A stretch of 35,401 nucleotides of DNA from a virus, in IMG/VR virus record IMGVR_UViG_3300045456_000031, positions 1-35,401 of that record; one strand, given 5' to 3'. The position numbers and the translations under genes were made by a program. The stretch's first letter is position 1. Each line of letters starts with the position of its first letter. This document shows, piece by piece, positions 1 to 35,401 of this stretch. Under the pieces are notes generated by a model, which worked only from the letters and a program-made list of their open reading frames with translations, was not told the DNA's origin and searched no databases.

Positions 1-206
1 CCGCCGCCTGGGACGCCGCCTGGGACGCCGCCTGGGCCGCCGCCGGGGCCGCCGCCGGGGACGCCGCCGGGGCCGCCGCCGGGGACGCCCTCCAACCCAC
101 TGTCGACGACCTGCAGCAGTCCGCCCACAGCCTGTACCGGCAGATGATCGCAGCCGGCCCCCACGACCCGCAGGCACTCGCCGTCACCGAAGGAGCCACC
201 CTGTGA
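1..206 (+). CDS. C-terminal part of AAW-repeat protein (continues from 34891)
   Basis: This is the 3' part of the gene that starts at 34891 and runs off the right edge. The single base at 35401 plus bases 1-2 make a GCC codon, and the frame then stays open to a TGA at 204-206. Joined, the protein has about 238 residues. Residues here begin with repeats of the type AAWD, AAWA and AAAG, followed by a non-repetitive tail that ends in ATL. The stop overlaps the GTG start of the next gene (GTGA), which suggests coupling. Proteins with a globular N-terminus and AAW-rich tails are common in actinophages and actinobacterial plasmids, but their function is unknown to me. Confidence 0.8.
   Translation, partial: AAWDAAWDAAWAAAGAAAGDAAGAAAGDALQPTVDDLQQSAHSLYRQMIAAGPHDPQALAVTEGATL
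3..92 (+). repeat. Tandem 12-base repeat, left part
   Basis: Imperfect 12-base units (GAC or GCC, GCC, GCC, TGG or GGG) encode four-residue repeats. The array continues the one at the right end of the window. Across the joined ends the spacing gains one extra GCC codon, so the frame is kept but the 12-base phase shifts by 3. Confidence 0.85.
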
Positions 207-847
207 CCGCCACCGACACCCCCGACACCCTCGAAGCCGACGGCCGCGAACCCGCCCTCGGCTACTACGAAGGCCAACCCATCGTCGCCGCCGGCGTCAC
301 CATCAACAACGCCTCCGGCGGCCTCCACGACGCCGTGTCCATCGACCCTGTCCGGCTCGAGGTCGGCGACATCGTCCACGTCGTCCTCCGCTGCCTCGTC
401 CGCCCGCCCCAGTTCGACCCGGTCGACAAGGACAACGTCCGCGGGCCCCTCAAGCTCGTGAACCGGCTCCACGCCGAGGACGCCACGTTCGTGGACGCCG
501 AGCTGGTCGGTGGGCTCATCGACCAGCAGCGTGCCCGCATCGACGAGGTGAAGCAGCGGGAGAAGGACGGGCACGACGAACGTCAGCTCACGCTCGACGA
601 CGCCGATGACGACGGCGAGCCGGAGCAGCTCGGGTCGGTGCTCGACCAGGCCATCGACCTCGCCCAGGTGGCCGAGGACGGTGCTGCGTGGCGGCGTGAG
701 CGGACCGCGGAGCTGGATGCGCTCGGGAAGACCGAGCTGCAGGACCTCGCTCGCGACCAGGGGGTGCGCGGGTTCTCGTCGCTGACGAAGGCCGAGCTCG
801 TCGATGCCATCGTCGACGCCGAAGAAGGCGAGGCCCTCGATGGCTGA
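203..847 (+). CDS. Actinophage protein with C-terminal SAP/Rho-N-like motif
   Basis: 214 residues, GTG start inside a GTGA overlap with the upstream gene. Residues about 15-110 form a compact, mostly beta-rich region that resembles a conserved actinophage hypothetical protein usually found near recombination genes. A run of acidic residues follows (about 126-140). The last 40 residues hold a two-helix SAP or Rho-N-like motif (KTELQDLARDQGV, then SLTKAELVDAI), a type known to bind DNA or RNA. Position directly before the DEDDh exonuclease and RecT suggests a DNA recombination or ssDNA-binding role, but this is inference. No catalytic motif is visible. Confidence 0.85.
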   Translation: MTATDTPDTLEADGREPALGYYEGQPIVAAGVTINNASGGLHDAVSIDPVRLEVGDIVHVVLRCLVRPPQFDPVDKDNVRGPLKLVNRLHAEDATFVDAELVGGLIDQQRARIDEVKQREKDGHDERQLTLDDADDDGEPEQLGSVLDQAIDLAQVAEDGAAWRRERTAELDALGKTELQDLARDQGVRGFSSLTKAELVDAIVDAEEGEALDG

Positions 848-1433
848 GGTCTTCGTCGACGTCGAGACCACCGGGCTGCACGCACACCTCGGCGCCGTCC
901 CCTGGGAGATCGCGGCCGTCGAGGCCGACGGGACCGAGCACCTGTGGACGCTCCCACTCACCGACGTCCAGCTCGCGCTCGCCGACGAGGACTCCCTCAT
1001 CGTCAACGGCTGGCACGACCGCCGCCCCGGCGGGCTCACCATCTTCGAGAACCCCGCCACCGTGCAGGCCCGTTCCGCCAGCGAGATCGCGGCGCTGCTC
1101 GACGGACGCACCATCCTCGGCGTCAACGTCGGGTTCGACGTCGCGATGCTCGGCCCCTGGCTCCGCAGCTACGGGCACGACCTGACCGCGCACTACCGGC
1201 CGATCTCCGTGGAAGCGGTCGCGCTCGGGTGGCTCCACGGCCGCGCCGCGGGCGCCCGCACCGTCGTCCCGGCCGAAGCGCTCGCGTGGCCCTGGCGGTC
1301 GGACGACCTGTCGCGCGCCTGCGGCGTCGAACCGCCCGCGGACGACGACCGGCACACCGCCCTCGGTGACGCCCGCTGGGCCCGCCGCTGGTGGTTCCAC
1401 CTCCGCGACGGCGTCCCGACGAGCACCCCATGA
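840..1433 (+). CDS. DnaQ-like DEDDh 3'-5' exonuclease
   Basis: 197 residues from ATG 840; this start has a GAAGAAGG ribosome site and overlaps the upstream stop by 8 bases. All five acidic/His residues of a DEDDh exonuclease are visible: D7 and E9 in FVDVETTG (Exo I), D100 in GVNVGFDVAML (Exo II), and H172 and D177 in HTALGDA (Exo III). The family removes nucleotides from 3' ends of DNA or RNA with two metal ions. It lies three genes before RecT, with no RecE or lambda-Exo-like nuclease visible, so it may supply the end-processing step for RecT annealing (inference). Proofreading for a polymerase is less likely because no phage polymerase is present. Confidence 0.88.
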   Translation: MAEVFVDVETTGLHAHLGAVPWEIAAVEADGTEHLWTLPLTDVQLALADEDSLIVNGWHDRRPGGLTIFENPATVQARSASEIAALLDGRTILGVNVGFDVAMLGPWLRSYGHDLTAHYRPISVEAVALGWLHGRAAGARTVVPAEALAWPWRSDDLSRACGVEPPADDDRHTALGDARWARRWWFHLRDGVPTSTP

Positions 1434-1627
1434 ACCGCACCCGCCGCCGCCAGCTCCAACCCGGCGACCGCGTCCGCGTCACCCGCGGCTGGATCCAGAC
1501 CGTGGGGAAGCGTGGGACCGTCCGCGCCGTCAGCCCGGAGATCGTGACCGTCCACTACGACGGTGACCCCGACTGGATGACCGCCGCGCACCTCGGCGAC
1601 GACCTCGAACCGGCAGACGACCGATGA
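1430..1627 (+). CDS. Small KOW/SH3-like protein
   Basis: 65 residues starting at ATG 1430 in an ATGA overlap with the exonuclease stop. After a basic N-terminus (NRTRRRQ) comes a short beta-rich stretch, LQPGDRVRVTRG then GKRGTVRAVSPE, with the Gly and Val spacing of KOW or SH3-like barrels. It is the size of a single such domain. Similar small proteins are common in phage early operons; no specific function can be assigned. Confidence 0.72.
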   Translation: MNRTRRRQLQPGDRVRVTRGWIQTVGKRGTVRAVSPEIVTVHYDGDPDWMTAAHLGDDLEPADDR

Positions 1628-1950
1628 CGTCCGCCGCCGAAGTCCGCCACGACGCCGTCGTCCGGCTCATCGAACTCGCCGGCGACGAACGCTACGACCC
1701 CGACCTCATCGCGGGCCGCCGCACCTCCCTCGAGATGCTCCGCCGCCGGATCCTCGACCGCCGCCGCGGCGACCTCGCCGTCCTCGCCGAACTCGACCGG
1801 ATCTGGCCGCTCGCCACCGGGGACTCCGTCGCCCTCATCGACACCGTCCGCGCCGGAGGGCCCGCCCCCGCCGCCCCGGACGCCACCGCCGGCCCGCCGG
1901 CCACGCTCGCCGACCTCGAACAGGCACTCGCCGACTGGAGCGCACCATGA
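1624..1950 (+). CDS. Hypothetical early protein
   Basis: 108 residues, ATGA overlap on both sides, so it is probably translated with its neighbours. The first 70 residues look helical and rich in Arg and Leu (for example LEMLRRRILDRRR), then comes an Ala/Pro-rich linker (about 75-92) and a short helix ending at LADWSAP. I recognise no family or motif. Its place between a KOW-like protein and RecT suggests an accessory of the recombination module. Confidence 0.72.
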   Translation: MTSAAEVRHDAVVRLIELAGDERYDPDLIAGRRTSLEMLRRRILDRRRGDLAVLAELDRIWPLATGDSVALIDTVRAGGPAPAAPDATAGPPATLADLEQALADWSAP

Positions 1951-3206
1951 CGACCGGGACCGACCTCGCCCAGCGTGGCACCCAGCAGCCTGCCCTCGTC
2001 GGCCAGCTCGAAGAACTCGCCCCCCAGCTCGAACACCTCGGGGTCGACCCCGCCCGGTTCAAGCGGCTCATCCTCAACGAGGCACAGAAGAACCGGACGC
2101 TGCTGGAGTGCACCCCCGCGTCGTTCATCGGTGCGGTGTTCACCTCCGCGCAGCTCGGACTCGAACCCGGCCCGCTGCAGCAGTGCTTCCTCATCCCGCG
2201 GAACAACCGCCGCCGCGGCGTGAAGGAGGTGCAGTGGCTCCTCGGCTACCCGGGGATGGTCGAGCTCGCCCGCCGCGTCGGGGTGATCGTCCACGCCGGC
2301 ATCGTCCACGCCAACGACCGGTTCGAGGAACGACAGGGCTCAGACCCGCACCTCGAGCACGTCCCGAACCACCTCGACCCGGGCGAGGCCATCCTCTGGT
2401 ACGCGGTCGCCAGGTTCCCCGACGGTCGCAGCATCCACCGGGTGCTCAACAAGGCGGAGGTGGAGCGGCGCCGCAAGATGTCGTCCACGCCGTACAAGCC
2501 CGGGTCGCCCTGGTACGACCATTACGATGCGATGGCACGGAAGACCGCGATCCGGGCCCTGTGGTCCGACCTGCCGGCCGACCCGATGCTGCAGCGGGCC
2601 GCGGCGCTGGACGAGCAGGTCCTGGAGGTGTCCACGGTCGGGTCGCCGTCGGCTGGCCGTCCCGGGCTGGCGGCGCCGACGGCGGTCACCGCCTCCGACG
2701 ACGGCGGTGACGGCGGCGAGGAGCAGGCCGCCGACCCGCCGCAGCAGCAGCCGGCAGCCGACGCCGCCGGTGAGCAGCCGACGTTGCATCAGCTGCGGGA
2801 CCGGTGCCGTGAGCTCGGCCTGTCCCGGCAGGGCAGCCGCGACGAGCTGATCGCCCGCATCCGTGACGCCGAGGCGGCGGAGGACGTGGACGGGCAGGTC
2901 GAGGCGGAGGGCCGCGACGACGTCCCGCCGATGCCGCCCCCGCCAGACGACCCCGACGGCCCCGCGCCGCCAGCTGCGGCGCCGGCGGGGGAGGAGGCGG
3001 GCCCGTCGCTGCGGGACCGGATGGTCGCCGCGCTGCGGACCATCGGGGCGCAGCACCCGCAGTACGCGGACGTGTGGCACCGGATGGTCGCGCTGGTGCC
3101 GGAGCACCGGCTCGACGACGGGTGGGACGACGCGGATCAGGTCGCGCTGGGGGAGCTGGTGGCCGAGGTGGAGGAGCTCGCCGCGGAGGTTGAGGCCGAT
3201 GCCTGA
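1947..3206 (+). CDS. recT: RecT-family single-strand annealing protein with C-terminal SAP-like motif
   Basis: 419 residues, ATG in an ATGA overlap. Residues about 1-225 match RecT: FIGAVFTSAQLGLEPG, then LLGYPGMVELARR, a KAEVERRRKMS segment, and YDAMARKTAIRAL. RecT anneals complementary single strands and works with an exonuclease. After the core there is a long Ala/Asp/Pro-rich linker (about 230-275), a SAP-like helix pair (LHQLRDRCRELGL and SRDELIARIRDAE, about 278-310), another acidic and Pro-rich linker, and a final helical piece. The core is usually about 250-350 residues, so the C-terminal extension is unusual. The DEDDh protein upstream is the likely partner nuclease. Confidence 0.93.
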   Translation: MTTGTDLAQRGTQQPALVGQLEELAPQLEHLGVDPARFKRLILNEAQKNRTLLECTPASFIGAVFTSAQLGLEPGPLQQCFLIPRNNRRRGVKEVQWLLGYPGMVELARRVGVIVHAGIVHANDRFEERQGSDPHLEHVPNHLDPGEAILWYAVARFPDGRSIHRVLNKAEVERRRKMSSTPYKPGSPWYDHYDAMARKTAIRALWSDLPADPMLQRAAALDEQVLEVSTVGSPSAGRPGLAAPTAVTASDDGGDGGEEQAADPPQQQPAADAAGEQPTLHQLRDRCRELGLSRQGSRDELIARIRDAEAAEDVDGQVEAEGRDDVPPMPPPPDDPDGPAPPAAAPAGEEAGPSLRDRMVAALRTIGAQHPQYADVWHRMVALVPEHRLDDGWDDADQVALGELVAEVEELAAEVEADA

Positions 3207-3561
3207 GCGGATCCAGCGCAAGCGCACCCGCGGCTGGCGCAAGCCCGACGGCGCCGTAGTCGTGTCCCGGCCCTCGAAGTGGGGGAACCCGTGGCGGGTC
3301 GTCGAGCACCCCATGGGATGGGGCATCCAGCACGAACGCTCCACCGCCCTGATCGCCGCCTGGCCGACCCGCCACGGAGCTGCAGCACAGGCCGTGTCCT
3401 TCTACTGCCGCGCCCTTCAGACCGGCCAGCTCGAGGTCGTCCCGCTCGAGGTGACGCGCGAGCTGGCCGGCCGTGACCTGGCCTGCTGGTGCCCGCTCGA
3501 CCAGCCCTGCCACGCCGACGTGCTCCTTGAGATCGCCAACCAGGGGGCCACCGATGCCTGA
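3199..3561 (+). CDS. DUF4326 family protein
   Basis: 120 residues from ATG 3199, overlapping the RecT stop by 8 bases. The DUF4326 hallmarks are present: SKWGNPW near residue 30 and ELAGRDLACWCPLDQPCHAD near the end, with three Cys and a His that could bind metal. The family is common in phages and some bacteria and its biochemical role is unknown. Its place after RecT suggests a nucleic-acid-related task. Confidence 0.88.
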   Translation: MPERIQRKRTRGWRKPDGAVVVSRPSKWGNPWRVVEHPMGWGIQHERSTALIAAWPTRHGAAAQAVSFYCRALQTGQLEVVPLEVTRELAGRDLACWCPLDQPCHADVLLEIANQGATDA

Positions 3562-3712
3562 CCGCCGCTACGCCCCCTCCGGCTACCCGTTCTGCACGTG
3601 GCCCGGCTGCCGGACCCTCGGCACCTACCCCGGCGACCGCTGCGGACGACACGACCGCCGCGACCTCCCACAGCTCGAACTCGACCTCCAGCAGCAGGAG
3701 GTGAGCGCGTGA
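3554..3712 (+). CDS. Small zinc-knuckle protein
   Basis: 52 residues from ATG 3554, overlapping the upstream stop by 8 bases. A probable zinc site is made by CTWPGC near residue 14 and CGRHD near residue 29, after which the chain ends with an LELDL helix. The DNA for its C-terminal half (3601-3687) is duplicated almost exactly at 4551-4637, where it is joined to a different gene. Function unknown. Confidence 0.75.
   Translation: MPDRRYAPSGYPFCTWPGCRTLGTYPGDRCGRHDRRDLPQLELDLQQQEVSA
3601..3687 (+). repeat. 87-bp direct repeat, copy A
   Basis: Matches 4551-4637 at 85 of 87 positions (differences in the first ten bases and at CGGCGACC/CGGTGACC). In this copy the sequence is the natural 3' half of the small zinc-knuckle gene. 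The other copy is fused to a RuvC-like N-terminus, so copy A is probably the donor. Confidence 0.93.
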
Positions 3713-4128
3713 GCGTCCAGACCGCCCTCGACCTCCACACCCCCGACGTCGCCACCATCGTGTCCAACGGCGCGATCGCCAAGCTCGTCTACGGCGTCAA
3801 CGGCCGCCCACCGTCGCGCCGCGTCCTCACTGCTACCGCCGAGCGCCTGGCCGCCGTCACCCCGGCCCACATCGCCGACGGGCAGACCGTCCCCGCCGAA
3901 GGGACCTGGAAGCGCATCCGGCAGCTGCTCGACGCCGGGTTCACCAAGGCCGAGATCGGCCGGCACGTCCACGGCCCCCACGCCAAGACGCTGCAGCTGT
4001 CCCGCAAGCAGGTCCACGCCGGCAACGCCCGCGCCGTCGCCCAGCTTCACGCCCGCTGGGCCGCCGGCGACCTCCAACCCACCGGCCGCCTGCCCCGGCC
4101 GAGCAAGGAGGCCACCGATGTGGCGTGA
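3709..4128 (+). CDS. HTH-type early regulatory protein
   Basis: 139 residues from GTG 3709 (GTGA overlap). After an N-terminal region with GAIAKLVYGVNGRPPSRRV, a helical segment contains GTWKRIRQLLDAGFTKAEIG followed by HAKTLQLSRKQV, which resembles a helix-turn-helix. Proteins of this kind often precede WhiB genes in actinophages. It overlaps the WhiB gene by 11 bases. A DNA-binding regulator is likely; the target is unknown. Confidence 0.72.
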   Translation: MSVQTALDLHTPDVATIVSNGAIAKLVYGVNGRPPSRRVLTATAERLAAVTPAHIADGQTVPAEGTWKRIRQLLDAGFTKAEIGRHVHGPHAKTLQLSRKQVHAGNARAVAQLHARWAAGDLQPTGRLPRPSKEATDVA

Positions 4129-4477
4129 CCAAGCCGCCTGCCTTGGCGCGGACCCGACCCTTTTCGAGTCCGAAGGCAGGGGACAGATCCCGATCGACGG
4201 GCTCCGCATCTGCACCAACTGTCCGGTCCGCGACGACTGCCTCGACGAGGCCCTCGCGACCGACACCCTCGACGACGACCTCGTCTGGGGCGGCACCACT
4301 CCGAAGAACCGTGCCGAGGTCCGCATGGGACGCATGACCCGCGACGAAGCGAAGGCCGCCGGCGACCGCGTCGCCTACGCCACCCGCACCACCGCCGAAC
4401 GGATCGCCCAGGACGAACCGTGGCTGCTACCCGTCGAGGCCGTGGCCGTCCCCATCCGCCGGCGGTGGACCGCGTGA
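4118..4477 (+). CDS. whiB: WhiB-family iron-sulfur transcription regulator
   Basis: 119 residues, ATG 4118. It shows the four WhiB cysteines C8, C32, C35 and C41 (CTNCPVRDDC) that hold a 4Fe-4S cluster, the N-terminal WRDQAAC motif, and the beta-turn VWGGTTPKNR that contacts the sigma factor region in this family. A longer C-terminal tail follows. WhiB proteins occur almost only in actinobacteria and their phages, so this gene anchors the host assignment. Phage copies are known or thought to alter host gene expression and superinfection. The stop overlaps the next GTG start. Confidence 0.95.
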   Translation: MWRDQAACLGADPTLFESEGRGQIPIDGLRICTNCPVRDDCLDEALATDTLDDDLVWGGTTPKNRAEVRMGRMTRDEAKAAGDRVAYATRTTAERIAQDEPWLLPVEAVAVPIRRRWTA

Positions 4478-4659
4478 ACGTCCTCGCGCTCGACCTGTCC
4501 CTCACCGCCACCGGCATCGCCCTCCCCGCCGGCGTCCCCGCCACCCTCAAGCCCGGCGGCCGGACCCTCGGCACCTACCCCGGTGACCGCTGCGGACGAC
4601 ACGACCGCCGCGACCTCCCACAGCTCGAACTCGACCTGGAGGCGCCCGCCCATGGCTGA
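4474..4659 (+). CDS. Chimeric ORF: RuvC-like N-terminus joined to duplicated zinc-knuckle C-terminus
   Basis: 61 residues from GTG 4474 (GTGA overlap with WhiB). The first 29 residues (NVLALDLSLTATGIALP, then TLKPGG) look like the start of a RuvC-like resolvase, with the first catalytic Asp in ALDLS. At about base 4551 it switches into the 87-bp duplicated piece of the zinc-knuckle gene at 3601-3687, in the same reading frame as the donor. The rest of the RuvC fold is absent and only the CGRHD half of the zinc site is copied. It is most likely an inactive recombination remnant, though it is open and has good start and stop coupling. An intact RuvC-like gene lies 190 bases downstream. Confidence 0.7.
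   Translation: MNVLALDLSLTATGIALPAGVPATLKPGGRTLGTYPGDRCGRHDRRDLPQLELDLEAPAHG
4551..4637 (+). repeat. 87-bp direct repeat, copy B
   Basis: Second copy of 3601-3687 (85/87 identical). The left border coincides with the end of RuvC-like similarity; the right border is just before the ribosome site of the 4652 gene. The near identity implies a recent event relative to the divergence of the surrounding genes. Confidence 0.93.
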
Positions 4660-4852
4660 CCCCCACGTCTCCGACCGCCTCGCCGCCGAACGCGCCGAAC
4701 TCGAAGCCGGCTACCGCCAGATCGCCCACTGGAACCACATCGCCCGCCTCTGGGCCGACGCCGACCCCACCCGCCGCGGCAACCCCGGCAAACCCCTCAC
4801 CGTCCGCCAACTCCTCGCCCTCGAGCACCACACGGAGACGCGCTCATGCTGA
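4652..4852 (+). CDS. Hypothetical small protein
   Basis: 66 residues, ATG 4652 with a CTGGAGG ribosome site, overlapping the chimeric ORF stop by 8 bases. Mostly helical (LAAERAELEAGYRQIAHW) with a Leu-rich end (LTVRQLLALEHH). No family recognised. It ends in the start of the RuvC-like gene. Confidence 0.7.
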   Translation: MADPHVSDRLAAERAELEAGYRQIAHWNHIARLWADADPTRRGNPGKPLTVRQLLALEHHTETRSC

Positions 4853-5463
4853 ACGTGCTCGCCCTCGACGTCTCCATCCGAGCCACCGGCTACGCCACCA
4901 TCGTCGACCTCCACGACGGCGCCACCGAGACCGTCGCCGGCCTCATCACCCCCACCGTCCGCCGCAACGGACGGCCCCACAAGCTCACCGGCATCGCACG
5001 CCTCCCCGCCATCGCCGGCCAGATCGTCACCCGCGCCCGCCGCCACGACGCCCGCCTCGTCGCCATCGAGGGCTACGCCTACGGCGCCCAGTCCCAGGCC
5101 GTCACCAAGCTCGCCGAACTCGGCGGCGTCATCCGCACCGCCCTCTGGGGTGCCGGCATCCCCTACATCGAGGTCGCGTCCAACACCATCAAGGCGTACG
5201 CGTGCGGGAACGGCCGCGCCGACAAGGACGCCATGGTCGCCGCCGCCCAAGACCTCTACGGCTACCGCGGCCGCGACCACAACATCGCCGACGCGATGCA
5301 CCTCCACGCCCTCGTCGCCGACGCGTTGGGGCAGGGGTACGCCCCCGACCTGGCCTCACCCGCGCAGCGCACCAAGCGCCGCGACGCGATCGCCACCGTC
5401 GTCCCCCTCCTCCCACCCCAGGGAGTCCTCACCGCACCACCCACGGAGGCACCCCATGCATGA
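4846..5463 (+). CDS. RuvC-like Holliday junction resolvase
   Basis: 205 residues, ATG 4846. Carries the RNase H-fold acidic residues expected of a RuvC-type resolvase: D8 in LALDVS, E75 in VAIEGYAYG, and D144/D149 in RDHNIADAMHLHAL, with a conserved K-D pair in RADKDAM. RuvC enzymes cut four-way junctions; phage versions resolve recombination and replication intermediates before packaging. It sits between the RecT module and the replication initiator, as expected for late steps of recombination. The last 35 residues are Pro-rich and probably disordered. Confidence 0.9.
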   Translation: MLNVLALDVSIRATGYATIVDLHDGATETVAGLITPTVRRNGRPHKLTGIARLPAIAGQIVTRARRHDARLVAIEGYAYGAQSQAVTKLAELGGVIRTALWGAGIPYIEVASNTIKAYACGNGRADKDAMVAAAQDLYGYRGRDHNIADAMHLHALVADALGQGYAPDLASPAQRTKRRDAIATVVPLLPPQGVLTAPPTEAPHA

Positions 5464-5839
5464 CCACCCCCTCGACGACCGCGCCAACGCCGCCATCGAC
5501 CTCATCGGCCGCACCGGCGCCACCCAGCTCGAGGTCGGCTACCTCCACGACGACGTCCCCACCGACCAGGCCGCCTGGTGGGCCACCGCCCTCTACCGCG
5601 GCGCCAAGGTCACCGTCGAAGCCAAGCGGTCACCTGTGCACGCCCTCGACGCGCTCCTCGCCCGCCTCCTCGACGGAGCCACCTGCCGCTGGTGCGCGCG
5701 TCCCGTCACCAACCTCGCCTCGAAGGACCCCCGACGCCACTGCCGCTACCGGCGCGACGGCGACCGGTACGTCCGCGGCTGCGTCGACACGCACCACGAG
5801 ACCACCGTCCCCGTGCCCGACTGGGTCCGCCAGCCCTGA
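5456..5839 (+). CDS. Conserved actinophage protein with C-terminal zinc motif
   Basis: 127 residues from ATG 5456 (8-base overlap). The N-terminal part contains ANAAIDLIGRTGATQ and EVGYLHDDVPTDQAAWWATA, a pattern I associate with a widespread actinophage hypothetical family. Residues about 82-115 hold a probable zinc site (CRWC, then HCRY and GCVDTHH). An ATG at 5460 in another frame opens only an Arg/Pro/Thr-rich shadow. Function unknown; its place between RuvC and the initiator suggests DNA metabolism. Confidence 0.82.
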   Translation: MHDHPLDDRANAAIDLIGRTGATQLEVGYLHDDVPTDQAAWWATALYRGAKVTVEAKRSPVHALDALLARLLDGATCRWCARPVTNLASKDPRRHCRYRRDGDRYVRGCVDTHHETTVPVPDWVRQP

Positions 5840-5878
5840 CCGTCCCCGCCCCACCCACGACCCCCCCCAGGAGCTCGC

Positions 5879-6952
5879 GTGACCCCACGACAGCGCGTCA
5901 ACCGACACGCCTGGTGGAAGGCCCTCCGCGCCTCCGACCTCCCACCCCGTGCGCGCCTCCTCGCATTCGTCCTCTCCACCTGGATGGCCGCCGACGGCAC
6001 CAAGTGCTACCCCGGCCAGGACGCCATCGCCGACGCCTGCGGCTGGACCGACCGGACCACCGTCCGCCGCGCCACCACCGAACTCGAGGACGCCGGCTAC
6101 ATCGAGATCGTCCGCTACGGCGGCATCCGCGTCCCCGGCCGCTCCCAGAAGACGCACCGCTACTGGCCCACCATCCCAGCCGACCAGTGCGGCAGGAGAG
6201 CCGCACTGGAACCCGACGACCAGTGCGGCAGCAGCGCCGCACTGGACACCCCGACCAGTGCGGCAGGAGAGCCCCATTGGTCGCCGGGACCAGTGCGGCA
6301 GAACAGCCCGACCAGTGCGGCAGAACAGCCCGACCAGTGCGGCTCAGCTGCCGCACAAGGCTTCCAGGGGGAAGAAGTACCCAGTCTGGACAACCCCCCA
6401 CACACGCGCGCACGCGAGGACGACTTCCCGCCGCCCCCCGCCGAACTCACCACCGCGAACGAGGGGGGGAAGAAGAACCAGCCCCTCGACCACCTGATCC
6501 GCCGCCTCGGCCTCGACGTCCGCCGCCCCACCGACGAACTACGCCGCAACCTCGACGCCTGCCTCGCCGCCGGCTGGACCGTCCCCCTCATCGTCAAGCG
6601 CCTCAGCCACAACCCGCCCGAGACCATCCACTCGCCGCCCGGCTGGCTCACCGACCAGCTCGGCGCGCTGTCCCGCCAGGAGTCGCCCCAGCGGCGCCGC
6701 CAGCGAGTCGACGCCGAGATCGACGCCCGCGCCCAGGCCGCGGCCGTCGAGGACGCCGCACTCGCCGAAGCCGAACGACGCCTCGACGAAGCCGCTCGCC
6801 ACCTCGAGAGCCTCCCCGACGACGAGCGAGCCGAGCTCGAGGCCAAGGCCCGCGGCCAGTTCCCGCACCCCGACCTCGTCCCACGCAAGTCGATGCTCGC
6901 CGAGGTCCACCGGCTGCTCACCGGCGCCGACCTGGAGGACGCCCACCGATGA
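5879..6952 (+). CDS. Winged-helix replication initiator containing the iterons
   Basis: 357 residues, GTG 5879 with an AGGAG ribosome site. Residues about 20-90 form a winged helix (ARLLAFVLSTWM, then YPGQDAIADACGWTDRTTVR and LEDAGYIEI) typical of phage and plasmid initiators. Residues about 101-160 are low-complexity because the DNA carries six iterons read in different frames. The C-terminal half has a conserved helical block (LRRNLDACLAAGWTVPLIVK) and a charged coiled coil (about 275-330). By analogy with lambda O, the protein would bind repeats inside its own gene and start replication, then recruit host helicase. No phage helicase or polymerase is present. A plain transcription regulator is possible but less likely given the iterons. 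Confidence 0.82.
   Translation: MTPRQRVNRHAWWKALRASDLPPRARLLAFVLSTWMAADGTKCYPGQDAIADACGWTDRTTVRRATTELEDAGYIEIVRYGGIRVPGRSQKTHRYWPTIPADQCGRRAALEPDDQCGSSAALDTPTSAAGEPHWSPGPVRQNSPTSAAEQPDQCGSAAAQGFQGEEVPSLDNPPHTRAREDDFPPPPAELTTANEGGKKNQPLDHLIRRLGLDVRRPTDELRRNLDACLAAGWTVPLIVKRLSHNPPETIHSPPGWLTDQLGALSRQESPQRRRQRVDAEIDARAQAAAVEDAALAEAERRLDEAARHLESLPDDERAELEAKARGQFPHPDLVPRKSMLAEVHRLLTGADLEDAHR
6182..6356 (+). repeat. Six iterons with inverted partners: candidate replication origin
   Basis: The 12-mer GACCAGTGCGGC occurs exactly six times, starting at 6182, 6218, 6253, 6288, 6310 and 6332 (steps 36, 35, 35, 22, 22). Exact inverted partners GCCGCACTGG lie at 6200-6209 and 6236-6245, making perfect 10-bp dyads with the first two copies; a degenerate partner is at 6271-6280 and a partial one at 6350-6356. 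The copies fall in all three reading frames (protein shows DQCG, TSAA and PVRQ), so DNA rather than protein is conserved. A somewhat less GC-rich stretch (about 6357-6395) follows and could be an unwinding site. Confidence 0.88.
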
Positions 6953-7239
6953 CCATCCACGACGACCTCGCCGCCATCCGCACCCGGCGCGCCACCACCC
7001 CCGACACGCCCCTCACCCGCGAGCTGGCCGCCCGCGGCCTCACCGACGACGCGCTGAACTACATCCAGCAGCTCGAGATCGCCACGCGCAGCATCGCCGC
7101 AGCCATCGACGGTGAGGTCGGCAACCCCGATTGGCCAATGGCCCCCTACCTCGAGGACAAGGCCGAAGCCGCCGAACGCGCAGCCGGCCAGCTTCGTCAG
7201 CTCGCCGAGCTTGCGCGCGAGATGCCGCCCGCACCGTGA
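6949..7239 (+). CDS. Hypothetical helical protein
   Basis: 96 residues, ATG 6949 in an ATGA overlap with the initiator. Predicted almost fully helical: LAAIRTRRA, then LARE-type segments and AERAAGQLRQLAELAREM near the end. No motif or family recognised. Coupling to the initiator suggests co-expression in replication. Confidence 0.72.
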   Translation: MTIHDDLAAIRTRRATTPDTPLTRELAARGLTDDALNYIQQLEIATRSIAAAIDGEVGNPDWPMAPYLEDKAEAAERAAGQLRQLAELAREMPPAP

Positions 7240-7253
7240 TCGTTGGAGACGCG

Positions 7254-7400
7254 ATGACCTGGCCCGTCTGGATCGCCTACCGCCCCCTGATGATGCACGC
7301 GGGTGCGGACACGGTCAGGTACGTCCTCGTCACCGACGACGGCCTGCAGCTCCTCGGCGCCGCCCCCCACGGACCCGTCGACCCGGAGACCCGCCCGTGA
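7254..7400 (+). CDS. Hypothetical small protein
   Basis: 48 residues from ATG 7254, chosen because GGAG lies 5 bases upstream; a GTG at 7236 overlapping the previous stop would add six residues. It reads MTWPVWIAYRPL at the start and has a beta-rich core (VRYVLVTDDGLQLLGAA). No family recognised. Confidence 0.6.
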   Translation: MTWPVWIAYRPLMMHAGADTVRYVLVTDDGLQLLGAAPHGPVDPETRP

Positions 7401-8191
7401 CCGGCCCCCAGGCCCGCATCACCCACCTCACCGCCAACCTCACCCGCCACGGCGAACACATCGCCAACATCCTCCTCAACCGCCAACTCGGCGACCCCAT
7501 CGACACCCGACGCCCCGAAACCACCGGCCGCACCACCGGCGTCCCCCGCCCCACCGAAACCGGCGCACTCCACTGGGCCGACGCCCAACAACGCGACGCC
7601 CGCCACCTCGGCCGCCTCCTCACCGGCCACGACAACCTCACCGTCCTCGGCGCCGCCCAGATCGCCGAACGCCTCGGCAACCCCCTCCCCGACAGCTACC
7701 CCGTCCGCATCAACCGCAACGAGATCCACCTCACCATCGACCGGCTCGTCGCCCTCGCCGGCACCGCCGAACCCACCACCCACCAGTGGCGCGCCATCGT
7801 CACCGCACTCGGCCAGACCTGGCACCTCGCCGCCAGCATGATCCACGACGGCTGGTACCAGCTCCACGCCGCCCGCCACACCGTCGACTCCCGCGGGCTC
7901 ACCGTCCTGGACCAGACCGCCGAAGCAGACGCGCTCGCCTACCTCGGCCACATCGAGAAGCTCGAACGGCAGCTCGCCGGACTGCTCCGCCGGCTCACCC
8001 CCGCCAACATCCCGGTCTGCGCCGCCGACGGGTGCCGCCGCGCGCTCGGCGACAGCTCCCGCGACGGCCTCTGCGACGAGTGCGCGGGACGTCCGTGCCG
8101 GTGCGGATGCGGCCAGACCGTCCCGCGCGGGAAGGGCGCCACGCACCCGACCTGCCGGCAACGTCAACGCCGAACTGCACCAGGTGCTTGA
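7397..8191 (+). CDS. Hypothetical protein with C-terminal cysteine-rich zinc region
   Basis: 264 residues, GTG 7397 (GTGA overlap). Residues 1-205 are mainly helical and include ALHWADAQQRDARHLGRLL and an IEKLERQLAGLLRRL coiled coil. The last 55 residues contain many cysteines (CAADGC, CDECAGRPCRCGCG and a final CRQRQRR) and look like one or two treble-clef zinc sites followed by a basic tail. A nucleic-acid-binding role is plausible. Last gene before the predicted promoter at 8188, with which its 3' end overlaps. Confidence 0.75.
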   Translation: MTGPQARITHLTANLTRHGEHIANILLNRQLGDPIDTRRPETTGRTTGVPRPTETGALHWADAQQRDARHLGRLLTGHDNLTVLGAAQIAERLGNPLPDSYPVRINRNEIHLTIDRLVALAGTAEPTTHQWRAIVTALGQTWHLAASMIHDGWYQLHAARHTVDSRGLTVLDQTAEADALAYLGHIEKLERQLAGLLRRLTPANIPVCAADGCRRALGDSSRDGLCDECAGRPCRCGCGQTVPRGKGATHPTCRQRQRRTAPGA

Positions 8192-8216
8192 CCACACGCC
8201 TGTGACAGGATGTACG
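8188..8216 (+). promoter_or_regulatory. Candidate rightward promoter
   Basis: TTGACC (8188-8193), a 17-base spacer, then TGTACG (8211-8216). The -35 is good and the -10 weak for a sigma70-type promoter. It lies before the short gene at 8264. Inference only. Confidence 0.3.
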
Positions 8217-8263
8217 CTGCTCGCGCAGCGGGCACAGACGTGCGCCCACAGTCAGGCGACACC

Positions 8264-8455
8264 ATGCCGATCTCAGGCACCGCCAACGGCATCAGCGCCG
8301 GCTACATCCCACCGGTCGACCGCCGCACCCGCCGACAGAGCGCCATCGACCGCGCACGCCGCGACGGCGCCCGGCCAGTCCGCATCGCCGGACCCGCAGC
8401 CGAGGCAGACAAGCACCGCAGCCCCACGCTCGACGTCCACCTGCCCCGCTACTAG
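8264..8455 (+). CDS. Hypothetical small basic protein
   Basis: 63 residues from ATG 8264 (AGGCGA upstream); an upstream in-frame ATG at 8210 has no ribosome site at a usable distance. Middle part is basic and helical (RRTRRQSAIDRARRDGARP). It is followed directly by a perfect hairpin terminator, and may be the only gene of a short transcript from the 8188 promoter. No family recognised. Confidence 0.55.
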   Translation: MPISGTANGISAGYIPPVDRRTRRQSAIDRARRDGARPVRIAGPAAEADKHRSPTLDVHLPRY

Positions 8456-8473
8456 CCCGGGCACCGAACCCCC

Positions 8474-8498
8474 AGAGCCGCCCCCACCGGGCGGCTCT
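8474..8498 (+). terminator. Hairpin terminator at end of early region
   Basis: Perfect 10-bp stem AGAGCCGCCC / GGGCGGCTCT with a 5-base loop, no T-tract, as is common in high-GC actinobacteria. A direct repeat CCCGGGCACC flanks it (8456-8465 and 8506-8515). Confidence 0.7.
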
Positions 8499-8585
8499 AC
8501 CCATACCCGGGCACCCCCGATGGCACCCCCCTCCCAGGACGCCCCCACCCCGGGACCCACCCCCCGCCCCCGGAGGTACCCCGGC

Positions 8586-8678
8586 ATGAGCGTGTACGTC
8601 CTCGCGATCATCACCGCCAGCATCCTCGCCGGAGCCGGCCTCGGGCTACTGCTCGGCTGGCTCCAACACGGCCGCTAG
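8586..8678 (+). CDS. Tiny single-pass membrane peptide
   Basis: 30 residues from ATG 8586 with a GGAGG ribosome site 10 bases upstream. Almost entirely one hydrophobic helix (VYVLAIITASILAGAGLGLL) with a short GWLQHGR end. Stop TAG abuts the ATG of the HNH gene. Function unknown; size and strong ribosome site suggest it is real. Confidence 0.55.
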   Translation: MSVYVLAIITASILAGAGLGLLLGWLQHGR

Positions 8679-8942
8679 ATGGCCAACACCACCGACCGCG
8701 GCTACGGCACCCCCCACCAAGCCGAACGAGCCCGGTGGGCCCCCACCGTCGAAGCCGGCCAAGCCACCTGCGCACGCTGCCACGAACCGATCGCGCCGAC
8801 CGAACCATGGGATCTCGGCCACACCGACGACCGCCAGACCTGGCACGGACCCGAACACCGAGCCTGCAACCGGTCAGCCGGCGGACGCAACGGCGCCACC
8901 GTCACCAACACCAAACGGCAGATGACCATCCGCGACTGGTGA
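8679..8942 (+). CDS. HNH endonuclease
   Basis: 87 residues. Contains CARCHEPI, then WDLGHTDD and GPEHRACNRSAGG, the layout of a small HNH nuclease in which the metal-bound His-Asn core is held by a CxxC...HxxC zinc site. HNH genes next to terminase genes are frequent and several are needed for cos cleavage in known phages. The position just before the terminase pair supports a packaging role. Confidence 0.85.
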   Translation: MANTTDRGYGTPHQAERARWAPTVEAGQATCARCHEPIAPTEPWDLGHTDDRQTWHGPEHRACNRSAGGRNGATVTNTKRQMTIRDW

Positions 8943-9062
8943 CACCCCGACAGGGGAAGGGCGTCCGGATCACCAGAACCCCGGCCGCCTGACTCCCGCC
9001 GGTAGTCAGATCTCTCTCCGGGAGGTCGGTGTCCCGGGACAGCCGCTAGCAGGAGGTGAGCT
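8943..9062. other. Intergenic region before terminase; possible packaging site
   Basis: 120 bases without a gene. It holds two short dyads: CTGACT/AGTCAG (8989-8994 and 9004-9009) and CCGGGA/TCCCGG (9018-9023 and 9032-9037), then the ribosome site AGGAGGTGAG for the small terminase. Its place between HNH and terminase genes is where cos or pac sites often lie. No site can be proved from sequence. Confidence 0.35.
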
Positions 9063-9470
9063 GTGGTTGAGCTTGCCTGCCAGGTGTGCGAGGAGCGGTT
9101 CGAGGCGAAGCGGTCCACGGCGAAGTACTGCTCGGAGCGGTGCAAGAAGCGGGCGCAGCGGGGTGCTGGGGCGAAGAACGCCGAGACGCGGGAGCAGGAG
9201 ACGCGGTCGGGGTTGGGGTCGGTCGCGGCGGCGACGCTGATCGAGCTCCAGGAGGCGAAGCGGTTGCAGACGCCGTTGGGGCAGGCGGCGTTGGCGTTGG
9301 CGCACCGACTCGACATGTCGCAGATGGACACGGGGCAGGCGGTGGCGTCGCTGGCGAAGCAGCTCCAGCAGACGTTGGAGGCTGCGACGGCTGATGCGCA
9401 GCTCGAGAACGATCCGGTGGACGAGGTGAGGGCTGCCCGTGAGCGGAAGCTCCGCGCCGTCGCTGGTTGA
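9063..9470 (+). CDS. Terminase small subunit with N-terminal zinc motif
   Basis: 135 residues, GTG 9063 behind a near-perfect AGGAGGTGAG site. N-terminal zinc finger: CQVCEERF followed by KYCSERCKKRAQR, then a helical region (TLIELQEAKRL, ALALAHRLDM, AKQLQQTLEAA). This architecture and position directly before the large terminase point to the DNA-recognition subunit of the packaging motor. Overlaps the large subunit gene by 32 bases. Confidence 0.75.
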   Translation: MVELACQVCEERFEAKRSTAKYCSERCKKRAQRGAGAKNAETREQETRSGLGSVAAATLIELQEAKRLQTPLGQAALALAHRLDMSQMDTGQAVASLAKQLQQTLEAATADAQLENDPVDEVRAARERKLRAVAG

Positions 9471-10908
9471 ACCGGCGTTCCGGCATGCGCCGCAGTTCAC
9501 GGAGACGCTGGGGCCAGAGGTCGCGGACATCGCGGATCTGGCTGGGTTCGCGCCCGATCCGGAGCAGCAGCTCGCCCTCGACCTGATCTTCGCGCTCGAC
9601 TCGGAGGGCAAGTCGGCGGCGTTCGAGACGGCGCTGGTGGTGGCCCGCCAGAACTTGAAGACGGGCACGTTCAAGCAGGCGGCGCTCGGGTGGCTGTTCG
9701 TCACGGACCAACGGCTGGTGGTGTGGTCGGCGCACGAGTTCTCGACGACTCGTGAGGCGTACCGCGACATGGTGGCGCTGATCGAGAACAACCGGTTCTT
9801 GAAGCGCCGGCTGGCCCGCGCGGTCGGCGGGAACAACGAGATGGCGATCGAGCTGACGACCGGTCAGCGGCTGCTGTTCAAGGCGCGCACGAAGACCGGT
9901 GGGCGCGGCCTGACGGGCGACAAGGTGGTGCTCGACGAGGCGTTCGCGCTCCGTCCGGAGCATCTCGGGTCGTTGATGTTCGCGCTGTCGGCCCGTCCGG
10001 ACCCGCAGCTGGTGTACGGGTCGTCGGCGTGCCTGTACGACTCGGACGTTCTCCGGGCCATCGTGAAACGCGGTCGCGCCAAGACGTCCCCCAACCTGGC
10101 GTACCTCGAATGGTGCGCCCCTCGTGGTGGCTGTGAGGCTGAGGACTGCGATCACGAGGTCGGTGTCGAGGGTTGCGCGCTCGATGACCCGGAGAACCTG
10201 AAGGCAGCGAACCCGCTGCTCGGTCGGGTGCGCCCGAACGGGACGGGGATGACGCTCGAGTACCTCCGGAAGGAGCGGGAGGCGTCCCCGCCGTCGGAGT
10301 ATGCACGTGAGCGGCTGGGGTGGCATGACGAGTCGGGTGCTGACGAGGCGTTCGGAGCAGGGAACTGGGAGGCGTGCGTAGGGACGCGGCCCGAGGGGCT
10401 CAAGCTCGGCAGCGTCGCCGTCGCGGTGTCGTACGACCTGGCGTGGGCGACCATCGGCGCGGCCGGCGCCGTGGGCGAGACGGTGTACGGCAAGCCGTTG
10501 CAGCACGGTCCTGGGACCGGATGGGTGGTCGCACGGGCCAGAGAGCTCCAGCAGCAGCATGGGGTCGACGTGGTCATCGACGGCCGCGGTCCTGCTGCTG
10601 ACCTGATCGACCCGCTGAAGGATGCAGGGGTGCGGCTGAAGGTCGCGGACACGTCGGACGTGCTGGATGCGTACGCGACGATCCAGAAGGCGGTTCGGGG
10701 CCGGACGTTCGTGCATGAGCAGTTCCCGGAGCTGGATCGGGCGGCGGCGTCGGCGGTCCCGCGGACGGTCGGTGATCGGCTGGCGTGGGGCCGGAAGCAG
10801 TCGGATGCGGACATCTCTCCGCTTGAGGCCGTGACGTTGGCGGTGTGGGCGTGCGGCCCTGGCCAGGGACGGTCGGTGTACGAGGAACGTGCCGTGACGA
10901 CGGTCTGA
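9439..10908 (+). CDS. Terminase large subunit
   Basis: 489 residues, GTG 9439. The ATPase part shows a variant Walker A (VVARQNLKTG, about 67-76), Walker B VVLDEAF with D166 and E167, and the coupling-type GSSA at 194-197. The nuclease part shows acidic residues in AVSYDLAWATI (D333) and VVIDGRGP (D381). It drives DNA into the prohead and cuts it. Length is normal for the family. The portal follows 14 bases later. Confidence 0.95.
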   Translation: MSGSSAPSLVEPAFRHAPQFTETLGPEVADIADLAGFAPDPEQQLALDLIFALDSEGKSAAFETALVVARQNLKTGTFKQAALGWLFVTDQRLVVWSAHEFSTTREAYRDMVALIENNRFLKRRLARAVGGNNEMAIELTTGQRLLFKARTKTGGRGLTGDKVVLDEAFALRPEHLGSLMFALSARPDPQLVYGSSACLYDSDVLRAIVKRGRAKTSPNLAYLEWCAPRGGCEAEDCDHEVGVEGCALDDPENLKAANPLLGRVRPNGTGMTLEYLRKEREASPPSEYARERLGWHDESGADEAFGAGNWEACVGTRPEGLKLGSVAVAVSYDLAWATIGAAGAVGETVYGKPLQHGPGTGWVVARARELQQQHGVDVVIDGRGPAADLIDPLKDAGVRLKVADTSDVLDAYATIQKAVRGRTFVHEQFPELDRAAASAVPRTVGDRLAWGRKQSDADISPLEAVTLAVWACGPGQGRSVYEERAVTTV

Positions 10909-10922
10909 CGGAAGGTCCGGGA

Positions 10923-12833
10923 TTGGGTTTCTGGAGCTTCCTGACCCGGCCTGCTTCTGTGGAGCAGACGGTGTTCACCCCCCGGGTGACACACGTCGGC
11001 TCCGTCGAGGAGTGGCTGGCTGCGCTCGACATCGACGGGATGACCGCTTCGCAGCTGTGGCGCACCCAGCCGCACCTGCGGACCGTGGTGTCGTTCCGTG
11101 CCCGCAACGTGGCCCAGCTCGGCCTGCACGTGTTCCGCCGAGTGTCGGACACCGACCGGCAGCGCGACCACGACTCGCCGTTGCAGGAGGGGCTGCGACG
11201 ACCGGACGTGTCCGCGACGGTGTACGACCTGCTGTTCGCCCTCGTCGGTGATCTCGACCTGTACGACCGGGCCTACTGGCTCGTGGGCCAGTCCCCAGAA
11301 GGGCGGACGATGTTCCGCCGGCTCCCGCCGGCGTGGACCCAGCCGGTGATGTCGGACGCCTGGACGGTCAAGGAGTACCGGGTGTTCCGGGGCGACAAGA
11401 TCGTCACCCTGCCTGCCGACCGCATCCTGTCGTTCACCGGCTACGCCCCCTCGTCTCCGGTCGGGTCGTCCCCGACGGTCGAGTCGCTGAAGGACACCCT
11501 GAAGGAGCAGATCGAGGCGGCGCTGTACCGCGGCCAAGTCTGGAAGCGTGGCGGCCGCGTGTCTGCAGTCATCGAACGGCCGGCAGGGGCGCCGTCGTGG
11601 TCGGATGCGGCGCGTGAGTCGTTCCGTGAGGACTGGTACGCGAAGTACACCGGGAAGGGTCCGAAGGCTGGCGGGACGCCGCTGCTCGAGGACGGGATGA
11701 CGCTCAAGCGCATCGACTTCTCGGCGCAGGACCAGCAGTTCGTCGAGGGTGCGAAGCTCGCGCTGACCACGGTCGCGGCCGCCTACCACGTCAACCCGAC
11801 GATGATCGGCGTGCTCGACAACGCGAACTACTCGAACGTGCGCGAGTTCCGCCGGATGCTGTACGGCGACACGCTCGGTCCGCTCCTCGCGCAGATCGAG
11901 GCGCGGATCAACACGTTCCTGATCCCGATGCTCGGGATGGACCCGGACGTCTACTACGCCGAGTTCAACCTCCAGGAGAAGCTGCAGGGCTCCTTCGAGG
12001 AGCAGGCTGCGGTGATGCAGACCCTGGTTGGCCGGCCGATCATGACCGGCGACGAGGGCCGAGCGAAGTTCAACCTCCCGGCGCTCGGCGGGAACATGGC
12101 CGAGCCCGTCACCCCGTTGAACGTGCTCATCGGCGGGCAGGCGTCGCCTACGGACTCCGGGTCGCAGAACCGCAACGCCGGGGTCCCGCAGTTGAAGGCG
12201 CGCGGGTCGGAGTCCCGGGAGGAGCAGTGCGCAGAGCGGCTGGCGTCGTTCTTCGCCCGGCAGCGCCGGGCGGTCATGTCCCGGCTCGGTGCCGGACGTG
12301 AGGACGTGTGGGACGCGGACCGGTGGGACGACGAGCTCACCGAGGACCTGACCGAGATGTACCTGGCGACCTCCGAGGTGGCCGCTAGGGAGGCGCTGGC
12401 CGACGCGGGGTTCGGTAGCTACGACGTGGCACGGACAATGGCGTTCCTCGCGGAGGCGGCGCGACGGTCCGCGTCGGACATCAACGAGACGACCCGCACG
12501 GCTGTGGCTGCTGCGGCGGACGACGACGACCCCACGGAAGCGGTCGCGTCGGTGTTCAACGTCGCAGAGGGCCAGCGGGCCGGTGCCATCGCGGCGACGA
12601 CGGTGACGTTCGCGTCAGCGTTCGGGACCGTCGAGGTGGCACGGCAGAACTCGGACCGGGCGACCAAGACGTGGCAGGTCGAGTCCGGCAACCCGCGCCC
12701 GTCCCACGCGGCGATGGACGGTGAGACCGTCCCGATCGATGAGCCGTTCTCGAACGGGCTGATGTGGCCGGGCGCGGTCGGAGACCCGGACGAGGTGGCC
12801 GGCTGCCGATGCAGCGTCGTCATCAACTTCTGA
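10923..12833 (+). CDS. Portal protein fused to MuF-like domain
   Basis: 636 residues from TTG 10923, chosen because GGAAGG lies 7 bases upstream and the protein then starts near GFWSFLTRP; any earlier start would overlap the terminase. Residues about 20-420 match the HK97-type portal (HLRTVVSFRARNVAQLGLHV, YGDTLGPLLAQIEARINTFL). The C-terminal 200 residues look like a MuF-type head protein, ending in KTWQVESGNPRPSHAAMDG and CRCSVVINF. Normally these are two genes; here they are one. The portal forms the DNA entry ring; MuF proteins are minor head proteins that may be injected. Confidence 0.92.
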   Translation: MGFWSFLTRPASVEQTVFTPRVTHVGSVEEWLAALDIDGMTASQLWRTQPHLRTVVSFRARNVAQLGLHVFRRVSDTDRQRDHDSPLQEGLRRPDVSATVYDLLFALVGDLDLYDRAYWLVGQSPEGRTMFRRLPPAWTQPVMSDAWTVKEYRVFRGDKIVTLPADRILSFTGYAPSSPVGSSPTVESLKDTLKEQIEAALYRGQVWKRGGRVSAVIERPAGAPSWSDAARESFREDWYAKYTGKGPKAGGTPLLEDGMTLKRIDFSAQDQQFVEGAKLALTTVAAAYHVNPTMIGVLDNANYSNVREFRRMLYGDTLGPLLAQIEARINTFLIPMLGMDPDVYYAEFNLQEKLQGSFEEQAAVMQTLVGRPIMTGDEGRAKFNLPALGGNMAEPVTPLNVLIGGQASPTDSGSQNRNAGVPQLKARGSESREEQCAERLASFFARQRRAVMSRLGAGREDVWDADRWDDELTEDLTEMYLATSEVAAREALADAGFGSYDVARTMAFLAEAARRSASDINETTRTAVAAAADDDDPTEAVASVFNVAEGQRAGAIAATTVTFASAFGTVEVARQNSDRATKTWQVESGNPRPSHAAMDGETVPIDEPFSNGLMWPGAVGDPDEVAGCRCSVVINF

Positions 12834-12843
12834 AGGAGCGGCC

Positions 12844-13614
12844 ATGAAGGTCAAGAACGTCCCGATCGGGCAGGTGAAGGCCGGACCGGACGACGGGCTC
12901 GAGGAGGGCCAGTTCCTCGTCTACCCCTCGACGTTCACCCGCGAACCGGACGCCTACGGTGACGTGGTCGCCCCGGGCGCGTTCCTCGACGACATCGCCG
13001 CGTGGAAGGCGTCAGGGAACGTCCTCCCGGGCCTGTACGGCCACCGGATGGACGACCCGGACTTCTTCGTCGCCGGCGCGATCGACGAGGGCGAGGACGA
13101 GCACGGCTGGTGGGTGAAGGGCGAGTTCGACCTCGACAACCCCAAGGCCCGGCAGGTGTACCGGCTCGTGAAGGGCCGCCGGCTCAACCAGCTGTCGTTC
13201 GCGTACGACGTCCTCGAAGAGGGCAAGGTCGAACTGGGGAACGGGGAGACCGCGAACGAGCTGCGGAAGCTGAAGCGGTACGAGTTCTCGTTCGTGCCGG
13301 TCGGAGCGAACCAGGACACCGGCGTGGTCGCGGTCAAGTCGACCGTTGAGGCCATGCTGAAGGAAGGCCGGGTCCTGTCGGCCAAGAACGAGACGGCGTT
13401 GCGGGAAGCCCGTGACGCGATCGACTCCGTCCTCGCATCTCTCGGGGACGGCAACGAAGACCAGGGCAAGGCCAGCGGAGACGCGGAGGCCAAGCCGGGC
13501 GCCAGCGACGAGGACCCCTCCGGGGGCAAGTCGTCCGTGCCCGGCGAGGAGTTGAAGCGTCAGCCGTCCGTCGACACGTTCCTGGCGGTCATCAACATCG
13601 AGCAGAGGAGTTGA
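12844..13614 (+). CDS. Prohead maturation protease (S78/HK97 gp4-like)
   Basis: 256 residues, ATG 12844 with a GAAGGAG ribosome site. Catalytic His and Ser of the herpes/HK97 protease fold are visible: H67 in LYGHRMDDP and S118 in LNQLSFAYDV, with FVPVGANQDT later. A charged, Gly/Ser-rich tail follows from about residue 195. The enzyme trims the capsid scaffold domain; its gene lies between portal and capsid as usual. Confidence 0.95.
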   Translation: MKVKNVPIGQVKAGPDDGLEEGQFLVYPSTFTREPDAYGDVVAPGAFLDDIAAWKASGNVLPGLYGHRMDDPDFFVAGAIDEGEDEHGWWVKGEFDLDNPKARQVYRLVKGRRLNQLSFAYDVLEEGKVELGNGETANELRKLKRYEFSFVPVGANQDTGVVAVKSTVEAMLKEGRVLSAKNETALREARDAIDSVLASLGDGNEDQGKASGDAEAKPGASDEDPSGGKSSVPGEELKRQPSVDTFLAVINIEQRS

Positions 13615-13617
13615 GGC

Positions 13618-14856
13618 ATGGACCTCAAGCAGCAGCGTGACGCTGCCCTCACGGCCGCCCGTGACATCGCGGAGAAGGCCAAGAACGAGGGTCGCGACCT
13701 GACCGAAGACGAGACGTCGACCATCGAGGCGAAGCTCGCCGAGGCGGACGACCTGAAGGGCCGGATCGCCCAGGCGGCCAAGTCGGCTGACCTGTTCGAC
13801 CAGCTTGCCACCCTCGGCACCCCCGACGACAGCGACGACGAGCCGGCCGCAGCGAAGTCGCTCGGCGAGCACTTCGTGAAGGCTGTCGGCACCGACGGGC
13901 TGGCCCGCGTCAAGACCACGTCGGGCGCGGTGGTCGCCGCGCCGGAGTGGACCCCGCAGGTCAAGCAGCCCGGAGACCACTCCACCCCCGGTTCGCTCGC
14001 GCCGTGGCTGACCACGTTCGACCGCGCCATCGTGCGGGCGTTCCGTCGCCCCGTCGTGTCGGACCTGTTCGGGCAGGGCACGCTCGGTGCCAACTCGAAC
14101 GCCGTGACCTATCTCGTCGAGGGGTCGGTCGAGGGTGCGCTGGCCACGGTCGCGGAGGGCGGCTCCAAGCCGCAGTTCCAGATCACCGACCCGACGCAGC
14201 GGACTGACGCGCTCAAGAAGATCGCCGGGTTCCTGAAGTTCACCGACGAGATGGTCGAGGACGCCGACTTCTGGGTGTCCGAGATCAACCAGCGGGGCAT
14301 CTACCTGCTGGCCCTCGCCGAGGAAGCTCAGCTGCTCACCGGCAACGGGACCGGGTCGAACATCGAGGGTCTGCTGCAGCGTTCGGGTGTGCAGACCGAG
14401 TCGGCGGCGAACACCGAAGACAACGCGGACGCGCTGTTCCGTGCGATGTCGAAGGTGCAGACCGCGACCGGCCTGTCCGCGGACGGGGTGGTCATCAACC
14501 CGGTCGACTACGAGCGTCTCCGGCTCGGCAAGGACGGCAACGGCCAGTACTTCGGTGGCGGCTACTTCACCGGACCGTACGGCAACGGTGACGTGGAGTG
14601 GCAGCCGCCCGTGTGGGGCCGTCGCACCATCGTCTCCGCTGCTGTCGCTGCCGGTACCGCCATCGTCGGCGCGTTCGGTGCCGGCGCGACCGTGTACCGC
14701 AAGGGCGGCGTCCGGGTCGAGTCGACGAACTCGCACGCTTCGGACTTCACCTCGAACCTCATCACGACCCGCATCGAGGAGCGTGTCGCCCTGGCGGTTC
14801 GCATCCCCGCCGCGTTCGTGAACGTCTCCCTGGCCGCGCCCACCGCACCGGCCTGA
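13618..14856 (+). CDS. Major capsid protein (HK97 fold)
   Basis: 412 residues, ATG 13618. Residues about 1-65 form a charged coiled coil (QQRDAALTAARDIAEKAKNE), the scaffold-like delta domain removed by the protease. The remainder has HK97 features: VSDLFGQGTLGANS, a KKIAGFLKFTDEMVED segment, LLTGNGTGSNIEGLL, and near the end IEERVALAVRIPAAFV. It builds the icosahedral shell. Order protease-capsid is standard. Confidence 0.95.
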   Translation: MDLKQQRDAALTAARDIAEKAKNEGRDLTEDETSTIEAKLAEADDLKGRIAQAAKSADLFDQLATLGTPDDSDDEPAAAKSLGEHFVKAVGTDGLARVKTTSGAVVAAPEWTPQVKQPGDHSTPGSLAPWLTTFDRAIVRAFRRPVVSDLFGQGTLGANSNAVTYLVEGSVEGALATVAEGGSKPQFQITDPTQRTDALKKIAGFLKFTDEMVEDADFWVSEINQRGIYLLALAEEAQLLTGNGTGSNIEGLLQRSGVQTESAANTEDNADALFRAMSKVQTATGLSADGVVINPVDYERLRLGKDGNGQYFGGGYFTGPYGNGDVEWQPPVWGRRTIVSAAVAAGTAIVGAFGAGATVYRKGGVRVESTNSHASDFTSNLITTRIEERVALAVRIPAAFVNVSLAAPTAPA

Positions 14857-14867
14857 TCGGCTGACTG

Positions 14868-15023
14868 ATGGCTGACGACAGGAACGAGTACACGGTCACG
14901 ATCGGCGGTCGAGAGCACACGATGCTCCTGACCGACGAAGACGCGCAGCGGTACGGCGACGCGGCGGTCAAGGCGAAGGCCAAGACCCCGAAGAACAAGT
15001 CCCGGACCGCGAAGTCCAAGTAG
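14868..15023 (+). CDS. Small conserved protein after the capsid gene
   Basis: 51 residues, ATG 14868 to TAG 15023. Reads MADDRNEYTVTIGG then HTMLLTDEDAQRYG and a Lys-rich end (KTPKNKSRT). Similar short basic-tailed proteins follow the capsid gene in many actinophages; the role is unknown, perhaps head assembly. Confidence 0.72.
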   Translation: MADDRNEYTVTIGGREHTMLLTDEDAQRYGDAAVKAKAKTPKNKSRTAKSK

Positions 15024-15044
15024 CACCGGCGCCAGGGGGCCATC

Positions 15045-15554
15045 GTGGTTGACGTTCCTCTGATCGACGAGGGTGACCTCGATGGCTTCCCTGGCGCCCC
15101 CTTCCCCGCCACACAAGTCGCCGCAGCGCAAGCCGGCGTCCGTGCCATCTGCGGCTGGCACATCGCTCCGCAGGTCACCGAGACGGTTGTGCTGGACGGC
15201 GACGGGGGCACGCTCCTGATGCTCCCGACGTTGAAGCTGGTCAGCGTCGCCCAGGTCCGCGACCTAACCCGTTCCGAGCCGGCCGCCATCGAAGGGTGGC
15301 GGTGGTCGTCTGCCGGGATGCTGTACCGCAGTTCTGGATGGCCGTCCGGTCTCGGCGCCGTGGAGGTCACCATGACCCACGGGTACGACGAGTGCCCCCC
15401 CGAGCTCCTTCCCGAGATCGCTGCACGGGCGCTGACGACGACCCGTGACCAGACGATCACGCAGGAGTCGCTGGGGTCGCGGTCCGTGTCGTACCGGCAG
15501 CAGGGTGTGGTGTCGTCGGTGCTTGAGCGTCACGCTCTCCCTCCGCGCCCATGA
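15045..15554 (+). CDS. Head-tail connector (adaptor, gp6-like)
   Basis: 169 residues from GTG 15045 with an AGGGGG site upstream. It has helical ends and a beta-rich middle (HIAPQVTETVVLDGDGG, LPTLKLVSVAQVRDL, GAVEVTMTHGYDECPPEL), the pattern of HK97 gp6/SPP1 gp15 adaptors that bind beneath the portal. The position after the capsid and before the stopper agrees. Confidence 0.82.
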   Translation: MVDVPLIDEGDLDGFPGAPFPATQVAAAQAGVRAICGWHIAPQVTETVVLDGDGGTLLMLPTLKLVSVAQVRDLTRSEPAAIEGWRWSSAGMLYRSSGWPSGLGAVEVTMTHGYDECPPELLPEIAARALTTTRDQTITQESLGSRSVSYRQQGVVSSVLERHALPPRP

Positions 15555-15877
15555 GTGCGCTGTTCCCGCATCAGGTCACCATCCGTGACCGGCAGGTCGT
15601 CGGCGAGGACGACTTCGGCAACGACCGGTACGAGACCGTCGAGCGGACCTCGCCGGCCTGGTGGGAGCAGCGCGCCTCCGGCGAGCAGACCGACGCCCGC
15701 CAGCAGGTCACGTCCGGCTACTGGCTCTACCTCCCGCCTGGCACGCCGCTCACCGCGACCTCGCAGGTGCTGCTCTATGGCGAGTGGTACGAGGTCGACG
15801 GCGATTCCCTCGAGCAGCCCGCCGGGGTCGCGGTCGACGGGTACGTCCGTGCCGCGTTGACCAGGACGAGCGGCTGA
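15551..15877 (+). CDS. Head-tail stopper
   Basis: 108 residues, ATGA overlap. Small beta-barrel-like sequence: LFPHQVTIRDRQVV, then VTSGYWLYLPPGTPLTATS and LYGEWYEVDGD. This fits the SPP1 gp16/HK97 gp7-type stopper that closes the portal channel. The stop shares a base with the next ATG. Confidence 0.8.
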   Translation: MSALFPHQVTIRDRQVVGEDDFGNDRYETVERTSPAWWEQRASGEQTDARQQVTSGYWLYLPPGTPLTATSQVLLYGEWYEVDGDSLEQPAGVAVDGYVRAALTRTSG

Positions 15878-16155
15878 TGGGCGCCCGGGTCGAGATCACC
15901 TACGAGTTCGTGCAGCGGGCGGCCCAGTCCGCGCCGGTGCGCCGGGCGCTGGCGGCCAAGGCACGGAGGGTGCAGCAGCGCGCCGAAGGGCTCGCGCAAG
16001 GTGAGGGCGTCACGCTCGACTCCCGCGTGACCGAAGGGACCCGCCCGCGCGGCCGGCCGTACGCCCGGGTCGAGTCCGACAACGTCAGCCAGGAGTGGGG
16101 CTCGTCGAACACCGAGCGGCGTCGCATCCTCGGCCGTGCCGCAGAGGGGGCGTGA
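15877..16155 (+). CDS. Head-tail connector / tail completion protein
   Basis: 92 residues, ATG 15877 overlapping the stopper stop by one base (TGATG). N-terminal helix FVQRAAQSAPVRRALAAKAR and a basic loop, ending in SSNTERRRILGRAAEG. Resembles short HK97 gp10-like neck proteins found at this place. Exact joint role is inferred from gene order. Confidence 0.72.
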   Translation: MGARVEITYEFVQRAAQSAPVRRALAAKARRVQQRAEGLAQGEGVTLDSRVTEGTRPRGRPYARVESDNVSQEWGSSNTERRRILGRAAEGA

Positions 16156-16156
16156 C

Positions 16157-16534
16157 GTGTCCTGGCCCATCCTGACCCTCGTGATGCGGGCGGGCCTGAC
16201 CGGCACGATTCCGGGCCGTGTCGTGACCCGCCTCCCGTCACGGTTCGAGGAGAACCTGCCTGTGACGCGGCTGGCCCGCGGCCCCGGCTCAGACGACGGC
16301 GTCACCGACACGCCCCTGCTCGACGTCGAGACGTTCGGCGCGAACGAGCTGGAGATGTGGGAGCTCGCCGAAGCGACACGGCAACGGCTCCACCAGTTGG
16401 CAGGCACGACCATCGGCGGCGTGCTCATCGACTCCGTAGAGACCGCGACCGGACCGGTCGAGGTCGACTACGGGAATCCGGCCGTCTTCCGGGCGGTCGC
16501 GTCCTACCGGGTCGCTCTCCGGCGACACGGCTGA
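16157..16534 (+). CDS. Tail terminator protein
   Basis: 125 residues from GTG 16157, one base after the previous stop. Alternating strand and helix (GRVVTRLPSRFEENLPVTRL, LLDVETFGANE, WELAEATRQRLHQLAGT, ASYRVALRRH) agrees with the lambda gpU/HK97 gp10 fold that caps the tail tube. Position immediately before the tail tube gene is typical. Confidence 0.8.
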   Translation: MSWPILTLVMRAGLTGTIPGRVVTRLPSRFEENLPVTRLARGPGSDDGVTDTPLLDVETFGANELEMWELAEATRQRLHQLAGTTIGGVLIDSVETATGPVEVDYGNPAVFRAVASYRVALRRHG

Positions 16535-16543
16535 CCCCCATCC

Positions 16544-16560
16544 GCCCCGGTGCCCGGGGC
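16544..16560 (+). other. Short perfect hairpin before the tail tube gene
   Basis: GCCCCGG, TGC, CCGGGGC: a 7-bp stem with a 3-base loop, 28 bases before the tail tube start. Might stabilise the 5' end of a processed tail tube mRNA or act as a weak terminator. The role is unknown. Confidence 0.5.
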
Positions 16561-16588
16561 ATGAAGGCCCCGACCGAAAGGAACCGCG

Positions 16589-17251
16589 GTGGCCACCTTC
16601 TCCGAACTGCAGAACCGCGCCCAGAACCTGATCCGCAAGGGGCTCGAGGGCTCGGTGTTCGTCAAGCGGTACGCCGCTGACGACGACCCGATCGAGGCCC
16701 TCGGTGGGTCCTCCGGTCTGCTCGCGCTCCCGCCTGGCTACGACGACCTCGGCTGGATCACCAAGGACCAGGGCATCAACTGGACCCGCGACATCGAGAC
16801 GTCCGACGTGACCTCGCTCGGCGCGTCCGAGCCGACCCGCCGCGACATCGTCTCCGACGTGTCCGGCCTGCAGGTCACCGCGCAGGAGACCAAGGCCCTC
16901 ACCCTCGGCCTGTACGAGGGGCTCGACCTGTCCGGCACCGCCCGTGACGCCGACGGGAACGTCGTCATCGACAAGCCGGACCGGCCCGCATCGATCTACT
17001 ACCGGGTCCTCGGCCTGATGAAGGACGGCGACGGCGCGGACGCGATCTACATCGCGAAGTGGCTGCCGCGCGCCCAGATCGTCGACCGTGGCGAGCAGGC
17101 GTGGAACGAGAACGACGAGGTCCAGTACCCGTTCACCATCAACGGGTTCGTGGACCCCGCCGTCGGCACGTCGCAGCGGCTGCTGATCTGGTCGCCGACC
17201 GTCGGCCACATCGAGGACATGGGGTTCGCGGCGCCGGCGCCGACGCCGTGA
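16589..17251 (+). CDS. Major tail (tube) protein
   Basis: 220 residues, GTG 16589 with GAAAGGAA upstream. Contains SVFVKRYAADDDPIEALG, LGWITKDQGINW, and a C-terminal block (EQAWNENDEVQYPFTINGFV) of siphophage tube proteins. It polymerises around the tape measure. A strong terminator-like hairpin follows its stop, as expected for the most abundant tail product. Confidence 0.92.
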   Translation: MATFSELQNRAQNLIRKGLEGSVFVKRYAADDDPIEALGGSSGLLALPPGYDDLGWITKDQGINWTRDIETSDVTSLGASEPTRRDIVSDVSGLQVTAQETKALTLGLYEGLDLSGTARDADGNVVIDKPDRPASIYYRVLGLMKDGDGADAIYIAKWLPRAQIVDRGEQAWNENDEVQYPFTINGFVDPAVGTSQRLLIWSPTVGHIEDMGFAAPAPTP

Positions 17252-17256
17252 CGTGA

Positions 17257-17298
17257 CCTCGGGGCGGCGGGCCTGGGTGGGCCGCCGCCGCCCCGAGG
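17257..17298 (+). terminator. Strong hairpin after tail tube gene
   Basis: Perfect 14-bp stem CCTCGGGGCGGCGG (17257-17270) / CCGCCGCCCCGAGG (17285-17298) with a 14-base loop. No T-tract. Likely a partial terminator that lowers expression of later tail genes relative to the tube. Confidence 0.75.
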
Positions 17299-17331
17299 AC
17301 CGTAGGCCCACCCGACACAGGAGGAACCTCG

Positions 17332-17490
17332 ATGGCCAAGGGCACCACCCTCTACACCCCCGACGGGCGCAGCTACGTCACGTCGGACCCGACCGAGATC
17401 ACCCGCCTCAAGGCGCAGGGCTACTCGGAGACCGACCCGAACAAGAAGACCTCGACCAGCAGCACGTCGTCGTCCAGCAAGCAGTCCTGA
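17332..17490 (+). CDS. Small protein between tail tube and chaperones
   Basis: 52 residues, ATG 17332 behind AGGAGGAAC. Begins MAKGTTLYTPDGRSYVTSD and ends in a Lys then Ser/Thr-rich tail. Small genes of this type often follow the tail tube gene in actinophages. Function unknown. Confidence 0.7.
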   Translation: MAKGTTLYTPDGRSYVTSDPTEITRLKAQGYSETDPNKKTSTSSTSSSSKQS

Positions 17491-17514
17491 TCCGCACCGA
17501 CCAAAGGCCCACCC

Positions 17515-17922
17515 ATGCCGAACCAGCAGACCACCTACCGGTGGGACCAGTACGTCGAAGAGGCGCGCATCCCGCCGTTCGAGCTCGTCGTGTCCGACGA
17601 CGAGACCATCGAGATCGAAGCGCCGTCCGGCGCCGCGCTGATCCAGATCATGCGGGGGCTGCGGGAAGGCGACCTTGAGCTGATCCTGTACTCGCTGTGC
17701 GGCGAGCAGTGGACCCGGATCCAGGAGCTCCTCGGAGGTGTCGGCCACAAGGCGATGCCGTCGCTGACCGAGGACCTCATGGACCATTTCGACCTGTACG
17801 AGCCGGTGACTCTGGTCGGGCCCGGTGGCGGCAAGGTCACCCGCAAGCGGCCCCGTGAGATCCAGACGCTCATCAACCAGGGGTACCGGCCGGTGGGGGA
17901 AGCTCCCGCCTCGCGCACCTAG
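17515..17922 (+). CDS. Tail assembly chaperone (short form, gpG-like)
   Basis: 135 residues, ATG 17515. Contains PFELVVSDDETIEIEAPSG, LIQIMRGLREGDLELILYSL, and MPSLTEDLMDHFDLYEP, the usual make-up of actinophage gpG-like chaperones, which coat the tape measure during tail assembly. A GGGGGAA slippery site near its 3' end (17895-17901) allows the longer product. Confidence 0.9.
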   Translation: MPNQQTTYRWDQYVEEARIPPFELVVSDDETIEIEAPSGAALIQIMRGLREGDLELILYSLCGEQWTRIQELLGGVGHKAMPSLTEDLMDHFDLYEPVTLVGPGGGKVTRKRPREIQTLINQGYRPVGEAPASRT

Positions 17923-18413
17923 TCGAGTTCGTCGACAGGTACGGCGAGGCGCTCGAGACCGACCTGCACCGGTTCTACGGGCTGGACCTCCTCGACTTCT
18001 TCCGTGGCCGGCACTCGTGGCGGAAGCTGCGGGTGCTGGTCGACCGGCTGCCCGGCTCGTCAGCCACGGTGGAAGCCCAGCTCGGCGACCCCGAGTACGC
18101 CGCCTGGGTCGCCGGCCAGCCGGAACGGTCTGGGCCGGTGCCGCCGCGGCTGTCGGACTGGACACCTGACGTGGCGCGTCTGACCGACATCTACGACCGG
18201 CTCGGTGAGCTCGTCGCGGCGGTGATCGCCGCGAGCTCCAAGGACGGGAAGTTCCGTCCTCCGCCGCCGTCGCCACGGCCGGTCACCGAAGTGGACCGGC
18301 TCAAGGCGCGGGCTCGCCGGTCCCGGCACCTGGCGCTCGTCGACGAGGTCAAGGCCGCTCAGGCCCGCTACGAGAGCAGGTCCTCGGCCCCGACGAACAG
18401 CACCGGCGGGTAG
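17515..18413 (+). CDS. Tail assembly chaperone, frameshifted long form (gpGT-like)
   Basis: A -1 shift at 17895-17901 moves ribosomes from the short-form frame to the frame that stays open to TAG 18413, giving about 299 residues. Directly after the shift the protein reads LAHLVEFVDRYGEALETDL, then YGLDLLDFFRGRHSWRKL and VLVDRLPG, the standard T-domain pattern. A later ATG-less open stretch with no own ribosome site supports frameshifting rather than separate initiation. The C-terminus has a charged helix (VDRLKARARRSRHLALVDEV). The last 46 bases overlap the antisense lipoprotein gene. Confidence 0.9.
17895..17901 (+). promoter_or_regulatory. Programmed -1 frameshift site
   Basis: G GGG GAA in the zero frame is a canonical X XXY YYZ heptamer, the same type used by well-studied mycobacteriophage tail chaperone genes. 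It lies 7 codons before the short-form stop. Confidence 0.9.
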
Positions 18414-18898
18414 CGGTCCGGCTCGAACGAGACCTCGACGGCGAGCTCGTCGAGCTGGTCGCGTGGCACCTCGAACGTGTAGAAGACCTCGAGAGTCTGG
18501 CCGGCGCCGACCTGGCGTGGTAGGTCGGTGGCCAGCTCGGGGCCGTCCATCCAGCCGGACACCCTGCTCGCTTCCGCCCGGTTCGGGCCGGTCAGCAGCG
18601 CGACCGGCTGGAACGGCGACTCCAGCGGGACGGCATCACCGCTGCCGTTGTCCAGCTCGACGGTGACCTTCACCGGCGTGTGACCTGCCGCCAGCTCGGC
18701 TACGTCGCGTGCCTGGACTGGTTCGAGGCCCGTCACGGCGACGGTGAGCCCGTCGTGATGGGTGAACGGCTCGCCAGCTGGGGTGTCGGCAGGTGCGTCG
18801 GCGAGCGCATCGGCGAGGTCGTCCTGGTGGGCCATCTGGTCGCCACCTCCGGCGCAGCCGGCGAGTAGCAGCACGGCCAGCCACGTGATGGTCCGCAT
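18368..18898 (-). CDS. Lipoprotein moron on the opposite strand (DUF4352-like)
   Basis: 176 residues on the minus strand from ATG 18898, with AGGAAGG 10 bases upstream. The start is a type II signal peptide: MRT, a hydrophobic core, then lipobox LLAGC with C15 as the lipidated Cys. After an acidic, Ala-rich linker, residues about 50-170 are beta-rich (LTVAVTGLEPV, TPVKVTVELDNGSGD, ESPFQPVALLTG, LEVFYTFEVPRDQL), like DUF4352/Ig-like lipoproteins. It lies antisense between the tail chaperones and the tape measure, overlapping the chaperone 3' end. An isolated reversed gene in a late operon is typical of a moron expressed in lysogens; surface lipoproteins of phages often block superinfection. 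That role is inferred. Confidence 0.85.
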   Translation of the reverse strand: MRTITWLAVLLLAGCAGGGDQMAHQDDLADALADAPADTPAGEPFTHHDGLTVAVTGLEPVQARDVAELAAGHTPVKVTVELDNGSGDAVPLESPFQPVALLTGPNRAEASRVSGWMDGPELATDLPRQVGAGQTLEVFYTFEVPRDQLDELAVEVSFEPDRYPPVLFVGAEDLLS

Positions 18899-18952
18899 CG
18901 GTTCGTGTCCTTCCTGGGTGGTGGGTTCACGGTAGACGGAAGGAGGGCGTCC

Positions 18953-21900
18953 GTGGTTGCTGCGACCGACGCGGTCTGGATCGACGTCCTCCCCTCGATG
19001 AAGGGGTTCGGCCCCGCCCTGGCCAAGGGCGCCGACCAGGAAGCCGGCAAGGTCGGCAAGTCGGCCGGAACGTCGTTCGGCAAGGCCGCACTCGCCGCCA
19101 CGGCTGTGGTCGCCTCCGGTGCTGCGCTGGCCACCAAGGCGCTGTTCAACATCGGCCGGACCTTCCACGAGGTCGAGTCCACCATCCGGGTCGGGACCGG
19201 CGCCACCGGTGACGCGCTCGACGCGCTGACCAAGTCGGCGCAGAACGTCGGCACCCGGGTGCCGGCCGAGTTCGCGGACGTCGGGACCGCCATCGCGGAC
19301 CTCAACACCCGGCTCGGTCTCACCGGCGAACCGCTGGAGGCCATGGCCGAACAGTTCCTCGAGCTGTCGCGGATCACCGGTACCGACGTCGCGTCCAACA
19401 TCGCGTCGATGACCCGGGTGTTCGGGGACTGGGACGTCGCTGCGCAGGATCAGGCCGGCACGCTCGACATGCTGTTCCGCGCGTCGCAGGCGACCGGCAT
19501 CGGCGTCGACGAGCTCGCCGGCAAGGTCGTCCAGTTCGGGTCGCCGCTGCGGGCGATGGGCTTCTCGCTGGAGGAGTCCGCGGCGATGTTCGGCAAGTTC
19601 GAGCAGGAGGGCGTGAACGCCGAGCTGGTCATCGGGTCGCTACGTCAGGGGCTCGGCCGGATGGCGAAGGCCGGGGAGGACGCCCCCTCGACGTTCCGGC
19701 GAGTGGTCGACGAGATCGCCGGGATGGAGTCCCGCACCGAGGCGACCGCTGCAGCGATGGAGCTGTTCGGTTCGCGTGCCGGTCCGGACATGGCGGCAGC
19801 GATCCAGGAGGGCCGGTTCGAGCTCGGTGAGCTGCTCGACCTGGTCGAGAACGGCGGCGAGACCATCATGGACGCCGCGGGGGACACGCTGGGGTTCTCT
19901 GAGCAGTGGCAGATGTTCAAGAACCAGGTGATGGTCGGTCTGGCTCCGGTCGCCGAGCGGGTGTTCGCGGCGGTCACGTCGGGGATGACGTGGATACGGG
20001 AGCGGGGGGTACCTGCCGCGCGTGACTTCGTGGAGGCACTGCGCCGGTGGGCTCCGGTCATCGGCGGGGTCATCGCTGTGATGGGCGGGCTGGTCGCTGT
20101 GGTGTCCGCGCACGCTGCGGTTTTGGCGGTATCGGCGGCCGGTGGGCTGGCGTCGTGGATCGCTCAGACCCGTATCGCTCAGTCCGTCACAAGGGTGTGG
20201 ACGGCGGTCCAGTGGGCCATGAATGCTGCGCTGGCAGCGAACCCGATCACGATCGTGGTGGTGGCTCTCGCGGCGCTCGGCGCGGCGCTGGTCGTGGCCT
20301 ACAAGAAGTCGGAGACGTTCCGCGACGTCGTCAACCGTGCCTGGGCTGCGGTGAGGAACGCGGTGGGGTCGGTCGTGAACTGGTTCACCGGCACGGCGTG
20401 GCCCGCCATCAAGGGGGTCTGGGACGGCATCCGCAGCGGGGTCGAGACGCTCCGGAACCGGCTCCGGACCGCGTGGGAGGGGATCCGGCTCGCCGTCGCC
20501 GTCGTGGTCGAAGCCCTCAAGCTCTACTGGAACAACATCCTCAAGCCGGTGTGGAGCGCGATCGCCGCAGCGGCACGGTGGCTCTGGACCAACGGCATCA
20601 AGCCCTACTTCGACTGGATCGCGGCCGGCTGGCGGGCGCTGGTCGACGCCGCCCAGTGGGCGTGGCGGACCATCCTCAAGCCCGTGTGGGACGCCGTCGC
20701 CGCCGCGGCACGGTGGCTGTGGGACCGCGCCATCCGGCCCGTGTTCGGCTGGATCGGGGACCGCTGGAGCGACGTGGTCCGCGGCATGCAGACGGTGTGG
20801 AACCGGACCCTCAAGCCGGTGTTCGAGGCCGTCGGCAGGGCGGTCGGGACGATGCGTGACGCGGTCGGCCGGGCGGTCGACGCGGTCGGGCGGGCCTGGG
20901 ACGGGCTGAAGCGGGCGTTCGCCGCCCCGGTGAACTGGGTGATCGACAACGTCATCAACAAGTTCCTCGGCTGGGTGAACCGCATCGCGAAGGACATCGG
21001 CGTGTCCATCGAGTTCGAGCCGGTCGCCCGGGTCGCGTGGGGCAGCCCTGCCCCCGGCGGGCGGACCACCGGCGGGGTCGCACGCAACAAGGGTGGTCCC
21101 ATCCCCGGGACCGGGGCCGACCGCGACTCGGTGTGGGTCTACGCCACCCCCGGCGAGCACATGTGGACCCGCCGGGAGGTCCAGGCCGCCGGCGGGCACG
21201 GCGCCGTCGAGCAGCTGCGCCGCTCCGTCCTGGCCGGCGACGTCGACCCGGTCGGTGGGCCGGCAGGGTGGCTCCGCAACGTCGCCACGTCGGCGCTGGA
21301 CCGGGCCCGCAAGTTCATCGTCGACGCGGCCCGGCCCGGGTTCAACGCCGTCATGGGGCTGATGGACCGCACCGTCGGCCGGTGGGCGATGCCCGGCCGG
21401 ATCGCTGCCGGCGTGTCCCGCCGCACCGGCAACGCCCTGCTGGACTGGATGGCCGGCATCGAGGAGGAAGCCAAGGCACGCATCCCGGACCTCGGGTCCG
21501 GCTACCAGTCGCTCATCAACCTGGTCCGTGCCGCCGCGGTGCCGCACGTCGTCACGTCGACGCTGCGGCCAGGGGACCCGGGCTACCACGGCCGTGGGAA
21601 GGCTGCGGACTTCTCGGTCGGCGGGCATCTGAACCGCGGCTACCGGCACTCCGGTCTGCGGGCCATCTTCGACGCGTTCCTGCCGGTCCAGTCGCAGCTC
21701 GCGGAGCTGATCCTGGCCGGTGCGCCGTTCAACATCAAGAACGGCCGGCGGGTGCCCGGCTACGCGTGGGGCCGTCCGGGGCAGCCGGGCAACCACTGGA
21801 ACCACGTCCACGCTGCGGTGTTCGACCGTGGCGGGTGGCTGCCGCCGGGGGTGTCGACGGTGGCGAACTGGACGGGCCGGCCAGAGCCGGTGCTCACCGA

Positions 21901-22054
21901 CGGGCAGTGGCGCGACCTGCGTGCCGCTGCGGACCACGGCGGGATCGGCGAGGCGGTCCGCGACGCTCTCGAAGGGTGGTCGGTCGTGATCGATGAGGTT
22001 GGGGTGGCACGTCTGGTGGAGCGAGGGAACCGGACCCTGGTGCGTCGCCGATGA
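18953..22054 (+). CDS. Tape measure protein with M15-like peptidase domain
   Basis: 1033 residues from GTG 18953, chosen for GGAAGGAGG just upstream; an earlier in-frame GTG at 18905 lacks such a site. N-terminal half is a TMP core (LGLTGEPLEAMAEQFLELS, FEQEGVNAELVIGSLRQGL) with hydrophobic helices about residues 365-450. Residues about 520-670 have Trp-rich repeats with LKPVW and AAARWLW. The C-terminal part has a candidate zinc peptidase: H879 and D886 in HGRGKAAD and H948/H951/H953 in HWNHVH, as in M15 D-Ala-D-Ala peptidases. It sets tail length and may nick peptidoglycan at entry. Confidence 0.93.
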   Translation: MVAATDAVWIDVLPSMKGFGPALAKGADQEAGKVGKSAGTSFGKAALAATAVVASGAALATKALFNIGRTFHEVESTIRVGTGATGDALDALTKSAQNVGTRVPAEFADVGTAIADLNTRLGLTGEPLEAMAEQFLELSRITGTDVASNIASMTRVFGDWDVAAQDQAGTLDMLFRASQATGIGVDELAGKVVQFGSPLRAMGFSLEESAAMFGKFEQEGVNAELVIGSLRQGLGRMAKAGEDAPSTFRRVVDEIAGMESRTEATAAAMELFGSRAGPDMAAAIQEGRFELGELLDLVENGGETIMDAAGDTLGFSEQWQMFKNQVMVGLAPVAERVFAAVTSGMTWIRERGVPAARDFVEALRRWAPVIGGVIAVMGGLVAVVSAHAAVLAVSAAGGLASWIAQTRIAQSVTRVWTAVQWAMNAALAANPITIVVVALAALGAALVVAYKKSETFRDVVNRAWAAVRNAVGSVVNWFTGTAWPAIKGVWDGIRSGVETLRNRLRTAWEGIRLAVAVVVEALKLYWNNILKPVWSAIAAAARWLWTNGIKPYFDWIAAGWRALVDAAQWAWRTILKPVWDAVAAAARWLWDRAIRPVFGWIGDRWSDVVRGMQTVWNRTLKPVFEAVGRAVGTMRDAVGRAVDAVGRAWDGLKRAFAAPVNWVIDNVINKFLGWVNRIAKDIGVSIEFEPVARVAWGSPAPGGRTTGGVARNKGGPIPGTGADRDSVWVYATPGEHMWTRREVQAAGGHGAVEQLRRSVLAGDVDPVGGPAGWLRNVATSALDRARKFIVDAARPGFNAVMGLMDRTVGRWAMPGRIAAGVSRRTGNALLDWMAGIEEEAKARIPDLGSGYQSLINLVRAAAVPHVVTSTLRPGDPGYHGRGKAADFSVGGHLNRGYRHSGLRAIFDAFLPVQSQLAELILAGAPFNIKNGRRVPGYAWGRPGQPGNHWNHVHAAVFDRGGWLPPGVSTVANWTGRPEPVLTDGQWRDLRAAADHGGIGEAVRDALEGWSVVIDEVGVARLVERGNRTLVRRR

Positions 22055-23478
22055 GTTGGCGGAGCGACTGGGGCGGGGTCGAGACGACGTGGATCGGCCC
22101 GTTCGGGGCGCTGGTGGAGGTTCGATCTCCGCAGCGTCCGTTGCAGATGAAGACGGTCCGTCCGACGTCGGAGTTGACGTTGCTGTCCGGCCGAACAGTG
22201 GTGCAGCGTGCGCCGGGAACCTCGCGTCGGTGGACGTGGGACTTCCCATCCGGTTGGCAGGAGGAGCTCGCCGCCCTGGTCGCGCTGGAGCAGGGGGTGT
22301 TCGGGCCGCCGCCGTGGTGGTGGTACGACCCGATGGTCGCCTACACCAACATGCTGCCGCCGCAGGTGGCTTCGCCGGGGCTGGGTGGGGACGTTCCGGA
22401 CGGGGCCGTGCCTGCCGGCCCGGTCGAGGTGGACGGGGTCCGGCACGTCGCCGCGGTCGAGGGCGCGTGGGTCACGCCGACGGTGCCGGTGCTGCCCGGC
22501 CGCACCTACACGGGGTCGCGGTACGGGACGGGGACGCTGGCGTTGCGGTGGGTCGATGCCGACGGTGTGCAGGTCGATCGTGACCAGGCGGTGACGGTCG
22601 ACGGCCGTCTGGTCGCCGCCGGTACGGCACCTGCCGGGACGGTCCTGGCGTTGGACGGCACGGCCGGGACGGCGGTGTCCGCTCCGGACGCGGCGCCGTT
22701 GCGGATCGTCGGCGACCTGGACGTGGCCTGGTACGGGGCGCTGGCGAACTGGACGTCGGGGACCCGGCGGGGGCTGCTGGCGAAGGGGTCGCAGTCGTCG
22801 AACCGGGCGTTCTGGCTGGAGATGACGACCGGGAACCGGCCGTCGCTGCTGTGGTTCGAGCCGGACGGGACGGCCCGGTCGGCGACGGCGACGGTGAACC
22901 TGCCGACGCTGGCGGCGTGGCAGGAGCTGGGGTTGCGGGTCCAGCTCGATGTGGACAACGGTTCGGGCGGCCGGACCGTCAGCTTCTTCACGTCGTCGGA
23001 TGGTGGACGGTCGTGGCAGCAGCTCGGTTCGCCGGTGGTGCAGGCGGGGGTGACGTCGATCCGGGCGGGGACCGGGTCGCTGTGGGTGGGCCAGTCGGAC
23101 CCGTCGTTGCGGACCCACGGGCGGGTCCGGTGGGTAACGGTCCGGGACGGCATCGGCGGGACACCGGTCGCGTCGCCGCGGTTCGTTCGGCTGCCGGCCG
23201 GGACCGGGTCGTTCACGGACGTGCACGGCAACCCGTGGACGCTGGCGGGCGCTGCGGCCGTCGTCGAGTCGACGGTGACGCGGGCGGCGGGGGTGCTGCT
23301 CGAGTCGGACGGTCTGGCTGCCGCGTTGCAGCTCAACGAGGGTGGGCTGCGGCGGTGGACGGCTGGGGAGGGGATGCCGCGCGTGTCGATCTCCGGTCTC
23401 GAGCAGGTGTACCAGCTGGCGACCGAGGCCAGTCAGCGGCGTGATGTGACGGTGGAGCTGGTCGAGGTGGTCGGGTGA
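22051..23478 (+). CDS. Minor tail protein (distal tail) with lectin-like insert
   Basis: 475 residues, ATGA overlap with the tape measure. Residues 1-110 resemble distal tail proteins of actinophages (WIGPFGALVEVRSPQRPL, WTWDFPSGWQ, FGPPPWWWYDP). Residues about 120-215 look like a carbohydrate-binding beta domain, and about 217-372 like a LamG/ConA-type jelly roll (RGLLAKGSQSSNRAFWLEM, LRVQLDVDNGSGGRTVSFF). The C-terminus returns to tail-type sequence (ISGLEQVYQLATEAS). It probably forms the tail tip hub and may bind cell-wall sugars. Confidence 0.85.
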   Translation: MSWRSDWGGVETTWIGPFGALVEVRSPQRPLQMKTVRPTSELTLLSGRTVVQRAPGTSRRWTWDFPSGWQEELAALVALEQGVFGPPPWWWYDPMVAYTNMLPPQVASPGLGGDVPDGAVPAGPVEVDGVRHVAAVEGAWVTPTVPVLPGRTYTGSRYGTGTLALRWVDADGVQVDRDQAVTVDGRLVAAGTAPAGTVLALDGTAGTAVSAPDAAPLRIVGDLDVAWYGALANWTSGTRRGLLAKGSQSSNRAFWLEMTTGNRPSLLWFEPDGTARSATATVNLPTLAAWQELGLRVQLDVDNGSGGRTVSFFTSSDGGRSWQQLGSPVVQAGVTSIRAGTGSLWVGQSDPSLRTHGRVRWVTVRDGIGGTPVASPRFVRLPAGTGSFTDVHGNPWTLAGAAAVVESTVTRAAGVLLESDGLAAALQLNEGGLRRWTAGEGMPRVSISGLEQVYQLATEASQRRDVTVELVEVVG

Positions 23479-25571
23479 CGACGGTCGACGCGACCGTCAC
23501 CGTCGACGGGGACACGTTCGAGGCGTCGCGCTGGCATGTGGAACGTGAGCTGGCGACCACGATGCCGGAGCAGGTGCAGGGCACGGTCGGGGAGTCGGTC
23601 GCGGGCGGTGGGGCGACGTTGGCTGGGACGTCGGCGGTGTGGTCGCCGTGGAACGGTGGCCGGTCCTGGTCGGGTGCCCGGGTGACGGTGGACGGCCACG
23701 ATGGGGTGTCGGCACGGCTGTTGACGGGCGAGGTCCAGCAGGCCCGCGGGTCGGCGACGTCTCCTGGGCTGGAGGTGTCGTTCGACGATCTGGCGGCCCG
23801 TCTGCGTGGCGATGTGGACGTGCCTGGGTTGGCGGCGGTGCTGTCGGGTGGGGTCCGTCCCGGCCTGACGTCGACGTGGGTGATGACGCATGTGCTCCGT
23901 CAGGCCGGCTGGGATGCGGTCCCGCCGGCCCGTCCGGGCGGGACGGTGGTGGCGACGCTGGCCGGGTCGGCGTGGCCCGAAACTGGCCGGCTCGTGTCGG
24001 CTCACGGGTTCGCCGACCCGTCGCAGCTGCCGGGTTGGGACGGCCCGGCGGTCACGTCACTGGACGCGCTGTGGAGGCCGGACCTGTGGCCGTGGTCGTG
24101 GACCATCGGCCGGACGTTGCGGTTCTCGCTGCAACAGTGGACGACGGACGGGACGGTCCGGATCGTCGTCCCCATCCTGACGTCGGGTCTGAACCCGGTG
24201 CTGTGGTTCGCGGTCACGGTGGATGGTGGGACGGTCACGGTCGAGGTGTCCGACGTGTTCGCCCGGTTCGACGAGGGCACGGTCGGCACGGTCGGGACGG
24301 GCTGGTGGGCGCTCGACGTGACCCGCACCGCCGCGGGCGCGTTCGAGGTCCGCCTCAACGGTGGCACCCCGGCGACCGTGGAGGTCCCGTACGTTGACGA
24401 GGACACGACCTGTACCACCGTCGAGCTGCAGGTGGACGGCAGCCGAGCGTCGTCGTTCCAGCTCACCCCGGACCCGACCGGCCCGCACGTGCCGGACTGG
24501 ACGGTGTCGGCGCTGCTGGACCCTCCGCTGGCTCGCCTGCACGGCACCGTCGGGGTCGCCGGCCAGCCCGGCTGGACGGTGCTCCGCGACCTCGCCGAAG
24601 CGGAGCAGGGCGCCATCTGGGTCGACGAGGACGGGGTGTTCCGGTTCGTGAACCGGGACCGGCTCCGCGGCGCCGGCCAGCCTGCCAAGCAGGTCACCGC
24701 GACCGACCGGATCGTGGACATCGGCTGGGTCGAGGACCGCGACCAGGTCCGCCGGCGGGTGGAGGTTCCGGTCACCCCGTTGCAGGTCAACCTGGGGTTG
24801 GGGTTGGACACGCCGACGGTGCCGGTGTGGGAGGCGACGGAACGTATCCGGGTCGCCCAGTGGGACACGATGGACCTGGACGTCGACCTGGACGCGGTCG
24901 CGATCGGGCTGGTGTCGACGCTGGTGAACTCGGGCACGGCGTTGCAGGGCCGCTACCTGGCGAACACCGCCGAGGACGGCACCGGCACGTCGGTGACCCT
25001 GTCCATCCAGGTGACGCAGGTCGCGCCGGACCGTGCCCGTATCCGGTTCGTGAACCGCCGGTCGGTGCCGGTGTGGCTGGTCGACAGCGATGGTGAACCG
25101 TCGCTGCTGTTGACGGCCGGGGCGTCGCTGTCGCAGGCGGAGACGGTGACGGTGTCGGCGGTCAACCCGGACGCACCGTCGGTGTCGACGTTGACGCTGC
25201 CGGCGTCGCCGTGGCGGCAGGACGTCGACTCGGCCCGGCAGCTGGCCGGCTGGGTCGCGTCCGAGACGGCCGAGCCGCGTCCGCAGCTGCAAACCATCAA
25301 GGTGGTCCCGGACCTGACGCTCAGGCTGGGCGACATCGTGGAGGTGTCGGACCCGTACGTGACCGGCGTGCAGGTCCGTGGGCTGCTCGTCGGGTTGCGT
25401 ACGGCAGGTGAGCCGGGCGGGCTGTCGCAGACGTTGACGGTCCGGCCGCTGGCGGACACGTGGGCGGACTTCGACGCCGTCTGGCCTGATGCCACCTGGA
25501 GCCAGTTCGACGCGGTGTGGGCCGGCCACACCTGGGCCGAGTTCGACGACGACCCGTTGAGGATCAGCTGA
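23475..25571 (+). CDS. Minor tail protein (tail hub/baseplate-like)
   Basis: 698 residues, GTGA overlap. N-terminus has VDATVTVDGDTFEASRWHVE and LEVSFDDLAARLRG, a pattern of actinophage tail-hub proteins. A beta-sandwich-like insert lies at about 198-337 (RFSLQQWTTDGTVRIVV, GGTVTVEVSDVFARFDEG). Later GAIWVDEDGVFRFVNRDRL and LRLGDIVEVSDPYVTGV are typical of gp27-like or Dit-associated hubs. The last residues hold three near repeats WADFDAVW, WSQFDAVW and WAEFDDD. Likely part of the receptor-binding tip. Confidence 0.82.
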   Translation: MTTVDATVTVDGDTFEASRWHVERELATTMPEQVQGTVGESVAGGGATLAGTSAVWSPWNGGRSWSGARVTVDGHDGVSARLLTGEVQQARGSATSPGLEVSFDDLAARLRGDVDVPGLAAVLSGGVRPGLTSTWVMTHVLRQAGWDAVPPARPGGTVVATLAGSAWPETGRLVSAHGFADPSQLPGWDGPAVTSLDALWRPDLWPWSWTIGRTLRFSLQQWTTDGTVRIVVPILTSGLNPVLWFAVTVDGGTVTVEVSDVFARFDEGTVGTVGTGWWALDVTRTAAGAFEVRLNGGTPATVEVPYVDEDTTCTTVELQVDGSRASSFQLTPDPTGPHVPDWTVSALLDPPLARLHGTVGVAGQPGWTVLRDLAEAEQGAIWVDEDGVFRFVNRDRLRGAGQPAKQVTATDRIVDIGWVEDRDQVRRRVEVPVTPLQVNLGLGLDTPTVPVWEATERIRVAQWDTMDLDVDLDAVAIGLVSTLVNSGTALQGRYLANTAEDGTGTSVTLSIQVTQVAPDRARIRFVNRRSVPVWLVDSDGEPSLLLTAGASLSQAETVTVSAVNPDAPSVSTLTLPASPWRQDVDSARQLAGWVASETAEPRPQLQTIKVVPDLTLRLGDIVEVSDPYVTGVQVRGLLVGLRTAGEPGGLSQTLTVRPLADTWADFDAVWPDATWSQFDAVWAGHTWAEFDDDPLRIS

Positions 25572-26329
25572 TGCCAACCACCAGCAAGGGGCTGTGGTAC
25601 CCCGGGCCGGGTGACCCGGTCGGCCGGCAGACGTTCCAGACGATGATGGAATCGGTCGACCAGGCCACGTTCGGGCTGCGGCTGGTGCTGCGGTTCACGT
25701 CGTCCGGGCAGTTCTCGAAGGCGAACTACCCGTGGCTGCGGGCGTTGCGCGCCCGGGTGCAGGGCGGCGGTGGGGCCGGCGGCCGCGCCGAAGCGACCGG
25801 AAGTTCGGGGGTGTCGGCCGGTGCGGGCGGCGCGGCCGGCGGCTACGCCGAACGGCTGGTCGCGGTCGACGACCTGCTGGACACCGAGGTCGTCACCGTC
25901 GGGGCCGGCGGAGCAGGGTCGGCGTCCGGGCTCGGTGAGGCCGGTTCCGGGTCGTCGTTCGGTGCGCACTGCACCGGCAACGGCGGGGCGGCGTCCGGGA
26001 CGGTCACCCACACCATCGCCGGGTTCTTGGACACCCGGACCGCATCCGCCGGGTCGTCCGGCGACGGGGACCTGGTCATCCCGGGCGGGTCGGGCCAGTT
26101 CGCGGTCGCTTCACGTGCCGGCGGGAACATTGGGCAGGGCGGCTCCGGTGGGGGCTCCCACCTCGGCGGCGGCGGACGCGGCTGGCAGTCCGGCGTGTCC
26201 GGCAACGTCGGCCAGCCCGGCACCGGGTTCGGGTCCGGTGGTGGAGGGTCGGCCAACAGCGTGTCGCAGCCGGCCCGTGCCGGCGGCAACGGCGCGCCGG
26301 GTGTGGTCATCCTCGAGCTGTACTCGTGA
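25571..26329 (+). CDS. Glycine-rich tail tip protein
   Basis: 252 residues, ATG 25571 sharing its A with the previous TGA stop. The N-terminal 60 residues include GLWYPGPGDPVGRQTFQTMM and probably attach to the tail. From residue 75 on it is very Gly/Ala/Ser-rich (GGGGAGGRA, GAGGAAGGYAE, GGSGGGSHLGGGGRGW) and ends in NGAPGVVILELYS, the standard end of phage Gly-rich tip proteins. Likely receptor binding. The last residues overlap an alternative start of the next gene. Confidence 0.85.
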   Translation: MPTTSKGLWYPGPGDPVGRQTFQTMMESVDQATFGLRLVLRFTSSGQFSKANYPWLRALRARVQGGGGAGGRAEATGSSGVSAGAGGAAGGYAERLVAVDDLLDTEVVTVGAGGAGSASGLGEAGSGSSFGAHCTGNGGAASGTVTHTIAGFLDTRTASAGSSGDGDLVIPGGSGQFAVASRAGGNIGQGGSGGGSHLGGGGRGWQSGVSGNVGQPGTGFGSGGGGSANSVSQPARAGGNGAPGVVILELYS

Positions 26330-26370
26330 CGAAAGAACACCTGCCACCGCGCCTGACGAGGAGGAACCTT

Positions 26371-26736
26371 GTGGACCTGTCCCGTAACCGGCCCACGATC
26401 GGTGCTCTGCTGGTCGCGTTCGTGACCGCGCTCGCCTCGTGGGGCTGGTCCTTCATCCCTGAGACGGTGCCGGGCGAGGTGCGTGTCACCGGCTACGCCC
26501 TGGTCCTCGCCGTGGTCGCCGCGGTGGTCGGCAAGATCGTGCAGGGGGAGTGGTTCGTCTCCTGGTTCGGCGACACGGCCCCGTGGGCGGCCGACACCCA
26601 CGCCGCGGCGGTCGCCTACGCGCTCACCCTCGACCCCGACGAACACCCGCTCTACGCCGAGCAGGTCGACGAGCAACTGCGTGCCCTCGGCATCCGCGAC
26701 CTCACCGAAGCGCGGGCACGGCTGGGGCTCGACTGA
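26371..26736 (+). CDS. Membrane protein, holin-like
   Basis: 121 residues from GTG 26371, chosen for GAGGAGG 6 bases upstream; a GTG at 26326 (GTGA overlap) would add 15 residues. Two hydrophobic helices are visible (IGALLVAFVTALASWGWSF and YALVLAVVAAVVGKIV), then a soluble acidic tail ending in LTEARARLGLD. Position directly before the endolysin fits a holin or lysis accessory. Confidence 0.75.
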   Translation: MDLSRNRPTIGALLVAFVTALASWGWSFIPETVPGEVRVTGYALVLAVVAAVVGKIVQGEWFVSWFGDTAPWAADTHAAAVAYALTLDPDEHPLYAEQVDEQLRALGIRDLTEARARLGLD

Positions 26737-27752
26737 TGGGCGTCCGTCAGTTCTTCACCCGCGCACAGTGGGGAGCACGCGGCCGGCTCGGGTCGCGCAC
26801 CGGGGTGCAGCGCCGCTGCATCATCCACACGGAGGCGGGCGCCGCGATGCCAGCCACCGCCACCGTGGCGCAGGAGCAGGCCCGGATGAGGGCCGTCGAT
26901 GCGTTCCACCTCTCGCTCGGGTGGAGCGGCGGGTTCGGCTACTCCGAGGCGTGGTTCCCATCAGGTCGGGTCTACGAGGGCCGCGGCGTCCGGCGTCCCG
27001 GAGCGCACACGGTCGGGCTCAACGACGAGTTCGCCGTGATGCTCCCCGGCCACGGCGACCGCACCGCGATGACGGAGCTGCAGATCGCTGCCGGCAGGGC
27101 ACGCATCCGGACCCACATCGTGAACGGCGACCTGGCAGCCGGCTACGTCGTGTCCGGCCACCGCGACCACATCCCGCCCGGCCAGAAGTCGTGCCCGGGG
27201 AACCGCGTCTACCCGCAGCTCGGGCGGCTCCGCGGCGTCACCGCCACCACCGCGGTTCAGCCGGCCTCCGTCCCGCCAGCGACCGAACCGAGCCCGACAC
27301 CCACACCCTGGAGGGACCCCGACGTGCTCACCGCCGACAGCGCCCCCGCCGCCATCTTCGAGTTCAAGCACCTCGCCAACCTCGGCACCTCCCTCAGCCT
27401 GTCCCGCAACCCGAACTGGGACGCCCAGGCCGCCAACTTCGTGAAGCGCCGCTACGCCGACGAGGTGTACGCCGCGCAGACCGACCCCGACCGGCGCTAC
27501 GCCGGCCTCGCCGGCGGCGACGACGTCCCCGAGCAGGTCCTCGCGTGGCTGCGGGCCAGGGTCGTCGAGGCACGCGCCACCGTCCGCGAGCAGCTGCTCA
27601 CCGGCCGCCTGGACCGGCTCGCCGGTGACCTCGGCGACCTGACCACCCGCGTCGAGGCCGCGGCTCGCGGCGACGTGGAGGAGGTCACCGACCAGCTCGT
27701 CGACGAGATCCTGACCCGCATCGACGTCGACGCCGTGCTGGTTCGCCGGTGA
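26736..27752 (+). CDS. Endolysin: N-acetylmuramoyl-L-alanine amidase (PGRP/amidase_2)
   Basis: 338 residues, ATG 26736. The catalytic domain (1-165) shows the zinc ligands H31 in IIHTEAG, H142 in VSGHRDH and C153 in KSCPGN, with K151 near the active site. It cuts the amide bond between muramic acid and the stem peptide. A Pro/Thr linker (about 170-195) leads to a C-terminal region with NLGTSLSLSRNPNWDAQAA and long helices (VEARATVREQLLTGRLDRL), possibly a cell-wall-binding or oligomer segment of unknown family. Flanked by membrane proteins, forming the lysis cassette. Confidence 0.92.
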   Translation: MGVRQFFTRAQWGARGRLGSRTGVQRRCIIHTEAGAAMPATATVAQEQARMRAVDAFHLSLGWSGGFGYSEAWFPSGRVYEGRGVRRPGAHTVGLNDEFAVMLPGHGDRTAMTELQIAAGRARIRTHIVNGDLAAGYVVSGHRDHIPPGQKSCPGNRVYPQLGRLRGVTATTAVQPASVPPATEPSPTPTPWRDPDVLTADSAPAAIFEFKHLANLGTSLSLSRNPNWDAQAANFVKRRYADEVYAAQTDPDRRYAGLAGGDDVPEQVLAWLRARVVEARATVREQLLTGRLDRLAGDLGDLTTRVEAAARGDVEEVTDQLVDEILTRIDVDAVLVRR

Positions 27753-28207
27753 CACGGTTCGAGGTCCGGTTCGCGCTCCGCCACCCGCTGCGGTGGCTGC
27801 GGTGCTGGTGGCTCCACCTCGCCGTCACCATCATGCTCGTCGGGCTCGCGCTGACCTGGACCGCCGACGTGTTCGCCCAGGTGCTGCAACCCAACCTGTG
27901 GCCGCTCGCCGCCGCCGCGGCCGGCGCCCTCTGCGTCGCCTCCGCGCTCGCGCCCTACGTCCGGCCCGTCCAGGCGCTCACCGGCACCGCGCTCATCGCC
28001 CTCGGGCTGCTCCGTGCGCTCGCGATGGTCGAGGTCGGCATCGCCGCCACCGGCGAGAACGTGGTGCCACTCGCGATCGCCTACGGCATCCACGCGCTGC
28101 TGCTCGCGGCCCTCGGGGTGGTGTGGCAGGACTGGACCCGGGCGTGCGCGCTGAGGTCGACGGTGGAGGCCGGGCGGGACGACCGGGGGCGTGCCGGTGG
28201 GGGCTGA
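27749..28207 (+). CDS. Four-helix membrane protein, holin candidate
   Basis: 152 residues, GTG in a GTGA overlap. About four membrane segments: HLAVTIMLVGLALTW, LWPLAAAAAGALCVASAL, LTGTALIALGLLRALAMV and LAIAYGIHALLLAALGVVW, with a charged C-terminus. Topology and position after the amidase suggest a holin or antiholin. Confidence 0.78.
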   Translation: MTRFEVRFALRHPLRWLRCWWLHLAVTIMLVGLALTWTADVFAQVLQPNLWPLAAAAAGALCVASALAPYVRPVQALTGTALIALGLLRALAMVEVGIAATGENVVPLAIAYGIHALLLAALGVVWQDWTRACALRSTVEAGRDDRGRAGGG

Positions 28208-28466
28208 GTGGGGGCTGGACGTGGACGTGATGGCGACCATCGCCCGTCTCGGTGGCGGGGCGGGGCTGATCGCGGTCACGCTGATGTGGCTGCTCCGGCG
28301 TGGGGATGCGTTGCAGCAGGAGAACATCGCCGAGCTGCGCCGGCAGCGTGACGACTACCGGACCCGGTACGAGCAGGAGCGGGCGCGGGCGGACCGGCTG
28401 GAGGCGGAGCTGCTGCGTCGGCTGGACACCGGGGAGCTGCCGATCATGCGCCGTCCGGACCCCTGA
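28191..28466 (+). CDS. Single-pass membrane protein with coiled coil
   Basis: Up to 91 residues; start uncertain. GTG 28191 is the longest; GTG 28221 and ATG 28230 are alternatives. One membrane helix (LGGGAGLIAVTLMWLL) is followed by a charged coiled coil (RRQRDDYRTRYEQERARADR). This layout occurs in holin-like and spanin-like lysis accessories of actinophages. It is the third membrane protein of the lysis block. Confidence 0.72.
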   Translation: MPVGAEWGLDVDVMATIARLGGGAGLIAVTLMWLLRRGDALQQENIAELRRQRDDYRTRYEQERARADRLEAELLRRLDTGELPIMRRPDP

Positions 28467-28630
28467 TGTGCTGGCTGCGGCGGGCCGAGCACGTCCTGGC
28501 GCTGCTCGGTGCCGCCGCGCTTGTCGAAGCCGTCGGTTCGGGCTGGTACCGCCGGGCGTGCCGGCCGGCTAGGGGCGGCTCCTATCAGCGACGTCGGTCG
28601 CCCACCGGTAGCCGCATCGCTGGCATGTGA
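28466..28630 (+). CDS. Possible small membrane protein
   Basis: 54 residues, ATG 28466 sharing a base with the previous stop. One short hydrophobic stretch (HVLALLGAAALVEAVG), then a basic tail. Its 3' 62 bases overlap the antisense zinc-ribbon gene, where its sequence looks less protein-like, so only the first 40 codons may be meaningful. Confidence 0.42.
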   Translation: MCWLRRAEHVLALLGAAALVEAVGSGWYRRACRPARGGSYQRRRSPTGSRIAGM

Positions 28631-28793
28631 GACGCAGATGCTCGTACTGCACGAGTTCGGTCATCCCTAGGTAGTCCATCGTCGGGTCTTCGAGCTGTTC
28701 GTGGTACTCGATGTCCGGGTCGGTGGCCAGGCACTTCGGGCAGCGGTGGTCGGGGTCGAAGTCGTGCTGTGGCAGGTCGCCGACGTCTTCCAT
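28569..28793 (-). CDS. Zinc-ribbon protein on the opposite strand
   Basis: 74 residues, minus strand, ATG 28793 behind GAGGAGG at good spacing. A clear two-knuckle ribbon: RCPKCLATD near residue 17 and CQRCGYRW near residue 57, with an acidic middle (MDYLGMTELVQYEHL). It lies reversed inside rightward genes. Function unknown; it could be a small regulator expressed separately from the late operon. Confidence 0.8.
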   Translation of the reverse strand: MEDVGDLPQHDFDPDHRCPKCLATDPDIEYHEQLEDPTMDYLGMTELVQYEHLRLTCQRCGYRWATDVADRSRP

Positions 28794-28856
28794 GCGGCCT
28801 CCTCTGGCTGGGGGGACGTCCGGAGCGGTCGCGCACCCTACGGGAAGGCCAGCGTC

Positions 28857-28949
28857 ATGCGCCACGGGGGTCGACGGCTGCACACGTACCGCGGGGCGCG
28901 CCCCGGCCCGAGGTTCAGGTCGCCGTTCATCACGGACATGCCGGCATGA
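28857..28949 (+). CDS. Possible tiny basic peptide
   Basis: 30 residues, ATG 28857 with GGAAGG upstream; its TGA stop overlaps the next ATG (ATGA). Sequence is Arg/His/Gly-rich (RHGGRRLHTYRGARPG). Supported only by the ribosome site and the overlap. Confidence 0.35.
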   Translation: MRHGGRRLHTYRGARPGPRFRSPFITDMPA

Positions 28950-29107
28950 CCTCCATCGCCTGCCCCGACTGCGGATCGCACGACACCCGGCCCGACCCCG
29001 ACCCGCGGCGCGCCTGGCAGCACTGCGACCGCTGCCGCTACCAGTGGTCGAGGCTCAACCCGAGCTGGATCACCGGCGAGTTCCGCAAGCCTGACCGGGG
29101 GAGATGA
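28946..29107 (+). CDS. Small zinc-ribbon protein
   Basis: 53 residues, ATG 28946. Two CxxC knuckles: ACPDCGSHDT near residue 5 and HCDRCRYQW near residue 27. The same ribbon layout is seen in the leftward gene at 28569-28793. The end is basic (FRKPDRGR). Function unknown, probably nucleic-acid-related. Confidence 0.75.
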   Translation: MTSIACPDCGSHDTRPDPDPRRAWQHCDRCRYQWSRLNPSWITGEFRKPDRGR

Positions 29108-29190
29108 TGGGTGGCCGCCTGCTGTGTCGTCTCGCCGCACGCAACGGCCGGCTGTCGTCCGCGATCATCCGGTGGCGGCCCCGCCCCTGA
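29104..29190 (+). CDS. Possible tiny basic peptide at operon end
   Basis: 28 residues, ATG 29104 overlapping the previous stop (ATGA). Sequence GGRLLCRLAARNGRL then RWRPRP. Weakly supported; last open frame before the terminator at 29226. Confidence 0.3.
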   Translation: MMGGRLLCRLAARNGRLSSAIIRWRPRP

Positions 29191-29225
29191 CGGTACGTTG
29201 GCGTCCTCTTCGCGAGGGCGTTGCT

Positions 29226-29266
29226 GAAGCCCCCGCTCCGCCCTCACCGGGTGGGGCGGGGGCTTC
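29226..29266. terminator. Bidirectional terminator between late operon and lysogeny module
   Basis: GAAGCCCCCGC (29226-29236) pairs perfectly with GCGGGGGCTTC (29256-29266), and the stem continues inward with G-U pairs. It sits where rightward and leftward transcription meet, so it likely serves both. Confidence 0.82.
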
Positions 29267-29274
29267 TGCGCGTT

Positions 29275-29553
29275 CTACGACACCACCTCCAGGTGCCCGT
29301 ACCGCTTCCGCGCACCCTGCCGCGTCAACCGCGACCCACGGGCCACCTCCGCGTAGCTCTCGCCCTCCTCGAGCGCCGCAGCCGCATGACGGTCACGCGC
29401 CCGCGTCAACCCATCGATCGCGTCCGTCAGCGCGTACACCGCGTCGATGTGCGAGTGCGCCACACACCGGCGGTGCGCATCCAGCTCGATCAGCTGCGCG
29501 AGCGCGTCACGCCGCTCGCTCTCCTGCCTCCGCCGCAGCTCGGTGGTCGCCAT
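29275..29553 (-). CDS. HTH protein next to integrase
   Basis: 92 residues, minus strand, ATG 29553 with AGGAGG 6 bases before it. N-terminus is helical and charged (LRRRQESERRDALAQLIELD), then TDAIDGLTRARDRHAAAALE, and a C-terminal helix-turn-helix (SYAEVARGSRLTRQGARKRY) of sigma-region-4 style. Its first 47 bases overlap the integrase 3' end, so both are one transcript. It might be an excision factor or regulator of integration; no direct proof. Confidence 0.72.
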   Translation of the reverse strand: MATTELRRRQESERRDALAQLIELDAHRRCVAHSHIDAVYALTDAIDGLTRARDRHAAAALEEGESYAEVARGSRLTRQGARKRYGHLEVVS

Positions 29554-30418
29554 CACGCCCTCCTGACAACTCGGTTACCGCGTACCGCATCCCGGTCACT
29601 GCCTCATGCATCCGCTCCGGACGGACCCGGAGGTACACCGTCGTGGTCGCGATCCGGGCGTGCCCGAGCGCGCCCTGGATCGTCGCCAGGTCCACGCCCT
29701 CCTCCAGCAGCCGGGTCGCGAACGTGTGCCTCGCCTGATGGGGGACGACCCCCGGGTAGCCGGCGGCCTCCGCGACACGCTTCACCGCCGCGCGGATCGC
29801 CCCGGTCGACATGTGCCGCGACGCGTCACGCGGCGACGGGAACATCCAGCCCGCCGACGTCGAGACCGCCGACCAGGCGTTGAGCGACGCGCGCAACTCC
29901 GGGTGGATGGGGACCATCCGGGTCCGGGCGCCTTTCCCGGTGACCCGCAGCCAGTCGCCCTCGACGTTGGCCCACTCCAGCCGGGCGACCTCGCCGATGC
30001 GGAGCCCGCCGTACGCCATCAGGTGCACCATCGCGTCGATGTCGCGGCGGGGGCCGGCCGACGCGGTGGCGACGATCGCGGCCATCGCTTCCGCGGTGAG
30101 CGCGCGCGGCACGGTGGGGCGCTCGCGGATGCGGTCGATATCGCGGGCGGGGTTGTCGCGTCGGAGTCCGGTGGTCTGGAGCCAGTCGAAGTAGGCGACG
30201 AGGGCGGCCCGGTAGGTGTTGCGGGTCTTGGGCTGGGCGGGGGTATCGGCGAGCCAGGCGAGGAGGTCGCTGGTGGTGGCTGCTTCGAGGGTGACGTCGC
30301 GGTGTCGTTCGAGCCATGCGCTCGCCTGGAGCACGCGTGCGCGGTAGTACCGGCACGTCTCAGGTTGCCAGTCGCGCCGGTCGCGTCCCCAGAGGGTGAA
30401 GCCGAGAAGTTCGTCCAT
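29507..30418 (-). CDS. int: Tyrosine-type integrase
   Basis: 303 residues, minus strand, ATG 30418 with AGGAGG upstream. SAM-like N-terminal core-binding domain (about 15-95, TRNTYRAALVAYFDWLQ), then the catalytic domain with R140 (GGLRIGEVARL), K162 (GKGART), H227 and R230 (HQARHTFAT), H253 (LGHARIATTT) and Y262 (VYLRV). All six active residues are present. It lacks the arm-binding domain of lambda Int and is close in size to XerC/D. It would insert the phage at an attB site; the attP core cannot be identified here, though the gaps at 30419-30497 and 29191-29274 are candidates. Confidence 0.95.
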   Translation of the reverse strand: MDELLGFTLWGRDRRDWQPETCRYYRARVLQASAWLERHRDVTLEAATTSDLLAWLADTPAQPKTRNTYRAALVAYFDWLQTTGLRRDNPARDIDRIRERPTVPRALTAEAMAAIVATASAGPRRDIDAMVHLMAYGGLRIGEVARLEWANVEGDWLRVTGKGARTRMVPIHPELRASLNAWSAVSTSAGWMFPSPRDASRHMSTGAIRAAVKRVAEAAGYPGVVPHQARHTFATRLLEEGVDLATIQGALGHARIATTTVYLRVRPERMHEAVTGMRYAVTELSGGRDGDHRAAAEAGERAA

Positions 30419-30497
30419 GTGCCCCTACCTCCTGTCCTCGTTGTGGTGAGGGCCCCGCGGAGGCAAGTCGTCGGTGTCGTGCCGCGGTAGGTGTCCG

Positions 30498-30863
30498 TCA
30501 GGCGGCGGTTCGGTCGTGCTGGGGTGGGGGGAGCTGGGCGGTGCTGGCACGGGGGAGGGTGTGTCGGAAGTGAACGTTCACGCGACCTGTAGTTCCCCCC
30601 GTGTCGTCCCCATCGGGGCCGTCGAGCTCGGGTAGCCCCGGCGAGCGGAGCCACGCGACCGGCCAGTTGAGCTCCGCGGCGATGCCGCGGAGCTCGACGT
30701 TGCGTGCGTGGCGCTCGCCCTTCTCGATGGCGCTGAGGGTGTTGCGGTGCCAGTCGAGTCGGCTGGCGAGTTCGTTGATCGACAGGCCGCGGTATTCGCG
30801 GGCGGAGCGGATGGCCCAGCCGATCCGCTCGTCTGGTGTGAGGTTCGTCCTCATGTCGGGCAT
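30498..30863 (-). CDS. XRE-family repressor, probable immunity repressor
   Basis: 121 residues, minus strand, ATG 30863 (AAGGGGG upstream); ATG 30854 is an alternative. An XRE helix-turn-helix fills residues about 12-70: IGWAIRSAREYRGLSINELA, then RLDWHRNTLSAIEKGERHAR. The C-terminus is short and Pro/Gln-rich with no LexA-type protease, so induction would not be by self-cleavage. Divergent to an early HTH gene and upstream of integrase, it fits a CI-like repressor. Confidence 0.85.
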   Translation of the reverse strand: MPDMRTNLTPDERIGWAIRSAREYRGLSINELASRLDWHRNTLSAIEKGERHARNVELRGIAAELNWPVAWLRSPGLPELDGPDGDDTGGTTGRVNVHFRHTLPRASTAQLPPPQHDRTAA

Positions 30864-30980
30864 GACGCCCCCTTCGGGTCGTGTGCTCACGAAGTTTGCA
30901 GGTAACGAGGCTTGCAAGTCAAGCCCTCCGGTGCTATCAATGTCACCACCGAGTGCAAATGCACACACCGAGGGCGACCG
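30864..30980. promoter_or_regulatory. Divergent control region with TTGCA operator-like sites
   Basis: 117 bases between repressor and early genes. TTGCA-core sites: GTTTGCA (30894-30900), the palindrome CTTGCAAG (30911-30918), and the dyad GTGCA-AA-TGCAC (30953-30964). A TTGGCAAC follows at 30981. Leftward, TTGACT (plus bases 30917-30922) is a strong -35 but only weak -10 boxes follow. Operators for the repressor and the small HTH protein are the likely meaning. Confidence 0.7.
30912..30940 (+). promoter_or_regulatory. Candidate early rightward promoter
   Basis: TTGCAA (30912-30917), 17-base spacer, TATCAA (30935-30940). Start would be near 30947, about 34 bases before the TTG start at 30981. 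The -35 lies inside the CTTGCAAG palindrome, so a bound repressor would block it. Confidence 0.6.
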
Positions 30981-31190
30981 TTGGCAACAGGGACACCGCT
31001 TCGCCAGGCGCTGAACGTGATCTGGCACGAGCGATACGACGTCGGGTTCGACGAGTGGGTCACCCAGCGCCGCAGCGAGAAGGCCTCCTGGCGGACCATC
31101 GAGCGGGAGATCGCCGAGCGGGCGGACATCTCCGTCAGCCACGTCGCGCTCATCAAGTGGTTCCGCCCGGACGAGGTGGGTGCCGCGTGA
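30981..31190 (+). CDS. Small HTH protein, Cro-like position
   Basis: 69 residues from TTG 30981, with AGGG 6 bases upstream; an apparent TTG start at 30912 would lie in the promoter and is rejected. Sequence TPLRQALNVIWHERYDVGF, then WRTIEREIAERADISVSHVA, a clear helix-turn-helix. First gene rightward from the immunity region, so a Cro-like antirepressor or early activator is likely. Confidence 0.78.
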   Translation: MATGTPLRQALNVIWHERYDVGFDEWVTQRRSEKASWRTIEREIAERADISVSHVALIKWFRPDEVGAA

Positions 31191-31885
31191 GCTCCCTCGT
31201 CCACCACGAGCCGCCCCCGCTCGACGCCACCGCTGCCCGCGTCCTCACCGACCGCATCCGCCGCCGGGCCGAGGACCTCTGGGCGGACCTCGTCGAGGCG
31301 CACGACCGTCGCGCTTGGGCTGCACTCGGCTACAGCTCCTGGCGCGCCTACGCCACCGCCGAGTTCGGGATGTCGCAGTCCCGCGCCTACCAGCTCCTCG
31401 ACGCCGGCCGGGTCCAGGCCGCGCTCACCGAAGCCACCGGTTCCACATCTGTGGAACTCACCGAGGCCGCCGCGCGCGACGTCAAGCCCCACCTCGCCGT
31501 CGTCACCGACAAGGTCCGCAACACCATCACCCGCGAGACCACCACCACCGGCGCGCCGCTCCCACCCGAACGCACCCAGGCCATCGTGGACCAGGTCGTC
31601 ACCGAGGTCCGCGCCGAACACGCCGCCGTCAAGGCCGCCAACGACGCCACCCGCGCCCTCAACGAGCAGTACCAGCCCGACGGGTTCGACCCCTCCGAGA
31701 ACCGCCGGCTCATCGCCATCGTCGGCCGCGTCCTCTCCGTCGTCTCCGAAGCCGCCGAACTTCCCGACCCGGAAGCGGTCGTCGAAGGCGTCGCCGTAGA
31801 GGACCTGCCCGAGTTCGACCGCATCCCTGCCGCGGTCGCACGCCTGAACGCGATCCACGCTGCCGTCCGGGAGGTCTACTCGTGA
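31187..31885 (+). CDS. Putative DNA-binding early protein
   Basis: 232 residues, GTG 31187 (GTGA overlap). Residues about 15-90 have helices with WADLVEAHDRRAWAALGYSS and YATAEFGMSQSRAYQLLDAG, the second being HTH-like. The middle is Ala/Thr-rich with TERT-type helices (PPERTQAIVDQVVTEVRAEH), and the end is helical (IPAAVARLNAIHAAVREV). Similar proteins occur on actinobacterial plasmids and phages without known role. Confidence 0.75.
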   Translation: MSSLVHHEPPPLDATAARVLTDRIRRRAEDLWADLVEAHDRRAWAALGYSSWRAYATAEFGMSQSRAYQLLDAGRVQAALTEATGSTSVELTEAAARDVKPHLAVVTDKVRNTITRETTTTGAPLPPERTQAIVDQVVTEVRAEHAAVKAANDATRALNEQYQPDGFDPSENRRLIAIVGRVLSVVSEAAELPDPEAVVEGVAVEDLPEFDRIPAAVARLNAIHAAVREVYS

Positions 31886-32349
31886 CCCGGTCCCTGTTCC
31901 GTGAGGCCATCCGCCGCACCGCGGTCGAGCTGTCCGCCGGCGCGCGGGTCACGCTCGACGAGATCGCGACCGCGGCCGCCGCCCAGCATCCGGACCTGAT
32001 CGACGCCGAGTCGGAACGGCTCGTCCGCAACGCGGTGCGGCGCGAGGTCAAGGACGTGCTCCGGTCGATGACCGAGGACGACCACGCGCAGGCGTCGCTG
32101 CCGGGTCTGGAGCTGCCGTCGCGGCTGGCGGTCCGGGACGAGCGTGGCGACGTGGTCTACGTGGACACGCACGTCGCGACGCTCGCGGATCTGGACGCGG
32201 CTGAGGCGGAGCGGGCTCGGAACATCGCTGCGGCGCAGCGGAAGTTGGACACGTTCCAGCGGTCCGCGGCGCGTCTGCGGCCGTACCTGACGTCCCCGAC
32301 GACCACGATCGCTGAGGCGGTCGCGGCGCGGGCGAAGCACGTGGCCTGA
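31882..32349 (+). CDS. Hypothetical helical protein
   Basis: 155 residues, GTG 31882 (GTGA overlap). N-terminus LFREAIRRTAVELSAGARVT and LDEIATAAAAQHPDL suggest a small helical domain, followed by a beta hairpin (RLAVRDERGDVVYVD) and a long charged helix (DAAEAERARNIAAAQRKLDT). Conserved-looking early protein; no known function. A strong terminator follows within 12 bases. Confidence 0.75.
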   Translation: MTRSLFREAIRRTAVELSAGARVTLDEIATAAAAQHPDLIDAESERLVRNAVRREVKDVLRSMTEDDHAQASLPGLELPSRLAVRDERGDVVYVDTHVATLADLDAAEAERARNIAAAQRKLDTFQRSAARLRPYLTSPTTTIAEAVAARAKHVA

Positions 32350-32360
32350 ACACACGACGA

Positions 32361-32402
32361 CGGCCGCCCCGCTTCCTCGTGGCAGAAGCGGCGGGGCGGC
32401 CG
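32361..32402 (+). terminator. Hairpin terminator after first early genes
   Basis: Perfect 12-bp stem CGGCCGCCCCGC (32361-32372) / GCGGGGCGGCCG (32391-32402), with an alternative inner CGCTTC/GAAGCG pairing. No T-tract. Could attenuate the early transcript after the first three genes. Confidence 0.75.
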
Positions 32403-32422
32403 CATCACCGGGAGTATCCCAG

Positions 32423-32608
32423 ATGGGGAACCAGGCATCACGTCCGCCGACCACCTACCTCGATCCGCGTCTTCTGTCGCTCCCTGATGGGGTGGCCCGG
32501 GCGCCGTCGCCGGAGTTCCTGGCGCGGTGCGCGGTCGAGCAGGAGGCGAGGGCTGCGGCGGAGGCCGCACGGACCGCGACGGCGTACGAGCCGCGGGAGG
32601 TGCGCTGA
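32423..32608 (+). CDS. Hypothetical small protein
   Basis: 61 residues, ATG 32423 with GGGAG upstream. Begins MGNQASRPPTTYLDPRLLSL and ends in an Ala/Glu-rich helix (VEQEARAAAEAARTATAYE). Shares its last base with the next ATG. No family recognised. Confidence 0.65.
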   Translation: MGNQASRPPTTYLDPRLLSLPDGVARAPSPEFLARCAVEQEARAAAEAARTATAYEPREVR

Positions 32609-32832
32609 TGCCCCGCGTCCCCGGCCACACCAGCCCCGTCCGCCGCCTCCACACGATGCCCAACGGCGGCACCTGCGCCCACCCCGACCCGGACACCTGC
32701 ACCGCATGGGAGCACCTCGAGTACGAGGTCGCCTGCCAGTGCGGCTGGACCTACCGGTCGAAGATCCGCGCTGTCGTCGATGAGCAGCGCCGCACGCACC
32801 TCGTCCGCACCAGCGGGGAGGTGCCGGCGTGA
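32608..32832 (+). CDS. Small Cys/His-rich protein
   Basis: 74 residues, ATG 32608. Cysteines in GGTCAHPDPDTCTAW and VACQCGWTYRSK could form one zinc site. Basic N-terminus (RVPGHTSPVRRLH). Overlaps the next GTG start (GTGA). Function unknown. Confidence 0.68.
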   Translation: MPRVPGHTSPVRRLHTMPNGGTCAHPDPDTCTAWEHLEYEVACQCGWTYRSKIRAVVDEQRRTHLVRTSGEVPA

Positions 32833-33197
32833 TCGGCCTCCTGTCCAAGCCTGCCGACAGCTTCGACGCGCTCGTGCTCTGGCTCGCCATCGGCGGCGCC
32901 GGCGCGCTCCTGTTCTTCCTCGCCGCGTGCCTCGAAGACCTGATCCCGCTCCGCTGGGCCGACCGGCTGCTGACCGCCGGCCGCCCCGACGACCTCCACG
33001 CTTCCTCGCCGGACCCCCACCCGTGCCCCACCGGCGGGGAACGTCCCGGCCCGACCGCCCCAGTCGGGCCGGGACCACAACCCGGCACCCACGATCGTCG
33101 CTCCCAGGGTCGTGTCGGTGCCGATGAGGGGGCGGCCGGACTTCGCGGTGGCCCGGCCGCCCCCGCCACCACCCCGCACGGGTGGCAGGGGCGATGA
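32829..33197 (+). CDS. Small membrane protein with atypical C-terminal half
   Basis: 122 residues, GTG 32829. Residues 1-57 look normal: one membrane helix (ALVLWLAIGGAGALLFFLAA) then LRWADRLLTAG. From about residue 58 on the sequence is Pro/Gly-rich and low-complexity. There third codon positions drop to roughly three quarters G/C (about 15 of 62 codons end in A or T) against almost all G/C before, and three strong hairpins cover 33043-33164. The ORF may be real only in its first half, or the second half may double as structured RNA. The stop overlaps the next ATG, which argues for translation to the end. Confidence 0.55.
   Translation: MIGLLSKPADSFDALVLWLAIGGAGALLFFLAACLEDLIPLRWADRLLTAGRPDDLHASSPDPHPCPTGGERPGPTAPVGPGPQPGTHDRRSQGRVGADEGAAGLRGGPAAPATTPHGWQGR
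33043..33164 (+). ncRNA. Array of three tandem hairpins
   Basis: Hairpin 1: GTCCCGGCCCGAC (33043-33055) / GTCGGGCCGGGAC (33063-33075), perfect 13 bp, 7-base loop. Hairpin 2: CGGCACC+CACGA (33083-33094) / TCGTG, 2-base bulge, GGTGCCG (33110-33123), 12 bp. Hairpin 3: GGGGGCGGCCG (33128-33138) / CGGCCGCCCCC (33154-33164), perfect 11 bp. They lie one after another with 4-7 base gaps. Could be a structured RNA, a tandem terminator, or an attenuator. Confidence 0.45.
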
Positions 33198-33496
33198 GGA
33201 CGCTGCTGGTCCTCGCGATCCTCGCCGCGCTGGCGGCCACGGTCGGGTGGCGGCGTGCCGAGCGGCGTGCGACCGCCGCTGCGTGTGACGCGCTGGCCGC
33301 GAAGGGCCGCGAGCTCGCCGCCGAACACCGCGCGGCTGAGGCCGCCGCCACGACCGGTGCCGTGGACGCGTGCGTCGGTCACCACCGCGACCGCGAAGCC
33401 GACTGGGCCCGCACCTTCCGCCGCATCGAGGAGCTGGAGCGGGAGAACCGTCGGCTGACCGCCGAGCTGGAACGACGGCAGGAGGTCGACCTGTGA
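33194..33496 (+). CDS. Single-pass membrane protein with coiled coil
   Basis: 100 residues, ATG 33194 (ATGA overlap). N-terminal membrane helix or signal anchor (LLVLAILAALAATVGW), then a long charged helix region with ATAAACDALAAKGRELAAEH and a C-terminal coiled coil (RRIEELERENRRLTAELERR). Rz-like in layout but far from the lysis genes. Function unknown. Confidence 0.72.
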   Translation: MRTLLVLAILAALAATVGWRRAERRATAAACDALAAKGRELAAEHRAAEAAATTGAVDACVGHHRDREADWARTFRRIEELERENRRLTAELERRQEVDL

Positions 33497-34401
33497 CCGA
33501 CCGCCTCTGCCGCCACCCCGGCTGCGACCGAACAGACCATGCCGCACGCGGCCTCTGCCGGCGCTGCTGGCAGCGCGTCCGCAAGCACGGCCAGCTCGAC
33601 CAGTACCCGCCCATCCCCACCACCCCCGGAGGCGTCCTCGCCGACGTCGCCGCCCGGTACGGCGTGCCAGTCGCCCAGATCCTCGGACCGACCTCCGAAC
33701 GCCAGGTGGTGGACGCCCGTGTCGCCGCTGCCCACGGCCTCCGCGAGCTCGGGCTGTCCTACCCGCGCATCGGGAAGGCCGTCGGCGGCCGGCACCACTC
33801 CACCGTCATGCACTACCTGGCCAAGCCCGTCCCGGCACCGCCGGCCAACCCCGCGTCGCTGCCCGACGACGGGGTCTGCCAGGTCGACGGCTGCGACCGG
33901 GAGGACCGCGGGTCGCTCGGGCTCTGCTCGGGCCACTACGTGCGGTGGCGGCGGTACGGCGACATCCGTCCCGACCGGCCGTTGCGTCCCATCCGTGCCG
34001 ACGACGCGCCGGTCCTGGACCTCGAGGTCCACGACCGGACCGGGTACCGGAACGGGTGCCGGTGCGAGACGTGCCGGCGTGACGCGGTCCGGGCCGTGAA
34101 GCTGCACCGCCACCGGCCCGCCCTGGTCGACGTGGCCGAAGCGGTCGCGCACCTGGCCCGTCTCGAGGCCGCCGGGATGTGCGCGAACCAGGTCGCGAAG
34201 GCGGCCGGGATCAGCGTCCAGCCGCTCTACGCGTGGAGGGACGGCCGCACCACCCGTGGGCTGCGGTCCAACGTGGACGCGGTGATCGCGGTGGAGCCGC
34301 CGGCGCCGAGGTGCGAGTCGTGTGGGGAGCCGTCGCTGGCGGGGGGCCGTTGGTGCTGGCCGTGCTTCCGGACGCACGCGCCGCGGGCGGTGGCGTCGTG
34401 A
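33493..34401 (+). CDS. Multi-zinc-finger protein with DnaA domain IV-like segment
   Basis: 302 residues, GTG 33493 (GTGA overlap). Order: zinc motif 1 (CRHPGCDR...GLCRRCW, 6-25); DnaA domain IV-like segment (about 47-109) with VAARYGVPVAQIL, ARVAAAHGLRELGLSYPRIG and signature GGRHHSTVMH at 98-107; zinc motif 2 (CQVDGCDR...GLCSGHYVRW); CRCETCRR; an HTH-like block (ANQVAKAAGISVQPLYAW); and zinc motif 4 (CESCGE...CWPC). DnaA domain IV reads DnaA boxes through this HTH. There is no AAA+ ATPase part. It could guide host replication proteins, compete with host DnaA, or act as a regulator. Confidence 0.8.
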   Translation: MTDRLCRHPGCDRTDHAARGLCRRCWQRVRKHGQLDQYPPIPTTPGGVLADVAARYGVPVAQILGPTSERQVVDARVAAAHGLRELGLSYPRIGKAVGGRHHSTVMHYLAKPVPAPPANPASLPDDGVCQVDGCDREDRGSLGLCSGHYVRWRRYGDIRPDRPLRPIRADDAPVLDLEVHDRTGYRNGCRCETCRRDAVRAVKLHRHRPALVDVAEAVAHLARLEAAGMCANQVAKAAGISVQPLYAWRDGRTTRGLRSNVDAVIAVEPPAPRCESCGEPSLAGGRWCWPCFRTHAPRAVAS

Positions 34402-34553
34402 CCGCGCTGCTGCTGCTCGCCGTCCTCTGGCTCATCGTGCTGGCCGCCGGTGCGGTCGCGGACCGTCGCGCACGCCGGCTTCGTCTGGACCGTGCCCGGC
34501 TGCTCGCCGCGGTCGACCGGCACCGCGACCGGGAAGGGGACGGCCGTGGCTGA
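34398..34553 (+). CDS. Small single-pass membrane protein
   Basis: 51 residues, GTG 34398 (GTGA overlap). One N-terminal membrane helix (LLLLAVLWLIVLAAGAV), then a basic tail (DRRARRLRLDRARLL). Unknown function. Confidence 0.65.
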   Translation: MTALLLLAVLWLIVLAAGAVADRRARRLRLDRARLLAAVDRHRDREGDGRG

Positions 34554-34671
34554 CCTCCTCACCGTGGAGCCGGCCGGGGGCTGCCCCTGGTGCGGCGGTG
34601 ACGGGACCGTCAACGACCACGGCGACGGGACCGCGACCTGCATCGACTGCGGACGGCAGGTGCCGGCATGA
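34546..34671 (+). CDS. Tiny zinc-ribbon protein
   Basis: 41 residues, GTG 34546 behind GGGAAGGGGA. CPWCGGDG and CIDCGRQ make a four-cysteine ribbon. Overlaps neighbours at both ends. Unknown function. Confidence 0.68.
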   Translation: MADLLTVEPAGGCPWCGGDGTVNDHGDGTATCIDCGRQVPA

Positions 34672-34877
34672 CCGCCATCGCCCTCCTCGGCATCGCCCTC
34701 GCCGCCCAAGCCCTCGCGGTCCTCCTCCCGGCCGTCCAGGTCCGCCGGCTCGCCCGCCTCACCGTCGAGACGTCCGACCTCGCCTGCAAGACCGCCATCG
34801 CCCACGGCGCCCACACCGCCGACCACCGGCGTGCCGCCACCCACCAGCAGATCCGCAACCGCGCCCGCACCAACTGA
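34668..34877 (+). CDS. Small membrane protein
   Basis: 69 residues, ATG in an ATGA overlap. N-terminal hydrophobic helix (IALLGIALAAQALAVLLP), then a basic, His-containing tail (AHGAHTADHRRAATHQQIRN). Unknown function. Confidence 0.68.
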   Translation: MTAIALLGIALAAQALAVLLPAVQVRRLARLTVETSDLACKTAIAHGAHTADHRRAATHQQIRNRARTN

Positions 34878-34890
34878 ACGGGAGCCCCAC

Positions 34891-35401
34891 ATGCACCACA
34901 TCGACCTGGACACCATCACCCTCCACACCGGCGCCCACGACACCCCCGAGCAGGGCCACTGCCTCCTCGAAGTCGTCGCGATGTTCGCCGGTGAGCCATT
35001 CTCCGACCGGCCCGGCTGTGTGTGCCCGACGCTGGCCGCGTTCGGCCGGTCCTGGAACGACGGGATGCGGACGGACGCCGAGCGGGAACAGCTGAAGCGC
35101 TACGTCCCGGTCCTCGTCGGTACGGCGGGCACGCGCGAGGACGCGTCACGTCGGGCGTGGCTGGCGCTGGACTGGTCGGTGCGGGTGTCGGCTCCGGCGT
35201 GGCTGGACCTGGCTGGGCTGGCCGACCATGCGCAGCGGCTGCGGGGGCTGCCGGAGCTGACCGGCCCTGACGACGAGGTGCTGGCGGTGCTGCGGCAGGC
35301 ACGTACGGATGCGGCCGCCGCCGGGGACGCCGCCTGGGGCGCCGCCTGGGGCGCCGCCGGGGACGCCGCCTGGGGCGCCGCCTGGGGCGCCGCCGGGGAC
35401 G
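34891..35401 (+). CDS. AAW-repeat protein, N-terminal part (continues at base 1)
   Basis: ATG 34891 (GGGAGC upstream) and open to the window end, continuing in frame to the TGA at 204-206; about 238 residues in total. The N-terminal 140 residues are globular: CLLEVVAMFAGEPFSDRPGC, TLAAFGRSWNDGMRTDAERE, LKRYVPVLVGTAGT, RRAWLALDWSVRVSAPAWLD. This domain is frequent in actinophages and plasmids. From about residue 144 tandem GDAAWGAAWGAA units begin. The repeat may form a long amphipathic helix; the function is unknown. Confidence 0.82.
   Translation, partial: MHHIDLDTITLHTGAHDTPEQGHCLLEVVAMFAGEPFSDRPGCVCPTLAAFGRSWNDGMRTDAEREQLKRYVPVLVGTAGTREDASRRAWLALDWSVRVSAPAWLDLAGLADHAQRLRGLPELTGPDDEVLAVLRQARTDAAAAGDAAWGAAWGAAGDAAWGAAWGAAGD
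35320..35401 (+). repeat. Tandem repeat, right part
   Basis: Twelve-base units GCC-GCC-TGG/GGG-GAC/GGC form a higher-order 36-base unit coding GDAAWGAAWGAA, seen twice in a row (35323-35358 and 35359-35394). The array continues at bases 3-92 after joining the ends. Such near-identical repeats are prone to slippage and to assembly breaks. Confidence 0.88.

Follow-up and report, generated by a model that had tools for sequence, protein, structure and literature searches.

The initiator gene and the sites inside it

The sequence analysed here (hereafter the window, meaning the whole viral stretch of 35,401 nt) contains a gene with a set of repeated sites inside its own coding sequence. The product of the gene matches PF13730 (HTH_36) with 32.7 bits against a curated cut-off of 25, as well as the replication-initiation families phrog_270 (E-value 5e-11), phrog_391 (7e-8), phrog_678 (1e-6), phrog_428, and phrog_345; these include “O-like” families, the only matches that point toward lambda O. 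An AGGAG is found at 5869-5873, ahead of the GTG start. In the Pfam scan, the protein did not match RepA_N (PF06970), and its C-terminal region, which presumably recruits host replication proteins, matched no family. The neighboring ORFs at 6949-7239 and 7112-8191 had no match, and no P-like loader was identified there.

An AlphaFold2 model made from the single sequence, with low confidence overall, displays helices at the N-terminus, no confident structure for residues 78-201, and a helical, more confident C-terminus. Since the residues encoded by the array are about 102-155, the array is located in the linker. The structure search gave nothing significant, returning only winged-helix regulators at an E-value of about 1. 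The coordinates of all features are compiled in Table 1.

Table 1. Features of the initiator gene, its repeat array, and the adjoining DNA. Positions refer to the window.
Feature	Position	Strand	Description or basis
Initiator gene, 357 aa, GTG start	5879..6952	+	PF13730 and PHROG matches
Winged-helix DNA-binding domain, residues 21-75	5939..6103	+	Pfam, model helices, alignment with distant initiators
Predicted disordered linker, residues 78-201, bearing the array	6110..6481	+	pLDDT <50
C-terminal helical region	6479..6949	+	Model helices 201-356
Site 1	6184..6209	none	Full dyad CCAGTGCGGC-N6-GCCGCACTGG, 10/10
Site 2	6220..6245	none	Full dyad, 10/10
Site 3	6255..6280	none	Dyad, 8/10 in right arm
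Site 4	6288..6299	+	Half-site without right arm
Site 5	6310..6321	+	Half-site without right arm, 22 bp past site 4
Site 6	6334..6359	none	Last dyad, 22 bp past site 5; right arm 8/10 overall, inner 7 bases kept
Candidate unwinding element, least stable 50 bp of 1-9000	6354..6403	none	Nearest-neighbor profile
Near match to actinobacterial DnaA box, TTGTCCAGA	6385..6393	-	1 mismatch; weak evidence

An exact search of the window agrees with the six repeats in three frames that an initial annotation of this DNA had reported. The 12-mer GACCAGTGCGGC is present on the plus strand at 6182, 6218, 6253, 6288, 6310, and 6332, with steps of 36, 35, 35, 22, and 22 bp and a total span of 6182-6343, and has no further exact copy anywhere in the window. 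Relative to the gene, their frames are 0, 0, 2, 1, 2, and 0, and they are translated as DQCG, DQCG, TSAA, PVRQ, TSAA, and DQCG, respectively. The inverted partners described for copies 1 and 2 match exactly in 10 bases and not in 12; partners are also seen after copies 3 and 6, at 8/10, but not after copies 4 and 5. Two identical 22-bp units make up 6288-6331. The array had been described as 22-base phased iterons, which applies to copies 4-6 but not to the first four, because their steps of 35-36 bp correspond to about 3.4 helical turns.

Constraint on the DNA

As a control, ORF 5879-6952 was subjected to 5000 synonymous-codon shuffles that kept the protein and the codon usage. The 12-mer count never exceeded four in the shuffles, compared with the six real copies, and near matches on both strands amounted to 8 sites in the gene, against a shuffle maximum of 5. 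All 12 core columns of the repeat are invariant, while 6 of the 9 next columns vary (Fisher p = 0.0015, a value to which the duplicated copies contribute as if independent, which they are not). Tandem Repeats Finder reported the initiator array with periods of 35 and 22; its other rows have periods of 12, 36, 18, 27, 135, and 21, all multiples of three, which fit protein or low-complexity repeats. A gene-wide count of dyads by spacer length did not separate the gene from its shuffles, and therefore the dyad claim rests on the individual sites.

The constraint is on the DNA and not on the protein, as the initial annotation had concluded from the change of frame between copies. That argument is not sufficient by itself, because out-of-frame duplication gives the same outcome; the synonymous-shuffle test, the contrast between an invariant core and spacers that vary, and the relatives described below are more telling.

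The weak segment at the 3’ side of the array

The weakest 50-bp stretch of positions 1-9000 starts at 6354-6356, directly 3’ of the last repeat, and the weakest 30-bp stretch starts at 6365. In the nearest-neighbor profile, this flank ranks in the lowest 0.2-0.35% of the whole record; the segment still has about 65% G+C, so it is only relatively weak in a genome of 72% G+C. The low stability may also stem from the protein, through the residues that a linker is rich in. In the 35 kb, only four sites match the DnaA box with one mismatch or fewer, and the one at 6385 is the sole one between 5000 and 8000. We also observed a 15-bp repeat, GGGGGAAGAAGTACC / GGGGGAAGAAGAACC, at 6367-6381 and 6465-6479, 98 bp apart, whose first copy is within the weak segment.

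Arrays in other HTH_36 initiators

The only other record of the initiator gene, in viral_contigs, is the same virus, identical over 7 kb. No homologue of the full protein was found in the phage set or in genome_contigs, and there was one marginal, unannotated plasmid match. Two weak winged-helix matches were dropped: L030, whose ORF is not that of an initiator and which lacks repeats, and L031, an archaeal contig whose alignment covers only 47 residues. When six distant N-termini were combined in a profile, none of its stretches was sufficiently conserved for scanning.

For our analysis of the relatives, an initiator is considered to have an array if its repeats go beyond nearly all synonymous shuffles or form a visible repeat family. 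Arrays located directly past the winged helix are present in the Gordonia phages Lennon, MelBins, and Chickadee; the Mycobacterium prophages prophiT36-2b, prophiGD16-1, prophi62-1, and phiGD21-1; the Mycolicibacterium phage Anya (10.9 kb); the Streptomyces phage TurkishDelight; and the Pseudomonas phages vB_Pae_U7 and JBD68. The Serratia phage Parlo has a weaker in-gene array, and that of IdentityCrisis is plain by eye, but 1 of 100 shuffles equalled its count. None of 15 control genes, which are ordinary genes from the same records, went beyond its shuffles. The repeat words vary among these relatives, e.g. AACRTACCCA, AACGTGGTCA, CGACCGGAC, and ATCACCGGAAC. In nearly all relatives with arrays, the weakest 50 bp of the gene starts within about 45 bp after the start of the last site; the exception is IdentityCrisis, whose weakest segment is not next to its array. 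Not all annotated replication initiators have this layout: several with another N-terminus (Ali17, Inspectinfecti, Tiamoceli, Rem711, Shoya, and 1191A) have no array by our test. For the comparison of the repeat in related phages, which the initial annotation had proposed as a check, the array layout was recovered in distant HTH_36 initiators with other words, and the sole close record is identical.

Exact DnaA boxes are found in the array gaps of MelBins, Chickadee, and the Mycobacterium phages, where 0.01-0.02 per array are expected, and none is present in the arrays of the window, Lennon, Anya, and vB_Pae_U7. These boxes (TTGTCCACA, TTATTCACA, TTATACACA, and TTATCCACA) alternate with the initiator sites (arrays L019, L024, L025, L026, L028, L009, and L015), and those in the arrays of the Mycobacterium phages encode PVDNS, PVNNS, or PVYNS. 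Anya, a satellite-sized phage, has seven CACGGGACA-type sites at 1768-1905 of its genome, within the HTH gene and spread over all three frames.

Array order and domain mosaics

To compare the order of the arrays, every site was listed under one rule per family, with the motifs picked per family after the repeats had been seen. The steps are 47, 46, 46, and 22 bp in MelBins and 48, 46, 46, and 22 in Chickadee; 33, 33, 34, and 22 in prophiT36-2b, prophiGD16-1, and prophi62-1; 33, 33, 33, 34, and 23 in phiGD21-1; and 33, 33, 45, and 23 in IdentityCrisis. For Lennon, the steps are 36, 36, 36, 31, and 22 if one includes the site at offset 361, despite its three mismatches, and leaves out a stray one at offset 694. 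In each listed array (window, Gordonia, and Mycobacterium), the penultimate site lacks a right arm, and the last one is a dyad located 22-23 bp further on that has lost its outermost right-arm bases. The half-site and the short step occur together because a 26-bp dyad exceeds a 22-bp step. Given this choice of motifs, the shared order is a pattern for an independent survey and not a demonstrated rule. The N-termini are also distantly related to one another, so the cases are not fully independent.

Mosaic genes indicate which domain accompanies the repeat word. Between prophiGD16-1 and phiGD21-1, which have different words, identity is 93% in the C-terminus and 47% in the N-terminus; IdentityCrisis, which is 63% identical to phiGD21-1 in the N-terminus and 56% in the C-terminus, has the same word as phiGD21-1. 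MelBins and Ali17 share 83% of the C-terminus and 22% of the N-terminus, and Ali17 does not have the MelBins array. The repeat word thus appears to go with the winged helix and not with the C-terminus, as expected if the winged helix binds the word.

We see about an even chance that a common origin grammar, independent of the word, applies to the HTH_36 phage initiators: spaced dyads, then a half-site or two, a step of 22-23 bp, and a last dyad without its outer right arm, followed by the weakest DNA of the gene. The winged helix and the array would be exchanged together, as one cassette, and the C-terminus kept, with the DnaA boxes of the host as optional insertions in the gaps. A targeted literature search, with subscription journals mostly outside its reach, gave no account of the shared array order, which may be undescribed in actinophages.

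Comparison with known origins

Initiator genes with internal origins have been described in several systems. The O gene of the Stx phages P27 and 933W contains six iterons (PMC7466680). The window shares with lambdoid O and ori-lambda (PMC7466680) the iterons in mid-gene, a readily melted segment adjoining the array, and probably the binding of initiator dimers; it differs in its motif, in its steps of 35-36 bp followed by 22 bp, in a flank that, given its G+C content, is not truly AT-rich, and in having no identified P-like loader. In the plasmid pSK41, Rep binds four boxes inside the rep gene, the region encoded by the boxes is a linker, and the C-terminus contacts the primase (PMC5703833). 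RepA_N plasmids such as pSK41 resemble the window in their winged-helix N-terminus, central Rep boxes, and origin-encoded linker, and have a host-specific C-terminus (PMC5703833), whereas the domain of the window protein is HTH_36 and not PF06970.

The closest tested case by domain is the chimeric Rep of the staphylococcal plasmid pPR9, in which a PF13730 N-terminus and its origin replace those of pSK41 and drive a mini-replicon that is compatible with pSK41; the origin was exchanged together with the PF13730 domain, and replication was shown for pPR9 (PMC5703833). The two proteins have in common the PF13730 N-terminal domain and a modular C-terminus, although pPR9 is a plasmid of low-G+C hosts with a pSK41-like C-terminus, and its likeness to the window is drawn by domain and not by site sequences. 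As pPR9 is the tested HTH_36 example named in the review PMC5703833, the layout of the window is of a known sort. The actinophage HTH_36 initiators (Lennon, MelBins, prophiT36-2b, phiGD21-1, IdentityCrisis, and TurkishDelight) share the in-gene array straight after the winged helix, and those of Gordonia and Mycobacterium also the dyads, the half-site, and the last step of 22-23 bp; in contrast to the window, they have other words, other C-termini, N-termini about 26-35% identical to that of the window, and, in several cases, exact DnaA boxes in the gaps. For mycobacteriophages with RepA, an origin has been suggested upstream of or within repA, and no repeats were found there (PMC7157519).

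The array as a probable replication origin

Based on these results, the array is very probably the replication origin of this actinobacterial phage, embedded in the initiator gene itself, of the lambda-O, RepA_N, or pPR9 HTH_36 kind, because the identity of the initiator, the DNA constraint, the weak 3’ segment, and the arrays of the relatives fit this reading. The lambda-O arrangement put forward by the initial annotation is therefore upheld. Our best reading is that the window origin would work like ori-lambda and the RepA_N origins and, by domain, belong with the HTH_36 initiators. The winged-helix N-terminus would bind the CCAGTGCGGC arms; on the dyads it would do so as a dimer, and on the half-sites either as a monomer or in the form of dimers placed end to end. 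A nucleoprotein complex formed across about 175 bp could then strain and open the weak segment at 6354-6403, and the C-terminal region may recruit the helicase-loading or primase machinery of the host. Host machinery is proposed because no DNA polymerase, primase, or replicative helicase of the phage was found among the scanned ORFs, which are a subset from a record that may be incomplete. The claim of a phage without its own polymerase holds for the ORFs scanned.

Among the alternatives, an operator array, with which the initiator or another regulator would repress or block transcription of the gene while replication starts elsewhere, is unlikely. Dyads would suit dimeric winged-helix repressors, and GntR-type repressors such as DasR are among the solved structures nearest to the initiator profile; however, the sites are about 300 bp into the gene, which is no promoter position, the weakest DNA follows them here and in most relatives, and the tested precedents of the same layout are origins. 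Autoregulation could in any case coexist with origin function. Very improbable is a role at the RNA level, in which hairpins of the initiator mRNA would control its translation or stability: the folding of the array stretch is far more stable than that of shuffles (z = -8.9), but any set of inverted repeats folds stably, copies 4 and 5 keep 12 of 12 bases with no partner arm, and the relatives change the word and keep the order and spacing of the sites.

We give hardly any credence to the idea that the repeats arose by recent tandem duplication, tolerated by the linker, and have no function at the DNA level. The identical 22-bp units, the predicted disorder of the linker, and the fact that out-of-frame copying yields three frames without selection would agree with it; against it, the core is invariant and the adjacent bases vary, unrelated words occupy the same place in many initiators and none of the 15 control genes, and the word goes with the winged-helix domain. 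A partition or recombination site instead of an origin is an equally far-fetched explanation: parS and recombination sites can also have dispersed dyads, but neither ParA nor ParB had a match among the scanned ORFs, and an integrase gene is present (29507-30418, minus strand), so the prophage presumably integrates.

The origin reading describes a compact origin of about 1.1 kb, gene and sites included, for a high-G+C phage, which, if functional, would make a usable actinobacterial replicon. The relatives constitute a natural experiment in which the initiator domain and the origin word change together, and their sequences could reveal the rules that govern the specificity of phage origins.

Genomic context of the phage

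In addition to the integrase, the phage encodes RecT, a RuvC-like resolvase, an exonuclease, and a WhiB-like protein, and looks temperate; its portal protein is nearest to those of Arthrobacter phages. The GC skew goes from about -0.2 to +0.19 at about 9.0 kb, close to where the packaging genes begin and not at 6.3 kb; this sign change coincides with a module boundary and is not decisive for the origin.

Other repeats were observed in the record. An 87-bp direct repeat, also present in the second record, is found at 3601-3687 and 4551-4637 (97.7% identical, about 950 bp apart); its second copy follows an apparent short RuvC-like N-terminal piece that precedes the full RuvC-like gene (at 4846), an arrangement that, from its sequence, looks like the aftermath of illegitimate recombination. 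The ends of the record, 1-89 and 35316-35401, have the same 12-bp tandem repeat (CGCCGCCGGGGA / CGCCGCCTGGGG), which suggests either genome closure or an assembly break inside one repeat-rich gene. The tape-measure gene contains at 20505-20774 a 135-bp (45-codon) repeat, which is an ordinary protein repeat.
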